Below are positions 1 through 61,622 of a DNA stretch of 61,622 nucleotides, piece by piece. The stretch covers positions 1 through 61,622 of the IMG/VR virus record IMGVR_UViG_3300024339_000018; one strand, given 5' to 3'. The DNA comes from a virus. Each line of letters starts with the position of its first letter. Positions within the stretch are counted from its first letter, which is position 1. Under the pieces are notes generated by a model. That model did not search any database, was not told the origin of the DNA, and was given only the letters and a program-made list of their open reading frames with translations. The translations under genes were made by a program, and so were the position numbers.

Positions 1-506
1 CCGTCACACAGACTGTTGACGGCTCGATTTCAGTAGATAACTTTCCTGCTACACAAACTGTAGATGGTTCTGTAGACGCTAATGTTACATTTCCCGTCAC
101 ACAGACTGTTGACGGCTCGATTTCAGTTGATAATCTCCCTAGTGATAAGAACTTAAGCACAGTAACTTTGGATTACGCAACCAATGGAGCAAACCCTGTA
201 ACAAACGACACTCTCATTGCAGCACCTGGGGCTGGAAGTAAAGTTGTTATCTACGGGTATCAGGTAGTTGCACAGGGCACTGGTGCGGGCTCTTCAGGGT
301 CGTGGGTTATCTCTAATGGAAATGCAGCGAACTCTGACTACAAAGGTTATGGTGTTGTACTTGGGAATGTCCCAACTTCCACGTGTATATCTTTCACCCA
401 CGGGGTAGACCTCAGCGAAAATACTGCGTGCAACATGACTATAACAGAGACCTCTACACAAGTTTATTTAACAGGCGTATTATATTACCGTGTAGAAAGT
501 ATTTGA
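1..506 (+). CDS. Tail/virion protein with tandem beta repeats, 5' end outside window
   Basis: The frame is open from base 3 and its true start lies upstream. The first 46 residues are three 15-16-residue repeats of the type TQTVDGSxSVDNFP. Copies 1 and 3 are almost identical in DNA (bases 1-47 and 94-140). Such FPxTQTVDGSVxV repeats are typical of phage tail or decoration proteins. The last ~110 residues form a separate Gly/Ser/Thr-rich domain beginning near LIAAPGAGSK and ending GVLYYRVESI. It resembles the whole protein encoded at 15087-15479 on the minus strand, which has IIVAPSSASK and ends GTAYYIEL. A virion role is inferred from the repeats and composition; exact position in the particle is unknown. 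Confidence 0.75.
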   Translation, partial: VTQTVDGSISVDNFPATQTVDGSVDANVTFPVTQTVDGSISVDNLPSDKNLSTVTLDYATNGANPVTNDTLIAAPGAGSKVVIYGYQVVAQGTGAGSSGSWVISNGNAANSDYKGYGVVLGNVPTSTCISFTHGVDLSENTACNMTITETSTQVYLTGVLYYRVESI

Positions 507-532
507 CTTTTGAGTTAACGCTATTCTATAAT
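503..532 (+). promoter_or_regulatory. Sigma70-type promoter for the 573 operon
   Basis: TTGACT at 503-508 and TATAAT at 527-532 are separated by 18 bases, close to the sigma70 consensus. The -35 box overlaps the stop codon of the upstream tail gene. The predicted start near 539 leaves a leader of about 34 bases with an AGGAAA site before the ATG at 573. Confidence 0.7.
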
Positions 533-572
533 CCTTTCTTACTAACCCTTCTCTTGTAACCCTTATAGGAAA

Positions 573-989
573 ATGAAGAAACATTTAGAAAGAGAGATTA
601 TAGAAGCTAACCCTATCCTGTATCGAGGTGTTCACCTACCTCCTACTCGATCCCTCATGTATAGAGGTTTCGAATGTGGAGATGGTTGGTTTGCACTTCT
701 CAAAGAAGCATCTATTAAGACTGAGCGCCTGCTTAAGAAAATGCCAAAAAAAGAAAGACGCAATAACTATGCGATGCATGTCATAAGTAAACATGGCTGC
801 TTACGTATCTATATGTCTCTAATTAATGAGCATATAGAAAAACTACTTAGTGAATTAGTAACTACTTCCTTGCATACCTGTGAGATATGTGGCAGTGAAG
901 GTTCGCGAAATAATGATAAAACCCGTTGTAAAGAACACCATGATGAAGCCTACGCAAGAAAGTTCACCACCAGAACTAAAACTCCCTGA
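573..989 (+). CDS. Conserved phage zinc-knuckle protein (CxxC...CxxH)
   Basis: 138 residues. The central part (CGDGWFALLKE near residue 35, then HGCLRIY near 74-80) and the C-terminal knuckle match the pattern of a widespread phage/bacterial hypothetical family (CGxGW...LRFY...CExCG). The putative zinc ligands are C103, C106, C119 and H122. Function of the family is unknown; nucleic-acid binding is an inference from the knuckle and the basic tail. An AGGAAA site precedes the ATG and a sigma70-type promoter lies just upstream. The 3' end overlaps the next gene by about 50 bases. Confidence 0.75.
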   Translation: MKKHLEREIIEANPILYRGVHLPPTRSLMYRGFECGDGWFALLKEASIKTERLLKKMPKKERRNNYAMHVISKHGCLRIYMSLINEHIEKLLSELVTTSLHTCEICGSEGSRNNDKTRCKEHHDEAYARKFTTRTKTP

Positions 990-1233
990 ACCTGAAAAAT
1001 TCCAAACGGTTCTTATTTACTTCTCTAACGGCACTATAGGTTCTTTTACGGGAAAACCTATAGCAAGTCCAGAAAATGCAGAAAAAGAAAAACTATCTAT
1101 TACAGATATAAAGTTCCTTCCTCCGCAAGCTTTGCCTGAAGGATGTGTTTTTGAACTTATGGAGGAGTCAGAAAATGAGCTAGACTTGCCAGAAGTCATT
1201 GCTGGGGAAACTTCCGAAGAAAAAACGGAATAA
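940..1233 (+). CDS. Hypothetical acidic protein
   Basis: About 97 residues, not recognised. The frame is open further upstream, but the tandem ATGs at 940 and 943 give the most compact protein and limit overlap with the preceding gene. The sequence is Pro/Glu-rich with an acidic C-terminus (many Glu residues after residue 60) and a short hydrophobic strand-like centre (VLIYFSNGTIGSF). It is followed within 20 bases by a clear terminator, so it closes the transcription unit that starts at 573. Start choice is uncertain. Confidence 0.6.
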   Translation: MMKPTQESSPPELKLPEPEKFQTVLIYFSNGTIGSFTGKPIASPENAEKEKLSITDIKFLPPQALPEGCVFELMEESENELDLPEVIAGETSEEKTE

Positions 1234-1252
1234 AAGTGTAATCCCCTTAAGG

Positions 1253-1292
1253 ACACAGGACTTAGTATTCTCTAGGTCCTGTGTTTCTTTTT
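1253..1292 (+). terminator. Rho-independent terminator
   Basis: A 9-bp perfect stem, ACACAGGAC (1253-1261) with GTCCTGTGT (1276-1284), is followed by TTTCTTTTT. It ends the 573-1233 unit and sits directly in front of the ATG at 1296. Confidence 0.8.
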
Positions 1293-1295
1293 ATC

Positions 1296-1511
1296 ATGAA
1301 CAAAACTAAAATAAAAAACTTTCTCCTTTTAATAGCAATAACTGTAATAAGCTATATATTGTTGTACCTCATCATCAGTTGTTCCAGTGTACATACAACG
1401 GAGAAGCCTTTAAATACAGTTTCTTGCAACTGCGTTGTTCCTGTAATAGCTAAACGTAAGTACAAAGGCCCTGAAGACACACTACCAAATGATACCGATA
1501 GACGAAACTGA
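1296..1511 (+). CDS. Small lipoprotein-like membrane protein
   Basis: 71 residues counted from ATG 1296; the longer frame from 1281 would begin inside the terminator. A basic N-terminus (NKTKIKN) is followed by a hydrophobic stretch of about 20 residues ending LIIS-C29. This fits a lipoprotein signal peptide with Cys29 as the lipidated residue. Two more Cys (SCNC) and a short polar tail follow. A spanin-like or surface lipoprotein role is possible but not shown. The gene overlaps the next by 23 bases. Confidence 0.6.
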   Translation: MNKTKIKNFLLLIAITVISYILLYLIISCSSVHTTEKPLNTVSCNCVVPVIAKRKYKGPEDTLPNDTDRRN

Positions 1512-1674
1512 AAAATTCCTAGCCCTTTTAAATGAAATGCTTATGGTGTGGGAAAAAGAAAAAATGAATACAGCTTTTGATAATTTTAAAGACGAAGTAG
1601 ATTGGAAAAAAAATAAGGAGCGGTTAAGAGCTTTTATGAAACTAATGAACGAAAATGCAGCAAACGACACTTGA
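1489..1674 (+). CDS. Hypothetical small charged helical protein
   Basis: 61 residues, not recognised. Rich in Lys, Glu, Asn and Met and predicted mostly helical (EKFLALLNEMLMVWEKEK). It overlaps the lipoprotein gene upstream and the deaminase gene downstream (20 bases), as in a tightly coupled operon. The overlaps and the consistent direction are the main reasons to accept it. Confidence 0.55.
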   Translation: MIPIDETEKFLALLNEMLMVWEKEKMNTAFDNFKDEVDWKKNKERLRAFMKLMNENAANDT

Positions 1675-2083
1675 TCATGCTTATATGGATATGGCTATTA
1701 GATGGAGTAAATTATCTAGAGCCGAGAGAAAAAAAGTAGGTGCTTTAATTGTTAAGGACGGTGCTATTATCAGTGATGGTTTTAATGGCACTCCTGCCGG
1801 GTTTAACAACCAATGTGAGTTTGTCCTAGAGAAAGAACTTGTAACGAAGCCAGAAGTCTTACATGCTGAATCTAATGCTATCCTTAAACTAGCTAAAGCC
1901 ACACTTTCATCTGAAGGCGCTACTTTATATGTAACCTTATCCCCGTGTTTTGAATGCGCTAAGCTAATAATACAGAGTGGTATAATTCGAGTAGTATATG
2001 CAGAAAAATATAGAGAAGATAGAGGCTTGTGTCTGCTGGAAAAAGCAAATATAATAACTGAACAATGCAACCAGAACCCTTAA
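1655..2083 (+). CDS. dCMP deaminase (zinc-dependent deoxycytidylate deaminase family)
   Basis: 142 residues, usual for the family. It would convert dCMP to dUMP, feeding dTMP synthesis in the infected cell. The zinc site is complete: H70-A71-E72 supplies one ligand and the proton-shuttling Glu, and P97-C98-F99-E100-C101 supplies the two Cys ligands. The substrate-loop motif NGTPAG is at 44-49, typical of ComEB/phage dCMP deaminases. The gene overlaps the flanking small genes at both ends. No thymidylate synthase is seen in this window. Confidence 0.93.
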   Translation: MQQTTLDHAYMDMAIRWSKLSRAERKKVGALIVKDGAIISDGFNGTPAGFNNQCEFVLEKELVTKPEVLHAESNAILKLAKATLSSEGATLYVTLSPCFECAKLIIQSGIIRVVYAEKYREDRGLCLLEKANIITEQCNQNP

Positions 2084-2256
2084 ATGTATTAACCCTAGTA
2101 AATAAAAAATCAGGTGAAAATAAAGTTTTGTGTGGTTTAGCCTTAAAAGAAGATGCTGTCAAATATAAACTAGACTATTTAAACAGATTACCCCAGAATG
2201 AGAGGATACTCTATGATATTAAAATTAGTGAGGTGAAATTATGGAAGAAACTATAA
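2065..2256 (+). CDS. Hypothetical small protein
   Basis: 63 residues, not recognised. It overlaps the deaminase gene by 19 bases and the next gene by 16 bases. The composition is mixed, with a Lys-rich end. It probably belongs to the same operon as the deaminase. Confidence 0.5.
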   Translation: MQPEPLNVLTLVNKKSGENKVLCGLALKEDAVKYKLDYLNRLPQNERILYDIKISEVKLWKKL

Positions 2257-2468
2257 CAATGGAACAGTTATTGCAGAATAATGATACTTCCTTTATTGAG
2301 ACTCAAGATACTATCAAAATGGCAGACGCTGAATTTTTATATAAATTAACTGTTATAGGTTTAAGCAGCAATGTTGATCAGCTTGGTATGGAGATAGGTA
2401 ATGCCGCTGCTAGTGAGCTCGCTAGACGAGCCCAGTTAGCAAGTGAACTTATAAAAAGAATAAAATAA
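2241..2468 (+). CDS. Hypothetical small helical protein
   Basis: 75 residues, not recognised. A GAGGTG ribosome-binding site lies 6 bases before the ATG. The C-terminal half is Ala-rich and predicted helical (AAASELARRAQLASELIKR). Only one base separates it from the next gene, consistent with translational coupling. Confidence 0.6.
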   Translation: MEETITMEQLLQNNDTSFIETQDTIKMADAEFLYKLTVIGLSSNVDQLGMEIGNAAASELARRAQLASELIKRIK

Positions 2469-2469
2469 A

Positions 2470-2700
2470 ATGGACGATTCCCCTGAACGTGAACTCATGG
2501 AGATTCCTCTTCTGGAATACCTCTACTTACTGGACATAGTAGACGAAGCTAAACAGCTATTCACTGAGCTCACATGGGCTGAAACACCCAATGAGCATTT
2601 AATGTTCGTACGCTCGGATACGCCGGGCGGTCCTAAAGTCTTCAGGGATAGATTGCGTCGAAGTCTCATGTATTTAGATACATACAGGACTGAAGAATAG
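2470..2700 (+). CDS. Hypothetical small acidic protein
   Basis: 76 residues, not recognised. Acidic, Leu-rich N-terminal half (EIPLLEYLYLLDIVDEAKQLF) and an Arg-rich end. Last protein gene of this operon before the tRNA pair. Confidence 0.55.
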   Translation: MDDSPERELMEIPLLEYLYLLDIVDEAKQLFTELTWAETPNEHLMFVRSDTPGGPKVFRDRLRRSLMYLDTYRTEE

Positions 2701-2734
2701 ACAATTTCTAGGAATAAATAGTACTAAGAACTAA

Positions 2735-2763
2735 TTGAAAAACCATTTGGTTTTATGTATGCT
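2735..2763 (+). promoter_or_regulatory. Sigma70-type promoter for the tRNA pair
   Basis: TTGAAA at 2735-2740 and TATGCT at 2758-2763 with 17 bases between. The predicted start is about 5 bases before the first tRNA. The spacer holds an inverted repeat (AAAACC/GGTTTT). Confidence 0.6.
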
Positions 2764-2773
2764 TTTAGTTCAT

Positions 2774-2850
2774 GCACCCATAGCATAACTGGATAATGCC
2801 TCCGACTTCTAATCGGATGAGTTCAGGTTCGAATCCTGATGGGTGTGCCA
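2774..2850 (+). tRNA. tRNA-Arg (anticodon TCT)
   Basis: Full cloverleaf: acceptor GCACCCA with TGGGTGT, anticodon loop CTTCTAA carrying TCT, T arm CAGG-TTCGAAT-CCTG, and an encoded CCA end. It would read AGA/AGG, codons frequent in A+T-rich phage genes. Confidence 0.93.
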
Positions 2851-2857
2851 TAAACAC

Positions 2858-2933
2858 GGGGTTGTAGTCCAACGGCAGAGACATCGGACTTAAAATCCGT
2901 CCAGTATGGGTTCGAATCCCATCAGCCCTACCA
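2858..2933 (+). tRNA. tRNA with anticodon TAA (Leu, UUA) but a short variable loop
   Basis: Cloverleaf with acceptor GGGGTTG/CAGCCCT, anticodon stem CGGA/TCCG, loop CTTAAAA (U33, anticodon TAA), T arm ATGGG-TTCGAAT-CCCAT and encoded CCA. The anticodon reads UUA, a leucine codon. However, the variable region is only about 5 bases (CCAGT), whereas bacterial tRNA-Leu normally has a long class II arm. The amino acid charged is therefore uncertain. The pair at 27-43 is T-T. Confidence 0.8.
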
Positions 2934-2946
2934 AGCCTTTTTAAAC

Positions 2947-3324
2947 ATGCGTAAAGAAAATTGCCCCTTTTGTGAGAAAATAAAAAATAAAGACTACGTA
3001 CTTAAAGTGCGTGATTTCTATATCTTAGAAGATGCATATCCAGTTACACCCGGACATAAGCTGGTAGTGTCAGATAGACACATAGAATCTTTCTATGCAC
3101 TCGATCAGGATGAGCTCCATCAACTTGGTTATGTGATAGAAATGGCTACCTTACAGCAAGCCGATGCTGACGGATTCAATATAGGCTTTAACGAAGGTGA
3201 AGCGGCAGGTAAAACTGTGCCTCATTTTCACATACACATAATCCCTCGTTCTTTTGGAGATACTGAAGAGCCTACGGGGGGAGTAAGAAACGTGATCCCT
3301 GGAAAAGGGTCATACGAAAAATGA
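2947..3324 (+). CDS. HIT-family hydrolase (histidine triad)
   Basis: 125 residues. The family hydrolyses nucleoside phosphoramidates or dinucleoside polyphosphates. The catalytic triad HxHxH is at H93-H95-H97 within VPHFHIHIIPR. An N-terminal CPFC (C6, C9) is the usual zinc half-site of the Hint/bacterial HIT branch. The helix-strand order matches the complete family domain, so it is probably active. It overlaps the next gene by 4 bases (ATGA). No strong ribosome-binding site is visible. Its role in the phage may be nucleotide clean-up; that is inference. Confidence 0.93.
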   Translation: MRKENCPFCEKIKNKDYVLKVRDFYILEDAYPVTPGHKLVVSDRHIESFYALDQDELHQLGYVIEMATLQQADADGFNIGFNEGEAAGKTVPHFHIHIIPRSFGDTEEPTGGVRNVIPGKGSYEK

Positions 3325-3590
3325 CTAGTTCTGATACCCGAAACCATACAGATAAGACCAATGAATCTTCTTATTGGTCTTATCGTGTTTTTAACCACGC
3401 TCCGGATATCTGGAGTATCGAAATGGTACTCTTTGATAAAGATGGACAGCCTTGTTCGCATACCACTAAGGGCACTGACGCAGGGACATTTAACGCTTTT
3501 GATAGAGACGATCTTGAAGGGGATCTAATCCGGATGATGCAGGCCTTTGACCACCCCACCCTTACCCCTGATGACTTTGACTACGCCTAA
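3321..3590 (+). CDS. Hypothetical acidic protein
   Basis: 89 residues, not recognised. Rich in Asp, Ser and Thr with several aromatic residues (YWSYRVF, WSIEMVLFD). It is coupled to the HIT gene by a 4-base ATGA overlap and followed 18 bases later by the phosphoesterase gene, so the three are probably co-transcribed. Confidence 0.65.
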   Translation: MTSSDTRNHTDKTNESSYWSYRVFNHAPDIWSIEMVLFDKDGQPCSHTTKGTDAGTFNAFDRDDLEGDLIRMMQAFDHPTLTPDDFDYA

Positions 3591-3608
3591 TCTTGGAGGA
3601 GTTTTTAA

Positions 3609-4382
3609 ATGATTAAATTACACATACTTTCTGATCTTCATGTAGAGTTTTCGCCCTTCGTGATCCCTATAGTAGATGCTGATTACTTAATACTAGCAGG
3701 AGACTGTGGGGTAGGTACTGGCGCCTTAGATATGCTATTTGAAGCTGCACCTAGGTATAAAAAAGTCTTTTATATTATGGGTAATCATGAGTATTATGGT
3801 GGGGATTTACTTTACACATTAAGTGATTTATTTGAAAGTGTGCGTAAGTATAATGTTTCTAAGAATAACATCCGTATTTTACATAACTCTAGTGATCTCA
3901 TAACCGATTCGGAAAGTAAGGAGCTATGCCGCATAACTGGTTCTACCTTATGGACCGATTTCTATAATAAAGATCCTCTGCAAGTAACTACCGCTAAATT
4001 CTGTTTGAATGATTTTACTGGAAATATAAAATTTGATGAAGCGTCTTTTACAATAGATAAATGTATTGAGGTTCATGACGTATGTAAAACCTACCTTAAA
4101 TGGACTGTAGAAAGAGCAGATGCAAGCTATAAAGATATTATTGTTACTCATCATATGCCTTCTAGACACTTGGTGGCAGATGCATATAAAGACTCCCCTT
4201 TAAATGGTTCCTTTGCTTCTGACTGTGATGAAATTATGTCTAAAGCTAAGTTATGGATATGTGGTCACTCCCATCATACTGTAGATACAGAATTACATGG
4301 GTGTAGGGTTGTAATGAATCCTCGAGGCTATCCACATGAAAATAATAAAGGGTTCAACCCAGAACTGGTAATAGAGATATAA
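3609..4382 (+). CDS. Calcineurin-like metallophosphoesterase
   Basis: 257 residues. A binuclear-metal phosphoesterase with the complete motif set: SDLH (D9, H11), GDCG (D32), GNHEYY (N59, H60), HHMPS (H181, H182) and GHSHH (H220, H222). A GGAGGAG ribosome-binding site lies 8 bases before the ATG. It is closely similar in motif spacing to the gene running off the right end of the window (60940 onward), which also has WTDF and HHMPS, so the two are paralogues. The substrate is unknown; nucleotide or nucleic-acid phosphodiesters are typical for phage members. Confidence 0.92.
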   Translation: MIKLHILSDLHVEFSPFVIPIVDADYLILAGDCGVGTGALDMLFEAAPRYKKVFYIMGNHEYYGGDLLYTLSDLFESVRKYNVSKNNIRILHNSSDLITDSESKELCRITGSTLWTDFYNKDPLQVTTAKFCLNDFTGNIKFDEASFTIDKCIEVHDVCKTYLKWTVERADASYKDIIVTHHMPSRHLVADAYKDSPLNGSFASDCDEIMSKAKLWICGHSHHTVDTELHGCRVVMNPRGYPHENNKGFNPELVIEI

Positions 4383-4458
4383 GTATCGGAATGCGACGAC
4401 AAAAGTTTTAAGACCTCCTACTCACTTCGTTTCTGCAGCCTAAGCCTCACTTAATCCC

Positions 4459-5172
4459 ATGATTCAAACTTGCACAAAATGCGCTAAACTATTTCATAAT
4501 CTAACCGAGGTTAAAAGCCCTGAAGGTAAAATTTATCTACGAGTCTCTGATAACAGAACGCGTTGTTTTAAATGTTCCCCTAAACAAAAAAGAGTCCACA
4601 GGAAACAGGTAATTAAAACATGTAAAAAATGTGGACACGTTTTTGAACTAGAGCGTGGCAAGAGACTAAGGAAAGATAAAGAAGGAACAGAATATTATTG
4701 GCCTATGAATCGTAAGAACTGTTATGCCTGTATGCCAGATCAGAAAAGAAAAAACCCTGTTATGAAAGGTGTTCAGCATAGGAAATGCTATATATGTAAA
4801 CGTCTAAAGGTTGTCACCGAGTTCTATGTTCGCTCGGATAGAACTACCCCTGCAGCGGGATGTAAAAAATGCCACTCTGATAGAAGTAAAGACAGAGCAG
4901 TTCTTTTTATGCTACGGGCTAGGAATCAAAAAGGATGTAGGTGTGAGTGCTGTGCCTCAAAAGATTTACTTAGCTTCTATCAACCTTCCCATGTGCCTAA
5001 AGGTGAACGTATCAATAAAATTAAAACACGCTCTTGGGCTAACCCTAAAACACAAGCGTCATTAAACGAGGCTTATTTGCTATGTTTCGAGTGTCGAGCT
5101 AGACTAATAAAAGGTCTGGAACTGTGGCTTGAGTATCGTAAAGCAGGCAGGAAAAAACTAAAGCATCTCTAA
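4459..5172 (+). CDS. Multi-zinc-knuckle protein with degenerate HNH-like C-terminus
   Basis: 237 residues with successive CxxC pairs: TCTKC (5-8), RCFKC, TCKKC, NCYAC, KCYIC, GCKKC, CRCECC and LCFEC. This suggests three or four zinc-binding units. The last one (CECC near 158, then FYQPSHV, then NEAYLLCFECRARL) follows the layout of small HNH nucleases (CxxC...FHH...LCxxCH). It lacks the expected HH pair and the terminal CH, so it is probably nuclease-inactive. Strongly basic. A DNA- or RNA-binding role is inferred. A similar C2C2 knuckle occurs in the protein at 5718. Confidence 0.7.
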   Translation: MIQTCTKCAKLFHNLTEVKSPEGKIYLRVSDNRTRCFKCSPKQKRVHRKQVIKTCKKCGHVFELERGKRLRKDKEGTEYYWPMNRKNCYACMPDQKRKNPVMKGVQHRKCYICKRLKVVTEFYVRSDRTTPAAGCKKCHSDRSKDRAVLFMLRARNQKGCRCECCASKDLLSFYQPSHVPKGERINKIKTRSWANPKTQASLNEAYLLCFECRARLIKGLELWLEYRKAGRKKLKHL

Positions 5173-5258
5173 AACAAGGTTGTCATTGTACCTTAGCTCT
5201 TGCGAAAAACAGTGACTTAGGACGGGCCTGGTGGGAGCCCTAATCTCACCAACTCTTA

Positions 5259-5591
5259 ATGAAAACTAAATTCAAAAACTGGAAAACTGTAAAAAGTTTG
5301 CGTGATGCTGAAAAGCTCACAACATTACTACAAGAAAAATACCCGGAGCTTCTTTTCAGGGTTAAAACAAACTCCTGGAAAGGTAAAGATAAAAAAACAT
5401 ATTCTGTACAAAATATAGTAAGAAAGGGCTGTAAGAGAGATCTTACTTATTTGGGTCCTATTCAAGATAAGCTTACGGAGGCATTAGGGAGAGGTCCTAG
5501 TACTGATGAGCTAGTAGAAGCAGCCGGTATACCTTTAAGGGCTCTTAAAAAGTTCTTTGCACGTAAAGAGCTTTTCGCGTCTATAGCTTAG
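5259..5591 (+). CDS. Small basic protein with sigma-region-3-like helix-turn-helix
   Basis: 110 residues. The N-terminal 60 are basic and not recognised. Residues ~70-101 (DKLTEALGRGP-STDELVEAAG-IPLRALKKFF) look like region 3 of sigma70-family factors, which reads L..LGR.PT.EELA..LG. No region 2 or 4 is seen, so it is not a full sigma factor. Given that the phage encodes its own RNA polymerase core, an accessory transcription factor is an attractive but unproven idea. The last 15 bases, including the stop codon, lie inside the tRNA-Gly gene. Confidence 0.6.
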   Translation: MKTKFKNWKTVKSLRDAEKLTTLLQEKYPELLFRVKTNSWKGKDKKTYSVQNIVRKGCKRDLTYLGPIQDKLTEALGRGPSTDELVEAAGIPLRALKKFFARKELFASIA

Positions 5592-5650
5592 AGGTAAAGC
5601 TCCAGCCTTCCAAGCTGGTCACGGGGGTTCAATTCCCCCTAGACGCTCCA
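5577..5650 (+). tRNA. tRNA-Gly (anticodon TCC)
   Basis: Cloverleaf with acceptor GCGTCTA/TAGACGC, anticodon arm CCAGC-CTTCCAA-GCTGG, T arm GGGGG-TTCAATT-CCCCC and encoded CCA. The 5' part overlaps the stop codon of the upstream protein gene. A terminator follows immediately. Confidence 0.93.
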
Positions 5651-5654
5651 AAAT

Positions 5655-5690
5655 GAGCTTACTGCTATACAGCGGTAAGCTCTTTCTTTT
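5655..5690 (+). terminator. Rho-independent terminator after tRNA-Gly
   Basis: GAGCTTAC (5655-5662) pairs with GTAAGCTC (5675-5682). Four further inner pairs extend the stem to about 12 bp with an ATAC loop. TTTCTTTT follows. Confidence 0.85.
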
Positions 5691-5702
5691 ACATAAATAA
5701 CC

Positions 5703-5717
5703 TGTTATACTGAAAAC
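5703..5717 (+). promoter_or_regulatory. Extended -10 promoter, leaderless start
   Basis: TGTTATACT (5703-5711) is an extended -10 box. Only 6 bases (GAAAAC) separate it from the ATG at 5718, so transcription should begin at or beside the start codon. No Shine-Dalgarno site is present. Confidence 0.65.
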
Positions 5718-6110
5718 ATGAAAGAACTTACATTGTATGAAGAGAACGAGCTGCTTAAAGAGATGCTAGAAACATACGCAGGAGGTTTGGAGGATCACGG
5801 TCTACAAGCCGCTGAACGTTTAAAATATATAGCTTTATTTGAGATTAGTAAACAATGTACACGTTGTGGAGACTTAGTACCTGAATCCGCTATGCGAAAG
5901 GATAATAGAAGGGAAGGAGGTCTCGGTTGTTGGTGTAAAACCTGTGATAGAGAAGATAATAAAATGAGACGTTCAATGAAACATAAGCCAACAAAAGCTT
6001 TAGAAATATCTTTAAAAAAATTAGAAAAACTCGCCATGAAAGATCTCAGAGAGATATCTTTTCAATGGGGTCTTGTGTGGAAAAACATAGAAAGGATTAA
6101 AAATGAATAA
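5718..6110 (+). CDS. Zinc-knuckle protein (CxxC-CxxC)
   Basis: 130 residues. An acidic helical N-terminus (~1-50) is followed by a four-Cys unit, QCTRCGDLV...GLGCWCKTCDRED (residues ~51-80), then a basic Lys-rich helical tail. This four-Cys layout is shared with many small phage proteins next to HNH-type genes. Function is unknown; nucleic-acid binding is inferred. It is expressed from a leaderless promoter and overlaps the next gene by 8 bases. Confidence 0.7.
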   Translation: MKELTLYEENELLKEMLETYAGGLEDHGLQAAERLKYIALFEISKQCTRCGDLVPESAMRKDNRREGGLGCWCKTCDREDNKMRRSMKHKPTKALEISLKKLEKLAMKDLREISFQWGLVWKNIERIKNE

Positions 6111-6372
6111 ATCTAGAGTCGTATGCGCTGTACGCTGCTCCCACTGCCAAGAATTTGGTACATTTACCGCTTATACAAAAACAGAAGGACACTTTAATGG
6201 TGTATTTATATGCCTCGTTTGCCGCAACAAAGGGGTAACTTTTGAAGCTAGTATTGAAGAGGAGGTTGAAAAAACGCCTTGCAAGAAAGCTAAAAAGAAA
6301 AGACGTGTAAAGAAAAAACCTGATAATATCACTACGTTATTAGTCAATAAACCGGCTAAGAAACCTAAATAG
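6103..6372 (+). CDS. Zinc-ribbon protein with basic tail
   Basis: 89 residues. CSHC (near 13-16) and CLVC (near 37-40) form a compact zinc ribbon on two beta hairpins. They are followed by an acidic stretch and a Lys/Arg-rich tail (KKAKKKRRVKKK). Probably binds nucleic acid. It is coupled to the upstream knuckle protein by an 8-base overlap and meets the convergent terminase gene tail-to-tail with an 8-base overlap. Confidence 0.65.
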   Translation: MNKSRVVCAVRCSHCQEFGTFTAYTKTEGHFNGVFICLVCRNKGVTFEASIEEEVEKTPCKKAKKKRRVKKKPDNITTLLVNKPAKKPK

Positions 6373-7915
6373 CATCTATAATTAAGTTCCCTGTAGCAAT
6401 CTCCCCCGCGATCAAGCCATACATTAATGAATGGAAAAAATCGTCGGGAGCTACATGGACATACTTTAACTGTGTTTTTTGCACGCCAGCTTCATCTGGA
6501 TCTTCTGCTTTAATGGATAAGATATCTTTTGCAAAAGTACCGAAATCCTCGAAACGCGGAAACCTTATCCGCTCCTCTAAAATCATGTTAAATACTCTCG
6601 ACATCATATTTGAGCGATTGATAACATAGCGCCCAGTAGCATCTAGAATAATAGGAGCAGCTCCTACAGACGAAAATACAGTACGCACTTCTCCGTGCGT
6701 ATATTTAAGCTTTATTTGTGCATTCTGTAAGTGCCCAAAACCCCAATCACAAGAAACAGCCTTAGGTCTAAAACGATGCAGCTCTTCTAGAATTAACTCC
6801 ATCTGTCTATTGGCATCAGCTTCTACTCCCGAGAATCTTTTTGAACGCAACATGGTCCATTTGCCACCTATGTGAGCAACAAAAGTTAATACTGTGTAGG
6901 ATTTTAAGCCTGTACCCCAATCAATACCTGCATAGATAGGAGCTTGCACACCCTGTGGAATTACGCCTCCTTTAAGCATTTGAAACTTATCGTCGCAACA
7001 TTTCCGTATGTGTTTCTCTGTGACAGGTGCACCCATGGATTCATAAGGAAGAGCTATTACCTCATTCAAAAAACGCTTGGGAGCATAACGCTCTTGCTTA
7101 TCTAGAATATCTTCTGTGGTTAACCAAGGAACCATTAACTGGCTAGTTCTATATCCTTTATATTTACCGCCCTCATGAGCAGTTACCCATTCACCCTGGC
7201 TTCTGTCTAGAATAACTCCACATGTTTTACAGTGAATGCCATCTACTTCTACAAAATTTACGATGTCATGATCTTGCCGGACCCAATGCCCATTCTTACA
7301 TTTAAATATAAACTCTGTTTGATCAGAAAACTTCCATACCTGATCTAAAGCATCCTGAGCTACATCTGGTGTGCCTGCATATAATCTTCCCTTGAAAGGC
7401 GAGTGAGAAATGCACTCTTCCATGACGGGTAGAAAATCAGGATTAATATGTTGTACTTCATCTACACAGAGATAATCTGCCGATATGCCTCGGATACGGT
7501 CAGCATTTTTATATGCCGATTTTAACACAATACGAGACCCATTTCTTAATTCTTTTGAATACACATTATCTACTACTGGAATTTTTCCCCAAAAGTGGTT
7601 TTGTATTAATGGTGAATATTTTAATTTCGGATCTAACTTATCTATTGAAAACTCTTTTGTTTGTGCATCGGCTGGTGTTACATAAAGAGTCCTAAATCTT
7701 CTTTTTGTAATACTGTTTAAAATAATCTTATTAGCTATAGTAGTAGATTTTTCAGACTGCCTTCCAAAATACAATACCATAATATTATCTTGATTATCGT
7801 AAACAGGCTTAAGATAATCTCTACCCTTAAACGAAAATGGAAACTCCATATCGATATAGAAGGAGCTCTCAACGAGTTCGCTTGGTTTTATAGAGACAAC
7901 AGGTTTAGATGTCAT
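6365..7915 (-). CDS. terL: Terminase large subunit (DNA packaging ATPase-nuclease)
   Basis: 516 residues. The ATPase part carries a Walker A-like loop FGRQSEKST (50-58), a variant lacking the usual GKT spelling, and Walker B DYLCVDE (D152, E153). A zinc finger (C206, H210, C229, C232) sits between the ATPase and nuclease domains, as in lambda gpA-type terminases. The RNase H-like nuclease has AGIDWGTG (D332), SCDWG (D390) and DD at 491-492 as metal ligands. It packages phage DNA into proheads through the portal. The start overlaps the end of the upstream glycosyltransferase gene by 11 bases. Confidence 0.93.
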   Translation of the reverse strand: MTSKPVVSIKPSELVESSFYIDMEFPFSFKGRDYLKPVYDNQDNIMVLYFGRQSEKSTTIANKIILNSITKRRFRTLYVTPADAQTKEFSIDKLDPKLKYSPLIQNHFWGKIPVVDNVYSKELRNGSRIVLKSAYKNADRIRGISADYLCVDEVQHINPDFLPVMEECISHSPFKGRLYAGTPDVAQDALDQVWKFSDQTEFIFKCKNGHWVRQDHDIVNFVEVDGIHCKTCGVILDRSQGEWVTAHEGGKYKGYRTSQLMVPWLTTEDILDKQERYAPKRFLNEVIALPYESMGAPVTEKHIRKCCDDKFQMLKGGVIPQGVQAPIYAGIDWGTGLKSYTVLTFVAHIGGKWTMLRSKRFSGVEADANRQMELILEELHRFRPKAVSCDWGFGHLQNAQIKLKYTHGEVRTVFSSVGAAPIILDATGRYVINRSNMMSRVFNMILEERIRFPRFEDFGTFAKDILSIKAEDPDEAGVQKTQLKYVHVAPDDFFHSLMYGLIAGEIATGNLIIDAI

Positions 7916-8774
7916 TTACTAAAGAGTACTCTAAAGCCTTGTCTATAACAAATTTAGCTCTGTTCCTGGTCATGTGATATTTAAGAGCATGCTCCCGCCC
8001 TTTTTTACCTATAGTTTCTATATCTATTGAATCTAAGTTATTAAAAATATCTACAAGTTCTGAAGGGTGTGTAAAGAAGATAACGTTCTCCATATGAGTA
8101 AAAGGATGAGCCATCTCTAGATCTAATTGCTCAGATATAACACAAGCGCCTGTAGAGAGTGCTTCCCAGAAACGAGCAGTATCTTGCCCCCACCCTATAG
8201 ACGAGATAATAACTTTGGCTCTATTTAAATGCTTATAATAATCATCGGAACCTTGCACCGTAACTGAATGCCTAAATTTACCAACCCTGCCTACTTTAAT
8301 AGGTAGATTGAATTCCTTTATGTAACGAATGATTTCTCGTCTATTAGGATACTCCCCCGCAGAGGGGAAAATACATAAATCTTCTTTTTGTTCATTATAG
8401 TGTTTTAAGTAGTTAGAATATAAACCGAAAGGCAGAGGAAACTCATGTGACAGTCGCCTGTTCCAAGGAAGCACTTCTCTTCTAAAATAAAGCTTATACT
8501 TTTCTGGGTACCTGAAACAACCCCATTCTTGGTTATAGGGGTGGTTATCGAAAAAGTCCTCTCCGTTTATATAGATAGGGCAGAGATCATTTGTAAGGCT
8601 AATAGCTGCAGTTAAATTTGAGTCTACCCCTCTATTGGCATGTTCAATCAGTAAATTATAAACCTTAGAGGGCACTGGTTTTCTATCCACCTCATGACCT
8701 AGCTCCACAAAACCTTCAATGATATTAGCCGTGTGCATATCATTTAGAGGACTAGTAACACAGGCGATTTTCAC
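7905..8774 (-). CDS. Glycosyltransferase, GT-B fold (CgeB/GT1-like C-terminus)
   Basis: 289 residues starting at GTG 8774. The C-terminal half has the sugar-nucleotide binding pattern of GT-B enzymes: SIGWGQDTARFWEALSTG-ACVISE, then NVIFFTHPSELVD, as in the CgeB/Glyco_trans_1_2 group. It has a Rossmann-like N-terminus (MKIACVTSPLNDMHTANIIEG). Probably adds a sugar to a virion component or cell-surface target; donor and acceptor are unknown. Expressed from a leaderless extended -10 promoter and placed directly upstream of terminase in the same direction. Confidence 0.8.
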   Translation of the reverse strand: MKIACVTSPLNDMHTANIIEGFVELGHEVDRKPVPSKVYNLLIEHANRGVDSNLTAAISLTNDLCPIYINGEDFFDNHPYNQEWGCFRYPEKYKLYFRREVLPWNRRLSHEFPLPFGLYSNYLKHYNEQKEDLCIFPSAGEYPNRREIIRYIKEFNLPIKVGRVGKFRHSVTVQGSDDYYKHLNRAKVIISSIGWGQDTARFWEALSTGACVISEQLDLEMAHPFTHMENVIFFTHPSELVDIFNNLDSIDIETIGKKGREHALKYHMTRNRAKFVIDKALEYSLVNDI

Positions 8775-8789
8775 CTTTATAGTATAACA
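8775..8789 (-). promoter_or_regulatory. Extended -10 promoter, leaderless GTG start
   Basis: On the minus strand, TTGTTATACT places TATACT at 8786-8781, 6 bases (ATAAAG) before the GTG at 8774. Confidence 0.6.
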
Positions 8790-8818
8790 AAAAAGACTAA
8801 AAACTAAAGACCAAATAA

Positions 8819-8826
8819 GGTATAAA
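8819..8826 (+). promoter_or_regulatory. GGTATAAA box on the plus strand
   Basis: AAGGTATAAAAC matches a -10-like box seen elsewhere in the window (12917, 23951, 32626, 33196, 37719, 60237). Here it faces a 40-codon reading frame and a G-run/C-run hairpin. Confidence 0.35.
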
Positions 8827-8876
8827 ACTATATCTAGAGAGAATCTAGATACAAAAAGAGGATGGGACTATAGCTT

Positions 8877-8999
8877 ATGTGTGTCAAAGCGTTACGTTGC
8901 ATCAAATGCATAGAGCTGCAGACTTATGAATTAAGATGTAGTAGACTACGTAAAGAAGGGGGCGCAAACCCCTCTAGTTCCTACTTCTCTTTTTTATAG
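8877..8999 (+). CDS. Possible 40-residue cysteine-containing peptide
   Basis: ATG at 8877, stop at 8999. The peptide begins MCVKALRCIKC and has three further-spaced basic residues and Cys21, which could form a small zinc knuckle. A GAGG lies 15 bases upstream and a GGTATAAA box about 50 bases upstream. Its end overlaps the convergent gene by 6 bases. The transcript could instead be non-coding: GGGGGCGCAAACCCC at 8958-8972 makes a hairpin. Low certainty. Confidence 0.3.
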   Translation: MCVKALRCIKCIELQTYELRCSRLRKEGGANPSSSYFSFL

Positions 9000-9197
9000 T
9001 AGGTTTTGTATCCATTTTTTTGTATAAATGGGGCGCTTGTTGTACCGACGATGGTGCTCTTCCAATAGCTCATCATACTCACTCTTCTTCAGCTTAGGTA
9101 GCGTGATAGCCGTCAACACGCTTAGCAATAAGAGACCTTTTAAGAGATCGTCTTTGCCTTGTTTTGTTTTAGGAAATAATCTAGTAATATGACGCAT
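8994..9197 (-). CDS. Hypothetical small basic protein
   Basis: 67 residues, not recognised. Basic N-terminus, a short hydrophobic stretch (GLLLLSVLTAITLP, residues 20-33) and a basic end. It abuts the upstream gene (shared base at 9197), so the chain 9820-9431-9197-8994 is one operon. A membrane-associated or head-assembly role is possible; nothing proves it. Confidence 0.55.
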   Translation of the reverse strand: MRHITRLFPKTKQGKDDLLKGLLLLSVLTAITLPKLKKSEYDELLEEHHRRYNKRPIYTKKWIQNLL

Positions 9198-9430
9198 TAT
9201 TCTACTTCTATATTGAGGTCCACTAAGTCAGAGAAAACCTCAGTTTGTTTCTCTAATTGTACCTTAATTTTATTTTCACTCAACATAGCATAAATATATT
9301 CTATATTCTCTTTTTTAGTAGGATTTTTTAACTTATCTTTATCATACGAAAGATCCATAAGGCCCCTACTCTCTTTTACTTTTGAAAGTAGACGAGCTAA
9401 CCTTTTATGGTACCTATCATATGTAGCCAT
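9197..9430 (-). CDS. Hypothetical small charged protein
   Basis: 77 residues, not recognised. Strongly charged and helical, Lys/Arg-rich in the first half and acidic at the end. It starts directly after the stop of the gene at 9431 and runs into the next gene, as in a coupled operon of head-type genes downstream of the 618-residue protein. Confidence 0.55.
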   Translation of the reverse strand: MATYDRYHKRLARLLSKVKESRGLMDLSYDKDKLKNPTKKENIEYIYAMLSENKIKVQLEKQTEVFSDLVDLNIEVE

Positions 9431-9820
9431 TTAATCATCTAAAATAAGAGAATACCTAACATCGGTATCCGTTAAAGCTTCTAGCTCTTTGAGCTTACTC
9501 TCAATATCTGTAAGTTCTATAATCTTAGCCTGCGCAAGACAAGCGCTAGTAAGAGCTGTCATTAACTTGGGATTCACATTCCCCCAAATTAATTGAGGGA
9601 TCATTATACCCATTACATCCCTAACCTGTTCTAAAGAATTTACCGTTGGTGGGATGGAATCTAAGGCATAGCTAGGCGCACCCTGCTCCTCTGGGACATC
9701 CTCGCCGAGAATGACTTCGTTGTAATGCTCCACGCAGTAGTCCTGTCGCCCGAAGACTGGCTTATCACACCTATCGCCATCATCGAACATAAACCTACAC
9801 GTGTGTTTCGGTCCTGGCAT
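9431..9820 (-). CDS. Small protein with N-terminal zinc knuckle
   Basis: 129 residues. An N-terminal CxH-type knuckle (C8, C18, C29, H32 in TCRFMFDDGDRC...DYCVEH) precedes a helical acidic C-terminal half. This knuckle-plus-helix layout is seen in small phage proteins encoded near terminase genes, but no DNA-binding domain of a terminase small subunit can be confirmed by eye. Its start overlaps the stop of the 618-residue gene by one base. Confidence 0.6.
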   Translation of the reverse strand: MPGPKHTCRFMFDDGDRCDKPVFGRQDYCVEHYNEVILGEDVPEEQGAPSYALDSIPPTVNSLEQVRDVMGIMIPQLIWGNVNPKLMTALTSACLAQAKIIELTDIESKLKELEALTDTDVRYSLILDD

Positions 9821-11676
9821 TACTTCTTAACCTTTTTCCCTAGCGTTGCTTTTGCTATCTCTAGATCGTCTATGACTTTGCTAACATAGTCTAAAGCTCT
9901 TGTAACGTTTACTTCATCCGCCAAAGGTACACCTAGGCGAACTTGAAAAAGAAGCTTCGCTAATATAGATTCTAACTGTTTAATATCCTCTACATAAACT
10001 AGCGCATCTAATACATCTAGATCATTTATAAAGTTGAGACCAAGCATGGCCTCGACCGAAGAATCAGGTATGAGTTTATCTTCTGCTAAACTAACTAACT
10101 CATGAGGTACATTAAGATTAATCTTTGTGTCTTTAAAGGGAGAAACGTTTCCTATAGTAACCTCTCCATTGTGTTGCCAAACTGAAGCTATGATAGCTCT
10201 AGAGGTTCCTTCAGAAAAACCTAAATTGATTAAGTACCAAATTAAAGCATTCTCATCGGTTGCATACTTCCCAAAGTTAGCATCAAAATCTTTGTCATCC
10301 AGTGTTACTAGTTTCTCAGCTACTTTACCTTTAATATAATAATGCGGTACACCCTCTGCATTAAAACCTTTTATCTTAATTGAGTAGCCTAGATTATCCG
10401 CCAATACGGAAGCAAAGGATTTATCTGTTAAATAGGTAAGGCTAATCTTGTTGTTGCCAACCTTATTTAATTTATAACTTGTTGGTATGTAATAAATTAC
10501 TTCTCCTTCCATATCTTCCGCAACATCCCCTAGATTTGAAAAAGGCGCGTCAACTTCTTTGGAATACTTAATAGTAATTTCCTTCCCGAAGTGTGTTTTA
10601 GCTTTAAAAACTAAACCCTTGTTGACAACAGATGGTTTTTCTAAAGCTGTAAAAGGTGCAGTGCAACGCTGCTCAGCTCCTTCTGTAAAGCTAAAACAAT
10701 ACTGCTTATGTTTCTCTATAGTGGTAACGCGAGGGGCATGCGAATCTCTTAAGTAGTAACCTGAGAAACCTTCCCCAATGGTATAGTCTTCTCCATTATA
10801 CCACATAGAAAAGCCTAAAGGCCTTGCTAATAAATCCGTTACGGTTTCTACATGATAGCCTATCAGCGTGTTATTTTTACTCGTAATAACCGAAGACATG
10901 CCTGATGCAGTTAAAGGCTTTGGGGCCTCCATAAAATCTTCGGCTATGAAAGGTTTTCTGTCCTCTCTTGAGATAAAGATATTATCGCTCCTATCCATCT
11001 CTTGGGCCAGATTTACGTCGTATTTGGAAAGCTCTTCGAGGATCTTCTCGCGGCCTTCTATCTTAGTAATATTAAATCTATCATCGCTAGCCAGCGCTAT
11101 CCAGCCTTTGTGGTTTGAGGAATAAAAAATCCATAAAGCTCTATATGGAATATCTTTTAGGAGCGATTTTATTCTCTTGGCAATTAGGTTGTCTTCTTTC
11201 TTGCCCATAGAATCGAGAATAATTTTAAGCATTCCTGGTCCGATACCTGCTTTTTTAGCCCCCGCTTTAAAAAGGCTTGCTGTTTTTCTTATATTATTAT
11301 TAGATTTCTTTCCTGGAGGGCTCGTTTTTACCGGCATGTCTCCTCTACCTTTTCTCTTGGGTTTAAGTTTCCCCATAGATTTTCCTAAATATTCAGTTAA
11401 GCGTGTTATAGTTAATGGAATGTATTGCGTGTCATCGACAATGAAAACATCTAGATTGCTCAGAGAGAACTCAGATATTACTAGCGGTATAACAGCGCTC
11501 ATGCCGGTTGATTTATTCTCTAACATAATACCACCCATGGCGGTGCCCGAACTCGGATCAACCGTTTTGAACTTAATGCCCTGCATATAATCAGCTATGA
11601 AAGGGTAGTCAGAGTAGATAAACTCTAAAATCTGCTGAGGCCAAAAATTATGGTCATTTCCTAATTGTCTTTTCAT
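9820..11676 (-). CDS. Large hypothetical phage protein (618 residues)
   Basis: Not recognised. The N-terminal 100 residues contain strand-rich segments (SAVIPLVISEF, DVFIVDDTQYIPLTI). A basic Lys/Arg-rich linker (~100-130) follows, then a long alpha/beta region. It begins MKRQLGNDHNFWPQ, 16 bases downstream of the baseplate spike gene, and is followed without gaps by three small genes. The position between terminase and spike suggests a structural or assembly protein. No catalytic motif is obvious. Confidence 0.65.
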   Translation of the reverse strand: MKRQLGNDHNFWPQQILEFIYSDYPFIADYMQGIKFKTVDPSSGTAMGGIMLENKSTGMSAVIPLVISEFSLSNLDVFIVDDTQYIPLTITRLTEYLGKSMGKLKPKRKGRGDMPVKTSPPGKKSNNNIRKTASLFKAGAKKAGIGPGMLKIILDSMGKKEDNLIAKRIKSLLKDIPYRALWIFYSSNHKGWIALASDDRFNITKIEGREKILEELSKYDVNLAQEMDRSDNIFISREDRKPFIAEDFMEAPKPLTASGMSSVITSKNNTLIGYHVETVTDLLARPLGFSMWYNGEDYTIGEGFSGYYLRDSHAPRVTTIEKHKQYCFSFTEGAEQRCTAPFTALEKPSVVNKGLVFKAKTHFGKEITIKYSKEVDAPFSNLGDVAEDMEGEVIYYIPTSYKLNKVGNNKISLTYLTDKSFASVLADNLGYSIKIKGFNAEGVPHYYIKGKVAEKLVTLDDKDFDANFGKYATDENALIWYLINLGFSEGTSRAIIASVWQHNGEVTIGNVSPFKDTKINLNVPHELVSLAEDKLIPDSSVEAMLGLNFINDLDVLDALVYVEDIKQLESILAKLLFQVRLGVPLADEVNVTRALDYVSKVIDDLEIAKATLGKKVKK

Positions 11677-11691
11677 TTTTTCTAGTATTTG

Positions 11692-12894
11692 TTAGTATTC
11701 TGGTAAGCAAGCCGCTCCCACTATAGTACCAGAAGAATTTAAACCTGCCGTAGCGGTAGTCATGCCTTGAACGGTTAAATTACCAGCTATCGTCACATTA
11801 CCCATAAAAGTAGTATTGGGACACTGTATTTTAACATCTGAGGCCGATATCGCCACAGTACCTCCGCTATTCAGCACTACTGTACTTGTCGCTGCAACAA
11901 GAATAGTGCTGGCATTAATCATTACTGTTCCTTCTGTGCCAGTTAGACCTCCTTTCATGGAAACAATAGGAGCTTGTAATGTAGCCATCTGCGTTAAGGG
12001 TTCTAGATCAAAACTTAAGGGAGCTGTTAATTTTAAAGCCTGTAATGCAGTCACTGGTTGACGTGCATTCGCCATCTCTGGTCCTGGTAGCCCTGACATG
12101 ATAGAATAACCACCAGACTTAGTTGCTATTATTGCTGCTGTATTATTGAAATTTTGTAAATGAATAGGAGTAATCGGATTTGCTTCTATCTCCAAACTGG
12201 ACATACCTAAATTTCCCTGCTCTGTATATACAAACTGTCCCCAATTATCACTAGCCTTGGCTCTTACAAGGCGTGTATATTGTCCTGGTCTTGGTACCCC
12301 TGGCGGCGCAGCATTACCAATTAAGGGATGAGGTCCCCATGTTTCATGACCACTTTCAGTGAATAGGCTGTATCTCCAAGTTTCTACTTCTATGGAATTC
12401 GTTTCCCCCTCAACTTTTATATGACTGCTATTCGCTTTGAGCTCTATCCCGCCTGATTTATCTAAGAAAATAAACGACGACCGCTCTGGCATTTTAACAC
12501 GCGGCCCTCCTATAACAACCTCACCTGGTGACATAGGGCGATTGAACCCCCCAACAACAGGGAGGTTAGCTGTTGCATCAGTAAGTGCAGATAAAACAGA
12601 ACCTAAAATATAGATAAGCCCATGCATTGTTTCCCCTACTAAAACCTCTTCGTCTCTGTTAAACAGCCGAATAAAGCCTGCATTTGTTTTCGGATCATAC
12701 GAGCCGGGCATCATCGGGATGTTATTTAACTCCGTAGCATCCTCTAATACAACTGTAAACAATCCACTATATACACTCTGTGGGATACCATTTTTTATAA
12801 TAGGCTCAGCACCTTTTATCTTCCCATGCCATAGTTTTGCCCATTTAGGACCAGAAAAAGGAGCAGGAGCAGTAAAATTAGTAAGACGGGGCAT
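11692..12894 (-). CDS. Baseplate spike / needle protein (gp45/gpV-like)
   Basis: About 400 residues from ATG 12894; the frame is open upstream but the extra 41 residues overlap the reverse transcriptase promoter and look non-coding. The middle part (PGSYDPKTNAGFIRLFN, then EVLVGETMHGLIYILG) fits the OB-fold region of phage baseplate spikes. The C-terminal ~150 residues are a repetitive Thr/Gly/Val-rich beta-helix (TSTVVLNSGGTVAISASDVKI, then GNVTIAGNLTVQG), typical of trimeric membrane-piercing spikes. It would sit at the tip of the tail tube. A leaderless promoter lies just upstream. Confidence 0.8.
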   Translation of the reverse strand: MPRLTNFTAPAPFSGPKWAKLWHGKIKGAEPIIKNGIPQSVYSGLFTVVLEDATELNNIPMMPGSYDPKTNAGFIRLFNRDEEVLVGETMHGLIYILGSVLSALTDATANLPVVGGFNRPMSPGEVVIGGPRVKMPERSSFIFLDKSGGIELKANSSHIKVEGETNSIEVETWRYSLFTESGHETWGPHPLIGNAAPPGVPRPGQYTRLVRAKASDNWGQFVYTEQGNLGMSSLEIEANPITPIHLQNFNNTAAIIATKSGGYSIMSGLPGPEMANARQPVTALQALKLTAPLSFDLEPLTQMATLQAPIVSMKGGLTGTEGTVMINASTILVAATSTVVLNSGGTVAISASDVKIQCPNTTFMGNVTIAGNLTVQGMTTATAGLNSSGTIVGAACLPEY

Positions 12895-12908
12895 TTTAAA
12901 AATGTATA
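12895..12908 (-). promoter_or_regulatory. Leaderless promoter of the spike gene
   Basis: Minus-strand TATACA (12908-12903) is 8 bases before the ATG at 12894. It lies back-to-back with the reverse transcriptase promoter in a 33-base gap. Confidence 0.5.
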
Positions 12909-12913
12909 TAACT

Positions 12914-12927
12914 AGGTATAAAACCGT
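12914..12927 (+). promoter_or_regulatory. TAGGTATAAA leaderless promoter of the reverse transcriptase
   Basis: TATAAA at 12917-12922 preceded by TAGG; only 5 bases (ACCGT) precede the ATG at 12928. No Shine-Dalgarno site. Confidence 0.6.
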
Positions 12928-14109
12928 ATGACAGAACGTTACAAGTCGCATATCATACCGAAACAAAATTCCAAAGGTTTCAGAATCATACATGAGTTTG
13001 CAGATATTAGCAAACACAAAGAAGCTTTAGGCTATATACGATCTTTTTATAAGGCGGTTCCTTTATTAGACCGAAATAACCGTAAAGTCTCTCTATATAA
13101 CACTGTGCATGGTTACCCGTATGGTAATCCTAACATGATCTCTCTATTACGGCGTTTCTTAAAAGAGGATGAATCTAAACCTAATAGTATCTTGTGCGGG
13201 TTCGATCTAACTAATTTTTATCATTTTATTACTAAAGCAAAACTTAAGAACTCAGCTTTTTCTAACTTAATGCCTCACTTAGACCAGGCTTTTGTCTCAA
13301 TAGGGAATAGCATTGAAGTACTGTCGCAAGGGAGCCCGCTATCACAAGATATCTCTAATATGTGTTTACTGGAAACAGATCTTAAGATAATGGCCCTACT
13401 CAATACATTTAATACTTGGACTAAGAGAACAGAGACGGTACTACTTAACCCAGGGAATATGTCTCAGCATTTTAACCTTCCATTAGATTACGAGTTTGAG
13501 CATAGGTACGACATGCCTATTATATATAAAAGCGGTAGTAGCTATCTATCGAATTTAATTGGACCTGTAAAGGCAGCGAAAATAACTGCTATTTATGAGA
13601 AAAAGGAAGTAAGCGAGGTTTTGCGTGCTTCTTATATGAGATACGTGGACAATATTTATATCTTAGTTCGCGGTGTGGAAGATATACCTTCTTCTCTACT
13701 TAAGGACATAGCTACTGCCTTAACTACACGCAGTAAGACTTTTTTCCTTAAGAAGCAGTTTGATATAAATTATCGTAAAGATAGCGTCTCTTCTACAATG
13801 AGTAATAGAAAAATGCCTATTTTAGGTTTAAATGCTTCTAAGCGCCTTAAGTGCAGTAGATATTATCTTAATAACCTAAGAGCTGGCTTGTTTCAGTTTG
13901 CACAGGGACGCTGGGAAGATATTCCTCAAAGTTTGGTTTCGTCCGTAATCTATGCTCTATACGTAGACCCTCGTTCTCATAACCGTCTACGGAAATGTAT
14001 GAAACTGATACGAGAAAAAGATCTATCTAAGGCGCCTAATGCAAAAATACTCATCTCTTTTACCGATACTAAAAATAAATTAACACATGAACTACCAAGC
14101 GCTTATTGA
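12928..14109 (+). CDS. Reverse transcriptase, retron/UG-like, with YVDN active site
   Basis: 393 residues. Motifs in order: GFRIIHEF (18-25), VHGYPYGNP (60-68), motif A GFDLTNFYHFI (D93), motif B QGSPLSQDISN (134-144), motif C YVDN (239-242) and a C-terminal ILGLNASKRLKCSRYYLNNLRAGL (split around 298-321), which resembles the VTGLxVN...LR segment of retron reverse transcriptases. The second active-site Asp of YxDD is Asn. An insertion of roughly 50 residues lies between motifs B and C. There is no room upstream for a retron RNA, because the spike gene starts 33 bases away on the other strand. No template/variable repeat of a diversity-generating element was seen. It overlaps the next gene by 23 bases. 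Confidence 0.82.
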   Translation: MTERYKSHIIPKQNSKGFRIIHEFADISKHKEALGYIRSFYKAVPLLDRNNRKVSLYNTVHGYPYGNPNMISLLRRFLKEDESKPNSILCGFDLTNFYHFITKAKLKNSAFSNLMPHLDQAFVSIGNSIEVLSQGSPLSQDISNMCLLETDLKIMALLNTFNTWTKRTETVLLNPGNMSQHFNLPLDYEFEHRYDMPIIYKSGSSYLSNLIGPVKAAKITAIYEKKEVSEVLRASYMRYVDNIYILVRGVEDIPSSLLKDIATALTTRSKTFFLKKQFDINYRKDSVSSTMSNRKMPILGLNASKRLKCSRYYLNNLRAGLFQFAQGRWEDIPQSLVSSVIYALYVDPRSHNRLRKCMKLIREKDLSKAPNAKILISFTDTKNKLTHELPSAY

Positions 14110-14746
14110 GTTTCAAATAGAGTGTCTAGACAAATACATAGAAAGAAAGGTAAGCTCTGACGAAAAATTAAAGGGCTTGGCAAGAAAGAGGATACTAGAT
14201 GAGGAGGGAAATGCTTTACTGATTAATATGCCTAAATATTATAAAATACTTTGTTTTACCTGTGGAATGATACGACCTCTTTATGCATCAAGGTTACCTG
14301 AAAAATCTAACCCCTCTATTGGGAGATTAAAAGAGATCCTTGAAACGGCCTCTGCTACAAGATCTTTCTTACCCCGAAGTATAAATCTATCCAGTACTAT
14401 ATTTGCTTACTTAAACCCTTTTGAATTTCGTTGTTACACTAATACCGCAAAGGTTATTTTATTTAAAACTAGGGGATCTTTAAAATTTCCTTATAAAACA
14501 TCCATGCAGATAACAGAAGGAAAAGATGAAATCTTTTTATCTGATCCAGTAGAAAAAGATATGCACCTATTAATAGAAGAAATAGCTTACAGTTTTTATA
14601 CGAGGATTAAACTAGATGAACTTAATAGAGAACAAGAGGTACAAGGTATACAAAACATAAGTACTATAAAAGAAAAAGATTATATTCCAGTAGAAAAAGG
14701 TTTAGATATAGAAGAACCTATAAAAAGTATAATCGAAAAGGCTTAA
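14087..14746 (+). CDS. Unknown partner protein of the reverse transcriptase
   Basis: 219 residues, not recognised. It starts 23 bases inside the end of the reverse transcriptase gene and has no promoter of its own, so the two are almost certainly made together. A single CxxC (C56, C59) lies in the N-terminal third; the C-terminal third is Glu/Lys-rich and helical. A cofactor, effector or antidefence partner are all possible. It ends 4 bases inside the convergent HNH gene. Confidence 0.6.
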   Translation: MNYQALIEFQIECLDKYIERKVSSDEKLKGLARKRILDEEGNALLINMPKYYKILCFTCGMIRPLYASRLPEKSNPSIGRLKEILETASATRSFLPRSINLSSTIFAYLNPFEFRCYTNTAKVILFKTRGSLKFPYKTSMQITEGKDEIFLSDPVEKDMHLLIEEIAYSFYTRIKLDELNREQEVQGIQNISTIKEKDYIPVEKGLDIEEPIKSIIEKA

Positions 14747-15087
14747 AATTCCCAGTCAAAACTACAGCTTGAACAAGCTATCTTCCTTTCCTCGCTGTCT
14801 ACCCTCCACTCGGCTCCGCACCTCGTGCAATCGTTTGGGGGAACAGACATTAACCACTTTTGATAATCTTCCTCTGCTTTGTCATGTACAATTCGATGAC
14901 ATACATTACAAAGTAGAGCCAGATTAACAGCGTTATTTAAATAACGCCACCCACGCCCTCTACCTCGTGTAACAATATGATGCACCTCTAATCTTTTTTT
15001 TGAGAAACAATGCTCACATCTATTACAAGCTCGTTTATATACATAAGCAATAGTTTTTTTGCTTAAGCCGTGTTGGGAATGCGTCAT
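14743..15087 (-). CDS. HNH endonuclease with C-terminal zinc ribbon
   Basis: 114 residues. Complete HNH core: CEHC (24-27), LEVHHI (H36, H37), LNNAVNLALLC (N55, C60), CHRIVH (C63, H64, H68). A second zinc site (C87, C90, C105, C108) forms a ribbon, probably for DNA binding. It could be a homing-type nuclease or serve in packaging. It overlaps the end of the reverse-transcriptase partner gene by 4 bases tail-to-tail and shares a base with the tail gene at 15087. Confidence 0.88.
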   Translation of the reverse strand: MTHSQHGLSKKTIAYVYKRACNRCEHCFSKKRLEVHHIVTRGRGRGWRYLNNAVNLALLCNVCHRIVHDKAEEDYQKWLMSVPPNDCTRCGAEWRVDSEERKIACSSCSFDWEF

Positions 15088-15479
15088 TAAAGCTCTATAT
15101 AGTAAGCAGTGCCTGATATGAAAAACTGCCCACTGCTTTCAGTAGCCTGTAACATAAGGGTGGCTCCTTTTGTTAGTACAATAGGATTACTTAACGATAA
15201 AGAATTTACAACTGGAGTAGTACCCATATGCATTCCTTTTAAAAGATCATTTGATCCTGTATCCTCGCCATCAGTAAACCTGAAATCTCCAGTCGTGCTT
15301 GAGGCGCCAGCAAAGCAAGTTATAGTCCACCCCAAAAGTAATATTCTTTTACTAGCTGATGAGGGGGCAACTATAATAGAATTTGCTATTGGGACACTTC
15401 CATTTGTCTCTAAAGAAAAAGAAGCACATAAGGTAGGTTTTGCATTACCTGTTAAATCATTAATATTTCTAATAGTCAT
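15087..15479 (-). CDS. Small tail/virion protein related to the protein at the left window edge
   Basis: 130 residues, Ser/Thr/Ala-rich and predicted mostly beta. It shares layout and short matches with the C-terminal domain of the protein ending at 506: IIVAPSSASKRILLLGW against LIAAPGAGSKVVIYGYQ, and the endings GTAYYIEL against GVLYYRVESI. The family looks like a jelly-roll tail-tip or decoration domain; that is inference. It starts at 15479, sharing one base with the membrane protein gene. Confidence 0.65.
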   Translation of the reverse strand: MTIRNINDLTGNAKPTLCASFSLETNGSVPIANSIIVAPSSASKRILLLGWTITCFAGASSTTGDFRFTDGEDTGSNDLLKGMHMGTTPVVNSLSLSNPIVLTKGATLMLQATESSGQFFISGTAYYIEL

Positions 15480-15805
15480 TATTTACCACCACATCCTTTA
15501 CACCCTTTACCATTAGTGGGTTTAATAAGGAAGTATTCTAATAACATTATAAACCAACTTGTGCCCGATGCTATACAGCCATCGAAAAAGAAATTCCCGG
15601 TTATGCCTTGTCCGCATAAGCTTACTATTAAACCTGCCCAGAAACCCACGCATAAGGGACAGTTAAAAAAGGTATGTAACGATCTCCAGGGTTTAAAGCC
15701 TCGTAACTTTTCATACCAAAAGCGCCTGAAGCCTTCAAAAATACTGCCTTTAGTTATTATAGCTGTAACGCCGAAACTGATTAAAGTAAAAGGGATGATG
15801 GACAT
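15479..15805 (-). CDS. Small membrane protein, DUF1360-like
   Basis: About 108 residues from ATG 15805; a GTG at 15835 would add 10 residues but overlap the upstream gene. Two or three hydrophobic segments flank a CPLCVGFWAGL motif, like the CPFCVGVWAG signature of DUF1360 membrane proteins found in phages and bacteria. It ends in a Gly/Cys-rich GKGCKGCGGK tail. Function unknown; it lies between a glycosyltransferase and a tail protein. Confidence 0.65.
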   Translation of the reverse strand: MSIIPFTLISFGVTAIITKGSIFEGFRRFWYEKLRGFKPWRSLHTFFNCPLCVGFWAGLIVSLCGQGITGNFFFDGCIASGTSWFIMLLEYFLIKPTNGKGCKGCGGK

Positions 15806-15809
15806 TATT

Positions 15810-16490
15810 TTAATTTGGAAGAATCTCTTTAACACGAAGTAAATCTACTTTAGTATTCCATTTGGAAGCTAAAAATTTTATAGCATATAACGTAGATTCA
15901 TCATAGTTTGCATCTTCTACCTTAAATTGTATAGCAGAAGAAGGCGCAGTCAAGCAATTTAAACCTAAAGAATGCAGATGCATTTGATGATCATATTGAC
16001 CTAAACATACATTATTAAATGGAGGTTCGTATCTATAACTGTCCACGCGCCAAGACCAAAGACAATCATCTAATACATGAGCTAAATGTCGGGAGGGGAC
16101 TTCGTTTCCATCTATACTCTCCCAATTACCATGTATAAAATACCCAATTGCCCCTATAGCGCCTATAGTTTTATCCCTTCGATGTTGCTGAAGGTAAGAA
16201 AAATAATCTTCAGTTATTATAGTCCCTGGAGCGATTCTGGTTACCCAGTCGGCTTTAGGGTATAACTCGTATATCTTATTACGGTTTAAATAACCGCCAG
16301 CAAAAACTTTTGGGTTACACACAATAACTCTAGATTCTTCTGTAGTCCATTTCTTAGCCTCTAGGTAAGAGTCATAGGTTTCAGGAAGAAGAACAAACCA
16401 AAAAGCTCTTCCCACACATTTTAAGAGACTCTCGTAGGTATTCTTTGCTGCAATACCCATCGAGCCTTTATCACACAGTATAACTTCCAT
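15810..16490 (-). CDS. Putative glycosyltransferase, GT-A type
   Basis: 226 residues. The pattern KADWVTRIAPGTIITEDYFSYL followed by IGAIGYF...WRVDSYRYEPPFNN and DHQMHLHSLGLNCLTAPSSAIQF resembles the nucleotide-sugar and acceptor halves of GT2-like enzymes, but a clear DxD is not seen. It starts one base after the RNA polymerase stop codon, so it may be transcribed with the polymerase gene. Assigned by layout, with moderate certainty. Confidence 0.5.
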   Translation of the reverse strand: MEVILCDKGSMGIAAKNTYESLLKCVGRAFWFVLLPETYDSYLEAKKWTTEESRVIVCNPKVFAGGYLNRNKIYELYPKADWVTRIAPGTIITEDYFSYLQQHRRDKTIGAIGAIGYFIHGNWESIDGNEVPSRHLAHVLDDCLWSWRVDSYRYEPPFNNVCLGQYDHQMHLHSLGLNCLTAPSSAIQFKVEDANYDESTLYAIKFLASKWNTKVDLLRVKEILPN

Positions 16491-19400
16491 CTAGAATTCA
16501 CCTTTTGTACCTGGCTTATCCTTAAAATCACCTAAAAGCCAAGAGTTTATAGGGTTGATGCTGCGTATTTTGGCAACTGAGCCTTTTATAGCCGCCTCTG
16601 GAATAGCTGTTCTAGCTTCTCTTCTTGCAGATTGTGCCAAGAAATCATTACGTAACAAGGGTACTCTATTAGCCCCCTCTAAGCGTGCCGCATATTTTAT
16701 GAGGGCGCCATTTTTGTTTAATTTATCTAATACTGCTATTTTCTCCATATCACCTGGCTCATACTTAAGAGAAGTTCCTGGATCTATTACACGCGCATGC
16801 TCAGTCAGGGAGCGACTTAAGACTTCGAAGTGTATGGGGTTTAAGGAAATTCCATTAGAAGAATACAGGTTCCGCATGCTATTTGTCAAGTACTTTCTTG
16901 CCCCTAATAAGCCTTCTACTTCAAGTACTTTTCTAGGATGCCTTAATCCTGTAGTGAGTGCCTGTCCTCGTTCCACGCGTTGATCCTTTTTAACCAAAGG
17001 ATTAACTATATCTGTAGCATGATATTTTCTATCATCTACGTGTATGTCCCAGCCCCCACCTAACGCTTTCTCTACTTTGGTTACAAAACCTGTAGACTCG
17101 GCCACAGGAGCTTCATTAAAAAAACTATTAGGTATCTTACCAAATAGGTTGTTTGCATCTCGTGCTAAGGTCTTAGGCCCTCCTTCTTCTGAACCCTTTC
17201 CTGAGTGAAAAACACGCATTAAACCTTGTGTAATACTTTCACTAGTTACTTGAGCAGCTTCCGCGCCAACATGGTCTCCTATAGTTGGTAATCTAAACTG
17301 ATCATTTAGACCGTGACATTTTACGCAAATACCTTGTACCGCTTCGCATGTTAATGGCGAGCGTACCAGGAACATCTTTTTCTTGTGTGTTTTTAAATAT
17401 ACCTCATCAATAGGAGAAGAACCATCCACTAGAAAACGCCCTATTATGAAAGGGTCTGTGCGAGACAAGCTGATGCCTTTTGTTGTCAAACAGTCTTTTT
17501 CAGTTATAACAAGCTCCATTCCAGCATGTACTTCATCCTTGCTTAGCTCCCCTCCTTTAGCAACGCCTCTTACTTTAGAAATCATTCCGCTTCTAGCTGC
17601 AAACTGAGTATTTATATAATCAGAAGCATTCATACCTTGAGCATAACCAGTAGATAGAGAGTTGTCTTGTAAACCCTGTCCAGCTACTCCTTCCATGAAG
17701 CCAGGCGTGTATAGCATCTGCGTCAGATTACTCCATTTCCCTTTTGCACCAGATCTCTTCATATCATAAAGGCGATTCTTATCGAAAAAACTTTTAAAGG
17801 TTTTTTGAGTTTTAGCCATACCCTTGTCTAAGTTATCTGCGTACTTATTATCTTTACCGTATACATCTACTAGAGATGCGACCTGCTTATCTAAAGCCTT
17901 TGGTGTAGTAATATCATTTAAAGATATACTAAAGCCAGCAAGGTATACATACTTATTTCCTAAGTCTTTTAAGGTGTTTAAAAGATCGGCAGCTTTTGAT
18001 GCACTCTCTTTATATATAGCTTTAATTAAGTCTTGAATAACGCCTTTATCCAGACTTTTCCCTTTTATAATGGAATGATATTTAGCTGGAATATTCTTGT
18101 ATAAAATAGCCCAACCTAAGCTTACTTTTTTACCTTGTATAGTTACTTCATCGTTTAAAGTTATCTCGTTTTTTAGGAAAGAAGCCTCTGCTGCACTTAG
18201 ATTTGTGTACGTTTTCTGTGAGCTCTTTCCTTTTTTACTCAATATATAAAGACCGAGGACAGCCTCGTTAGAAGGCATTGGCAAGATATTGCGATCAGGA
18301 CCGAACAAAGAGTTGCTTGGCATCAGCTTTCTAGCTGCTTCAAGTCGTGCACCTTCTGTAACTGGAACATGCATATTCATTGTGTCCCATACAAAATAAC
18401 CATAATCAGTAGCAAAGTTTTTGTAATCCTTAACGGTGATATCATACATATCAATAGTGCGCCCTGTCTTTCTGGAAGAAGTAATTAAGCCCCATCTAAC
18501 GGCTTTGTTCTGTACTAATTTCATATATTCCCTAGGTAAAACTTCCAGCTCCTCATCTGTCATATGTGATAAAAAGAAATTGAAAGCTGCACGAGTCCAT
18601 GGCTCATAGCCGAGTTCTATCCAATCGCTATAAGATTTTAATGAATAAGCATAGCGTAATTTATTAGCTTTCATTTTTGAATCTATTCTAAATCGGGTAG
18701 TTTCAAGAATGAGCATACTTACAAAAGTAGGTACAGGGATAAAATCGTGTGCCTTTAAAGATATACTTAGTAGCTTGCTATCATCCAAGAAGGCCCGGCT
18801 TAGAGCAGAGAAATAGTGCGCATTCTTCAGGTAAAAATTCTTTACATCTAATTGTTTAAACTCTAAGCTATAGATAGAGCAGTTTTTAATTTTCTTCGAA
18901 GTGAATGTACCATCTACGCCAACGGACTGGACCAGCTTTGCTATGTCATCTAAGAAGGCTTTGTTCTTTGTTTCTCTTATAGCAAAAGAATCTTTATTAA
19001 GCATGATAGAGGCTTCAATTAGGCCAGACACAAAGGCTTCTCTTTCTTTTTTAGAAACACCTATTAAAAAAGAAGGGAGCCTTAACTCATCATTCAAGTA
19101 GACGTTAGAGTCTATCCAGTTTAAAATAAAAGGACTAATGAAGCGGCCTTGTGTATCAAAATGAGCCTCTTTATACTCATTAACTAGCCTAGCTCTACCT
19201 TCTAGGAAAGTAGAATTGCTAAAAGTGTATCCCCCGACACGTTTTTTATTATTGCGCGTAGAGCCAGTAAAGAAACCTAGACTAGATATTAAATGCAGTC
19301 TTTCTTGTTCTGAGCGGCTATTAGATACGCCCTCAAACTTATTTGGATTAGCATACTCAATATCAAAAAGACGAGGGACACATAGAAAAGAAGCGTCGGC

Positions 19401-22400
19401 TGGTTTTGTTTTCTCAACTATATTTAACTCGGGATTAAAACAAACCAAACTGTGGTTATCACTAACATTTAAAGTAATGTCGCCAGTAAGTTTTACCTCC
19501 CATTCTTCGCAGCCTTTATGTTTATGAAATTTAGTAACTTCTTTTAACTCTATCGTACCATCAGGTGCTATAGCAGGAACAGTCATTCCTTTAGGCACAG
19601 AGTATATCTCTTTATTAGCTTTTCTTTCTATGAGATCTCCGTGAGGTATATCTGCAATATTGGTAGTAATACACAGTTTTGTTTTTACAATACTGTCGCC
19701 ATTATCAATATTATACTCGCCAGGGGCACTTAGCCAAATATCGCCTATCATGGAATCCCCATCAAAATCAGCATTAAAGCCATGGATTACTAGGGGGTTA
19801 AGCATGATAGCCTGCCCTGGGACAACTCGACCCCACTGCGACATAAAATTAAACTTATGTAAAGAGGGGTGTCGGTTAACCATTACGGGACGTTCTTTCA
19901 TTACTTCGTCGAGCTGGTGACGCGCTACTGGTGTTCTATCTTTTATGGCCTCCAAAGCTTTAATGGGTGTGTACCCATTTTGCACCATTTTTCTAGTTAT
20001 GAATGGTTTCATGATCTTGAAAGCCATGTCTTCTGGAACGCCTACATGATCTAACGGCAAGTTGGGGTCTACTGTAATAGTAGAACCACCACTTATGTCC
20101 TGTTTTTTCCGCATCATCTTCTGTTGTATTACACCTAACTTACCTCCTGATTTAGGGGCTAGCTGACGTAAGATACCTTTCTCAGATGCACGCTGTTTTA
20201 GCTGGAAAGATACAGGGTCTGTTGTACCAAACACTGCACCTGCGTGCTTGTATAGTTGCTCAATACGTGTACCTACTGTTTCGTCATCGTAAAAATCTAG
20301 AGCTTTTAAATTCTTCAATCCGTCGCTTTCTAATTTTAGAGACTGATAAAGCTCGTTTATAGGTGGATTTTGTACTGTACCAGTTGGCAAAATAGTCATC
20401 TGCCTGAATTTAGGAGGCAGAATAGGGAAAGCGTTTAGTACATACAACTCAGAAGGTTTTTTCCCTAATACTTTAATGTTAGATAAGAAGCGTATTTTTG
20501 TATTAGTATTATTTAAATCCCCCCATTCTTTATCTAAACCCTGTTGTTTTCCTTGTGCTCTTAATTCTTTTAACTGCTTATCTATATTTATAGCATCAAG
20601 CATAGTAGCAATAGCCTTCCCTCCAAAAAGAACACCATCTTTAGATATAGTGCCATCCTCCGATACTTTAGTTTTTCCTTTTAGAATCGCATTGAAAACT
20701 TTTGTTGTGATACCCAATGTTTTTGTGATTGCTCTTTCAAAAATCGGATTAGGTATAGGCTCAGCTAAAGAGATGTGTGTCCATTTTGTTCCCGCATCAC
20801 CTCCAGTTAGCGCAGGGTCATAAAAACCGCCCACCTCTGGTTTCATATCGCGTGAACGCATAAATTTAGCTTCACGGATCTCTCCGTTGCTCTGCTTAAG
20901 AATATCTTCTGTGGTAGAAGGCGTGAGTGCTAATGAATCCTTTGTCTTAAAAGTGTTTAAACCTAAAGCTTGCAAAGAAGATAAAAAGTTATCTTGCATA
21001 GCAGGGACTTTTGGATTAGGTAGCGGCATTCCGGAATGCATAGCTCTCCAAAACTCATCGTTTTTTGTACCTTTTATATTCGCCATCTCGGCGAGATTCT
21101 TTCTTGCTCCGCCTGCCAATAAACTATAAAAGGAGAGGCCATCAATAGCCCTAGTTCCATTTGTTTCAGTCTTCTTTGGCTGCTCGTATTGAACATCGTA
21201 ATAACCGGTCTCACCTGCTTTAATCTTCTTTCTTACACTATGCTTGAGTTTATTAAAATAAAGCTGACCAACATGAACATTCGTCATGGTTTTTCCTGTT
21301 TCTGGGTCAGTTACCGTTTCTTCGTCGTGAATCCCTGAACGGGCTTGTTCTTGCTTAGCTATATTTACATGCCCCCTCTCGTCGAACTGCTTTAAAGCGT
21401 ATATCTTCCCCTCTTTTTTTGCTATTTTACCCAAGGAACTTTCTATCATCTGGGATGGATTCATTCGACTTGGTATGCCATGCGGATTGAAGAGAACTTC
21501 TAAGGGACTCCCATCCGCGCCCACTGGCATCTGGGCATCAGCTACAATCTTAGTGATAATCCCTTTACCGCCATAGCGTGTAGCCATTTTATCCCCCTCT
21601 ACAGCGGGTTCTTCTGTTTTAACAAAAACTTTATTATGTTTATTGTCTTGATAAACCCGTGTAACAACCCCAGGTACATTTTTGTTATAAATAGGGCTTA
21701 TATCGCGAGGAGCTAGTAATTGAGATATTTTTTTATTTAGAGTAGATATAGCGGCTTGTGCTGGTGTTAACTCGCGTTTTTCATAAGCTAATATAAGCGG
21801 AATACCATATTCAACTATAGTGCCTTCTTTAATTAAACCATTATCATCGTAGTTTGCGAGATTCGTTATTGAAGCCGACCCTGGGAAGAGTGAAACATAT
21901 GAACCTTTTCCTATTACAACATCTTTTCCTTTTTCAACTTCGAATTCTAGTAAATGTAGGGATGTTAGCTTCTTTGCCGCTCCCTCACTGACCACGAACC
22001 CATCTTCGAAATTATAACCTTTATAGGCTAAGAACCCTGTTTTAAGATTAGTACCTAAAGCCAGTTTCCCGTCTTTAGAAAAAACTGAATCAGCTAAGCG
22101 TTGCCCTTTCTTTACACTATCTCCTGCTTTTACTATTACATTTGTATCCATAAACGATTCAGTATTAAGCGGAAAATCAGAAGGATATTCATGATCTAAC
22201 AAAGTCCCGTTAAGACTTTTTAGGACTATCTTGTCTTGCCTCACTGCTTGAATAGTACCTGATTCGATAGCAATAATATTACCTTGCATATCTACGCTAG
22301 GGAAATCTCTACTCCCTTTATTGCTATGCGTCTGCTCATACTGTGTAGTTACTAAAGGCGCCTCTCTATATTTAAGAGGTAATGATTGCGTATATTGTTT

Positions 22401-23873
22401 ATTCCCTACATTAGCTCTTACCCCATAGGTTGAACCGAGCATGGGGATCATATTAGATACTTTACTAAATAGGCTCTCTGGTTTCATAAAATATTTAGCA
22501 GTGGACGCTTTTATCTGCTGAGCAATCCCGTTCTTGAATCCGCTAATACTTCCTTTATTTGCAGGATCACCTATACCAATTACTGTATTGGCAAAAGCAT
22601 AAGAGGAGATGGTCGTAGCTTTGTTCGCTCTATCAACTACTTTTATATGAGGAACACCACCTTTTATGGCCGAGCCTACTGTCCTATGAAGCACCACACC
22701 GATTTTATCGGCTGATTCAGGGGAGGCTAGTGGATCAGCGATGCCATGTAGCGTTGGTTGTAATGTGCGCATATCATCACTTACAGCTCGCGCTTGACTA
22801 ATCCCGCCTGGTCCGAATACGGTTAATGCGTCTTCGCCTGAAATCCAGTCAAGCGGGTTAGTTTGGTCTGTGTACTCTTTTAGAGAGCTACTAGAAAAAA
22901 GATCATAAATAGGCTTTTCAAATTTACTAGCTGAAAGAATGCTTTTTAAATCTTTTTTACCCCCTCTTCTTCGTACTCTAGTAACAAACTTAGAAGTAGC
23001 TGCAGTGATAGATTCTACTATATTATCTTCTGGTGTTAGATATTCTCTAAAGTAAGAAGCATTAACATCGTCTGGTTTTTGAATACCCGCTGCAGTTTTT
23101 CTTAGCTTAGCAGTTAAAGCCAACCAGAAAGAAGGTGAAACTTTATCATATCCTTTGCCTAACGTAATTTCATTAGAGCCTCCCTCAAAAGAGATACCTG
23201 TGAATTTCTCACGTATATCTTCCGAGGCTTCAACGAAGGATGAATAGGTTTTTCCTGTTAATCGTTTAGCTATTTTTTTAAGCTCACTATTTAAATTATC
23301 TGTATAGTTAACTCTAAAAAGCTTATCTCCCATCGCCGTTTTAAGTTGGCTATCAGAGACATTAAAGGCTTTTATTAGCGCAAATAAACTAAACTTAGAA
23401 TCTTTTATTTTAAATAGGAATTTACCTGTCTCTGGTACTAACTCAACAGCTACTCTCTGATCAAACTGTGAATTACCCGCTGCCATATTGAAGGAAGCGC
23501 CGTAAGCGCCTGCTTGATTTTGGGAGACGTAAACACCTGGCTTTCTACGATATTGATTTTTTATGACAATCTCATTTCCATTCCATATATAAGTCCCGCG
23601 ATTTGTTTTTATGGGTAATTTAAAAAGCCGTTTAGTAACCTTCTCTTCTTTATTATTAATAGTATCTTTTAATATAAAACGACCTTTTATAGCGCTCCCA
23701 TGGGTTTGTCCTGCTAGACGCGCTTTTAGTTCAGCTTTAAGGGACCTGTCTGGATCATCAATAATTATATTGGTTAGTGTTAGTGTTCTTCCTGTGCCTA
23801 CTGGAATACCTTTTATTGAAGAGGTTAAGGCCTTTTCAATTGATGTTTTAAACGTATTAATTCTATCAGTCAT
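16491..23873 (-). CDS. Single-chain multisubunit-type RNA polymerase (beta/beta-prime fusion) with intein
   Basis: 2460 codons. The N-terminal half has beta motifs: NFEDGFVVSEGA (~622), GDKMATRYGGKGI (~759), HGIPSRMNPSQMIESSLG (~797-815). The C-terminal half has beta-prime motifs: FPILPPKFR (~1145), the catalytic NADFDGD (1367-1373), the zinc site C2128, C2176, C2183, C2186, and the trigger-loop segment SESITQGLMRVFHSGK (2211-2226). An intein of 457 residues splits the chain directly after D1373; splicing would give DFDGD-TMNMHVP and a mature protein of about 2003 residues, shorter than cellular beta plus beta-prime. No alpha or omega subunit is seen here. It would transcribe phage genes. A 770-base hairpin-rich leader lies upstream. 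Confidence 0.93.
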   Translation of the reverse strand: MTDRINTFKTSIEKALTSSIKGIPVGTGRTLTLTNIIIDDPDRSLKAELKARLAGQTHGSAIKGRFILKDTINNKEEKVTKRLFKLPIKTNRGTYIWNGNEIVIKNQYRRKPGVYVSQNQAGAYGASFNMAAGNSQFDQRVAVELVPETGKFLFKIKDSKFSLFALIKAFNVSDSQLKTAMGDKLFRVNYTDNLNSELKKIAKRLTGKTYSSFVEASEDIREKFTGISFEGGSNEITLGKGYDKVSPSFWLALTAKLRKTAAGIQKPDDVNASYFREYLTPEDNIVESITAATSKFVTRVRRRGGKKDLKSILSASKFEKPIYDLFSSSSLKEYTDQTNPLDWISGEDALTVFGPGGISQARAVSDDMRTLQPTLHGIADPLASPESADKIGVVLHRTVGSAIKGGVPHIKVVDRANKATTISSYAFANTVIGIGDPANKGSISGFKNGIAQQIKASTAKYFMKPESLFSKVSNMIPMLGSTYGVRANVGNKQYTQSLPLKYREAPLVTTQYEQTHSNKGSRDFPSVDMQGNIIAIESGTIQAVRQDKIVLKSLNGTLLDHEYPSDFPLNTESFMDTNVIVKAGDSVKKGQRLADSVFSKDGKLALGTNLKTGFLAYKGYNFEDGFVVSEGAAKKLTSLHLLEFEVEKGKDVVIGKGSYVSLFPGSASITNLANYDDNGLIKEGTIVEYGIPLILAYEKRELTPAQAAISTLNKKISQLLAPRDISPIYNKNVPGVVTRVYQDNKHNKVFVKTEEPAVEGDKMATRYGGKGIITKIVADAQMPVGADGSPLEVLFNPHGIPSRMNPSQMIESSLGKIAKKEGKIYALKQFDERGHVNIAKQEQARSGIHDEETVTDPETGKTMTNVHVGQLYFNKLKHSVRKKIKAGETGYYDVQYEQPKKTETNGTRAIDGLSFYSLLAGGARKNLAEMANIKGTKNDEFWRAMHSGMPLPNPKVPAMQDNFLSSLQALGLNTFKTKDSLALTPSTTEDILKQSNGEIREAKFMRSRDMKPEVGGFYDPALTGGDAGTKWTHISLAEPIPNPIFERAITKTLGITTKVFNAILKGKTKVSEDGTISKDGVLFGGKAIATMLDAINIDKQLKELRAQGKQQGLDKEWGDLNNTNTKIRFLSNIKVLGKKPSELYVLNAFPILPPKFRQMTILPTGTVQNPPINELYQSLKLESDGLKNLKALDFYDDETVGTRIEQLYKHAGAVFGTTDPVSFQLKQRASEKGILRQLAPKSGGKLGVIQQKMMRKKQDISGGSTITVDPNLPLDHVGVPEDMAFKIMKPFITRKMVQNGYTPIKALEAIKDRTPVARHQLDEVMKERPVMVNRHPSLHKFNFMSQWGRVVPGQAIMLNPLVIHGFNADFDGDSMIGDIWLSAPGEYNIDNGDSIVKTKLCITTNIADIPHGDLIERKANKEIYSVPKGMTVPAIAPDGTIELKEVTKFHKHKGCEEWEVKLTGDITLNVSDNHSLVCFNPELNIVEKTKPADASFLCVPRLFDIEYANPNKFEGVSNSRSEQERLHLISSLGFFTGSTRNNKKRVGGYTFSNSTFLEGRARLVNEYKEAHFDTQGRFISPFILNWIDSNVYLNDELRLPSFLIGVSKKEREAFVSGLIEASIMLNKDSFAIRETKNKAFLDDIAKLVQSVGVDGTFTSKKIKNCSIYSLEFKQLDVKNFYLKNAHYFSALSRAFLDDSKLLSISLKAHDFIPVPTFVSMLILETTRFRIDSKMKANKLRYAYSLKSYSDWIELGYEPWTRAAFNFFLSHMTDEELEVLPREYMKLVQNKAVRWGLITSSRKTGRTIDMYDITVKDYKNFATDYGYFVWDTMNMHVPVTEGARLEAARKLMPSNSLFGPDRNILPMPSNEAVLGLYILSKKGKSSQKTYTNLSAAEASFLKNEITLNDEVTIQGKKVSLGWAILYKNIPAKYHSIIKGKSLDKGVIQDLIKAIYKESASKAADLLNTLKDLGNKYVYLAGFSISLNDITTPKALDKQVASLVDVYGKDNKYADNLDKGMAKTQKTFKSFFDKNRLYDMKRSGAKGKWSNLTQMLYTPGFMEGVAGQGLQDNSLSTGYAQGMNASDYINTQFAARSGMISKVRGVAKGGELSKDEVHAGMELVITEKDCLTTKGISLSRTDPFIIGRFLVDGSSPIDEVYLKTHKKKMFLVRSPLTCEAVQGICVKCHGLNDQFRLPTIGDHVGAEAAQVTSESITQGLMRVFHSGKGSEEGGPKTLARDANNLFGKIPNSFFNEAPVAESTGFVTKVEKALGGGWDIHVDDRKYHATDIVNPLVKKDQRVERGQALTTGLRHPRKVLEVEGLLGARKYLTNSMRNLYSSNGISLNPIHFEVLSRSLTEHARVIDPGTSLKYEPGDMEKIAVLDKLNKNGALIKYAARLEGANRVPLLRNDFLAQSARREARTAIPEAAIKGSVAKIRSINPINSWLLGDFKDKPGTKGEF
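18384..19754 (-). mobile_element. Intein in the RNA polymerase active-site loop
   Basis: Residues 1374-1830 of the fusion polymerase. Ser1374 is the predicted first residue (SMIGDIWLSAPG as block A). A block B histidine is in NVSDNHSLV, block F is MYDITVKDYKNFATDYG, and the last residue is Asp1830 followed by extein Thr1831. Removal restores DFDGD-TMNMHVPV, the expected beta-prime loop. The usual His-Asn end is replaced by Trp-Asp. Two LAGLIDADG-like helices are visible near 1526-1537 (SSLGFFTGS) and 1614-1624 (VSGLIEASIM). The acidic catalytic position appears to be Thr and Ser, so the homing endonuclease is probably inactive. Confidence 0.88.
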
Positions 23874-23973
23874 AAATAAAACCTAGTAAAGGTATTCTAG
23901 CAAAAAGTAGTAAAAAGACTAAATCATCTAAATAACGCCGAAAGAGCAGGTATAAAAAACTCGTACTACTTTA

Positions 23974-23990
23974 GATATGGTTTCCATATC
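23974..23990. repeat. Triloop hairpin 1 (GATATGG-TTT-CCATATC)
   Basis: 7-bp perfect stem with a TTT loop on the plus strand (AAA on the minus strand). Member of the GG-loop-CC family with hairpins at 24180, 24345 and 24506. Confidence 0.7.
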
Positions 23991-24027
23991 ACTAAATTTA
24001 CCATAGTGTAAAAATAAACATAGTTTG

Positions 24028-24045
24028 CAATAGTAAGGACTATTG
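24028..24045. repeat. Hairpin CAATAGT-AAGG-ACTATTG
   Basis: 7-bp perfect stem with a 4-base loop in the same region; the loop differs from the triloop family. Confidence 0.5.
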
Positions 24046-24168
24046 AAACTATTAAAGGTTCGCTTCTCTAAAAAATAGAAGGTGTTACACTTTCCGGTAA
24101 TGTAAAGGTACTTTGAGCAGACCCAAAAAGGCAAAAACTCAATAAGCCTAATAAGTAGAGAAGAATAA

Positions 24169-24196
24169 TTCATAAAACAGAAAAGGTTTCCTTTTC
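24169..24196. repeat. Triloop hairpin 2 with TTCATAAAACAG box
   Basis: GAAAAGG-TTT-CCTTTTC (24180-24196) preceded by TTCATAAAACAG (24169-24180). The same 12 bases precede hairpin 4, although the stems differ. Confidence 0.7.
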
Positions 24197-24231
24197 ATAA
24201 GATAAGCCAGCTTGGATGTAATCAAACACAT

Positions 24232-24310
24232 CAGCAGCCTTGCTCGCCGGCAGCCTCATGTAAGCTAGCGGCGCCAACTTACAGTAGGCTGCCGGCGAGC
24301 AAGGCTGCTG
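24232..24310. repeat. Long perfect GC-rich inverted repeat
   Basis: Two 25-base arms (24232-24256 and 24286-24310) are exact reverse complements around a 29-base centre. The centre itself contains GTAAG/CTTAC, GCTAGC and GGCGCC. No T-run follows on either strand, so it is not a typical terminator. Its G+C content stands out from the A+T-rich surroundings. Confidence 0.9.
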
Positions 24311-24344
24311 AAGAGGTAAAGTGAATTAAAAAAATGTTAACTTA

Positions 24345-24361
24345 GTTAAGGGTTCCTTAAC
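24345..24361. repeat. Triloop hairpin 3 (GTTAAGG-GTT-CCTTAAC)
   Basis: 7-bp perfect stem with a GTT loop; same GG-loop-CC apex as hairpins 1, 2 and 4. Confidence 0.65.
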
Positions 24362-24414
24362 AATGTACTGTAATAGCAGTAGAAAAAAATAAACACTCTT
24401 ACAGGCGTCACAGC

Positions 24415-24458
24415 GATCCGAAATTCCCAGGTAATTCTTACCCTGGAGATTTCGGATC
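24415..24458. repeat. Stem-loop GATCCGAAAT...ATTTCGGATC
   Basis: A 10-bp outer stem (24415-24424 with 24449-24458) and an inner CCAGG/CCTGG stem. No T-run follows on the plus strand. It may be an RNA fold or a protein site. Confidence 0.65.
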
Positions 24459-24494
24459 GAGTTTCGCCGGCAGAGGTTTAATAAAGACATTTAC

Positions 24495-24522
24495 TTCATA
24501 AAACAGAGGTGGTTTCCACCTC
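24495..24522. repeat. Triloop hairpin 4 with TTCATAAAACAG box
   Basis: GAGGTGG-TTT-CCACCTC (24506-24522) preceded by TTCATAAAACAG (24495-24506), identical to the box before hairpin 2. Confidence 0.7.
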
Positions 24523-24640
24523 AACGTGACCAGTAAGGACACGTGCTCAAACGAAAGCCGGGAATAGGCGGAGCCCGTGTAACTATGCGCTACGCTTATG
24601 TCACAGGGCCACCGCCTCCCGTTCTTAGATAAAGTGAAGT

Positions 24641-24949
24641 TTACTTTCCATATATCCATTCAATAAATTTACTGTTCTCTTTTAAGAGGGCAAAAAAACA
24701 TTGGGATAGGGCATACACTGCACGATGAGATAGGTTTAGATCTAAAAAATCATCGATGCAGTGGATTGCTTCATGTAATATAACTATTTTTTTGTGATCA
24801 TCCGCAAGGGAGGATTCGACTCTTATCTCTAGTTTTTTAGAATCATACTCCCCCCATGTATTAGGTTCTAAATTATTCTTTTCTTTCGTAGAGCAGACAA
24901 CGATAGGGATATCTACGCCTAAAATTCGTATGCTCTTTATTTTTTTCAT
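24641..24949 (-). CDS. Small zincin-like protein (HEAIH)
   Basis: 102 residues with HEAIH (H59, E60, H63) in ILHEAIHCIDDFLDL. This is the zinc motif of gluzincin/ImmA-IrrE-like small phage proteins. A following helix (HRAVYALSQCFFALLKEN) matches the layout of the protein at 57342-57662, so the two are probably related. It could be a protease or a catalytically idle zinc protein; the substrate is unknown. It overlaps the phosphoesterase gene by 4 bases. Confidence 0.7.
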   Translation of the reverse strand: MKKIKSIRILGVDIPIVVCSTKEKNNLEPNTWGEYDSKKLEIRVESSLADDHKKIVILHEAIHCIDDFLDLNLSHRAVYALSQCFFALLKENSKFIEWIYGK

Positions 24950-25683
24950 ATCGTGCCGTAAATCTTATTCCCCTCAATACGGAACGGATAGGGGGTATTA
25001 ATATGACTCCCTGTATTCATTAATAATAAGGTGCCACCATGCTGCCAGTTACATGTACCTCCTTTATCATATTCTGGATCTAATTCGCAGAGGCAGGGAT
25101 TCTCAACGCCTACCATTGTTTGCCCTGTACCATATCGTTTATAAATAACAGCGGATCTATGTATGTGTCCTATTATGCAGGACTTCATAAAGTGATTCAT
25201 CCAAGCCGTGGCTGTATATCCAGCGTTTCTAGAACAGCGTCCATCCCCATGGTAAAAAATCATACCATTTAAACAAAACTTATCTTTCTCCCACTTTATC
25301 CCCATCTTCTTAAGCTCTAAAACTTTAGGAAGGCGCAAAATGCCTAACTCCCCAAACTCAGGGGCTCGATCCGTTACATACCTGTCCCAGCGATCTTCAT
25401 GATTTCCTTTTGTATAGATGATATCTGTTTTTGGGAACCTATCTCTTACGTCAGCAAGGAAATCTTTTGTCTGCTCTAACTCATCATTTAAACTAGCTCG
25501 GCGGTGTAGCGATTTACCATAGCGACTTACTGCAAGAAAATCTGCTATATCTCCTAACAAGACTAGTTTATCCAGATTAGAATTTTCTAAATACTCTAAA
25601 GCCATCTTGGTTGCTTTTTTATCTTGGAAGGGGACATGGATATCGCTAAGGACACCGACTCTTAATTCTGGTTTTTTTGACAT
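24946..25683 (-). CDS. Calcineurin-like metallophosphoesterase, second type
   Basis: 245 residues. Motifs: VLSDIHVPF (D14, H16), LLGDIADF (D45), TKGNHEDRW (N94, H95) and GHIHRS (near 178). The N-terminal segment KPELRVGVLSDIH and the long ...GTCNWQHGGTLLLMNTG end place it in a different subgroup from the genes at 3609 and 60940. A nuclease or nucleotide phosphodiesterase role is typical for phage members. It is transcribed divergently from the gene at 25729 across a 45-base gap. Confidence 0.9.
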   Translation of the reverse strand: MSKKPELRVGVLSDIHVPFQDKKATKMALEYLENSNLDKLVLLGDIADFLAVSRYGKSLHRRASLNDELEQTKDFLADVRDRFPKTDIIYTKGNHEDRWDRYVTDRAPEFGELGILRLPKVLELKKMGIKWEKDKFCLNGMIFYHGDGRCSRNAGYTATAWMNHFMKSCIIGHIHRSAVIYKRYGTGQTMVGVENPCLCELDPEYDKGGTCNWQHGGTLLLMNTGSHINTPYPFRIEGNKIYGTI

Positions 25684-25715
25684 ATAATTTAGTTATTAAA
25701 AATGTAACTCTTCAA

Positions 25716-25728
25716 GGTATAATATTTT
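25716..25728 (+). promoter_or_regulatory. AGGTATAAT leaderless promoter
   Basis: TATAAT at 25718-25723 preceded by AGG and followed by 5 bases (ATTTT) before the ATG at 25729. Confidence 0.65.
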
Positions 25729-26088
25729 ATGACACATAAAATTGAAACACCGAAAGTGTATGAAGACCCCAATACCGACTTTCTAATGATTGGTTTTAAA
25801 ATTATTAATAACCCAAATGAAGAGAAACGCATGGTCGGCTTAGGCTTACTACGTAACACAAAAGAAACTATGAATCCTCATTATATGAGCTTAGACTCGA
25901 TTAAGCAAGCGCGTCGTTCTACGGTGCGCGCCGCACTAGAATTGAATAGAGCACAGATGCAAATCATTGTGTATCGAGCACAGCAGATTTTAAAACTCTA
26001 TAATGAGTATGAAATATGCTTATTAGACGAGGAAATAGATCCAAATCTAATAGCCATATCCGAGAGCGGCGTAGCTGACTTTAACTAA
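25729..26088 (+). CDS. Hypothetical protein
   Basis: 119 residues, not recognised. A mixed alpha/beta N-terminus is followed by a long Arg/Ala helix (KQARRSTVRAALELNRAQMQ). It stands alone between a leaderless promoter and a terminator at 26120-26158, so it is a one-gene unit. No signal peptide or catalytic motif is visible. Confidence 0.65.
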   Translation: MTHKIETPKVYEDPNTDFLMIGFKIINNPNEEKRMVGLGLLRNTKETMNPHYMSLDSIKQARRSTVRAALELNRAQMQIIVYRAQQILKLYNEYEICLLDEEIDPNLIAISESGVADFN

Positions 26089-26119
26089 AAAATGAAAGCA
26101 TATTTTCGTTATGATATAT

Positions 26120-26158
26120 CCTAACCTATAATATAAATAGGTTAGGACTTTTTATTTT
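26120..26158 (+). terminator. Terminator hairpin with an embedded TATAAT
   Basis: CCTAACCTA (26120-26128) pairs perfectly with TAGGTTAGG (26138-26146) and is followed by ACTTTTTATTTT. The loop edge contains TATAAT (26127-26132), which could serve as a -10 box for the gene starting at 26157. Confidence 0.75.
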
Positions 26159-26546
26159 GTTAAATTCAATTGTATCATTAATTCAGGAAACGGCACCAGA
26201 TGTCCCCTTGTGGGTTTTTGGTTTAGAAGTGCTCGGTTCTGTGATAGTAACAGTCATGGGTTTATGGCAAGTGACGTCACGGACTGTAAACAAAGCTATT
26301 AGAGAATGTCAGCAGGCTAATAAAGCTACTATAGACAAGTTAACAGAAATAATAGAAGAACTAAGCATTACAGCTAAACGACAAGAGAGGCTTCTTGAGC
26401 AAATTAAAGAAAGAGAAGATCGTGTTGAAGTAGGGGTAAACAGAATTGTAGGAAGTCGTCCGTGTGCTTTTAATGATATATCCGCAGCGAAAGCTTTAAC
26501 GGATACAATAGCTGAGGATGTTGTATCCAAAATAGACAAAAAATGA
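26157..26546 (+). CDS. Single-pass membrane protein with coiled coil
   Basis: 129 residues from TTG 26157, with AGGTTAGGA about 10 bases upstream as a possible ribosome site. One hydrophobic segment (VPLWVFGLEVLGSVIVTVMGLW, split near residues 17-38) is followed by a long charged coiled coil (~45-95). The size and layout suit a phage lysis or spanin-type protein, but no family is recognised. It heads a run of four short membrane-protein frames and overlaps the next by 4 bases. Confidence 0.6.
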   Translation: MLNSIVSLIQETAPDVPLWVFGLEVLGSVIVTVMGLWQVTSRTVNKAIRECQQANKATIDKLTEIIEELSITAKRQERLLEQIKEREDRVEVGVNRIVGSRPCAFNDISAAKALTDTIAEDVVSKIDKK

Positions 26547-26962
26547 AAAACTTCCTACTTATAACTATATTAGCGTTCACTTCATGTTCCACGCTGCTGA
26601 GAACTGGTGGAGCGCTCGTTGGAGGAGGTGCAGGCGCTCTTGCGGGTCCTCCTGGAATAGCTGTTGGGGTTGGGGCGGGGATAGCGGCGGTTGACCTCTA
26701 TCTTCAGGAGGATGAGATACAAGAGAAGGAAGAGCAAATAAAAGCCTTGACTATGGGTGATATCCATTCGGTAGTGAATACTGCTGAGAAAGGGATCATA
26801 GGACAGATTTATGATTTAGGTATCTTGGTAATAATAGGCATATCCCTATTCTTCTTGGGTTCTTTCCTATACACGCTTAAACGCCGAAATAAAGGCGAAG
26901 CCTTCTATTCAAGGATTAAAAAGTTAGAAGCTTACATAGATGGAAGCCTAAAAAAGCTTTAA
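26543..26962 (+). CDS. Lipoprotein-like protein with glycine zipper and C-terminal membrane segment
   Basis: 139 residues. The signal sequence MKNFLLITILAFTSCS ends with a lipobox-like FTSC at Cys15. A glycine-zipper region (GGALVGGGAGALAGPPG, residues ~21-50), an acidic helix and a second hydrophobic segment (LGILVIIGISLFFLGSFLY, ~92-110) follow. Glycine-zipper lipoproteins are often outer-membrane associated, which would suggest a Gram-negative-type host, but this is weak evidence. A lysis role is possible from the neighbours. Confidence 0.6.
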   Translation: MKNFLLITILAFTSCSTLLRTGGALVGGGAGALAGPPGIAVGVGAGIAAVDLYLQEDEIQEKEEQIKALTMGDIHSVVNTAEKGIIGQIYDLGILVIIGISLFFLGSFLYTLKRRNKGEAFYSRIKKLEAYIDGSLKKL

Positions 26963-26970
26963 TTCTTTTT

Positions 26971-27002
26971 TTGACTCTATAGGGAGCATGTATAATGTAC
27001 CC
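26971..27002 (+). promoter_or_regulatory. Promoter, leaderless start for the 40-residue gene
   Basis: TATAAT at 26991-26996 ends 6 bases before the ATG at 27003. TTGACT at 26971-26976 is a possible -35 box, but the spacing of 14 is short. Confidence 0.55.
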
Positions 27003-27125
27003 ATGTCAACTTTCAAAAATACTGTAAAAGATCTAGGTGTTAAAAACGCCCCCTTCATTACTGGACTTGTTTTAGGATATGTCCTAGGTGTAGTTTTCGG
27101 ACTCCCTTTCTTTGGCTCGTTATAA
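27003..27125 (+). CDS. 40-residue membrane peptide
   Basis: ATG 27003 to TAA 27125. A short polar N-terminus (MSTFKNTVKDLGVKN) leads into one hydrophobic, Gly-rich segment (FITGLVLGYVLGVVFGLPFF). The dedicated leaderless promoter supports it as a gene. Small single-span peptides beside other membrane proteins in phages are often holin accessories; here that is a guess. Confidence 0.55.
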   Translation: MSTFKNTVKDLGVKNAPFITGLVLGYVLGVVFGLPFFGSL

Positions 27126-27131
27126 AATGTT

Positions 27132-27245
27132 TTGAGTAAAATACTCTTAAAATTATATGATAAAATAGACGGCTGGGTCACTAATAATGGTGACCTGGCT
27201 TGTGTCCTTTTAATAACGTTATATATGGTAGTCCTGAATGCTTAA
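27132..27245 (+). CDS. 37-residue membrane peptide (TTG start)
   Basis: The frame from TTG 27132 to TAA 27245 gives a basic/amphipathic start (SKILLKLYDKIDGW) and a C-terminal hydrophobic segment (LACVLLITLYMVVLNA). It follows the 40-residue gene by 6 bases. No ATG is available in frame; the only start is TTG. Plausible last gene of the small membrane-protein cluster. Confidence 0.4.
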   Translation: MSKILLKLYDKIDGWVTNNGDLACVLLITLYMVVLNA

Positions 27246-27248
27246 CTC

Positions 27249-27263
27249 TGTTATACTTAATGG
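27249..27263 (+). promoter_or_regulatory. Extended -10 leaderless promoter
   Basis: TGTTATACT with TATACT at 27252-27257, then 6 bases (TAATGG) before the ATG at 27264. The box is identical to the one at 5703-5711. Confidence 0.65.
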
Positions 27264-27944
27264 ATGCATTCAAGCGCCTTCTTAACTGAATTAAATTTAT
27301 CTGCGGATCCATGGTCACCCTCTAATGATAGTGTGACTACTATGTATACTCTAATGGAGCTTAGCTCTCCTAAGTCTATTTTATTCTTAGGAGCGTCTAA
27401 TGCTTCCATTATAGGATCAATGTATGCTTACCAGAACTATGCCAAAGTTCATATTGTAGAAGAACATGAAGCTATTCTACAACATGTTCAAAAAAAAGCT
27501 GGAGTATACAAGGAGGGAGTCACCACTGAGATCGTCTCCACGATAGAAGAAAAGGTGCAGTTAGAGGCTAAGTTCAAACAACCCTTACATGCTGATCTTG
27601 ATGTTGCTGAGGAATACCGCAATAAACATGACATGCTCTTATCTAAACCCTGGGAGGGGGAGCGTGTTACCTCGCGCTATAAAAAGGTAACAGGTAAGTA
27701 TGATTTTGTCGTAGTTGATGGACCGCGTAAAAGTGGACTTGGTAGAGCCCTCCCTTTAATGGAAGACATCTTGGAGGAAAAATGCTTAATACTATGGATG
27801 AACGGGATGCACGATCTAGTTATAGAAGCTATAAAGTACTTTGATCATGACGCTAGGTACTATGATAATTCTCTATCTAGCTTCCATCTAGATACAAGAG
27901 ATGGACTAGTGATTACACGAATTCTTGATGAGGAGATTATTTAA
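27264..27944 (+). CDS. Putative class I SAM-dependent methyltransferase-like protein
   Basis: 226 residues. SPKSILFLGASNASIIGSMYA followed by KVHIVEEHEAI resembles motifs I and II of Rossmann-fold methyltransferases (GxxxG, then an acidic residue at the strand end). YDFVVVDGPRKSGLGRALPL resembles the motif IV/V region of the sugar or small-molecule O-methyltransferases. It directly precedes a second methyltransferase gene with no gap and lies in a glycosylation gene cluster, so modification of a glycan is plausible. Confidence 0.6.
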   Translation: MHSSAFLTELNLSADPWSPSNDSVTTMYTLMELSSPKSILFLGASNASIIGSMYAYQNYAKVHIVEEHEAILQHVQKKAGVYKEGVTTEIVSTIEEKVQLEAKFKQPLHADLDVAEEYRNKHDMLLSKPWEGERVTSRYKKVTGKYDFVVVDGPRKSGLGRALPLMEDILEEKCLILWMNGMHDLVIEAIKYFDHDARYYDNSLSSFHLDTRDGLVITRILDEEII

Positions 27945-28497
27945 ATGAAATGGTACGAAGAAGAAGCAGACAAGTACGATAAAGTATGGGATAGAGGGTA
28001 CGCTGGAACTCCTTCCAACTCTTTAGATGTATTTAATCTAGATAGAAATTTAAAGGTATTAGATATAGGCTGTGGCTGCGGTGAGTTTTCACATCGGTTT
28101 ACTGACTACACCGGTATTGATATTTCTAAAAGCGCTATAGAACTAGCTAAGAGAAGAAGGAAAGACGCGACCTTCCATATAGGAGGCTTTCATTCTTTAA
28201 ATTTATTTAAAGACGATAAGTTTGAATTAGTGATATCAGTAGATGTACTAGAGCATCTTCCTCCAGAAGTAGTAGAAGAATGTCTATTAAACACCTCTAA
28301 ACTATCGTCTAAGCTATTCTCTTTTTAACATTAGTACGAGACCTTCTGGTATATTAGATCTAGAAGGAGGAAACCTACACCTTACAGTATGGCAACCAAA
28401 GGAATGGAAAACCATCTTGTCTAAATACTTTCATATAATCAAAGAAGTAATAGGTCATGACACGTACAAGGTACTACTTAGTAATATAGATAGATAG
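27945..28497 (+). pseudogene. Class I methyltransferase, reading frame shifted at a T5 run
   Basis: The first 127 codons (to TAA at 28326-28328) give motif I KVLDIGCGCGEF (D40) and VISVDVLEHLPP, a clear class I methyltransferase. Just before the stop, codons TCT TTT TAA cover a run of five T. With one T fewer the frame continues as FNISTRPSGILDLEGG...NLHLTVWQPKEW...HDTYKVLLSNIDR to TAG at 28497, which is the expected C-terminal half. Hence it may be a true frameshift mutation, a sequencing error, or slippage on the T run. A GAGGAG site lies ahead of the ATG. The restored end overlaps the convergent gene by 24 bases. Confidence 0.8.
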
Positions 28498-29598
28498 TAC
28501 AGGATCCATACTTAAGTTAAAAGATTCTTCTGTATGTTCTACTGGACTGCCCCCATGAGGATCAATTGAACTCCACATGTAAATCTTATCATCCGTTAAA
28601 TCTCTAGCGAGCTGTATCAACCCATTTGGAGTATACTCTCTAATATGAAATTTATTGGAACATCTAGATACGTTATAATTAGGTGTAGTAAGAACAACTC
28701 CATCTTTACTTAGATTATATAGAGACTCTAGAAATTTAGTATCCTCATAAACATGCTCGATCACATCAAAGCATGTTACGACATCAAACACTTCTTCTAT
28801 CTTTTCAATTGAACAAGCAAAATCAACATCTAACCCTGGCCCTATATCCTGTAGCATTACTTGATTACCACCAGTCTCCAACCTCTTTTTAGAAAGCCCT
28901 AGCCCAGCCCCAACATCTAAAATAGATTTAGATTTGAAATAGGATCCAAAAAAGGATTGCCACCCTTGTTGATAGTCCTCTCTTCCCTGCTCTCCAGAGA
29001 TCTCTCCTAGATCCATAAAATTAGGATTATCTCCACACATTTGTAATATTAAACTTTCTTCCTGAATAGAAGAGTGAGTTATATGAGAAGTGTCCTCTGC
29101 AGAGTAATAATGAAGATTACTATTCTTAAAGAAGTCAAACCCAAATAGGTTATCTTTATCAATCGTACCTATTACTTTGTATAGCCAAAAAAGAAAAGAA
29201 CATCCACTGCTAGGCTTGTCTACGTAAGTCAATAATTCTTTGTAAATACCCATAGGCATATACAATACGTCAGAATCTTCATCGACTAGTTTAAAGTTCG
29301 AATCTGCGAAATGAGGTTGAATCTCTAAAAGTTCAGGATCATCTAATGGAAATGGACATATAACAGAAAACTTACCAAGAGGATGAATGATATATGACCA
29401 CATTGAGGTAACCCAAACAGATGTTTTTTTTCCTGAATATTTCTCAAATTTCCCTATATAAAAATTATTGAAACGAAAAACTAAGTCAGCTGAGTCAATC
29501 AAATACCCTAGCTCATTAACTAAGACACTAGGACCATTCCCTACTATAGCTACTGTCTTACCTTCTACTAATTCTTTTAAACTGTTAGTTGTAATCAT
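28474..29598 (-). CDS. Glycosyltransferase-29-like / methyltransferase fusion
   Basis: 374 residues with two domains. The N-terminal ~200 begin KTVAIVGNGPSVLVNELG...ADLVFRFNNF, matching the VGNGPS...D.V.RFN motif of GT29 (sialyltransferase-like) proteins; PSSGCSFLFWLY fits a second motif. From about 228 a class I methyltransferase follows: ILDVGAGLGLSKKRLE, VTCFDVIEHVYEDTKFL and GVVLTTPNYNVSRC. The fusion suggests transfer of a sugar and methylation of a glycan by one protein. The start overlaps the GT2 gene by 14 bases. Confidence 0.8.
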   Translation of the reverse strand: MITTNSLKELVEGKTVAIVGNGPSVLVNELGYLIDSADLVFRFNNFYIGKFEKYSGKKTSVWVTSMWSYIIHPLGKFSVICPFPLDDPELLEIQPHFADSNFKLVDEDSDVLYMPMGIYKELLTYVDKPSSGCSFLFWLYKVIGTIDKDNLFGFDFFKNSNLHYYSAEDTSHITHSSIQEESLILQMCGDNPNFMDLGEISGEQGREDYQQGWQSFFGSYFKSKSILDVGAGLGLSKKRLETGGNQVMLQDIGPGLDVDFACSIEKIEEVFDVVTCFDVIEHVYEDTKFLESLYNLSKDGVVLTTPNYNVSRCSNKFHIREYTPNGLIQLARDLTDDKIYMWSSIDPHGGSPVEHTEESFNLSMDPVLSIYITK

Positions 29599-30271
29599 TA
29601 ATATCCATCCATTCTTTAGGAAACTCTCTTCTTATATCTCCTGGCCCAAATCCAGGAGAATTTTCAGGTATACTTAATGCGTAATCTGAAATTATAACAT
29701 TATGCCCCCAGCAATTCCACTTCTTGCATCCAGGGAAAAAGTGCTCCTGTTTCTCAGGCGTTAGAGCTTTTAAGTGTGTTATTAAACCTATATCTACAGC
29801 GTAATGCAGGATGGCGCCTCGTTGCCTACACCTATGAAGATAGTCATCGTCTTCATAACCCCATCCTACTAGCTCTTCGTTAAAACTTAAATGAGAGAAG
29901 AGCGCTTTAGGCACAACCATATTACCTGTATGCGCCCCTGTAGTATAGGAGCCTATTCTGGGAAACAGGATACGCTCATCTAAATAAGGCTTGATACCCT
30001 CACCTACTTCTGGTGATATAAGAATATCAGCATCTGCAAACCAAATGTAATTCATCTCCTTTAACACCTCGGCTCCTAGGTTGTTGGCAAGAGATCTAGA
30101 ATACACATCACTAGTCTGGTGAAAGACGTAGTAATCCTCTTTAGCTTCTTTATAGCGCTGTATGTTATTTTGCTCTACTACGCAGACAATAAAACCTGCT
30201 TCCTTAAATGCGGAGACGCATTTATAGATAGAAGCTCTATTGCGTACGCCTATTACTATACCTACGTGCAT
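29585..30271 (-). CDS. Glycosyltransferase family 2-like (GT-A) enzyme
   Basis: 228 residues. An N-terminal GIVIGVRNRASIYKCVSAF and a DxD-type metal site YIWFADADILISPE (near 97-101) are followed by the acceptor-side motif LVGWGYEDDDYLHRC, typical of GT-A enzymes related to beta-4-galactosyltransferases. It probably modifies the virion or the cell envelope. It begins from a leaderless promoter and overlaps the downstream fusion gene, forming a two-gene sugar-modification unit. Confidence 0.85.
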   Translation of the reverse strand: MHVGIVIGVRNRASIYKCVSAFKEAGFIVCVVEQNNIQRYKEAKEDYYVFHQTSDVYSRSLANNLGAEVLKEMNYIWFADADILISPEVGEGIKPYLDERILFPRIGSYTTGAHTGNMVVPKALFSHLSFNEELVGWGYEDDDYLHRCRQRGAILHYAVDIGLITHLKALTPEKQEHFFPGCKKWNCWGHNVIISDYALSIPENSPGFGPGDIRREFPKEWMDINDYN

Positions 30272-30285
30272 TTAATAAGTATAAG
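30272..30285 (-). promoter_or_regulatory. Leaderless promoter of the GT2 gene
   Basis: Minus-strand TATACT (30283-30278) ends 6 bases (TATTAA) before the ATG at 30271. Confidence 0.6.
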
Positions 30286-30371
30286 AACCACTGCGTGAAA
30301 TACAAGCAAAAAGAGGGTATTAAACTATACAACCTTTATGGGATGCTACTTTTTATTGCGTCCTAATTTAG

Positions 30372-30384
30372 AATAAATTTTAAA
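30372..30384 (+). promoter_or_regulatory. Possible leaderless promoter
   Basis: AATAAA at 30372-30377 is a weak -10 box, 7 bases before the ATG at 30385. Included because the spacing matches the other leaderless genes. Confidence 0.4.
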
Positions 30385-30720
30385 ATGCAAATAAGTGATA
30401 AAACTTTTTACTCTATAGTAGACTTCGCTGAGAGAAGTGTACGAAATCAAACAGCTCCGTCTAGGGAAGGGGTCTGGGGGATACTAACACGTCTTATAGG
30501 AGCATGGGGATTATATATCCCTATCCTAGAAAGAATCTTAGTAGCGCCTGTGGGTACCTTGGAAGAAGAGGCTTGGGTGTACTATCATGAGGTGGGACAC
30601 TGGGCGCTAGTTAGGAAGGGTATTTTCTGTGAAGATGAAAAGGAGGAAGAACAAATCTGTAATGATATTGCCTTCATTCTTATGAATAGAATAGCTGACG
30701 AAACTTACAAACTAGTTTAA
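30385..30720 (+). CDS. Zincin-like protein (HEVGH)
   Basis: 111 residues. HEVGHWALVRKG carries the HExxH zinc motif (residues ~73-77) with a downstream EEEQICNDIAF that may provide the third ligand (Glu), as in ImmA/IrrE-type metalloproteases. It lies alone on the plus strand between two minus-strand genes and meets the tail gene tail-to-tail with a 4-base overlap. Function unknown. Confidence 0.65.
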   Translation: MQISDKTFYSIVDFAERSVRNQTAPSREGVWGILTRLIGAWGLYIPILERILVAPVGTLEEEAWVYYHEVGHWALVRKGIFCEDEKEEEQICNDIAFILMNRIADETYKLV

Positions 30721-31157
30721 CGCCTACCTTTACTTTCTGCTTTACCAAAATACTGCTTATAAACAGTTATTGAAATAGTTACAGAAGAATCGAATGGTTC
30801 AGTAATACCATCATGTCTAAACCTGATATATTTAGCATTATAGTCGCTATATCCTAGCGTAGGGAACTCCGCGCTTGAAAAAGCTGGATGCTGAATAGCG
30901 CCCCCTTCTGGCGCTTCGGACCACAAAATACCATCCATTGAAAACTGTACAGCTAGCACAGCATCTTCAGTCCATGCAATGAAATCTCCAGCGGCATCAA
31001 TAGCTGAAGGCAAGAAAACCAGACGATCACATTCCCCCACATGTAAAGCAGGTGTTACATTAGCAGAGAGAGAAGATGCTAAATCTGTTACTGCACTGTA
31101 GGTAAGAGTACTATAATCGCCAAGGTTATTATATTCAGTTGTCCATGTAGCTGTCAT
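30717..31157 (-). CDS. Small tail/virion protein
   Basis: 146 residues, Ala/Ser/Thr-rich and predicted beta throughout (ATWTTEYNNLGDYSTLTYSAV, AVLAVQFSMDGILWSEAPEGG, KYIRFRHDG). The pattern resembles small phage tail or receptor-binding accessory proteins with a jelly-roll fold. It stands apart from the main tail cluster and has its own leaderless promoter. Virion role inferred from composition. Confidence 0.55.
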   Translation of the reverse strand: MTATWTTEYNNLGDYSTLTYSAVTDLASSLSANVTPALHVGECDRLVFLPSAIDAAGDFIAWTEDAVLAVQFSMDGILWSEAPEGGAIQHPAFSSAEFPTLGYSDYNAKYIRFRHDGITEPFDSSVTISITVYKQYFGKAESKGRR

Positions 31158-31169
31158 AAACTAATTGTA
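31158..31169 (-). promoter_or_regulatory. Leaderless promoter of the small tail gene
   Basis: Minus-strand TACAAT (31169-31164) ends 6 bases (TAGTTT) before the ATG at 31157. Confidence 0.55.
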
Positions 31170-31191
31170 ACTAAATTTCCAAAATAAACTA

Positions 31192-31365
31192 ATGCGTACT
31201 CAAAATTTTATACGTCCACTCACAAGAGGTGTCATATACCTCGTTCAAAATAAAGAACAGATAAAAAAACTTAATAAAAAGACCCTAAGATGGCTCACTA
31301 AAGTTATAATATGTCAGCGCTCTTATGCAGACAATAAAAATAACTACAAAAAGACCAAAGGGTAA
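31192..31365 (+). CDS. Possible 57-residue basic protein overlapping the resolvase start
   Basis: ATG 31192 to TAA 31365. The peptide (MRTQNFIRPLTRG..., then KKLNKKTLRWLTKVIICQ) is strongly basic and fills an otherwise empty 167-base gap. AATAAA lies 4 bases before the ATG as a weak leaderless signal. It overlaps the resolvase gene by 41 bases, and a TATAAT at 31307 inside it serves that gene, so it may not be translated. Confidence 0.3.
   Translation: MRTQNFIRPLTRGVIYLVQNKEQIKKLNKKTLRWLTKVIICQRSYADNKNNYKKTKG
31306..31324 (+). promoter_or_regulatory. -10 box ahead of the resolvase gene
   Basis: TTATAATATG places TATAAT at about 31307-31312, leaving about 12 bases to the ATG at 31325 and so a leader of only 5-6 bases. 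Confidence 0.5.
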
Positions 31366-31759
31366 GAAGAATAATAATATATTGGCTCGTGGTAGAAATG
31401 GAAAACCTGTTTTCATTCCTAATGCTAAAGCTAAGAAAGACGAAAAAGATATAGCTCTTCTGCTTATAGAAGAAGCTAAAAAAGTCGGATGGGATATACC
31501 AATAACATCCTATGTTGAACTAGACGTCGAATATGACGCTCTTCTAGATACCGTAACTATTATAGTTACTAGGTTAGATGAGGAACCCCCTAAAACAAAA
31601 TGGGGTGGAAGGTACGACATCCAGAATATAATAGATACAGTCGCTGATGCTTTAGAAGTACGTAAATCGCATGATGGAATCATCTGTAATGATAATAGAA
31701 TCTCTAGAGTTCAAGCAGTAAGAGCACCCTTACTTAAAAAGCAACCTAAATTAAAATGA
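31325..31759 (+). CDS. RusA-like Holliday junction resolvase
   Basis: 144 residues. The C-terminal signature GRYDIQNIIDTVADALE...DGIICNDNRISRV follows the RusA pattern (DIDNLIK..LDAL...DD.QI). Candidate metal ligands are D98, D104, D108 and D123; two acidic positions of the consensus are changed (DIDN to DIQN, DD to ND). It would cut branched DNA before packaging. It overlaps the next gene by 4 bases and lies near the phage Sak4-like ATPase. Whether it is fully active is uncertain because of the changed positions. Confidence 0.75.
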   Translation: MQTIKITTKRPKGKKNNNILARGRNGKPVFIPNAKAKKDEKDIALLLIEEAKKVGWDIPITSYVELDVEYDALLDTVTIIVTRLDEEPPKTKWGGRYDIQNIIDTVADALEVRKSHDGIICNDNRISRVQAVRAPLLKKQPKLK

Positions 31760-32052
31760 CTAAAGTAAATTTAAAAACTAAATCCTTCCGTTACCGTGCG
31801 GAAGGTAAAGAACAAAACTATACTGTTCTAACTACTAACCGGAATCAAACACGCTTACGCGGTTTTGATATAAGTGATTTAACCCCTGAACAAGTAAATG
31901 AGGTGCAATCAGCCTGGAAAAAAGTGTCCTACAGAGATATGACGCTAAGTAAAAAAGAGGCTTCTACAATAGCACGTTGTGTCTACGCTTCTTTTAAAAC
32001 TTTCCAGCTTGAAAAAGTGCGCTACTTCCATAAGAAATGTCTAGTACACTAA
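31756..32052 (+). CDS. Hypothetical basic protein
   Basis: 98 residues, not recognised. Lys/Arg/Thr-rich, with a probable beta N-terminus (KSFRYRAEGKEQNYTVLTT) and helical C-terminus. It is coupled to the resolvase gene by a 4-base overlap and to the next gene by 16 bases, forming a three-gene operon that ends at the terminator at 32555. Confidence 0.6.
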   Translation: MTKVNLKTKSFRYRAEGKEQNYTVLTTNRNQTRLRGFDISDLTPEQVNEVQSAWKKVSYRDMTLSKKEASTIARCVYASFKTFQLEKVRYFHKKCLVH

Positions 32053-32537
32053 TACAAAATAGAAAAGAAGCTATACGCTCATTTATTAAGATTGTGGGAA
32101 TACCAGTCACAGTCAATGAATGTATCGTGTATTTAAACCAAGTAACACAGTATGGTTATGTATCAACTAACCAAAACTCAGCAGTAGCCTCTATGTCCAC
32201 CCTCCTCAAAGAGATGACAGGTATAAAGCGCTATAAAAGAGAAGGAGCACGTGATATTGTTTGGTACTTTGAAGATTACCTTAGTGCAGAGAATACTCTA
32301 GAGGGAAACCCTATTAGATTATTCTTATATACACATAGGCGCTATCTTGAAGGACACACCCCTGTTGCCCTGTTAAGAGTATTGAGCGTAAAGGGTTCTG
32401 AAAGCAGTAAGTACCTCCTTAAACTTGCATCACGTAAGGATAGATTAGCTATGATTCGTGGTGATCTAGCGCGAGTTAAGCTAGGACTAGAGAAACAAGA
32501 GGAACAGGTTTTAGTGTCCGGGGTCGTTCCAGGCTAA
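32037..32537 (+). CDS. Hypothetical protein, possible winged-helix N-terminus
   Basis: 166 residues, not recognised. Residues ~10-75 (RSFIKIVGIPVTVNECIVYL...SAVASMSTLLKEM...YKREGARDIVWYF) have the helix-helix-wing layout of small winged-helix DNA-binding domains. The rest is helical and basic. It is the last gene of the resolvase operon, directly before a strong terminator. DNA binding is inferred only. Confidence 0.55.
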   Translation: MSSTLIQNRKEAIRSFIKIVGIPVTVNECIVYLNQVTQYGYVSTNQNSAVASMSTLLKEMTGIKRYKREGARDIVWYFEDYLSAENTLEGNPIRLFLYTHRRYLEGHTPVALLRVLSVKGSESSKYLLKLASRKDRLAMIRGDLARVKLGLEKQEEQVLVSGVVPG

Positions 32538-32554
32538 AAACTAAACCCATTATA

Positions 32555-32590
32555 AGACCTCTAATTATTGCTAATTAGAGGTCTTTTTTT
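32555..32590 (+). terminator. Strong Rho-independent terminator
   Basis: A perfect 13-bp stem (32555-32567 with 32572-32584), TTGC loop, and a T7 run. It separates the resolvase operon from the small membrane-protein unit. Confidence 0.93.
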
Positions 32591-32622
32591 CTTAAAACAC
32601 ACTAAAAAATAAGTACTTTTAT

Positions 32623-32631
32623 AGGTATAAA
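32623..32631 (+). promoter_or_regulatory. TAGGTATAAA promoter
   Basis: TATAAA at 32626-32631 preceded by TAGG; drives the 89-residue membrane protein. The leader (about 48 bases) starts with a small hairpin, TCAGAT/ATCTGA (32638-32655), and carries a strong AGGAGG at 32672-32677. Confidence 0.6.
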
Positions 32632-32685
32632 TAAGTATCAGATAATTTCATCTGACAACACTTGTACTTATAGGAGGTACAAAAA

Positions 32686-32955
32686 ATGGATACAAACACA
32701 ACAATGGCCGTAACGGATAGTCTCACGGATAGTCTCGTGCCAGAAAATGGTAAGGGTATTGCACTCCTCATAACAGGGGGGGTGATGGCGGTGCTGGCTG
32801 GCGTACTCATCGGCCGTCGGTGCTATAGCAAAAAGGGCGAGAAGGGCGCTCCTACACCTCCAAAGCCTTCAGAGAGGGTAACCGCCGATGACTCCGCCGG
32901 GGTCCCGGCACAAGAGGCTGATAGTGAAGTTATCGCTGGTGAAGAGGTTAACTAA
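32686..32955 (+). CDS. Insulated, strongly expressed small membrane protein
   Basis: 89 residues. A Thr/Asp-rich N-terminus is followed by one membrane segment (GIALLITGGVMAVLAGVLIG, residues ~24-43), a basic stop-transfer (RRCYSKKGEK) and a Pro/Ala/Glu-rich acidic tail. It sits alone between two strong terminators, with a TAGGTATAAA promoter, a 5' hairpin and the best ribosome-binding site in the window (AGGAGG, 8 bases). This points to a high-level single-gene unit. A membrane-targeted moron, a holin or a virion-incorporated peptide are all possible. G+C is higher here than around it. Confidence 0.75.
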   Translation: MDTNTTMAVTDSLTDSLVPENGKGIALLITGGVMAVLAGVLIGRRCYSKKGEKGAPTPPKPSERVTADDSAGVPAQEADSEVIAGEEVN

Positions 32956-32959
32956 GATG

Positions 32960-32996
32960 ATAGGAGATATGCTACATGCATATCTCCTATTTTTTT
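32960..32996 (+). terminator. Strong Rho-independent terminator
   Basis: A perfect 13-bp stem, ATAGGAGATATGC (32960-32972) with GCATATCTCCTAT (32978-32990), TACAT loop, then a T run. Confidence 0.93.
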
Positions 32997-33110
32997 ACCG
33001 AAATTTTCTGTTGCAATTTGTATTTAGTATGCTATTTTGGGTTGAGGTGGTGGCTTCATGGGTCACCTGGAATATGAATAAAATGAATATTTAACCCTAC
33101 TACGGCGTTA

Positions 33111-33138
33111 GCAAAATTTAGCTTTAGCGGTATTTTGC
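33111..33138. repeat. Hairpin in a short gene-free gap
   Basis: GCAAAAT (33111-33117) pairs with ATTTTGC (33132-33138). The surrounding 250-base gap (32956-33208) holds only this and the preceding terminator. Function unknown. Confidence 0.45.
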
Positions 33139-33193
33139 AGAACGACGTCGCCCCTGCGAGGAGTTACACGCTTGTGCAAATAAAGCTTTTCAT

Positions 33194-33208
33194 GGTATAA
33201 ATATATAG
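33194..33208 (+). promoter_or_regulatory. TGGTATAAA leaderless promoter
   Basis: TATAAA at 33196-33201 preceded by TGG; 7 bases (TATATAG) before the ATG at 33209. Confidence 0.5.
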
Positions 33209-33286
33209 ATGGAAAAGGACCTAAAAGATGAAATTCGTGATGAACTCCGTAGAGAAAATAGCGGCGAATATGTAAAGAAGCGTTAA
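33209..33286 (+). CDS. 25-residue charged peptide
   Basis: ATG 33209 to TAA 33286, sequence MEKDLKDEIRDELRRENS then GEYVKKR: an amphipathic, highly charged helix. It has a leaderless promoter of the type used by other genes here and overlaps the convergent gene's stop by 4 bases. Too short to assign; kept because of the promoter. Confidence 0.4.
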   Translation: MEKDLKDEIRDELRRENSGEYVKKR

Positions 33287-33624
33287 ATAACTTTAGTAAC
33301 TATTGAAAATAAATGTAATATTAAATCTTTATTATCTATATTTTTTATTTCTTCTATCACCTTTCTATCTTTTTGATTAACATGCTCTAAGTACTCTTCG
33401 CGTTCAGCAGGGAGCTTAAACGTCCTATAATCAATCTTGTTATATTCTTTTTTTGGAATAGGAGTTTTCTTGATGGTAGTCCTACTCTCCTCCATAGACT
33501 TATGAGCACTCTCACGTAGCATGTCTTCAACATCTATCGTTGTGCCTTTCTCATCTAAATCCTTGGCTATTTTCTCGTCTTCTTCTGTACGAGAAACTAA
33601 AAAGGCTTGCTCTAAATTTTTCAT
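33283..33624 (-). CDS. Hypothetical acidic/charged protein downstream of the portal gene
   Basis: 113 residues, not recognised. Highly charged and helical with Glu/Lys repeats (RTEEDEKIAKDLDEKG, EREEYLEHVNQKDRKVIEEI). It overlaps the portal gene by 4 bases. The position right after portal suggests a head-assembly factor such as a small scaffold-like protein; this is inference from order alone. Confidence 0.55.
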   Translation of the reverse strand: MKNLEQAFLVSRTEEDEKIAKDLDEKGTTIDVEDMLRESAHKSMEESRTTIKKTPIPKKEYNKIDYRTFKLPAEREEYLEHVNQKDRKVIEEIKNIDNKDLILHLFSIVTKVI

Positions 33625-35375
33625 ACTTGTGAATTAGGCCCACTCGAAGGTTTCTGATCTGGAATATTATTTGCTTGTTGGGAAGGAGAAGACTTACCCA
33701 TATGCTTATTAACTGCTGCGTAAATATTAGGAGCCTGCTGTTGCATCATTTGTGAATAAAATTGCTGAGCATCAGGGGGGGATTGTTGCATCATATTTCC
33801 TATAAAACCAACCATATCTTCAGTTGTTGTCATGCTTAAATCCATCGAGCCATCAGTAGGGACTTCAACGTTATAAAGCATGGGCTGACCCAACTCCTCG
33901 CTATTCATCTTCTGCTGCTTATCCATAGCCTTTTTCATTTCTTCATATATCCGATCAGCCTCTTTCGCTGAATCAAACCCTAATTCGTCTAAAACAGTTT
34001 CAGAGGACATTTTACCCATTTGCATTAAACGCAGCATCAAATCTTTTTGTTGCACATCGTCAGCAGTGCGTAGATTAGTAAACTTAACCTCAAAAGATGG
34101 CGTATCACATACTTTCACTGCAGAAGGGAGTAGGAAGCCATTTATGAATTCAAGAAGCATATTTCGTAGATTAATGAAATCATTCTCAAGCATACGTAAC
34201 GCTATAGAACTCGAGCTAAAAGTGGTGCCTCCTATCAAGAACTCTTTTGGTACACCCATTCCCATAGCAATTTCTTCGTTCATATGGCTAAGAGCCGCTG
34301 TAGGGTCCAAACTTCTATGCTGTCCACCTATATAGTCCACGCCGGTAGGAACAGGCATTAAGGGTATATGGTTAGGGTCTTTGCGCCATTGTCTTAATTG
34401 CCCTTCCATATTTTTACTCCAGTTAGACATATCTAAATGTTGATAAATATTTGATTGACCAGAATCGCGAGGATAGACAATCATCAGGGGGTTGATATGC
34501 TGAATGGCGAGTGCTTCAGCCGCTTTCTTGATAACCTGACTATGAAATAGTTCCCTAAGAACACCTTGAATTAGAGGATGACCCCATCCAGTCATTGAGT
34601 CGGCATTGATCCGACAAAAATGGTAAATAGACTCTTCATTTAAAACAATATCTTTATTATATATAGCCGCTTCAACGAAAATTTTAGGGCTTGTTTCAAT
34701 TAAAAAACAATCACCAGCTAGTATTTTTTTACGCATACTCGCTGGCATAACAAATCTATATTCGCATTTACCAGATACCTGATTCTTCTCAATACGGAGG
34801 TTTAACGGGTGCAGTAAAACAATACGTGTTTCATCTAAATTCTTTACTGGCTTGTCTATACAAGATATATGTGCATTCTGCACTTTACATCTGGGACATT
34901 TAGCTATTGCCATATCCTGCTTACGTCCCTTGCGCTTCATCCTAAAGAGCTGCCCCTTCTCCTTAAACTTTATCCTAGCTTGTTCTGCTTCTTTATATGT
35001 AAACTTAGTTTTACATTCTTGACACTCATAGTAGCGTTGATAGGGTGAAACAATTGTTGCGAAAGCATTACCAAAAGCAAAATACTGCATCGCAATATTC
35101 TGACAGACATCCCTAACCTTTAATACTTTTAAAACATCTTCTGCTTTATCTTGCTTAGCCTCGTCTTCCAATAATGGTATTAGTTTAGTTATAGGATAAG
35201 AAGACATTCTTCTAATAGCTTGCTGGATAATAGGGCTATTGTCTAGGTAATATTGACACCATCTAAACAAGTCTCTTTGTGTACTCGGCAAGTACTTTTT
35301 CGACATATCGTTGTATGGCGAAGCATAGGCCGAGTTGTTTCCACCAAAAGTAAGATCGTTTGCTTTATATGACAT
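33621..35375 (-). CDS. Portal protein with inserted zinc ribbon
   Basis: 584 residues. Portal-like features: LDNSPIIQQAIRRMSSYP near the start, a central block with RIVLLHPLNLRIEK, SMTGWGHPLIQGVLRELF, NEEIAMGMGVPKEFLIGGTTFSSSSIALRMLEN, and a Gln/Met-rich C-terminal tail. These match the DNA-packaging portal fold. An unusual Cys4 insertion (YECQECKTKF...AKCPRCK, residues ~115-165) forms a zinc ribbon. It would form the ring at the head vertex through which terminase drives DNA. The terminase gene is 26 kb away on the same strand. Confidence 0.9.
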   Translation of the reverse strand: MSYKANDLTFGGNNSAYASPYNDMSKKYLPSTQRDLFRWCQYYLDNSPIIQQAIRRMSSYPITKLIPLLEDEAKQDKAEDVLKVLKVRDVCQNIAMQYFAFGNAFATIVSPYQRYYECQECKTKFTYKEAEQARIKFKEKGQLFRMKRKGRKQDMAIAKCPRCKVQNAHISCIDKPVKNLDETRIVLLHPLNLRIEKNQVSGKCEYRFVMPASMRKKILAGDCFLIETSPKIFVEAAIYNKDIVLNEESIYHFCRINADSMTGWGHPLIQGVLRELFHSQVIKKAAEALAIQHINPLMIVYPRDSGQSNIYQHLDMSNWSKNMEGQLRQWRKDPNHIPLMPVPTGVDYIGGQHRSLDPTAALSHMNEEIAMGMGVPKEFLIGGTTFSSSSIALRMLENDFINLRNMLLEFINGFLLPSAVKVCDTPSFEVKFTNLRTADDVQQKDLMLRLMQMGKMSSETVLDELGFDSAKEADRIYEEMKKAMDKQQKMNSEELGQPMLYNVEVPTDGSMDLSMTTTEDMVGFIGNMMQQSPPDAQQFYSQMMQQQAPNIYAAVNKHMGKSSPSQQANNIPDQKPSSGPNSQV

Positions 35376-35378
35376 AAT

Positions 35379-36209
35379 TTATAATAAAGAGATATATCTA
35401 GCTACTTGTATATCTACCATTGAGTGTGTTAAAGCAGCTATGGATGCGCTAAGAGATATTGTGTTTTCATTGTGTGTATTTAAAATAGTGTTAACTTTTT
35501 CATGTACAGCATTAGTCAATTCTCGTGACGTACCTAACGTAAATAGATGCTGTTGAATATCATTAGGGAAAACATTACCACAATAAAGGTAATTATCGGC
35601 AAACATTCTAGCAGCTATATAACGATCTACTTCATCGCTCAATTCTCCTTCAGGGTCTATGCTCGTCATTAGTTTGTATAACTCAGCCATCTCCTCTACT
35701 GAGACATGTTGGATAAAACCTGGATGAACTGGTTGTCCACTGATAGCTAAAGCAGCCTTTTCAAATGCCAGATAGCTGTTCCACGTAACTCCCGCCCCCG
35801 CAACTCGCGTAGCTTGAATCGCTTCCCAAACAGTATCGGGCAAATTCTCTATTTGAAAGTCATCCTTTATAACAACCCTTAATGTCTCTGGCTCCCACTT
35901 TAGAAAACTATCACCATACTTTTTCAGTAAAGTAGTATATATGGATTGCGGAGCAAGCTTATCTACGTCAATAACCTCTTCGATCTCTTCTTTATCCGAA
36001 ACTACTTCACTTACTTCTCCAAGAGATATACTATCCCCGTAATAGGTTGTCTCAAAAATAGTGGCACTTTCTACTGCACCAATATCTGGCAAGGACCCAA
36101 TAATTTCTTTTCCATCTCCTACTAAAACTTCTTTTACTTCTTCAGAAGGTGTAGCAAGGTTTTTGTCGGGGTCGGAACCCCACTTCATAGGTTGTACGAA
36201 AGCTGGCAT
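35379..36209 (-). CDS. Hypothetical head-module protein
   Basis: 276 residues, not recognised. The N-terminal ~90 residues are acidic and low in structure (Glu/Asp/Val-rich); the rest is helical with HTRP-free segments such as YIAARMFADNYLYCGNVFPND. It lies 3 bases upstream of portal and shares a base with the gene at 36209. A scaffold or head-completion role is possible from its place. Confidence 0.6.
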   Translation of the reverse strand: MPAFVQPMKWGSDPDKNLATPSEEVKEVLVGDGKEIIGSLPDIGAVESATIFETTYYGDSISLGEVSEVVSDKEEIEEVIDVDKLAPQSIYTTLLKKYGDSFLKWEPETLRVVIKDDFQIENLPDTVWEAIQATRVAGAGVTWNSYLAFEKAALAISGQPVHPGFIQHVSVEEMAELYKLMTSIDPEGELSDEVDRYIAARMFADNYLYCGNVFPNDIQQHLFTLGTSRELTNAVHEKVNTILNTHNENTISLSASIAALTHSMVDIQVARYISLL

Positions 36210-37060
36210 TATTCATTGGATGTTAACAAATCGGCTACTATTTTGGAAATCTCTTCAGGTAATGCTGACAAAACCTTTGTTGGAGACGTACTAATTTTCT
36301 CAATCAATTCTGTGTTAAAATGCCCTTCTAATTTTTTAATGTTATCTAAAACAAACTCGTCCAGTACGTCGGCAGACGCCTCTTTCTTTATTAAAGCCTT
36401 TGGCCATTTGTGAGGGTTATAAAGAGCAGTTTTGTTTATATCAACACTAGCTAAACTACAAACATGCCTAGCTATTTCATATAGCTCCTTTGCGGGCAAG
36501 GGTACCCCATCAGTAGCTATTTTCTGAATGCTTTGTACAAGTGCATCTTTTTTTGTACAGATTTCATTCTCTTTTAATATATAAGAAAGCTCATATGCAG
36601 CTTGTTTTACAAAGGAGTCTTCTACACCAAAATCTAAATTTTCCTCGCTTGCAATATTAGATATACTTTGAATAATAGAAGAAGCATCTTTTGCTATCTT
36701 AATAGGCTCATAATCTGCTAGAGCTTTTCTATAAGGAACCATTCGATTAGTTATACTAGAATCGCTGTACATAGCCACTTTCTCAGTAGGGGCTAATGCA
36801 TATTTAGAGCAAGCAGCATCCAAAAAAGTTGCGGCGGTCCTCCTATGTAAAGGCATTAAACGACTAGCATACTTCTCGAAAGACTCTATGGAATTCTCCA
36901 CATCTTCTTTAGAAGCAAGGGGGTACTTTCTTCCTATCTTACCTTCATAGTCTTCTAATACTAGAGCATAGTCAGCTATAGCAAAAGGGGAACTACTAAT
37001 TTTAGTAATTCCAGGGTTCTCGTCAACCCAATCAAGTATTCTTCCAGATAATTTAAACAT
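36209..37060 (-). CDS. Hypothetical head-module protein
   Basis: 283 residues, not recognised. Almost entirely helical and Ala/Lys/Ser-rich, with repeated ISKI- and SIQKIA-type segments. The start overlaps the upstream zinc-protein gene by 8 bases and the stop touches the next gene, so it is co-translated with the portal-side genes. No catalytic motif is visible. Confidence 0.6.
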   Translation of the reverse strand: MFKLSGRILDWVDENPGITKISSSPFAIADYALVLEDYEGKIGRKYPLASKEDVENSIESFEKYASRLMPLHRRTAATFLDAACSKYALAPTEKVAMYSDSSITNRMVPYRKALADYEPIKIAKDASSIIQSISNIASEENLDFGVEDSFVKQAAYELSYILKENEICTKKDALVQSIQKIATDGVPLPAKELYEIARHVCSLASVDINKTALYNPHKWPKALIKKEASADVLDEFVLDNIKKLEGHFNTELIEKISTSPTKVLSALPEEISKIVADLLTSNE

Positions 37061-37679
37061 TATATTCCTTATATTGTTTGAAAAGCTTATTAACGCTGCG
37101 AGGCTTAATTAACTTAGACAAGGTTATTTTACTCTTATCTATAGTAATACGCCAATCTTCGTTACATTCTCTTGTTTTTAAACACTGGGGGTATCCATCA
37201 CAAGTTAGTACAGCATTATGTTCCTTCCATGCACATTGTTTAATTCCTGGACAGTTTCCAGGTGTCCCCGTTATGGGCTCTAAACGAAGGGTTCCCTCTA
37301 ACCCTTTCTTGCTCGTATGTATTTGTATATAGTCTACAAAGAGTTCTGCTATCTCCCATGCAAACACTTGTATATTACATTTGGGACAGTACTGTCCTTT
37401 AATGTATTCCTCGTGTTTTTTTGTATCGTAAGAATATACTTTGTCGTTTACTATCTTTATTTTAAAAAGATACTGATATAGAACATTTAAATGTGTTCCA
37501 CAGTGTGGACAAGGTTGATCTGACATCCCCTTAAAAACTTCAGAACCTTCACTGATATCTTTACGCAGGGGAGCCTCATAAACCTCGATAAGTTCCGTAG
37601 TTTTATCTGCATACACAACAAGCAAAAAGCCTGGCTTAGTAGGCTTAATGCTTACAATTTTCTTTTTATTTTTAGACAC
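37053..37679 (-). CDS. Zinc-finger protein (CxxC...CxxC) of the head module
   Basis: 208 residues from GTG 37679. A zinc ribbon, CPHCGTHLNVLY...GQYCPKCNIQVFAWEIAEL (residues ~57-107), follows a small beta N-terminus. A second Cys-rich patch (GNCPGIKQCAWKEHN...LTCDGYPQCLKTREC, ~143-175) could bind another metal. It is the first gene of the portal-ward operon. Function unknown; DNA or protein contacts in packaging are possible. Confidence 0.6.
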   Translation of the reverse strand: MSKNKKKIVSIKPTKPGFLLVVYADKTTELIEVYEAPLRKDISEGSEVFKGMSDQPCPHCGTHLNVLYQYLFKIKIVNDKVYSYDTKKHEEYIKGQYCPKCNIQVFAWEIAELFVDYIQIHTSKKGLEGTLRLEPITGTPGNCPGIKQCAWKEHNAVLTCDGYPQCLKTRECNEDWRITIDKSKITLSKLIKPRSVNKLFKQYKEYNV

Positions 37680-37715
37680 TTTTTAGCGCGTGAAACTTAA
37701 AACGCGGAGGTTACT

Positions 37716-37724
37716 AGGTATAAA
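37716..37724 (+). promoter_or_regulatory. TAGGTATAAA promoter
   Basis: TATAAA at 37719-37724 preceded by TAGG, between divergent genes; drives the ATPase operon at 37762 with a leader of about 30 bases. Confidence 0.6.
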
Positions 37725-37761
37725 ATAATAAGGCATTTCGCTAAAAATTCAAAACATAGTC

Positions 37762-38451
37762 ATGGAAATAAAAACATACAACAAGGCAGATAGTCCACGA
37801 GCAGGCTTAGTTGCTCTCTACTATGGAGAACCAGGTACTGGTAAAACTTTTAACGCACTCTCATATCCTGGACCTATGTTAGTCATAGATACAGAAACCA
37901 GATGTGAGTTAGTATTGCGGCAACAAGAGGAGGACAAAGAGGTATATATAGCACCGGCACAGTCACTGGCAGATATAAGAGAGTCATTAAATTTCTTTTA
38001 CCAAAAAACAAAAGACATCGAACGCGGCTCTAGTATTATCTCGCCCGCAACTGTAGTGATTGATTCCGCCACGCTATTATTACAAATGGCACAAGAAGAA
38101 TACTTGAAGACATCCGGCGCACAAAAGATATATCCACAATTTATGTGGGGGGAAGTTTATGCTCTACTGGATGAACTAATCATGAAAATGCGTAATTTTG
38201 GTTGCAATATTGTTTTCACGGGACAATTAAAAGATGAATATACTGGAGAAGGTAAGACCGGTAGAAAGATTTTGGATGTATATAAGCGAATACCTTTTTG
38301 GTGTGATCTTATTATTGAGTGCACCTCAAACAGGGAGGATAAGTCACGCTCATTAACGGTAATAAAAAACGGGTATAGTGAGCACCAGTATTTTAAAATC
38401 CCTGCGGGCTTAGAAGGTATCGACGCTTTAATAAATTTAAACCAGTGCTAA
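37762..38451 (+). CDS. Sak4-like RecA-fold ATPase (single-strand annealing/recombination)
   Basis: 229 residues. Walker A GEPGTGKT (22-29), an acidic catalytic candidate in LVIDTETRCELVL, Walker B TVVIDSATLLL (~100) and a C-terminal VFTGQLKDEYTG sensor-like strand. This is the layout of phage Sak4/AAA_24 proteins, minimal RecA-like ATPases working with single-strand binding proteins in recombination and replication. It heads an operon with MoxR and VWA genes, from a TAGGTATAAA promoter. No SSB gene is evident in the window. Confidence 0.8.
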   Translation: MEIKTYNKADSPRAGLVALYYGEPGTGKTFNALSYPGPMLVIDTETRCELVLRQQEEDKEVYIAPAQSLADIRESLNFFYQKTKDIERGSSIISPATVVIDSATLLLQMAQEEYLKTSGAQKIYPQFMWGEVYALLDELIMKMRNFGCNIVFTGQLKDEYTGEGKTGRKILDVYKRIPFWCDLIIECTSNREDKSRSLTVIKNGYSEHQYFKIPAGLEGIDALINLNQC

Positions 38452-38786
38452 AGATAGCTCTTTTCACAAGGGAGGATGTATTTATATTTGCTGAGTTAGA
38501 TAGCATGTTGATGTATCTATTTCTAGGAGATATATACAAAGAGGATATAAAGTATGTTCTCGAAGTGAATAAAGATGTAGATGCAATATGTTTAGATACT
38601 CAGAGATTTAAAGAGGTATTAGGTAAAAGCTTCGAGATAAATACTTTTAATCTCATGCATTATAAAACATTAAAAACACATATGTTACAAACTATATTAA
38701 AAGAAGAAGAAGAAGAAGAGATACTGATAATGCCCTTTCTGAAAGACAAGACTGTCCATGATGTTAGAGCGGCTTACTTAAACTAG
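38445..38786 (+). CDS. Hypothetical acidic protein
   Basis: 113 residues from GTG 38445, overlapping the ATPase gene by 7 bases. Not recognised. Leu/Glu-rich and helical, with an EEEEEEI-type acidic patch near residue 90. It precedes the MoxR gene by 9 bases and is presumably co-transcribed. Confidence 0.55.
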   Translation: MLKIALFTREDVFIFAELDSMLMYLFLGDIYKEDIKYVLEVNKDVDAICLDTQRFKEVLGKSFEINTFNLMHYKTLKTHMLQTILKEEEEEEILIMPFLKDKTVHDVRAAYLN

Positions 38787-38795
38787 GAGATAAAA

Positions 38796-39818
38796 ATGGC
38801 TGAAACAGCGCAAACAATTAAAGAAATTTTAATGAGACAGATCGATGTCCCTATCTATATCTGGGGTCCTCCTGGGATTGGAAAATCAGATATCGTTAAA
38901 CAAGTGGGAGAAGAGTTAGGGGTAGACGTAATCGACATACGGCTCTCCCTTATGGACCCTACAGACTTACGAGGTGTTCCTATGATAATTGAGGGAGAAG
39001 CTAAGTGGGTTAAACCAAGCTTTCTTCCCAAGGAAGAGAACACTATCATATTCTTCGATGAGCTAAACCACGCTCCTCCTAGCGTTCAATCAGCTGCCTA
39101 TCAAATCATACTTGATGGACGAATTGGCGAGCACCGTCTCCCTAATAATACAATTCGTATTGCGGCTGGTAACCAAAAAGGAGAGGGTATTCTAGGATAT
39201 GATTTACCCTTGCCTTTAAAGAACCGTTTTGTGCACTTAGAGATGCGTCACGATAAAAATGCCTGGGTAGAGTGGGCTCGGGATTCTGCTATTGATACTA
39301 GGATTATCTCTTTTATTGAGTCCAAGCCAGAGCTTCTTATGGAGTTACCAAAAGGGCAAGCAACACAAAGTGCTTATGGTTTTCCTACCCCCAGGAGTTG
39401 GGTTTTTACCTCTAAAATCATAAAAGGTCTTAGTTTAAAGGAAGAGGAAAAGATACTCGCTCCTTTAGTGGAAGGGGCTATTGGGAAAAAAGCATCGGCT
39501 ATATTTAATGCATATTTGTTATTACTAGAAGAGTATAAAACACCTGAGTTTATCTTGGATAATCCAGATTACATAACAAAAGACGTAGATAAAAGTGTTA
39601 TGTGGAGTGTACTTACCTCCGTTGCGGAGATTGTAACAGAAGATAAAAAAGATAACTTCCTAAGATTAATTGACAACCCCTCGATCCCCAAAGAGCTTAG
39701 TCAGTATGCGCTATCACTTGCTTTGAGTACTTACTGCAAAACTTGGTTACTTTCTGGCGATATCCTTAAGAAAGCTCTTAACAGCGAAGAGGTAAAACTT
39801 GCTGCCAATTCTCTATGA
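38796..39818 (+). CDS. MoxR-type AAA+ ATPase
   Basis: 340 residues. Walker A GPPGIGKS (24-31), Walker B IIFFDEL (D88, E89), sensor-1 N126 in AAGNQ, and R144 in the KNRF segment as arginine finger. The LxDPxDLRGVP motif after Walker A is typical of the MoxR subgroup. MoxR ATPases work as chaperones with VWA-domain partners, and the next gene is such a partner, overlapping by 4 bases. An AGGAG site precedes the ATG. Confidence 0.92.
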   Translation: MAETAQTIKEILMRQIDVPIYIWGPPGIGKSDIVKQVGEELGVDVIDIRLSLMDPTDLRGVPMIIEGEAKWVKPSFLPKEENTIIFFDELNHAPPSVQSAAYQIILDGRIGEHRLPNNTIRIAAGNQKGEGILGYDLPLPLKNRFVHLEMRHDKNAWVEWARDSAIDTRIISFIESKPELLMELPKGQATQSAYGFPTPRSWVFTSKIIKGLSLKEEEKILAPLVEGAIGKKASAIFNAYLLLLEEYKTPEFILDNPDYITKDVDKSVMWSVLTSVAEIVTEDKKDNFLRLIDNPSIPKELSQYALSLALSTYCKTWLLSGDILKKALNSEEVKLAANSL

Positions 39819-41032
39819 TTGATAAAGTAACTCTAGCTACTAATCTGCGAGCAACTAAAATTTTTCTAATGCATAAAGCCCCTTTCTTCGGCGCTTTATT
39901 CTATGGGACTACAATAAGTATTAATGAAGAGGAGGAGAGGCCTTCCTGCGCTTGGACAGATGGAGAGACTATTTATTTCAATCTGCAACAGCTAAATACC
40001 TTACTGGAAGACTCTTTTATGGCTATGAAAGAAAAAGAAGTAAACAAAGAACACTTTATTTTTGAATGCATTACGTTCCTAGCCATTCACGAATTGATGC
40101 ACTGCATGTTTCTTCATTTAGAAAGAAAAGGCGCTAGAGAAGCACTTATTTGGAATTGTGCTGCAGATGTAACAATTAATACATTAATAGATCAGTGGTT
40201 CCCATCTTTGAGGTCCCCAAAAGGTTTGTTAACTGCATCTTCTTTCAATCTTAATAATGTAAGAAATAAAACAACCGAAACTGTTTATGATGAGTTATTA
40301 AATAAGGGAGTAGATCCTTCAAGAATGACCATGCTAGATCTACAAGAGGATCTGGAGAAAAATAGCCAAGATCTTAAAGATGAATGGCAAAAGAAAATGG
40401 AGCAGGCTAAGGCGCAATGCTCTGGAAATATCCAACCAAGAGACGCTCGCCCTATTTCTGGCCGAACTGATTCACTAATAGACTTATTAGATGAGGTGTA
40501 CGAGCCTAAAGTTAATTGGAGAGAGCTAATCGATCACTTGGGTGGAGAGATAGCTAAAGGAGACTTTAGTTTTCGGAGACAGTCTAAAAATAGCATAGGT
40601 ACAAATTATTACTTACCTAGTATGCATACATATGAACCTTTTGTGGTGGTAGCTATCGATACTAGTGGAAGTATTTCCAAAATGGAATATGTTCGATTTA
40701 TGTCGGAAGTAAGGGGTATCTTGTCCTTGCATAATTGTAAAGTAGGCTTACTCCAGTGTGATACCTCTATCACAAGCTATGTAGAGCTCTCTACGGGAGA
40801 TGCGCTACCACCTGTAAAGGGAGGAGGGGGAACTAGATTTAAGCCGGTTTTTGAATATCTAAATTCTATTAATAGAAGCATAGAGGCCCTTCTTTATTTC
40901 ACTGATGGATATAACTTCGATTCAGGTTTTGAAAAAGCTCTGGCTGTAAATCACCAAGTCGTTTGGGTCATGACAACAGGAGTAACTGCACCTGAAATTG
41001 GACGAAGTTTGCGCTACGATCCTTATACTTAG
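39815..41032 (+). CDS. VWA-domain protein with HExxH zinc motif (MoxR partner)
   Basis: 405 residues. The N-terminal half has AIHELMHCMFLH (H92, E93, H96), a metallopeptidase-like site as in DUF2201-type proteins. The C-terminal part is a VWA domain with an intact MIDAS motif, AIDTSGSIS (D282, S284, S286), plus GGGGTRFKPVFEY and FTDG for the later metal contacts. The AAA+ gene just before it, with which it overlaps by 4 bases, predicts a two-protein chaperone pair. The role in the phage is unknown. It ends 4 bases inside the convergent tail gene. Confidence 0.88.
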   Translation: MIDKVTLATNLRATKIFLMHKAPFFGALFYGTTISINEEEERPSCAWTDGETIYFNLQQLNTLLEDSFMAMKEKEVNKEHFIFECITFLAIHELMHCMFLHLERKGAREALIWNCAADVTINTLIDQWFPSLRSPKGLLTASSFNLNNVRNKTTETVYDELLNKGVDPSRMTMLDLQEDLEKNSQDLKDEWQKKMEQAKAQCSGNIQPRDARPISGRTDSLIDLLDEVYEPKVNWRELIDHLGGEIAKGDFSFRRQSKNSIGTNYYLPSMHTYEPFVVVAIDTSGSISKMEYVRFMSEVRGILSLHNCKVGLLQCDTSITSYVELSTGDALPPVKGGGGTRFKPVFEYLNSINRSIEALLYFTDGYNFDSGFEKALAVNHQVVWVMTTGVTAPEIGRSLRYDPYT

Positions 41033-44031
41033 CGTAAGCCTTGAACTATGTCTAGATTAAAGTGGGGGATGACTGTAAGGACTTCCCCCTCTTTCTCTAT
41101 AGATATCTCTGCTATATAACGCCCAACAAGTGCCGTTTCTTCTTTTGTTAAAAGTATAGCCGCACGTCCGTTAATATCAGATGTAATAGTACATTCTCTA
41201 TCTACCATTAATACAGAGTTATAAGCAGCTTTCATGGCAAAATAAACTGTATACCCGGTTAAATTCTTTGGCAACTGAGTGATCTTATCAATAACTCTTA
41301 CAGCTAACGTAGGGGTATCGCCGGAAGCAAATGTAGTGTCGTCAATATCCAAATCGAGTACATTCGTACTAAACCGCCTTAATGGATTAAGCTCCTCTGA
41401 GACGCCCTGTAACGTAACTGTAGTGTCCTCTGTTATATTCATATAACGCACATATGTATCGTTGTTTTCGCGCGTGAGCTTTAGTTTATAGTCCCCTGGG
41501 ATTAAAGATAGCTTAACACTACCAGCTTCTGCTGCTGTGTAATTATCAATAACAATTGGATGCGGATATACAGCTGTATTCCATACATCTATAGTAGGTT
41601 TACCAAAACCGCCTACTAATGTTATATCCTCTATATTAACGGTGCATCCTACTACCTCAACTAAACCACTTGTGGTTGTTGAGTTATTATGAGCAAAGAG
41701 TGCTGCTTGTGCGCTTCTCTCACCTACTCCATTCAGTATGTCCCCTGTAGCCCATTGGCCATCTATGCTAAAGTAAGTATTACGTAATCCTGTAAGAGGC
41801 TTACTGAAATCAGACTGTTCATATGTTGTATAAGGCTCTGCTTTACTAACCACAACATTTTCAATAAAGATGCTATTATCTTTAATTATATTATAATTAA
41901 GTATAGCTCCTTCTTCATTAAGAGTGAAGAAGGTGTTAAAGCTCAAGTAAGCATTCTCCCCTACATAATTAATTATATCGGTATACTGTGTCCATTCTTC
42001 GTTTAACGATATGTCACTTTCCCACAAAGGTTCATCTATATCCACTTTTTCTAGTGAGTTATCTAAGCGAACTTTCATTTGATATGGTTCAAAATCTTCT
42101 TTTTCTATCCTAGCGTAAAAAGACACTAAATAAGAACCAGTGTCTACCATACCTTCATTAGCTAGTGTAAAAGCAGCTGCTCCTGAAGTGCCTAACTTGA
42201 TTTCTAATGCGTGATTTTTCTGACTGCCAGGGCCTATCTCATAAGTAGATCCTATCTCGTGTGTTTGCCAATACATAAGCGAATTATTAAAATCGCCATT
42301 AAGTATCTGATTATTTTTTGTCTCTGAAGCTATAGATATATCCATAGCATTGCCGTTAAAGTCAGCTGTTATCTCCTTAATCGTAAGGTTATCAAAAACA
42401 ATATCAGGATTATCTAGGCCTGTATTGATAGCAAACGAAGGTCCTTTAGAATAAAAATGTTTCTGATGGTGGCTACTTTCCGTCGTCATGGATAGCAAAA
42501 TAGACTGTGTACTTAATGCATTCCCCCAATCCCCCATATCTAACCACAAATGAAGGGGCTCTAAAACTAGTGCACCATTATCAACATGATCACTGTAGTG
42601 CTTGTACGCATCATACTCTATTAGATAAGGTTTGCCTGTTTCTAATATATTTTTCTGTCCGATTGAGAAGCGTCCATCATCATAAGAATATATTCTGCAG
42701 GCAGTGGATGTTTCGTCTTCACTGTATTCTTCAATAGCGTCTCGTATATTCTCTGTCCGGTTTATATACTCCCAATCACTAGCTTGTCCATCTTCTTGCC
42801 ATAAGGCAAAATCGTTATTTAATACTAAATTGGGGCCTGTTTCGTACACAACATCAGTCCATGAAAGCATGTCCGGCGAAAAGAAATTCTTTAATACTTG
42901 CACATCAGTTCCATATTTTACAGGCGCATCGTTACCGAGATAAGAAGGTTTATCCTCAAAAGAGTACAAAAGTTTGATACTAGAAACAAGGCACTCGTTT
43001 AGCCCATCACTATGTACAAAAACTTTTAAAGCAAAAAGCTCGTCCTCCTGCTCGGTAGGGTTATACTCATATAAACAAGCATTTAGCTCCTCTAAAGTTG
43101 AGGATACACCAAAGGTCTCGTCTATAGCTGTATCCCAAGGAGGACTATTCCTAGGTATTTTCCAAGTAACTCCTCCATCATATGAAACTTGAAAACCTAG
43201 CGTGCATCCTTCTGCATCTACTTCAATACCGATAGCCCTAAAACCGATTACGTTAGTCTCCAAGACAGTAACAAAGTAGGTATCTTCTACAGGATAGAGA
43301 GGATAAACGAGCCACTGAGTGCTTTTTAAACTGTCAGTTAGTATATGAAACTGAGCTATATACAGGCCAGGAGAGGCTGTACCTGGATATCCGCCTACGT
43401 ATAAAGGCTTTGCGTGGCCCCTTAAAATAGGTCTCTCCTCTGTTGCTACAAAAGACTCGTAACCATTTACGCAGAAAGTAAAGCCTGTTTCATCTACCTG
43501 AATAGATAAGGCCACCAGATCTCCTACAGGTACAATAGGACCTTGGATTAGCTGTTCCTCCCCAAATAAGGGAGTATACGCAAAGTTTATTTTATAGTCT
43601 TCAGTATATAGCTCATAAACGAGGGTATTATCGTCTACAATTTTTGCTATTGTTTGTTTAGAAGATGTATGAAGCTGAGCTAAACACCTAATTGTAAAGT
43701 TCTCTTTTTTTCGAATAGCTTCGTATGTTTCTATCTTTATATAAGAATTAAACCCTTCGCAACCAAAAAATAACGAAGCTGCCGGTTGAGTGTTGTCTGA
43801 GTGTCTTACGTGTCTTTGTATATTACTAGAACTTATTTGTGCCTTATGGAGGCTCTCATCAATAATAGCTAAGCTGTTACTATCCTCGTTAATATATACA
43901 CCAACAGGGAAGCCTTTTAACCCTCTTTCAATATTAAACGCTTTTAAGCTTATTCCGTTGTCTTTTATATCAAAGAGCTGTGGCTTAAAAAAAGTTTTAT
44001 TACTATCTGTTAAATCAAAAGGCGCTTTCAT
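41029..44031 (-). CDS. Large tail/baseplate protein with lectin-like and carbohydrate-binding-type domains
   Basis: 1000 residues. The N-terminal ~240 residues contain a LamG/concanavalin-like segment (ENFTIRCLAQLHTSS, VALSIQVDETGFTFCVNGYES, LYVGGYPG). The middle has two or more carbohydrate-binding-module-like units (GPNLVLNNDFALWQEDGQASDW, NNQILNGDFNNSLMYWQ). The C-terminus (~890-1000: FASGDTPTLAVRVIDKITQLP...YTVYFAMKAAYN) resembles the BppU N-terminal Ig-like domain of baseplate proteins. It probably binds host surface glycans. It overlaps the next gene by 4 bases. Confidence 0.75.
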   Translation of the reverse strand: MKAPFDLTDSNKTFFKPQLFDIKDNGISLKAFNIERGLKGFPVGVYINEDSNSLAIIDESLHKAQISSSNIQRHVRHSDNTQPAASLFFGCEGFNSYIKIETYEAIRKKENFTIRCLAQLHTSSKQTIAKIVDDNTLVYELYTEDYKINFAYTPLFGEEQLIQGPIVPVGDLVALSIQVDETGFTFCVNGYESFVATEERPILRGHAKPLYVGGYPGTASPGLYIAQFHILTDSLKSTQWLVYPLYPVEDTYFVTVLETNVIGFRAIGIEVDAEGCTLGFQVSYDGGVTWKIPRNSPPWDTAIDETFGVSSTLEELNACLYEYNPTEQEDELFALKVFVHSDGLNECLVSSIKLLYSFEDKPSYLGNDAPVKYGTDVQVLKNFFSPDMLSWTDVVYETGPNLVLNNDFALWQEDGQASDWEYINRTENIRDAIEEYSEDETSTACRIYSYDDGRFSIGQKNILETGKPYLIEYDAYKHYSDHVDNGALVLEPLHLWLDMGDWGNALSTQSILLSMTTESSHHQKHFYSKGPSFAINTGLDNPDIVFDNLTIKEITADFNGNAMDISIASETKNNQILNGDFNNSLMYWQTHEIGSTYEIGPGSQKNHALEIKLGTSGAAAFTLANEGMVDTGSYLVSFYARIEKEDFEPYQMKVRLDNSLEKVDIDEPLWESDISLNEEWTQYTDIINYVGENAYLSFNTFFTLNEEGAILNYNIIKDNSIFIENVVVSKAEPYTTYEQSDFSKPLTGLRNTYFSIDGQWATGDILNGVGERSAQAALFAHNNSTTTSGLVEVVGCTVNIEDITLVGGFGKPTIDVWNTAVYPHPIVIDNYTAAEAGSVKLSLIPGDYKLKLTRENNDTYVRYMNITEDTTVTLQGVSEELNPLRRFSTNVLDLDIDDTTFASGDTPTLAVRVIDKITQLPKNLTGYTVYFAMKAAYNSVLMVDRECTITSDINGRAAILLTKEETALVGRYIAEISIEKEGEVLTVIPHFNLDIVQGLR

Positions 44032-44363
44032 GAATCCAACCTTGTCCCTAGTTTATTCCAATCTATATCTTCTGCGCCTTCAGGTACTGTAACCAACCTA
44101 ATCAGACCTAACGAAGGTATTTCTATACGATATCCCATACGATCATAGATAAATTGACTAGTGATAGTGTCAAAATCTGTTTCGGCGTATAGCGTTGTTT
44201 CAAAGTAACCTTCTTCGTCGGTTACAACTTCTATAGGTATTAAACTGACCATTTCGTTTTCAGTTGTATAAGCCATAACAGCTAGAGGTCTAAAGTATAT
44301 GTATATATCTGATAACGGAGTTGTATCGGATTTTACTAATTTACCAGTTACTTTTCGTGTCAT
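44028..44363 (-). CDS. Small Ig-like tail protein
   Basis: 111 residues. Begins TRKVTGKLVKSDTTPLSDIYIYFRPL, followed by VTDEEGYFETTLYAETDF. This is the layout of a carboxypeptidase-regulatory-like (transthyretin-type) beta sandwich, common in tail accessory proteins. It is coupled to the 1000-residue tail gene by a 4-base overlap and overlaps the upstream gene by 23 bases. Confidence 0.6.
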   Translation of the reverse strand: MTRKVTGKLVKSDTTPLSDIYIYFRPLAVMAYTTENEMVSLIPIEVVTDEEGYFETTLYAETDFDTITSQFIYDRMGYRIEIPSLGLIRLVTVPEGAEDIDWNKLGTRLDS

Positions 44364-44652
44364 TATTTAACCAGAGTAGAGGTCCATTTTTTTCTATATC
44401 TTCTTCTTTAATCTCTTCAAGTTGAATACCATTAATTGTATCTACTGTAAGAGAATACCATTGATCCTGAAAAAGAAAGACTAAATAAGAGCGTACTATC
44501 TTACTACCTTCCATTGACTTTATAGCCGTATTGCCTTTACCTATTTTATCCCAACGAGCAATGCTGAGAGTTTGTTTAGCTAAAAAATCTCTTAAGGTGA
44601 TTATATGTTGATTTTCATCGTAAATAATAGCTTTATTCGCAGTCGCACTCAT
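44341..44652 (-). CDS. Small hypothetical protein at the head of a tail operon
   Basis: 103 residues, not recognised. Mixed alpha/beta, with a WYSLTVDTINGIQLEEIKEEDIEK segment. It is transcribed from a leaderless promoter and followed by two tail genes with overlaps, so it probably belongs to the virion or its assembly. Confidence 0.55.
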   Translation of the reverse strand: MSATANKAIIYDENQHIITLRDFLAKQTLSIARWDKIGKGNTAIKSMEGSKIVRSYLVFLFQDQWYSLTVDTINGIQLEEIKEEDIEKNGPLLWLNNDTKSNW

Positions 44653-44665
44653 TCATTTAATTATA
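44653..44665 (-). promoter_or_regulatory. Leaderless promoter
   Basis: Minus-strand TATAAT (44665-44660) ends 7 bases (TAAATGA) before the ATG at 44652. Confidence 0.6.
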
Positions 44666-44722
44666 AACACATTATATCAAAACTCCAAAATCACTATGTG
44701 TTAAAAAATAGGTATTAGAAGG

Positions 44723-44733
44723 CATAAAAGAGC
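44723..44733 (+). promoter_or_regulatory. Leaderless promoter
   Basis: CATAAA at 44723-44728 ends 5 bases (AGAGC) before the ATG at 44734; a TAGGTATTA box lies 13 bases further upstream. Confidence 0.45.
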
Positions 44734-45900
44734 ATGTTAGATACAGAAAATGTAAAAGTACTTACAAGAGGATTGGAGAGTTTAGATTATCAGACTCTTT
44801 CTTTTATACCTATTAACCCCACTCTGCAAGCAGCTGTGCACCCAACATCGTCTCTATATCAGAATAACCAGCGTAAGCACACTACACGGCTTAACTTAAA
44901 TATAAAGTATAAAACAGAAGCTTTAGAAGAAGCCTTAAAGCTTGAAACATACCTGTCTCTTTTCTTAGGCGATATACAACAATATGCAATTTTCTGTGTA
45001 CAAATAGATAATAGTTATTACTACTGTTTTAATAAGGTTATAGACATTTTAAAGGGTTTAGAGTGTTTTACAGATAGAAGAGATATTTATTTTACAGAAC
45101 AACCCATTAACCCTTTTAATGCTCTCAGAGTTGGTTATCCTTGGACTGAGAAGCCTTCTATATATGAGGAAAAACAACGAGTCGCAAAACTACTTTCCTC
45201 TAAAGATGGACGCACTATGTTGTTTAATATGCTAGGCTTATATATAAAACCTAGTATATTTGGTAGCTATAGTCTTAGTGACGAGGTAAGGTCTTTACGT
45301 AATTTAGATGTTAGATTTCAGCATAAAGAGGATCTAACATTGGTAGCTAATGCCTTGTTACATAATAGTATCTTGGTACCTATAAAGAGTACATATACTG
45401 AAGCAAACATAGAGTTAAAGGAAGCCTATTTAAATATAGATGGCGAAAAAGCTTTTCTTATAAACCGTAAAAAATACTATATTGAAAAGTTAAAAACACA
45501 GCCCCCTTCTTCTTTATTACATTTTGCTCCCGCAGAGATACAAGAGCTTACGGAAAATCAGAAATACGTTTCATTACGAAACCATACCTGTCTCGATAAA
45601 AACTGTTCTGTAGGTTACTACATTAAACATAAAATGCAGTTGAAACGAAGTTCTATTCTATGTATAGGCGAGAAGACCTTTTTTCCCTCACCCTCCTATT
45701 ACAGCTTAACTAATCAAAATTCTGTCGTAGGCTTAATTAGCGGCTTAATAAGTGTAGATTCGTTTTCCAGTTCTGTGCGAAATTACAGAAGAACTTTCAT
45801 CAGTGTATCAGATATATTGACAGTCTTTTTAAGTCTATCATCGCTACTAGCTCAAGAGCGCGTGCTCCTACATAGAAGACGACATATTATTGGACATTAA
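44734..45900 (+). CDS. Unrecognised isolated plus-strand gene inside the tail cluster
   Basis: 388 residues, no family recognised. Mixed alpha/beta N-terminus (YKTEALEEALKLETYLSLFLGDIQQYAIFCVQ). Tyr/Lys-rich centre. Two Cys in HTCLDKNCSVGYYIKH could form part of a metal site. The end is basic (RVLLHRRRHIIGH). It is the only sizeable plus-strand gene between 41 and 57 kb, has its own leaderless promoter, and ends 4 bases inside the convergent tail gene. This looks like an inserted accessory gene (moron), possibly a defence or host-takeover factor; nothing proves which. Confidence 0.6.
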   Translation: MLDTENVKVLTRGLESLDYQTLSFIPINPTLQAAVHPTSSLYQNNQRKHTTRLNLNIKYKTEALEEALKLETYLSLFLGDIQQYAIFCVQIDNSYYYCFNKVIDILKGLECFTDRRDIYFTEQPINPFNALRVGYPWTEKPSIYEEKQRVAKLLSSKDGRTMLFNMLGLYIKPSIFGSYSLSDEVRSLRNLDVRFQHKEDLTLVANALLHNSILVPIKSTYTEANIELKEAYLNIDGEKAFLINRKKYYIEKLKTQPPSSLLHFAPAEIQELTENQKYVSLRNHTCLDKNCSVGYYIKHKMQLKRSSILCIGEKTFFPSPSYYSLTNQNSVVGLISGLISVDSFSSSVRNYRRTFISVSDILTVFLSLSSLLAQERVLLHRRRHIIGH

Positions 45901-46676
45901 GCGAAAAAGGTTCTCATCACAATAACAATATCTTTCTTAGTCTGCCCCCTAGTGATATCATCTGGTATCACTGGGCAGATTGAGAAATAAAACTCACTAC
46001 TTATTTTTTCGCTATTTGCGTCGTAAGTGATTCCATCAATACTAGTATAGCCTTCTTTTGGGACAATAACTGTAGCGGGCTCTAGATAACTACTATCTCC
46101 TTTTAAGTATTTAATACGGCTGCCATCCGAACCACCTTCGGTTAGTAACGGAGACACCCACCAACCAGAAGGAGGCCAGGACGACGATGAAACAAAACCC
46201 ATAGCTTCTGCCGTTAGATCGATAGCTCTAAGTAATGGCTTATTGCCAGTATTAGTCGTGCCAAGTAGTAAAGGGCTTTCTGGTTCTTCCCCAGTGAAAG
46301 CTGCCTCAAAGGTATCATAAGCCTCTAAGCGTGGTTTATTTATTAAAGTTGTGCCTTCAGCTGCTGCTGTTAAGGAAACACATAAATTAAACTGCCCGCT
46401 TGGGGCTGGTTTATTCCAATTAGGAATCTTAAGATACTGTAAACCCTCGGATGTTTCTGAGCGTAATACAAGGATGTCGGGAGAAGTAGGTGCTCCTCCC
46501 TCTTCTGGGCGCTTCATGGGCATCAATACCTCTTCGGTAGAGCTCCCCGCAGCATATAGTAAACGAGCTCGCTCGCTCTCAGTCGAAGAGAGCTCTTGCC
46601 AGTTTCCTGGGGTTTCCGATAGTGATTCGGTCTTTCCTTCCGTTTCCACAAACCATTTTATGATAGGTGCAGCCAT
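45897..46676 (-). CDS. Tail/virion protein
   Basis: 259 residues, Gly/Ser/Glu/Pro-rich and predicted beta (TLINKPRLEAYDTFEAAFTGEEP, GSDGSRIKYLKGDSSYLEPA). Resembles other structural proteins in this cluster. The 5' end overlaps the neighbouring gene by about 98 bases. An internal ATG (46520) would avoid overlap but lose 52 residues that look genuine, so the longer form is preferred with caution. Confidence 0.6.
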   Translation of the reverse strand: MAAPIIKWFVETEGKTESLSETPGNWQELSSTESERARLLYAAGSSTEEVLMPMKRPEEGGAPTSPDILVLRSETSEGLQYLKIPNWNKPAPSGQFNLCVSLTAAAEGTTLINKPRLEAYDTFEAAFTGEEPESPLLLGTTNTGNKPLLRAIDLTAEAMGFVSSSSWPPSGWWVSPLLTEGGSDGSRIKYLKGDSSYLEPATVIVPKEGYTSIDGITYDANSEKISSEFYFSICPVIPDDITRGQTKKDIVIVMRTFFA

Positions 46677-47109
46677 TTTCTAATTTCTCATTTATCCAGT
46701 TAAAAGTTTCTTTTTTATTTTTGCATTTCTTAATGCCACTATTAAGTAGTTTACAGTACCACTCTATTAATTGAAAATCTGTAGGGAGTGAATAGAAGAT
46801 CCATTCTTTATCCTCGCAAAAATCTTTTTCGTCTATCCCCATAAGGCCCATACAGCATAACATGTAAACGGAAAGCTCCATACTCGTTTTAGGGCGAAAC
46901 ATCATCTCCCATAAGCGGTATGGCACCATCTTTACCTTCAATCCGTCTTCTGTTTCAAAAGAAGCTGTAGAGGCTCCGGTATACGCATGACTATAGATAG
47001 ACTCCCATAAAGGGGTATGCTTATTTAAGAACATATATAAATCATTAAAATCTGTCTTTAATGTTTGTATAAATGTCCAATGCTTCTTTGATAGTTTTTT
47101 AAGCGTCAT
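46579..47109 (-). CDS. Hypothetical virion-cluster protein
   Basis: 176 residues, not recognised. Helical, Trp/Lys/Cys-rich (LKKLSKKHWTFIQTLKTDFNDLYMFLNKH, SMELSVYMLCCMGLMGIDE). The start overlaps the stop of the 523-residue gene by 11 bases. The long overlap with the next gene means the last ~30 codons could be fortuitous. Confidence 0.5.
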   Translation of the reverse strand: MTLKKLSKKHWTFIQTLKTDFNDLYMFLNKHTPLWESIYSHAYTGASTASFETEDGLKVKMVPYRLWEMMFRPKTSMELSVYMLCCMGLMGIDEKDFCEDKEWIFYSLPTDFQLIEWYCKLLNSGIKKCKNKKETFNWINEKLENGCTYHKMVCGNGRKDRITIGNPRKLARALFD

Positions 47110-48670
47110 TAACTTTATACATCGCTCCAGTCACCAATGTCAGTCCAAGGCCGCTTTCTATCACACCTTCCTGCATTGTATCTACAGGTAGAGTAAGGGA
47201 TACCCCTTCAATACTACTGCGTAATAAGTTAAGATAATTACCAACAGGTTTCACTGGCTTGCTTTGTCCATTTAATGAATCTTCGTTATGAAACGTTTGC
47301 TTCCTCTCGCCTGAACTAACTATGGCAGCTTCGTTAGAAGCCCACTGTTGAGCCCAGCCTCCCACCTGCGCAAGATCTTTAGCCATGCCTGCATATATCC
47401 CTTGTAACTGATCTATTGTATAAAAAGATGGATCCTTTAGTAGAGCCTCATCGATATTTATGTGATAGAATAAATCACGGGCTTGAATAGTTTCTGTTCC
47501 ATCGTGTATTTGATAACTATTAATAAACAACCCAGTACCATCGAAGTCCTCTTGTCTGAGCGTTGTTTGCTGTATATGCGTAGTATCAAAGACCCTCCAT
47601 GTATTAGCATCTTGTTTTTCAAAACAGTTCCAGGCTAAAAAAGCAGTAAAGCCATACGTGGAATCAATACACCCAGCGCCTGCAATATCTACAACCACCA
47701 TGTATGCTAGAGTACCTGGAGGGTCTAGGGAAACATCACGTCCAAATACGTTAACCATTGTACCTGGGTTGGGCAGCGCTGCGAAAGTTATAGTTAAATT
47801 AGTATTATCAATGACTGTACTATCAATCTTATAAGCAGCTTGGACTCCTGTTACTCTATCTATTATAAGCACGTCAGAACCTGTAGGTAAGACAACATCT
47901 TCGTAATGTTCTTTTATTATATCTGGGTGATCAGTCCAACCTTTTCCAACACCTGAACCCCACCCGTAACCGGAGTAATCCCCTACCTCATTAGGATTAC
48001 TACTGTAACGTAAACAAGGATCATTTGTTAGTGCGCTTGTGGAGCGTAGCCCAGTAATGCTCGTACCTGCTCCATCCACCATAACTGCAGATATAAGTCC
48101 CTGCCAAGGGGTATGTAAAGCCCAACAACCTAGCGAGGACTCAAAAACGCTTTTTTTAAGCATAGCTAGATCTATAGTTGCTTGTGTTGTGACGGCTTTC
48201 GCTACCATAAGAGATAGGATCAGAGATTCGCCATTAGGTACAATATTTTCGGATATTGGCAGCGTGGAAGGAAACTGCGCCCCGACATTATTCTCTACTA
48301 TAAAATCGCCGTAACTAGTAATGATACCTGTATCAGGAACAGGACCAGATTTTTTCACATCCTCTAGGTCTACCGGACTATAGCCTTTCTGAAAACTACA
48401 ATAAGGACCCAGCCAAGTAGGAAGCATACTCTCAGTCTTGTTAGCAACGTGACTTATATACAGAGCAGCAGTACCTTCAATAGTCTCTATGGTCTCTAAA
48501 AACACATTTACTGATTCAGATATAGCAAGATCAAAGCCCCTTAATTTCTTAGAGAGCTCTGTCTTTTTTTCTTGTAAAGCGTTTTCTTGGGAGGCAGCGC
48601 CAATTACTAGTGTGCCTTCCTTGCCTTGAATGCCTAAAAGACCTTCAATGTTTTGCGCTTCATCCGTCAT
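47099..48670 (-). CDS. Large virion protein of unknown role
   Basis: 523 residues. Ala/Gly/Thr-rich with a helical N-terminus (NALQEKKTELSKKLRGFDLAISESVNVFLETIETIEGTAAL) and long beta-rich stretches (GSDVLIIDRVTGVQAAYKIDSTVIDNTNLTITFAALPNPG). It could be a tail-sheath-like or tail-fibre-associated protein, but neither signature is firm. It overlaps the glycosyltransferase gene by 11 bases. Confidence 0.6.
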   Translation of the reverse strand: MTDEAQNIEGLLGIQGKEGTLVIGAASQENALQEKKTELSKKLRGFDLAISESVNVFLETIETIEGTAALYISHVANKTESMLPTWLGPYCSFQKGYSPVDLEDVKKSGPVPDTGIITSYGDFIVENNVGAQFPSTLPISENIVPNGESLILSLMVAKAVTTQATIDLAMLKKSVFESSLGCWALHTPWQGLISAVMVDGAGTSITGLRSTSALTNDPCLRYSSNPNEVGDYSGYGWGSGVGKGWTDHPDIIKEHYEDVVLPTGSDVLIIDRVTGVQAAYKIDSTVIDNTNLTITFAALPNPGTMVNVFGRDVSLDPPGTLAYMVVVDIAGAGCIDSTYGFTAFLAWNCFEKQDANTWRVFDTTHIQQTTLRQEDFDGTGLFINSYQIHDGTETIQARDLFYHINIDEALLKDPSFYTIDQLQGIYAGMAKDLAQVGGWAQQWASNEAAIVSSGERKQTFHNEDSLNGQSKPVKPVGNYLNLLRSSIEGVSLTLPVDTMQEGVIESGLGLTLVTGAMYKVNDA

Positions 48671-49454
48671 TCTTCAGTTTCTGTTTAATGTAAATATCAC
48701 GCCAGGATTTAAACCACATCTCAGGTTTAAACTCGTGCATGCCAAAGTGTCCCGTCCACATGTTTGCGTCTAGCCCAACGTTTAAGCCTTTTTGCGTAAG
48801 GTAATCGCAAAATACCAAGTCTTCGCCGATCATACGCTTGTTGTCTTCTGAAACTGCCAAAAAGAAAAGCTTCTGCTTATCCAAACCCTTTTCTCTTATT
48901 TTGTTTAAATCAATAACTGTACAAGCAAGACCAGAGTGTGCTACTTTGTGTACGCCTTTTTCTGGGACATCTTCGGGAGTAAGGATTGGATGACCTTTAT
49001 CATCTGTCCTTATACCTACTGTAGGACTAAAAGGAGGTACACGCTTAATCGAAAGTGATGAGCACATAACAAAGTCGTTCTCTATGCAATCTTTTACAAG
49101 TCTTATGCATGTGTCTGGCTGAAAACTCATATCATCATCGATAAACCATAGCCAGCGTACGTCTTCTTTTAAGGCTAGATTAAGTGATTCTTGTCTAGCA
49201 ATCTGTATAAGACTCCCAGCATGGCTATAGAACATAACACCTTTAAAAAGATTTAGGTAGGGCTGTGAGCTAAATAACGACTTAACTGTGCCACTATTTA
49301 TATTATGCCTACCCGTAGGTATAGCTACCATAATAGGTCCTCTATGCTCCTCGTCTATATCCATATAAGAGGGAGGAGGCAGTACTATGCCTGGTTGCAT
49401 TTCAGGTGCTTCGAGACCTTGTAGTGGTTTTAATTTACGTTTCTTCTGTGTCAT
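48660..49454 (-). CDS. Glycosyltransferase family 2-like enzyme inside the tail operon
   Basis: 264 residues. GT-A features: PIMVAIPTGRHNINSGTVKSL, SLNLALKEDVRWLWFIDDDMSFQPD (DxD at ~115) and GEDLVFCDYLTQKGLNVGLDANM. It sits between virion genes with overlaps on both sides (20 and 11 bases), so it is made at the same time as its neighbours. That placement suggests it glycosylates a virion protein; the target is unknown. Confidence 0.8.
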   Translation of the reverse strand: MTQKKRKLKPLQGLEAPEMQPGIVLPPPSYMDIDEEHRGPIMVAIPTGRHNINSGTVKSLFSSQPYLNLFKGVMFYSHAGSLIQIARQESLNLALKEDVRWLWFIDDDMSFQPDTCIRLVKDCIENDFVMCSSLSIKRVPPFSPTVGIRTDDKGHPILTPEDVPEKGVHKVAHSGLACTVIDLNKIREKGLDKQKLFFLAVSEDNKRMIGEDLVFCDYLTQKGLNVGLDANMWTGHFGMHEFKPEMWFKSWRDIYIKQKLKNDG

Positions 49455-50052
49455 TTTTTAAATGGGCTGTATCTTTAACAATACCTAAAAGAATTACTTG
49501 TGGGTAGTCCTCTGTAGATATCTGGATGGAAAAATTAGTATTGGGCTTTAGACCCTTAGTGCTAAATCGTACTGTCGCTTTGCCATCGTACTCTGCAATA
49601 AAAGTACGGCTCAGTGTTCCATTTTGCACCTTTAATCTTACAGGAAACCCTTCTGTATGTCTATATATTCTTCCATTCTCTACAGTACTTTTAATAGTTA
49701 AAATATACTCTCTATCTGGAAAGACTACGGGATGCGGAAAATCTTGTGGGTCCATTAAGGCAAAAGGCGTATTAAGCGCCGCCGTAATATTAGGGTCTTT
49801 GACCTTAATTAAGTCATTGTCCACAAACTTAAGAATCTTCCCTCCCTCAGGTACTTTACCTTTGTATAAAGTAAACGCTAAACCTTTAAAGGTTCTTTTT
49901 AACGCCTCTATTTTTTCGACACCTTTAGGTATCTGATGAAGTATATTTATAACATCCAGAGTATCTGGATCAAAAATAATGACCTTATAATCCGAAAAAA
50001 CTCTTGGATCAGGCGTTACATGTGTTTGGGGTTCTCTTCTACTCTTGTTCAT
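49435..50052 (-). CDS. Tail/virion protein, beta-rich
   Basis: 205 residues. Beta sandwich-like sequence (EYILTIKSTVENGRIYRHTEG, FIAEYDGKATVRFSTKGLKPNTNFSIQIS) with Ile/Thr alternation, similar to Ig-like virion domains. Overlaps the flanking genes by 20 and 14 bases. Structural role inferred from composition and position. Confidence 0.55.
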   Translation of the reverse strand: MNKSRREPQTHVTPDPRVFSDYKVIIFDPDTLDVINILHQIPKGVEKIEALKRTFKGLAFTLYKGKVPEGGKILKFVDNDLIKVKDPNITAALNTPFALMDPQDFPHPVVFPDREYILTIKSTVENGRIYRHTEGFPVRLKVQNGTLSRTFIAEYDGKATVRFSTKGLKPNTNFSIQISTEDYPQVILLGIVKDTAHLKNDTEET

Positions 50053-50560
50053 CTTTTAAAATGGCTAAAACTTTATTATTAGCATCATATAAACGGGTTA
50101 GGAACAAACCATAGTTTTCTATTTTTTTAGAATAATAAAAGATATCCCTAATGTTAGTAGTTAAACACCTAGACATTACCATGTCATGTAGTTTAGTCCA
50201 CTTCTCCATTAAGAATTCGTGTGATTTTTTATCTAAAAATTTAAACCAGTCTACATGTGGTGCAGTATCCCATGTCCAATCCTTAAATATATAAGTTTTC
50301 TCTGTAGAAACACCATTGTTTAGCGTTGTCTCGTATATAGTAGGACGGCTTTGAGTAGCATACTGAAACATAAGTGCCTTAGCTAAAATAGGTTGTCCAG
50401 TAAGATAGCCACCCTTTTTATGTACTATATCGCAAAACTCTACCTCAGTTAAACCTTTTTCTATTTTAGAAAAAAGCGTATTTATACCCAAACTCTGCGC
50501 CAAGAGATTAACCCATAAAGTATCTTGCTTTATATCGGTAATAAGTGTCTGCTCTTTCAT
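50039..50560 (-). CDS. Hypothetical helical protein of the tail cluster
   Basis: 173 residues, not recognised. Helical, with Trp/Asp-rich segment IFKDWTWDTAPHVDWFKFLD and a basic C-terminal half. It has its own leaderless promoter 15 bases downstream of the preceding tail gene's stop, so an extra transcript begins here inside the cluster. Confidence 0.55.
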   Translation of the reverse strand: MKEQTLITDIKQDTLWVNLLAQSLGINTLFSKIEKGLTEVEFCDIVHKKGGYLTGQPILAKALMFQYATQSRPTIYETTLNNGVSTEKTYIFKDWTWDTAPHVDWFKFLDKKSHEFLMEKWTKLHDMVMSRCLTTNIRDIFYYSKKIENYGLFLTRLYDANNKVLAILKDEQE

Positions 50561-50573
50561 ATTTTTAATTGTA
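50561..50573 (-). promoter_or_regulatory. Leaderless promoter internal to the tail cluster
   Basis: Minus-strand TACAAT (50573-50568) ends 7 bases (TAAAAAT) before the ATG at 50560, just after the stop codon of the 973-residue gene. Confidence 0.5.
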
Positions 50574-50575
50574 GC

Positions 50576-53497
50576 CTAACTCCCCAGGTCATGCCAGTCT
50601 TTTCTGTAAAAAACCTCATCTGGCGTCTGTATCCCATCTAACTCTCTTGTGTGATTATGTACAGAAATAGTGGGATCAAGAGGACCAAACGCACTCCAAG
50701 AAACTAAACCGTGCCTAGCCTCACCGTAGTTTAAATTACCTCCAGCCTCTGTTCGACAGATAACATGAAAGCCTATATGATGATCTACTTCGTCAATACT
50801 ATGGTCGTTACGTCGCTGCGGCTGGTAGACCGGTAAAGCCAGTTCAGACAAAAGGGGGACTGTGTAATCAAAAGTATACTGAGCCATGCCTAGGCTATAG
50901 TCGTTTTTAAAATTTTGTCCTTCAGGAGCCCATGTAATTGGTGATATAATTACAACTATATTATTAATGGTAAAACTTTTAAAGCCTATATGAGCAAAAT
51001 TCGCTGCATCTGCTGCCCCTGCGATGCTAAAAATACCATCATGACACTCAGAGGGGTGTTCAGCAAAGTACTGTTTTAAAGCCTCTGATTGATACTCCTC
51101 GTTACGTGTAAAGGGGTCCGCAAAACCAGTATTACCAAAATAGACACCTTGTTCAAATTCTGGTACACTAGGAAAGTGACTTAAAGGATGGCCGGGACTT
51201 CTCTGTACAGCCCCTAAAGTTAGATTAACGAAAGAGCCTCCAAAGGCATACCCATGCGCTGTTCCAATAGGCTGATGAGCGGAAGCTACGCCATCGCTAA
51301 TTCTATTGACAACCTGAATTAAAGACTCACCTGGCGTTACATTGCCAGTTAACATATCGGAAAAACTCTTTACGATTGTTCCCTCGTCATCATAAGTAAC
51401 GTTGGCATCTCTTTTATGTACTCTGGGTGCCTCCGGAGCCTCATAGAACCCAAAACAATCCATCCAAGGCTGAAGGTAAGCATCTAAAGCCGCATAGGTG
51501 ACGATAGGATTATTTTCGCTAAAGTATTCATCCTTATCAATATTAGCTGTATACACACCATAAGAGTTTGTTAAATATCCCCCATTCGCATCTTTCGCGA
51601 GCTTTCCTTCATGATACCAGCCACCTTCCTCTGTAGGACTACCTGTATAGTAATTTAGTTTATTAGCATTCTCGAGAGATGCGCCCACTCCAAGAGGTAC
51701 ATCATAGAACATTGACACGCTCATAGTTAAGGTTGAAAAAAGAGAAGCGTCTGCATTAGTAGAAATACCCCCTATACCAGCCAAAGACTCATATGTTACA
51801 AAATAATTACCGTTAAAAGCTGTACCAGCTACGTCTGCAAATTCAAACGTCGAGGCCGCATCATCAAAATATCTTTCTTCATCTACATTAAAAAGTGCCT
51901 CGGCTATTCCAGGCTTACTCACAGCGTCATCCAGTCCAGCAAAAGTTCTAGATCCATAAAGGAATTCTTTAGTTCTAGGTAACATGTAAGAAGGTCTAAA
52001 ATTGAGAGCGTTTATGGATCTAAAGGGGATGGTTTCGTGCGCGTGGGCAAACTCACGCGCTTGCACAATAGGATTAGTCCCTATCTCTATAGCACTACTA
52101 TTTTTATCATAAACATAACGTTGACCCCCTTCTTCATTTAGAATAGGTGTAGTAGTTGAAAGCATATCTAATCTGTTGGCGATAAAATGATCGCTAGGAG
52201 CTAATTTACCATCTACAAAAACTTGTAATTCCCCCGATTCTACTTTATAAGGCGTAGTTGTTGCCATATAGGAGTAAGGGAGTTCAGCATGCTTAGAGTG
52301 TCCATCCACGATAGGTAAAAGCGCGTCATAATCTGTCTCCGTAAGAGTTGTTGTAGGATCATCCATAACACGAACGAGTAGTTCGTTATTACTTAGCCCG
52401 CGTACAAAAACGATAAAAAGGTCTGTTATAGCTTGTCCATTATAGTTATCTGTTACAAAACCACTCTGCACATGACCCCAGTTTTCGCGTGCTTTAATCT
52501 GTATAGCATCCTTAACGCTTTCGATAGTACCCATTGAAGCTACCTCTACTCTATCCGCACTCAGTAAGGTATAGCCTCCTGCAGATGACCTAGCAAAAAC
52601 TATAGGCTGTAATTTACCTTCCTGTACTTGCGAAGCAACTCTCCTATCAAACATGAATTTAGGTTCTGAGACTCCCTCATTATAGTTAAAAGAAATCTTT
52701 TGAGTAGCATAAAAATCCTCGGAATATAATATGTCAATGAATGATTGAGTATATGATTCCTCAAATGTGCGTGCACCATCACTTACAGTGCAGAGTGATA
52801 TCCCCCCTCTAATAATTAGAGAACCAGGACTTTCAATAAAGAAATGTGTATTTTCTTCTAATAACTCCCCTTGATAGAAAACCAATAAATTGGGCGAGCC
52901 TGATATTAAAGAGATGCTAGATACCTCCAGTCTATAACCACTAGCGCCTCCGCTTAGAAGAGTAGGATTCTCATAAGCTTTAAAAGCCATATTGGATTCT
53001 GTGCGTAAGCCACTAGTTACATCAGAAGCTATTTCATCGATAGCTGTGTGTGAAGCTGGCTTATAAAAGGGTTTTCTTGTGTCCTTATAAACTCCCGTAG
53101 AGACACCTTCTGTAAATTTAAAAGGTGGCGTATAGTAGCCAATAATAGCCATTTCTTCTGTTACACTCATGGGGTCTATTAGATCAATAGAAACAGGTGT
53201 ATCTTCTTTATTGTTAGACGTATGACCAACTATTAACTTGGGTGATGTAGGCGTAACCCTATAGTTTAATTCAGTATCAGCTGTAATACGTACAAAAATA
53301 CCATTAGAACAGAAAATTCCCGGACCTATCCGCAAGAGTAGAGCACCGAAACTATCCTCTTCTAGAGCAAGAAGAGAAAAGCCAGAAACTACAAAATTCT
53401 TCCCAAAGAGCGCCTTATGATTCTCATTAAAAGTAGTTGAAGTATAGCGAGAACCATACGCTATACTTTTTGAAATCAGTGTTTTGTCAATTTTCAT
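50576..53497 (-). CDS. Large virion protein, paralogue of the next gene
   Basis: 973 residues. Shares order and short matches with the 1257-residue neighbour: an N-terminal block (SGFSLLALEEDSF...GIFCSNGIFVRI), FNGNYFVTYESLAGIG near 550, DVPLGVGASLENANK, and DKDEYFSENNPIVTYAALDAYLQPW. A tandem duplication followed by divergence explains both. Beta-rich with Gly/Ser/Thr, typical of tail-fibre or tail-tip proteins. The start overlaps the upstream gene's stop by 4 bases. Confidence 0.75.
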   Translation of the reverse strand: MKIDKTLISKSIAYGSRYTSTTFNENHKALFGKNFVVSGFSLLALEEDSFGALLLRIGPGIFCSNGIFVRITADTELNYRVTPTSPKLIVGHTSNNKEDTPVSIDLIDPMSVTEEMAIIGYYTPPFKFTEGVSTGVYKDTRKPFYKPASHTAIDEIASDVTSGLRTESNMAFKAYENPTLLSGGASGYRLEVSSISLISGSPNLLVFYQGELLEENTHFFIESPGSLIIRGGISLCTVSDGARTFEESYTQSFIDILYSEDFYATQKISFNYNEGVSEPKFMFDRRVASQVQEGKLQPIVFARSSAGGYTLLSADRVEVASMGTIESVKDAIQIKARENWGHVQSGFVTDNYNGQAITDLFIVFVRGLSNNELLVRVMDDPTTTLTETDYDALLPIVDGHSKHAELPYSYMATTTPYKVESGELQVFVDGKLAPSDHFIANRLDMLSTTTPILNEEGGQRYVYDKNSSAIEIGTNPIVQAREFAHAHETIPFRSINALNFRPSYMLPRTKEFLYGSRTFAGLDDAVSKPGIAEALFNVDEERYFDDAASTFEFADVAGTAFNGNYFVTYESLAGIGGISTNADASLFSTLTMSVSMFYDVPLGVGASLENANKLNYYTGSPTEEGGWYHEGKLAKDANGGYLTNSYGVYTANIDKDEYFSENNPIVTYAALDAYLQPWMDCFGFYEAPEAPRVHKRDANVTYDDEGTIVKSFSDMLTGNVTPGESLIQVVNRISDGVASAHQPIGTAHGYAFGGSFVNLTLGAVQRSPGHPLSHFPSVPEFEQGVYFGNTGFADPFTRNEEYQSEALKQYFAEHPSECHDGIFSIAGAADAANFAHIGFKSFTINNIVVIISPITWAPEGQNFKNDYSLGMAQYTFDYTVPLLSELALPVYQPQRRNDHSIDEVDHHIGFHVICRTEAGGNLNYGEARHGLVSWSAFGPLDPTISVHNHTRELDGIQTPDEVFYRKDWHDLGS

Positions 53498-56400
53498 GTT
53501 TTAGTAAAGAAATTTTCTTTTGTTGAGCCCCCTCCAGTGTAAGTAGGGGTTATAGTTTTTAAAGGTCCCGATACGAAAAATTGAAGAGGTATATTAGCGT
53601 AACCAAAGTAATTTCCGACATTACCATCGTCAAACTTTATACAGCCCCGCTCGTATCCTTTTATATCAATACTTCCGCTAAAACCAAAAGGACGTAGACC
53701 AAATTTACCATTTTTTTCTTCCAGATAATAGGTTAGGCGACGGGCCGAGCTTGTTCTACAGACATAAGCGCCTAAAGGTTTTATATCGTCCGTGTCTTGA
53801 TTAAAGTCAAACTGTGTGCCGGCTCCTGCGAAGCCGGCGCCGACGGCGTTTCCATAAAAGGCGAATTCCGACATTGTTAACCAGCCGGGTATATAAGGCA
53901 CAGCAAATATGAAACCCATGCCCGCCAAAATAAAGGCGGCGAGCATTCCCCAATCACAAGAATCCCAACAACTGGGGTCGTCCGGGCGCTCAAGATCATG
54001 CACTAGTACGTCAGGTGCCCATATTTGACCTATGGGATTGATGTGAACTTGATAATTATTACGTCCGCCTTTTTTACTTATATAAGTTCTATCTGCTAAT
54101 GAGTAGTGAACTCGCCGCCAACCATCCCTCCCCTGTGTAGCATAAGTGTTGGTTCTGTAATTGTCTGTATAAGTAAAGCCTGTTAAATAGCCTGCCTCTA
54201 GAACACCTGTAGCTCCCTCGTGGGTATCAATATAGCCATCGCGCAAGGTAAAGCCCCCCTTGTGCGGGTAACACTTATTAGTATGATCTCCCGCTGGGTC
54301 TAAAATTATGCCAGAAGCATCAGCTTGCGAAAAGGCGGTGCCGCTCCATATGTTAGATTTATTCTCTTGTTGATCTCTGTCAGAGTATTCATCTGGGCGC
54401 AAGAAGCCTTTATGCCCAGTATAAAAACCAGCATCATATCCCCCTTCTACGTTGCCATAAGGAAAGTCCTTATAACGTGTTTCATGATAGTTAGTACTCC
54501 TATAAGCAGCTGAATTATATGTTGGAATCCGTTCCCTATTCCAAATACCCAAAGAGCCTCTATCTGGTGTACCATATCCACCATAGTCACCATAGAAAAA
54601 CCTCTTTCCACCAACCTCATCTCTTGGAGAGGTGCCTTGTCCTAATGGATCATTTAGAATTCTACTTTTTGACCACTCATAAGGCTCAACGATACCATCT
54701 TCCATGTTGAAAAAAGAATTAGACCACATATAGCCCAGACCCCACCCATAGCCCGCTCTAGCAATATCCACATCGTACATCTTAGTCATTACCTGAGTTA
54801 TACTGTCTGTATCTGTTAGGTTAAAGAGTTTTTTTGCGTTTGCGTTTACTTGCCCACCAAAAGATTTAATTATTTCATTAAAACCGTCTTCAGAATATTG
54901 GACACCTGCGTCTCTGAAAATTTCTCTTGTCCCATCACCTCTGTCTAAGTAGAACCCAAAAGTCTCTGCAAATTTATTTAAGAAAGAATCGATCGAAGCC
55001 ATATCAGAGATAGGATTAAGGTCAGAGAAAAACGTCTCCACATCTACTTTATCTGTATAACGGCCAGTCGTAGAGCTTTTAATTGTCTTATTAGTAGGCC
55101 CTTTCGGAGGGGAGGCTGTGGGATCAGTACCTATTAATCCATCTGGATGCATTTCTTTCGCCTGCATAAAGGCCTTGCCTACATTCATAGGCACATCAGA
55201 CATTAAATGTACTTCCATGGTAGCGAAAAGACTTTTATTTTTTTGAGGCCACCTTCCACTTTCTTCATCATACCCCGGCATTATATAACCAAAATCCGTG
55301 TAAGTAGGATCAGAGGTAAATCCCATCAACGAATCAATTGTAACAAAGTAATTTTGGTTGAAGGCCATATTGGAAGCTACAAATTCTTGCGGTGGTAGGC
55401 CATTAGGATTAAAATGTCTAGGATCACTACTGTTCCCTGTTTGATCCTTATTACCTGCATAGGTATCCTCCTCTAAAAGAGGGCTTCCATGATAAGGATA
55501 ATTAAAAATAGCGCGTCCAACCGCAGCAGGGGGGTCTGTTAATTCTTCGAACGAATAAGCTTTTCTGGTTATATTAATAGTCTCTTTCTGCTTACCAGAA
55601 GAAGCGAAGCGTACAGACACAAGAGAATTAAACTCTTCTATATCATGTTCTAGAGTCTGCTCATAATAATCACCTAATGGCGTATCTATAATATTAGCAG
55701 GTGTGGGACTGACTTTTATCTTATCGACAGCTGGTTCACTAACAAAAGCCTGGCGACTTTCACTAGTAGCAAAATCAACGTCGTACATTGTAAAAGAAGC
55801 TGTTGAAACATTAGCCCATGAATGCTCTGGGTAGCTAAGACGACCATTTACCCATACCTGCATATCGTTGGAATCCTGATAGCCTAGATATTTTGTATTG
55901 CTGTATGAGCCTCTTATGTCCTCAACAGTGTTGTTCATCGTTCCGTGACTTTGGTGTTTTGGAGCCTCAACGCCAGCATTGATAACATCTATACCTGTTA
56001 AATCAGTAACGCCTACTATTGAGACATGACTAATCACTTGTTCCTGATCTAAAGTATTGATAGAGGTAGCTTTACCAAATCCGCCATTATAATAAGCTTC
56101 TTCCGTAATCCACCAGGACCTAACATTTCCATCGACATCTGCTTCAAACTCAACCCTAGGCTTTAATGTAAAGGTCCCAGTATTCGTATCTACATCATAA
56201 CGTGTTGGTGGCAACAAAAACCCATTTGTAAACACGAGGTAGTCTGTTAAACCAGCTTTCATGCCCTCATGATAGTTTGCAGGTAGCTCAATTGTGGGGT
56301 TAGCCTCGCCATTAAAAGCAACCTCATACCTCCATTGAATATTCTCACTGTATAGAGAAGAAAAAGAACCCGAAGTTAGTTCAGTAGACTCTATACCATT

Positions 56401-57267
56401 TGAAGAAGAGAAATAAGGATTTTCTGTATAAGTTATCGAATTATCGAGACCTCCAGCTTTCTTTTTGCTCCAAACGATTAAAGAACCAGGTGATTCTCTA
56501 ATATAGTCAGCTCCGTCCCTTAATAAACGTCCATTAATAAAAAATAGATGATGCTGGTCATCATTTGATGGGACACCCATATCTACACGATATGCCCAGT
56601 CTAAAGCGGTTATCTCATCGCGTATCGAGAAAATTAGATTCTCCGTCGTCGTGGGTTCATCTAAATTAAATGTCCATTGTGGACCTACCTCTAGAAAATG
56701 AGCATGTAGATCTTTACCAGTACCAGCAAAACTACTAATCTTTCCGCTAGGAGCTGGAAGCCATCTCCATGTATGCTTTTTGTCAATATCTCGTTCATCT
56801 TCTTCTACAGCATCTGCTATACCTTCTACAAAATAAGTACCTGTTATAGGTGAAGGATAGAAAACACCTATCAACACTTCCGTAGGACCTAACTTGACGC
56901 CTTCAGTAGTCGATTGTTTATAATCAACAGTGACCGGGCTCGTTTCTATAGAATTAAGTGTACTGGCATATATAAGCAAACCAGCCTGAGCCTGATCTAC
57001 CTCTAACGTTGGGGAAATATCTAAATTAAAAGAATCCTTAATCTCTACCGCAACGCCGTTGGATACAAATGAACCAGCTGAAAACTGTAAAGTGCATCCT
57101 TCCGTCACGGTTGCCTGGTTGCCTTCCTGAACGGCTAGAAGCCTAAACCCATCCAGTTTAAAACCCTGACCCATGCTCATGCGTACATCTGCAGATAAGG
57201 CATCTGACACGAGGGGTTCATTGTAATAAAAGCTTTTTGCGTATAATCCTTTTGGAATCTCTGCCAT
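53494..57267 (-). CDS. Very large virion/tail-tip protein with a hydrophobic segment
   Basis: 1257 residues. The N-terminal region (QGFKLDGFRLLAVQEGN, AGSFVSNGVAVEI) and middle (FNQNYFVTIDSLMGFTS, DVPMNVGKAFMQAKEM, DVETFFSDLNPISDMASID) parallel the 973-residue protein. A distinct hydrophobic stretch near 1110-1135 (GMLAAFILAGMGFIFAVPYI) could insert in a membrane, as in tail proteins that form a DNA-injection channel; that is inference. Read from a leaderless promoter shared with the divergent zincin gene. Confidence 0.75.
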   Translation of the reverse strand: MAEIPKGLYAKSFYYNEPLVSDALSADVRMSMGQGFKLDGFRLLAVQEGNQATVTEGCTLQFSAGSFVSNGVAVEIKDSFNLDISPTLEVDQAQAGLLIYASTLNSIETSPVTVDYKQSTTEGVKLGPTEVLIGVFYPSPITGTYFVEGIADAVEEDERDIDKKHTWRWLPAPSGKISSFAGTGKDLHAHFLEVGPQWTFNLDEPTTTENLIFSIRDEITALDWAYRVDMGVPSNDDQHHLFFINGRLLRDGADYIRESPGSLIVWSKKKAGGLDNSITYTENPYFSSSNGIESTELTSGSFSSLYSENIQWRYEVAFNGEANPTIELPANYHEGMKAGLTDYLVFTNGFLLPPTRYDVDTNTGTFTLKPRVEFEADVDGNVRSWWITEEAYYNGGFGKATSINTLDQEQVISHVSIVGVTDLTGIDVINAGVEAPKHQSHGTMNNTVEDIRGSYSNTKYLGYQDSNDMQVWVNGRLSYPEHSWANVSTASFTMYDVDFATSESRQAFVSEPAVDKIKVSPTPANIIDTPLGDYYEQTLEHDIEEFNSLVSVRFASSGKQKETINITRKAYSFEELTDPPAAVGRAIFNYPYHGSPLLEEDTYAGNKDQTGNSSDPRHFNPNGLPPQEFVASNMAFNQNYFVTIDSLMGFTSDPTYTDFGYIMPGYDEESGRWPQKNKSLFATMEVHLMSDVPMNVGKAFMQAKEMHPDGLIGTDPTASPPKGPTNKTIKSSTTGRYTDKVDVETFFSDLNPISDMASIDSFLNKFAETFGFYLDRGDGTREIFRDAGVQYSEDGFNEIIKSFGGQVNANAKKLFNLTDTDSITQVMTKMYDVDIARAGYGWGLGYMWSNSFFNMEDGIVEPYEWSKSRILNDPLGQGTSPRDEVGGKRFFYGDYGGYGTPDRGSLGIWNRERIPTYNSAAYRSTNYHETRYKDFPYGNVEGGYDAGFYTGHKGFLRPDEYSDRDQQENKSNIWSGTAFSQADASGIILDPAGDHTNKCYPHKGGFTLRDGYIDTHEGATGVLEAGYLTGFTYTDNYRTNTYATQGRDGWRRVHYSLADRTYISKKGGRNNYQVHINPIGQIWAPDVLVHDLERPDDPSCWDSCDWGMLAAFILAGMGFIFAVPYIPGWLTMSEFAFYGNAVGAGFAGAGTQFDFNQDTDDIKPLGAYVCRTSSARRLTYYLEEKNGKFGLRPFGFSGSIDIKGYERGCIKFDDGNVGNYFGYANIPLQFFVSGPLKTITPTYTGGGSTKENFFTKT

Positions 57268-57280
57268 AATTCATATTGTA
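57268..57280 (-). promoter_or_regulatory. Leaderless promoter
   Basis: Minus-strand TACAAT (57280-57275) ends 7 bases (ATGAATT) before the ATG at 57267. Confidence 0.55.
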
Positions 57281-57327
57281 TTATTTTTAGTCTGTTAATG
57301 CATATCTGTATATTTAGTCAGTATCTT

Positions 57328-57341
57328 TGGTATAATAAATT
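57328..57341 (+). promoter_or_regulatory. TGGTATAAT extended -10, leaderless promoter
   Basis: TATAAT at 57331-57336 preceded by TGG; 5 bases (AAATT) to the ATG at 57342. Confidence 0.65.
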
Positions 57342-57662
57342 ATGACAAATAAACACCACCCGATGATTCTAAAAGTGGGCTATAAAACATTTAAAATAAT
57401 ACATGAAGACTTAACAGATTATGGCGCTTATGGGTACACGGATATGGCTACGCATACTATAGGTATCCATAAAAATCAATTAGAAGCAGATTATAAAGGT
57501 ACCCTATTGCATGAGATACTGCATGTAGGTTACGAAGTCTTTGCGCTTGGTGCAGACAGCCTGCCTAGGATAAAAAATGAACAACTAGTATCTACTACTA
57601 GCAATATGCTTCAAGTTCTTCATGGTTTAAATCCAAAGTTATTTAAATACATATTTAGTTAA
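57342..57662 (+). CDS. Small zincin-like protein (HEILH)
   Basis: 106 residues. LLHEILHVGYEVFA carries HExxH near 57-61, with a further Glu (EQLVSTTSNML) downstream, matching small phage gluzincins. Similar in size and pattern to the protein at 24641. Leaderless, and a lone plus-strand gene inside the tail cluster; ends 8 bases inside the convergent gene. Proteolytic activity is not demonstrated. Confidence 0.65.
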   Translation: MTNKHHPMILKVGYKTFKIIHEDLTDYGAYGYTDMATHTIGIHKNQLEADYKGTLLHEILHVGYEVFALGADSLPRIKNEQLVSTTSNMLQVLHGLNPKLFKYIFS

Positions 57663-58329
57663 CTTTTATTTTATGTAGTAAAGTAATAGGAGCGACCAAT
57701 TCTCTATTCTTGGCTTTTTCATTTAACTGTTTTACAAGGTTCGCTTTAGTTATACGTTTATTCTCAAGCAACGAATTAACTCTTTGTTTCTGGAGTCTGC
57801 TAGAGGCGCCTATTAAAGAAGCGGTAGTGCCACCAACAGCAGCACCTTCCACTACTTTCCGCCGAAACCCTTTGGTACCGAAAGCGCGGCCTACGCCTCC
57901 TTTTATAGCTCCCAAAGTTGCACCTGCCACAGCCCCTATTCCAAACTGCTGGCTTAGTGCTTTTGGGCTAAGAGGGTGTTTCACGTCTTCATACAAAATC
58001 TCTGTTGCTACCTTTATCAGGCGCGTGTTTTTTGCGCCGGCACCCATTTTTTTAATCGCTTTGCCTATACGATAGTCTATATTCTTCGGGGAGCGACCTG
58101 GACAAAACTTAGAGAAATAAGACATAAAAGCTGCAGTTTTAGTAGGCTCATTTCCAATAACCTTTGGAGCGCTTTTTGCTGTGCTTCTCGCAGCTCTTAC
58201 ATAACTCTTAACGTTAGTGAAGCCCCTGCGAGTAATAAACTCTTCAAAATGCTCTTTATAAGACGCACCGCTTGTATCTACCATACGCTTTAATCCCGTA
58301 TCCCTACTCTTACGTTCCTGAAAAACCAT
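57655..58329 (-). CDS. Gly/Ala-rich basic virion-cluster protein
   Basis: 224 residues, not recognised. A basic N-terminal half (RRGFTNVKSYVRAARSTAKSAPK) is followed by a glycine-rich, zipper-like hydrophobic stretch (GIGAVAGATLGAIKGGVG...GAAVGGTTASLIGASS, ~130-175). Such segments can insert in membranes; an ejected internal protein is one possibility. It lies one base downstream of the next gene. Confidence 0.55.
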   Translation of the reverse strand: MVFQERKSRDTGLKRMVDTSGASYKEHFEEFITRRGFTNVKSYVRAARSTAKSAPKVIGNEPTKTAAFMSYFSKFCPGRSPKNIDYRIGKAIKKMGAGAKNTRLIKVATEILYEDVKHPLSPKALSQQFGIGAVAGATLGAIKGGVGRAFGTKGFRRKVVEGAAVGGTTASLIGASSRLQKQRVNSLLENKRITKANLVKQLNEKAKNRELVAPITLLHKIKVN

Positions 58330-58330
58330 G

Positions 58331-58996
58331 CTACCCTCTTTGCTGTTCCTTTCTGTCTGCTTCCTTTAGTCCTTTATTTAAAATCTTTAAAGCTCTCTCT
58401 TTGGCTGGATCTATAGGCGCGCCTTCTTCTTTAGCCTTTTTTAGGGTTTTTAACAAGTTAGGCAACGCGGATGTTTTTACAAAAGCTTGTTCTGGTTTTA
58501 TAAACAAGGAAGCAGTCTTCTCTTCTGATAGTTCATGTTCTTTTATATGTTTACGTCTTCTTTCATTTTTACTAACAGCAGCCCTAACAGAAGCGTCTAA
58601 TAAAATCTGTCTTTTTAACGCATCTAATTCTTCTTTTCTTTCTTTAGCCACATCATGCCCTCCATGCCACCAATAAGCTCCCGTAGCGGCTCCAGCTACT
58701 TGAAAAGGCGCATAACGAGTTAAGTATAATTTACCCAAGCCCTTTAAAGTTAGCAGATCTTTCGGTTTTAACGTTCTATTTTTGACGCCTGCCACAAGAG
58801 AGCGCACTAAATTAACTGTTCCTAAAGCCCCTCCGCCCATATGTCCCAGTCTAGCTCCATGACTAGTTTGGAGCTTTCTAGCTCCATAAGCATCTATACC
58901 AGCCGCTTCGCCTGTCAACATGCCAGAAGGCTGTAGGGCAGTAACAGCCGCCAGCCCAGTAGACATTAAACGAGCGCGTTGTAGTTCAGAAAGCAT
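58331..58996 (-). CDS. Hypothetical virion-cluster protein with hydrophobic segments
   Basis: 221 residues, not recognised. Gly/Ala segments (LGHMGGGALGTVNLVRSLVAG, VAGAATGAYWWHGGHDVAKE) are followed by a long basic/acidic helical tail (KRQILLDASVRAAVSKNERRRKH). Similar character to its two neighbours, so the three may act together. Starts on the stop codon of the gene at 58996 (TAATG). Confidence 0.55.
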   Translation of the reverse strand: MLSELQRARLMSTGLAAVTALQPSGMLTGEAAGIDAYGARKLQTSHGARLGHMGGGALGTVNLVRSLVAGVKNRTLKPKDLLTLKGLGKLYLTRYAPFQVAGAATGAYWWHGGHDVAKERKEELDALKRQILLDASVRAAVSKNERRRKHIKEHELSEEKTASLFIKPEQAFVKTSALPNLLKTLKKAKEEGAPIDPAKERALKILNKGLKEADRKEQQRG

Positions 58997-59583
58997 TAAA
59001 ATTTATTCAAATATTCAGCTACTTTCTTTAATTGCTTTTCTTTATTTTTATGATAAAGATGCGTACCACCTATACCAGCTGCGCCTACAGCGCCTGTACC
59101 AATAGCTATTTCCTTACTTGTCTTAGCTGCTTGGACTGCTCCTCTTTTTCCCTTATTAGCTTTGGCTGCTACGTCTCGAGCACGCTTCTCTCTCTTCGCT
59201 AACTCAGCATTTTTACTTTTTAAACGCGTATTAGCGCTCCTCACCTGAGAAGGTTCCGGTGCTGGTTTAGGTGCAGCGCTCGGTGCTGGTTTAGGTACAC
59301 CAGCTTTCTTGCCAGTTCTAATAGTAGCCATAGTAGCTTCATGTTTACTTCTATAGTTCTTGCCTCCAGCAGACCTGTAACGGCCAAAGCCTCTCGACTG
59401 TACGGCACCCTTACTCTTGCTTACTGTACTTGTAGGCGCTTTACCGCTTCGCTTAATAGCTCGACCTGCTTTCTGAACACCCCTACCTACGCCACGCGTA
59501 ACGGCTTGGACACTTTCTGTAAGCATATTAGCCTCTTTTTCCAAAGCAACTTCTGTTAAGTATTCTTTTAATTTGTTATTCAT
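58996..59583 (-). CDS. Lys/Ala-rich basic virion-cluster protein
   Basis: 195 residues, not recognised. Very basic (Arg/Lys/Ala/Gly-rich; GRGVQKAGRAIKRSGKAPTST, AKRE-type helix later) with a short Gly/Ala hydrophobic segment (GTGAVGAAGIGGTHLY, ~167-182). The composition suits a DNA-associated or ejected internal protein. It follows the gene at 59588 by 4 bases. Confidence 0.55.
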   Translation of the reverse strand: MNNKLKEYLTEVALEKEANMLTESVQAVTRGVGRGVQKAGRAIKRSGKAPTSTVSKSKGAVQSRGFGRYRSAGGKNYRSKHEATMATIRTGKKAGVPKPAPSAAPKPAPEPSQVRSANTRLKSKNAELAKREKRARDVAAKANKGKRGAVQAAKTSKEIAIGTGAVGAAGIGGTHLYHKNKEKQLKKVAEYLNKF

Positions 59584-59587
59584 ATTA

Positions 59588-60169
59588 TTAATTTCCGATT
59601 ACTTCGAAAACGATTTCCCAATCTACAACTAACCCCATAGATACAGGAGCGTTAGCGTTGAAGAATATCTCTGGAAAAGTTATATAAGAGAATAGGTCCA
59701 GCGTATTAGCTGTTGGAGTAGCCTGTACGGGATTAACGCATAAACCTATTTCAGAGATAACTTCAGTTTCTACATGGTCATCAGCCAAGGCGGCTGCCGT
59801 GAAGGTTACAGAGTAATGTGGAGCGCCATCATTATATTCATACTGAACAGGCTCTCTGAATTCTTCTGTTATCAATTTAAAGTCGTCTGAGTCTGGGATA
59901 TGATTAGTGGCTGCCGCTCCAGAACCAAAAGCAATATAGCGAATAGGGGCAGCTAAAGGATCATTGCCCAGCAAGTGCGCCATAAGCATTTTCCCTGTTT
60001 TGACAATAAGATTCTTTTTTTCGACTAAAACAATACCTTCAGGTTGTTTCTTCTTACCTTCATGAAGACTCAGTAATGTTTTGTGGTCCCTTATCCCATC
60101 GTATTGGGTAAGGGTAACATGCCCACGCATGGTGGTACCATCGAACTGCTCTATTTTATGGTTGCTCAT
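59588..60169 (-). CDS. Tail-fibre-like virion protein
   Basis: 193 residues, beta-rich. LVEKKNLIVKTGKMLMAHLLG followed by IRYIAFGSGAAATNHIPDSDD fits a pattern seen in phage tail-fibre and baseplate wedge-associated proteins (NxxTxxGxxxLA...IxxGxG). Acceptable as structural; exact role unknown. First gene of the minus-strand tail cluster, with TATAAT about 19 bases ahead of the ATG. Confidence 0.6.
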   Translation of the reverse strand: MSNHKIEQFDGTTMRGHVTLTQYDGIRDHKTLLSLHEGKKKQPEGIVLVEKKNLIVKTGKMLMAHLLGNDPLAAPIRYIAFGSGAAATNHIPDSDDFKLITEEFREPVQYEYNDGAPHYSVTFTAAALADDHVETEVISEIGLCVNPVQATPTANTLDLFSYITFPEIFFNANAPVSMGLVVDWEIVFEVIGN

Positions 60170-60200
60170 AAATAACCTATGTGTACTTATTATATATAGA

Positions 60201-60274
60201 GTGTAGCCCTTTTGGAAATATGAACATAAAAATAGGTATAAAGTACTGTACGCTAATTAGCGTAAATGCTACAC
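60201..60274. promoter_or_regulatory. Divergent control region with nested inverted repeats
   Basis: Between the divergent genes at 60169 and 60342. GTGTAGC (60201-60207) and GCTACAC (60268-60274) are reverse complements bracketing TAGGTATAAA (60234-60242) and a 16-base perfect palindrome, TACGCTAATTAGCGTA (60249-60264). The palindrome straddles the expected plus-strand start, as an operator would. Confidence 0.6.
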
Positions 60275-60341
60275 TTCTTTTTTCGCTTCGTTATACACAG
60301 AGCTTACATAGATACAACCTACCCTAACGATCTGGAGGATC

Positions 60342-60686
60342 ATGTCTACTAAATTACAACCCACTTTATGCCGCATTCGCGCTGGCTTTACTTTATATTT
60401 TGATAATGGTTACGCCTTGTCTATCCGTTATGGCACAGGCTGTGATTGTGAGAATAAAGATATCAACGGCGAAATTGATCCCACCACTAATAACCTAAGA
60501 CTTTTAGAACAGACAGCCACTATGGAAATCGCTATCTTAGATGCTGATAAAGAATTTGTCTGGTTACAAGATGGTGTATTGGGACATGTTCCAGTCGATA
60601 TACTTCCGCAATTAATAGTTGCTGTACGCGAAGGCGACGAAAGCATGTTTAAAATGTTTATAGAAAGCATTGAGGAGGCTCGTTAA
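60342..60686 (+). CDS. Hypothetical acidic phage protein
   Basis: 114 residues, not recognised. Starts with a beta segment (AGFTLYFDNGYALSIRYGTG) and a CDC near residue 33, then an acidic alpha/beta part. A GGAGG site precedes the ATG by about 6 bases. It begins an operon of three genes, controlled by the palindrome-bearing region upstream. Confidence 0.6.
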   Translation: MSTKLQPTLCRIRAGFTLYFDNGYALSIRYGTGCDCENKDINGEIDPTTNNLRLLEQTATMEIAILDADKEFVWLQDGVLGHVPVDILPQLIVAVREGDESMFKMFIESIEEAR

Positions 60687-60722
60687 TGCACCCTCGCTCT
60701 AAAGACCTTTGGGGGTTCTAAA

Positions 60723-60950
60723 ATGAAATACAGAGTAAAAGATTTACGGGACGCAATCAAATATGATGAGTTCCCAGAACTAGCGGACGAGATTGATTCT
60801 CGACTGTGTAATTTACGCGCACTTAATATTGCCGTATCAGATTTACTTGCTACCATATATGACTCAGAGTTGATTACAGTAAAACCCGCTGTACTATTTG
60901 CACTTGCTAAATTGATTACTCTTGAGGAGGACATTGACATTGACTGCTAA
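60723..60950 (+). CDS. Hypothetical small acidic protein
   Basis: 75 residues, not recognised. Leu/Asp-rich helical protein ending EEDIDIDC. It overlaps the next gene's TTG start by 11 bases, and its 3' end carries the GAGGAGG site for that gene. Confidence 0.55.
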   Translation: MKYRVKDLRDAIKYDEFPELADEIDSRLCNLRALNIAVSDLLATIYDSELITVKPAVLFALAKLITLEEDIDIDC

Positions 60951-61622
60951 AATACACTTAATGTCAGACCTTCATCTGGAACATAAGGACTTTACATTCC
61001 ACAAAGTTGACGCAGACTATTTGTGTATTGCAGGAGACTTAGGGGGTGGGAAGTATCTTGGAAAGGTGAAGGACATCGCCCACAGATACAAAAAGGTTTT
61101 CCTTGTAATGGGAAACCACGATTACTACTCCACAAAATATAATATGCGTGAGGTAGAAAATGATTGGGAATCTGTTTTAGAGGGGACTAACATTACACTA
61201 CTTAACCCTTACTCAGATAAAATTTCGGAAGATGATTTTGTTCTTATTGGTGCGCCTTTATGGACGGATTTTCACAACGGATGCCCAAAAGCAATAGGGC
61301 AAGCAAAGATATTCATGCCTGATTATAGAGGATACATCAAAGACATCTTTCAAGGCGAAGAAATTCCCTTCACTCCAGAACAGAGTATGGAGCGGCACAG
61401 TTCCGAGCGCAGATATATCCTTAACGCAATAAAATATGTAAAGCAATATCATGCAAGTAAGAAGATTATTGTTATGACCCACCACATGCCAAGTGATAGA
61501 CTTACTTCCCGCAAGTATTCCAATAATGATTTGAATGGTGCTTTCTCTTGTAAGGACATGGAAGAAGCAATAGCACAAGTAGATTACTGGTTCTACGGGC
61601 ACACCCACGACCCTTTTATTGG
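60940..61622 (+). CDS. Calcineurin-like metallophosphoesterase, 3' end outside window
   Basis: The frame is open to the window edge. TTG 60940 is preferred over ATG 60961 because a GAGGAGG site lies 9 bases before the TTG and the extra residues TAKIHL match the start of the paralogue at 3609. Motifs: SDLHLE, AGDLGGG, MGNHDYY, THHMPSD and GHTHD. With the gene at 3609 it forms a pair of the same subgroup (both have WTDF and HHMPS). Substrate unknown. Confidence 0.9.
   Translation, partial: MTAKIHLMSDLHLEHKDFTFHKVDADYLCIAGDLGGGKYLGKVKDIAHRYKKVFLVMGNHDYYSTKYNMREVENDWESVLEGTNITLLNPYSDKISEDDFVLIGAPLWTDFHNGCPKAIGQAKIFMPDYRGYIKDIFQGEEIPFTPEQSMERHSSERRYILNAIKYVKQYHASKKIIVMTHHMPSDRLTSRKYSNNDLNGAFSCKDMEEAIAQVDYWFYGHTHDPFI

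Follow-up and report, generated by a model that had tools for sequence, protein, structure and literature searches.

An RNA polymerase gene whose catalytic loop is interrupted by an intein raises the question of whether the insert is a parasite of a conserved site or a switch for the phage that carries it. Here, we analyzed such a gene in the window, i.e., the whole 61,622-nt stretch of DNA, where positions 16491–23873 on the (−) strand (the strand of all features given below) form an uninterrupted frame of 2460 codons with an ATG start and no internal stops. The open frame, together with Pfam, NCBIfam and PDB matches, identifies the 2460-aa product as a fused beta/beta' RNA polymerase with an intein. 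Its N-extein (residues 1–1373; 19755–23873) comprises beta and the start of beta', ending at the third catalytic Asp, and its C-extein (16491–18383) comprises the remainder of beta', i.e., 630 aa plus the stop codon. Specifically, the Pfam domains Rpb2_6 (residues 574–901, 1.2e-50) and Rpb1_2 (residues 1323–1375, 1.5e-22) are followed along the chain by Rpb1_3, Rpb1_4 and Rpb1_5, with Rpb1_4 scoring 23.2 bits, below its cut-off of 24.8. The top NCBIfam model was PRK09603 ("beta/beta'", 2.1e-115), and cellular rpoC (1.8e-104) and rpoB (1.7e-78) also matched, with all three scores falling far below the curated cut-offs, while the PDB beta' chain 7l7b_D matched at 4.3e-68. The Mg-binding motif NADFDGD occupies residues 1367–1373 (19755–19775). 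Reading the sequence directly revealed the beta motif GDKMATRYGGKGI (residues 760–772; 21558–21596), which we take to carry the catalytic lysine, and a region of four zinc-site Cys (2128, 2176, 2183 and 2186; 17316–17492); no Cys was found between residues 976 and 1080, which we assume to be the expected place of the first zinc domain of cellular beta'. The chain hence combines the beta and beta' profiles, the three catalytic Asp and the beta lysine motif of a bacterial-type RNA polymerase. An earlier, sequence-only reading had proposed a single-chain beta/beta' polymerase in motif order with exteins totaling 2003 aa, and the one open frame, the ordered Pfam and NCBIfam domains, the rpoB, rpoC and PRK09603 matches and the extein length all agree with it.

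The gene recurs in a second IMG/VR virus record (156,428 b) with a single mismatch in the 22,119 b compared, so the two records may represent the same population. By its gene content, the window virus is a tailed phage. Besides the polymerase, the window carries genes for a terminase large subunit (PHROG 675, 1.2e-67), a tail-fibre-like protein, three tRNAs and an AAA ATPase that adjoins a VWA-like/metallopeptidase-like protein.

A scan for relatives with nine beta'N segments returned at least 598 stretches, at least 453 of which were confirmed, and the best 80 loci were examined, including the window's own virus and some mutual copies. Beta, beta'N and beta'C shared one motif-bearing frame in 69 of these 80 loci, with 5 running off a contig end; beta plus beta'N only was found in 6 (3 of them at a contig end) and beta' without beta in 5. 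The one-chain beta/beta' polymerase is therefore the usual form in its phage clade, not the exception that had been supposed, and we rejected the fused chain as a novelty. As a further example, a locus found via the window's N-extein (L031) is a single 2117-aa frame without an intein. The nearest annotated phages among the matches listed, Vibrio phage D69 and Salmonella phage Arash, carry a beta-beta'N gene (1527 and 1525 aa, respectively) and a separate beta'C gene (609 and 606 aa, respectively), and neither has an intein at the NADFDGD boundary. The first polymerase gene of Vibrio phage D181 consists of two frames that flank an annotated gene for a homing endonuclease.

The insert of the window gene spans 457 aa (S1374–D1830; 18384–19754), begins SMIGD and ends YFVWD. 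It starts directly after D1373, the third catalytic Asp of NADFDGD, and is followed by T1831, where the C-extein opens TMNMHVPV; joined together, the flanks give the loop that relatives carry without interruption, e.g., NADFDGD/TMxVHVP (the slash marks the insertion point here and the splice junction below). The insert alone matched the Pfam model Intein_splicing at 1.2e-8 with 35.4 bits, 0.4 below the cut-off of 35.8, and Pfam splicing-model matches were confined to the polymerase gene in both the window record and the 156-kb record. A profile of 10 intein alleles matched PI-PkoII (1.6e-22), PI-PfuI (1.7e-12) and other inteins in the PDB, and an AF2 model of the window intein (mean pLDDT 81.3) matched the TliVMA intein (1.1e-14) and PI-PfuI (3.0e-13). 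A 722-aa precursor model (29-row alignment, pLDDT 77.5, pTM 0.58) matched intein 7qss (7.9e-15) on the one hand and bacterial beta' (6xl5_D and 8re4_D; 116 columns, rmsd 2.2–2.3, 41% identity) on the other, with residues 134–139, the loop itself, at pLDDT <50 and its geometry thus beyond the model's reach. The insert is thus in frame at a conserved protein site that is empty in homologues, and its splicing (HINT) domain is supported by profile and fold, as in class 1 inteins. The proposal of a 457-residue intein directly after D1373 is thus confirmed down to its exact boundaries, with the alignment to intein profiles resting on the PDB profile and on a Pfam score just below the cut-off, and the observation of an intein in the polymerase is real and not due to chance.

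To describe the splicing residues, we followed the block names of a review, PMC4031507. Residue 1 of the window intein is Ser (S1374), one of the two residues, Ser and Cys, typical of this position, and the Thr/Ser-x-x-His pattern of block B is present as SDNH (19452–19463). Block F, MYDITVKDYKNF (18414–18449), keeps its Asp and has lost the usual His. The C-terminal splice junction YFVWD/T (18381–18398) has Asp as the terminal, cyclising residue, Trp in place of the His that commonly precedes it and, at +1, Thr (T1831), which belongs to the usual Ser/Thr/Cys set. According to the review, the penultimate His is missing from some inteins, Asn variants at the C terminus are Asp, Gln or Glu, terminal Asp is a known variant able to cyclise, inteins with an atypical last residue may splice slowly, and one intein splices better with Gln than with Asn (PMC4031507). 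From these residues, we infer that the window intein self-splices. Ser1 would take the acyl group of D1373, Thr+1 would then attack the acyl group carried by Ser1, and the terminal Asp, replacing the usual Asn, would cyclise and free the intein; the exteins would join as NADFDGD-TMNMHVP, a loop type known from intein-free relatives. The terminal Asp, the Trp before it and the His-less block F are unusual, and splicing could be slow or fail. The precursor is probably inactive until the intein is removed, because the insert parts the three Asp from the following strand.

Next, we considered how widely the site is occupied. An intein at the NADFDGD boundary was present in 7 of the best 80 of at least 453 confirmed loci (2 of the 7 cut by contig ends), and the other 73 had none at the window's site. 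A scan with an intein alignment gave 118 stretches, 63 of them confirmed, in 60 loci, most of which have an intein at the same boundary; L168, L171, L173 and L174 lack an RNA polymerase match, and L117, L118, L151 and L158 are fragmentary or lack part of the N side. Altogether, this boundary is occupied by 50 complete alleles that are distinct from one another and keep the reading frame on either side; 33 end in Asp and 17 in Asn. This count leaves out 7 loci that repeat known viruses, 5 that are identical in sequence, L057 and L068 (cut by contig ends) and L121 and L128 (at neighbouring loop positions), and it includes L157 despite its unusual downstream extein. Specifically, 28 alleles follow DGD and end in Asp, their first residue being Ser in 19, Cys in 8 and Thr in 1; 5 follow DGN, likewise end in Asp and start with Cys (4) or Ser (1); and 17 follow DGD, mostly start with a non-nucleophile and end in Ser-Asn before Thr. 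Among the 33 distinct Asp-ending alleles, in two groupings, both the terminal Asp and a +1 Thr, Ser or Cys were found in 33/33, and the residue before the terminal Asp was Trp, Tyr, Gln or Phe, replacing the usual His. The block B His was replaced in about 9–11 of 34 aligned Asp-ending alleles, an aligned-column count; in such column counts, here and below, the L142 allele is cut wrongly, whereas its junction was counted correctly. One further scan yielded 9 stretches, 6 of them with an intein, including the window's own virus (L022), as well as a split case (L018) and two loci without inteins (L017 and L023). On sequence evidence, the intein family is thus patchy and allelic across the phage clade. 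For a cellular source, the pattern NADFDGD[S/C]xxG gave one match over 84,980 species genomes, which is not an intein; this is a weak test, with the pattern limited to T-C/G-N codons at position 1 and Gly at position 4.

Evidence for mobility comes from pairs of closely related viruses. An empty locus (L097) and a filled one (L126), both taken from assemblies, differ by a 1461-nt insert precisely at the DGD/T boundary. Their left flanks differ at 4 of 7952 nt (positions −1, −7, −31 and −52) and their right flanks, short because the L097 contig ends there, at 2 of 220 nt (+3 and +93), i.e., all 6 differences in the 8172 nt compared lie within 93 nt of the insert, as would be expected from homing with co-conversion of short flanks. 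In another pair (L048 and L049), the N-exteins are 99.9% and the C-exteins 98.7% identical (the latter over 306 aligned residues), compared with 63% for the inteins, in which identity climbs from 32% over the first 50 residues to 100% over the last stretch; at the DNA level, the 204 nt directly following the intein show no difference and the 400 nt preceding it show 29. This pattern looks like a recombination tract. On a 117-row beta'N tree (built by a quick method, with several long branches and with "none" meaning absence at the window's site only), the distribution of the intein requires 28 changes or more, 19 of which are forced by well-supported branches. When presence labels were shuffled, the mean was 39.0 changes and 0 of 500 shuffles reached a number as low as 28. 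Intein presence is clustered on the tree yet changes often, and the clustering implies that part of the spread is vertical.

The window's own sub-lineage shows a different facet, namely, decay of the endonuclease. The first LAGLIDADG motif reads LGFFTGSTR, with GDG lost (19254–19280), and the second reads GLIEASI, with Glu for Asp (19005–19025). Among 34 aligned Asp-ending alleles, the motif 2 endonuclease Asp is present in 30 and a GDGW-like motif 1 in 25, whereas the alleles of the window, L026 and L028 have neither, and the window intein accordingly lacks the active endonuclease motifs of a LAGLIDADG homing intein. The window virus and L026 are sisters on the beta'N tree (support 100), with exteins 50–51% and inteins 38% identical, and a scan built from the two (219 stretches, 2 confirmed) revealed no third virus in the sub-lineage. 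The endonuclease is apparently dead in the window and in this one close relative, and an intein with a decayed endonuclease has thus been kept in both of the two viruses known from the sub-lineage. Since the motifs are decayed in both, the intein was there probably inherited passively, and vertical inheritance of an intein with a dead endonuclease is the simplest reading. Between the two viruses, identity is 43% in the splicing parts and 34% in the endonuclease part, but this difference is not significant (p 0.06) and is too weak for claiming selection on splicing.

A parasitic element fits the empty/filled pair, its own patchy spread and the endonuclease motifs that look intact in most of the other aligned alleles, and we infer that the intein family is selfish. 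These data suggest that the insert is a hopping parasite that returns to one loop rather than a purpose-built switch, and we consider it likely that it is a selfish homing intein, able to splice itself out, that occupies a conserved catalytic site. Endonuclease-driven homing would bring the family to the Mg loop, with repeated gain and loss, and a resident intein would be protected in the polymerase because losing it imprecisely would disrupt the enzyme. If the intein were purely a parasite, its retention with a dead endonuclease could be explained only by this difficulty of loss. The sequence-only reading had instead suggested that splicing acts as a switch, i.e., that slow or conditional Asp-dependent splicing delays or conditions phage transcription. 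The insert does sit inside the Mg loop, its terminal Asp is atypical and may go with slow splicing (PMC4031507), and it is kept in the window virus and L026, whose exteins are about 50% identical, despite the dead-looking endonuclease. However, the site is empty in the near-identical phage L097 and in 73 of the best 80 of at least 453 relatives, the spread on the tree is patchy, an atypical residue can be the better one (the intein preferring Gln to Asn; PMC4031507), removal of the polB intein of H. volcanii, in another gene, gave no growth defect (PMC7776575), and the identities of the splicing and endonuclease parts do not differ significantly. A regulatory switch or timer is on balance unlikely, and such a role is not needed to explain the data, although a timer could still act in the window's sub-lineage.

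It is less probable still that the intein does not splice, which would leave a polymerase that is dead or that works with the intein in place. The terminal Asn and the preceding His are absent, and the block B His is replaced in about 9–11 of the 34 aligned Asp-ending alleles, but the window intein retains Ser1, SDNH, the block F Asp and Thr+1, the entire extein is open and conserved, all 33 Asp-ending alleles keep the Asp and a Thr, Ser or Cys at +1, and terminal Asp is a known cyclising variant (PMC4031507). The chance that an assembly or frame artefact created the insert is negligible. The alleles were drawn from metagenome assemblies, and a search of 50,697 annotated phage records gave one weak match for the L024 allele, in a helicase gene, none for the L087 allele and, among the matches listed, no intein match at E 1e-5 for the window allele; yet the identical junction recurs across the 50 distinct alleles without a break of frame on either side, and the window gene recurs in the second record with its one mismatch.

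Several relatives depart from the pattern of the window intein. The 17 Asn-ending alleles have K, F, D, Q, A, E, Y or L as residue 1, with Cys in 2 of them, and the 15 that could be aligned read DDD(E/P)RAV, with Asp at the place of the block B His. Class 3 inteins carry a WCT signature; the Asn-ending alleles do not seem to be of class 3, because their block F has Asp. The five alleles that follow DGN (L156, L164, L170, L176 and L194) end in Asp, and 4 of the 5 have Glu in place of the block B His. Scanning all viral contigs for the exact spelling NADFDGN returned 25 stretches, 4 of them in RNA polymerases (two distinct sequences), each with an intein next to it; no intein-free RNA polymerase with NADFDGN was found among the 25. 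Standard splicing of these alleles would leave Asn as the third catalytic residue. A family lying beyond the described splicing classes, on account of the 17 mostly nucleophile-less alleles with an SN/T junction and the 5 DGN alleles, with the window copy acting as a slow maturation timer, is a speculative idea that we hold to be doubtful. If the nucleophile-less alleles splice, their chemistry may be new, e.g., Thr+1 attacking the catalytic Asp-X bond directly.

Two alleles at neighbouring positions bear on the identity of the terminal Asp. L121 reads DGDAM/S..VWD/SVYLP, with the insert two codons later (its relative L080 reads DGDAMSVYLPI), and L128 reads GF/S..VFD/SADNDGD, with the insert before the motif. 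Since both end in Asp beside a complete motif, the terminal Asp belongs to the intein, and a shifted junction in which it would be the polymerase's own third catalytic Asp is ruled out. In L032, gene A stops 44 codons after NADFDGD and is followed by another frame and then by gene B, which starts with a 155-residue stretch ending NGLFVFD/TVSLIRV. Gene B matched a profile of the Asp-ending alleles at 5.3e-9 and reached only E 0.1 with the Pfam intein model, while the 44-residue half alone gave no significant match to the Asp-ending-allele profile. This locus looks like a natural split intein that would rebuild the polymerase active site in trans from two genes. The same contig carries a second RNA polymerase without an intein.

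Inteins are known in RPA2, RPB2, RPC2 and viral RPO (Goodwin et al. 2006, PMC1635734). Like the window intein, these occupy a conserved RNA polymerase site near the active site in several taxa; they lie at other sites of the beta-like subunit in eukaryotes and their viruses, whereas the window intein lies in the Mg loop of a phage beta' (PMC1635734). Atypical last residues are described for P. abyssi Pol II (Gln), the Chilo iridescent virus RNR (Gln) and Asp-ending inteins, which share with the present family a cyclising residue other than Asn (PMC4031507). Here, the difference is that Asp is found in 33/33 distinct alleles of two groupings and is accompanied by Trp, Tyr, Gln or Phe for the usual His. 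Inteins with an atypical last residue were reportedly also the subject of work by Amitai et al. in 2004. The fold of a splicing plus an endonuclease domain is that of the LAGLIDADG inteins TliVMA (7qss), PI-PfuI (1dq3) and PI-PkoII (2cw7), but identity to these is 12% in Foldseek alignments, their host proteins are others and the window's endonuclease motifs are decayed. The archaeal RNA polymerase A'' profile NF011491 matched the L087 allele (1.1e-14) and the L024 allele (1.6e-4), and the matched part of this profile is presumably an intein. A'' corresponds to the C-terminal half of beta' and hence to a different site from that of the window intein. Both A' and A'' of the M. jannaschii RNA polymerase contain inteins.

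As for the polymerase itself, the bacterial fused beta/beta' models PRK09603 and PRK14844 have the same one-chain domain order as the window but 2839–2890 positions, compared with its 2003-aa extein, and scores far below the curated cut-offs; we take these models to represent Helicobacter and Wolbachia. The mReC phages are likewise tailed and have a beta and a beta' that can be recognised, along with NADxDGD (Weinheimer and Aylward 2020, PMC7481178); they are described with beta and beta' subunits, fusion is named for crAssphage only, and the words "intein" and "split" are absent from the available text of that account. The polymerases of crAss-like phages, YonO and P23-45 have both catalytic barrels in one chain, as in the window, but are extremely divergent from cellular ones (PMC7886860, PMC10770324), whereas the window chain is recognised by cellular rpoB and rpoC profiles. 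Jumbo phages of the phiKZ/AR9 type have beta and beta' each in several chains (PMC7598289), unlike the single frame of the window. The split intein of phage MIJ3 parallels L032 in belonging to a two-gene polymerase, although there it is DNA polymerase B, with an HNH endonuclease gene between the halves and a long N half (PMC6892783). The zeta crAss-like polymerases have stops and frameshifts at the DxDxD motif (PMC7886860), and these disruptions may deserve a second look for inteins.

In the literature searched, mainly open-access papers, no intein was found to be reported for the Mg loop of beta'; specifically, none is described in the available text of PMC1635734, PMC4031507, PMC7481178, PMC7598289, PMC7824862, PMC7886860, PMC6892783, PMC10638138, PMC12363816, PMC3556154, PMC5874633, PMC5784728, PMC7776575, PMC12619734 or PMC10770324. 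Few stretches of RNA polymerase are as conserved as the Mg loop, and in phages inteins have repeatedly settled there. The alleles are natural replicates at one codon boundary, ranging from empty and filled sites to mini, nucleophile-less, endonuclease-dead and apparently split forms. They bear on the old question of whether inteins in essential catalytic sites are purely parasites or whether some are switches, and both the apparently split allele and those ending in Asp offer a starting point for protein-splicing tools. Additional intein-like inserts were observed in other conserved RNA polymerase motifs of L027, L029 and L030.

At the catalytic loop of the polymerase, all 17 distinct alleles in one set of related viral loci (L087, L132-L134, L136-L139, L143-L145, L147, L153, L162, L166, L167, and L172) end in Ser-Asn followed by a +1 Thr. 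The N-terminal nucleophile is mostly absent among these alleles, and the block B His is replaced by DDD(E/P)RAV (15 aligned, of the 17). In five intein-bearing polymerases (L156, L164, L170, L176, and L194), the residues preceding the intein are DGN, not DGD, and no NADFDGN was found in an RNAP without an intein among the 25 stretches scanned.

The same loop hosts an apparent naturally split intein at a further locus (L032:3294-7235), with an N half of 44 residues and a C half of 155 residues carried on separate genes, between which lies an unrelated frame. Two intein-family members occupy shifted positions: one two codons downstream within the loop, between DGDAM and S (L121), and one upstream of the motif, between GF and SADNDGD (L128).

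Insertions that appear intein-like by reading were also observed in other conserved motifs of the polymerase frames of three related loci, i.e., between TQLAMK and TFHTGG (L027), after DPINTPEG (L029), and after GDKICGRHGNKGIVT (L030). The beta-beta′N gene is a single gene in Vibrio phage D69, whereas in Vibrio phage D181 (L003:2692-8206) it is divided into two frames, separated by a gene annotated as a homing endonuclease. Two of the phages also have Intein_splicing matches outside the polymerase gene that exceed the curated cut-off (G006:C1:87740-87949 and G010:C1:21529-21930).

Elsewhere in the window, on the (+) strand, a gene for an AAA ATPase precedes one for a DUF2201 VWA-like/metallopeptidase-like protein (38796-41032), and the same strand carries genes for tRNA-Arg (tct), tRNA-Leu (taa), and tRNA-Gly (tcc) (2774-2933 and 5577-5650).
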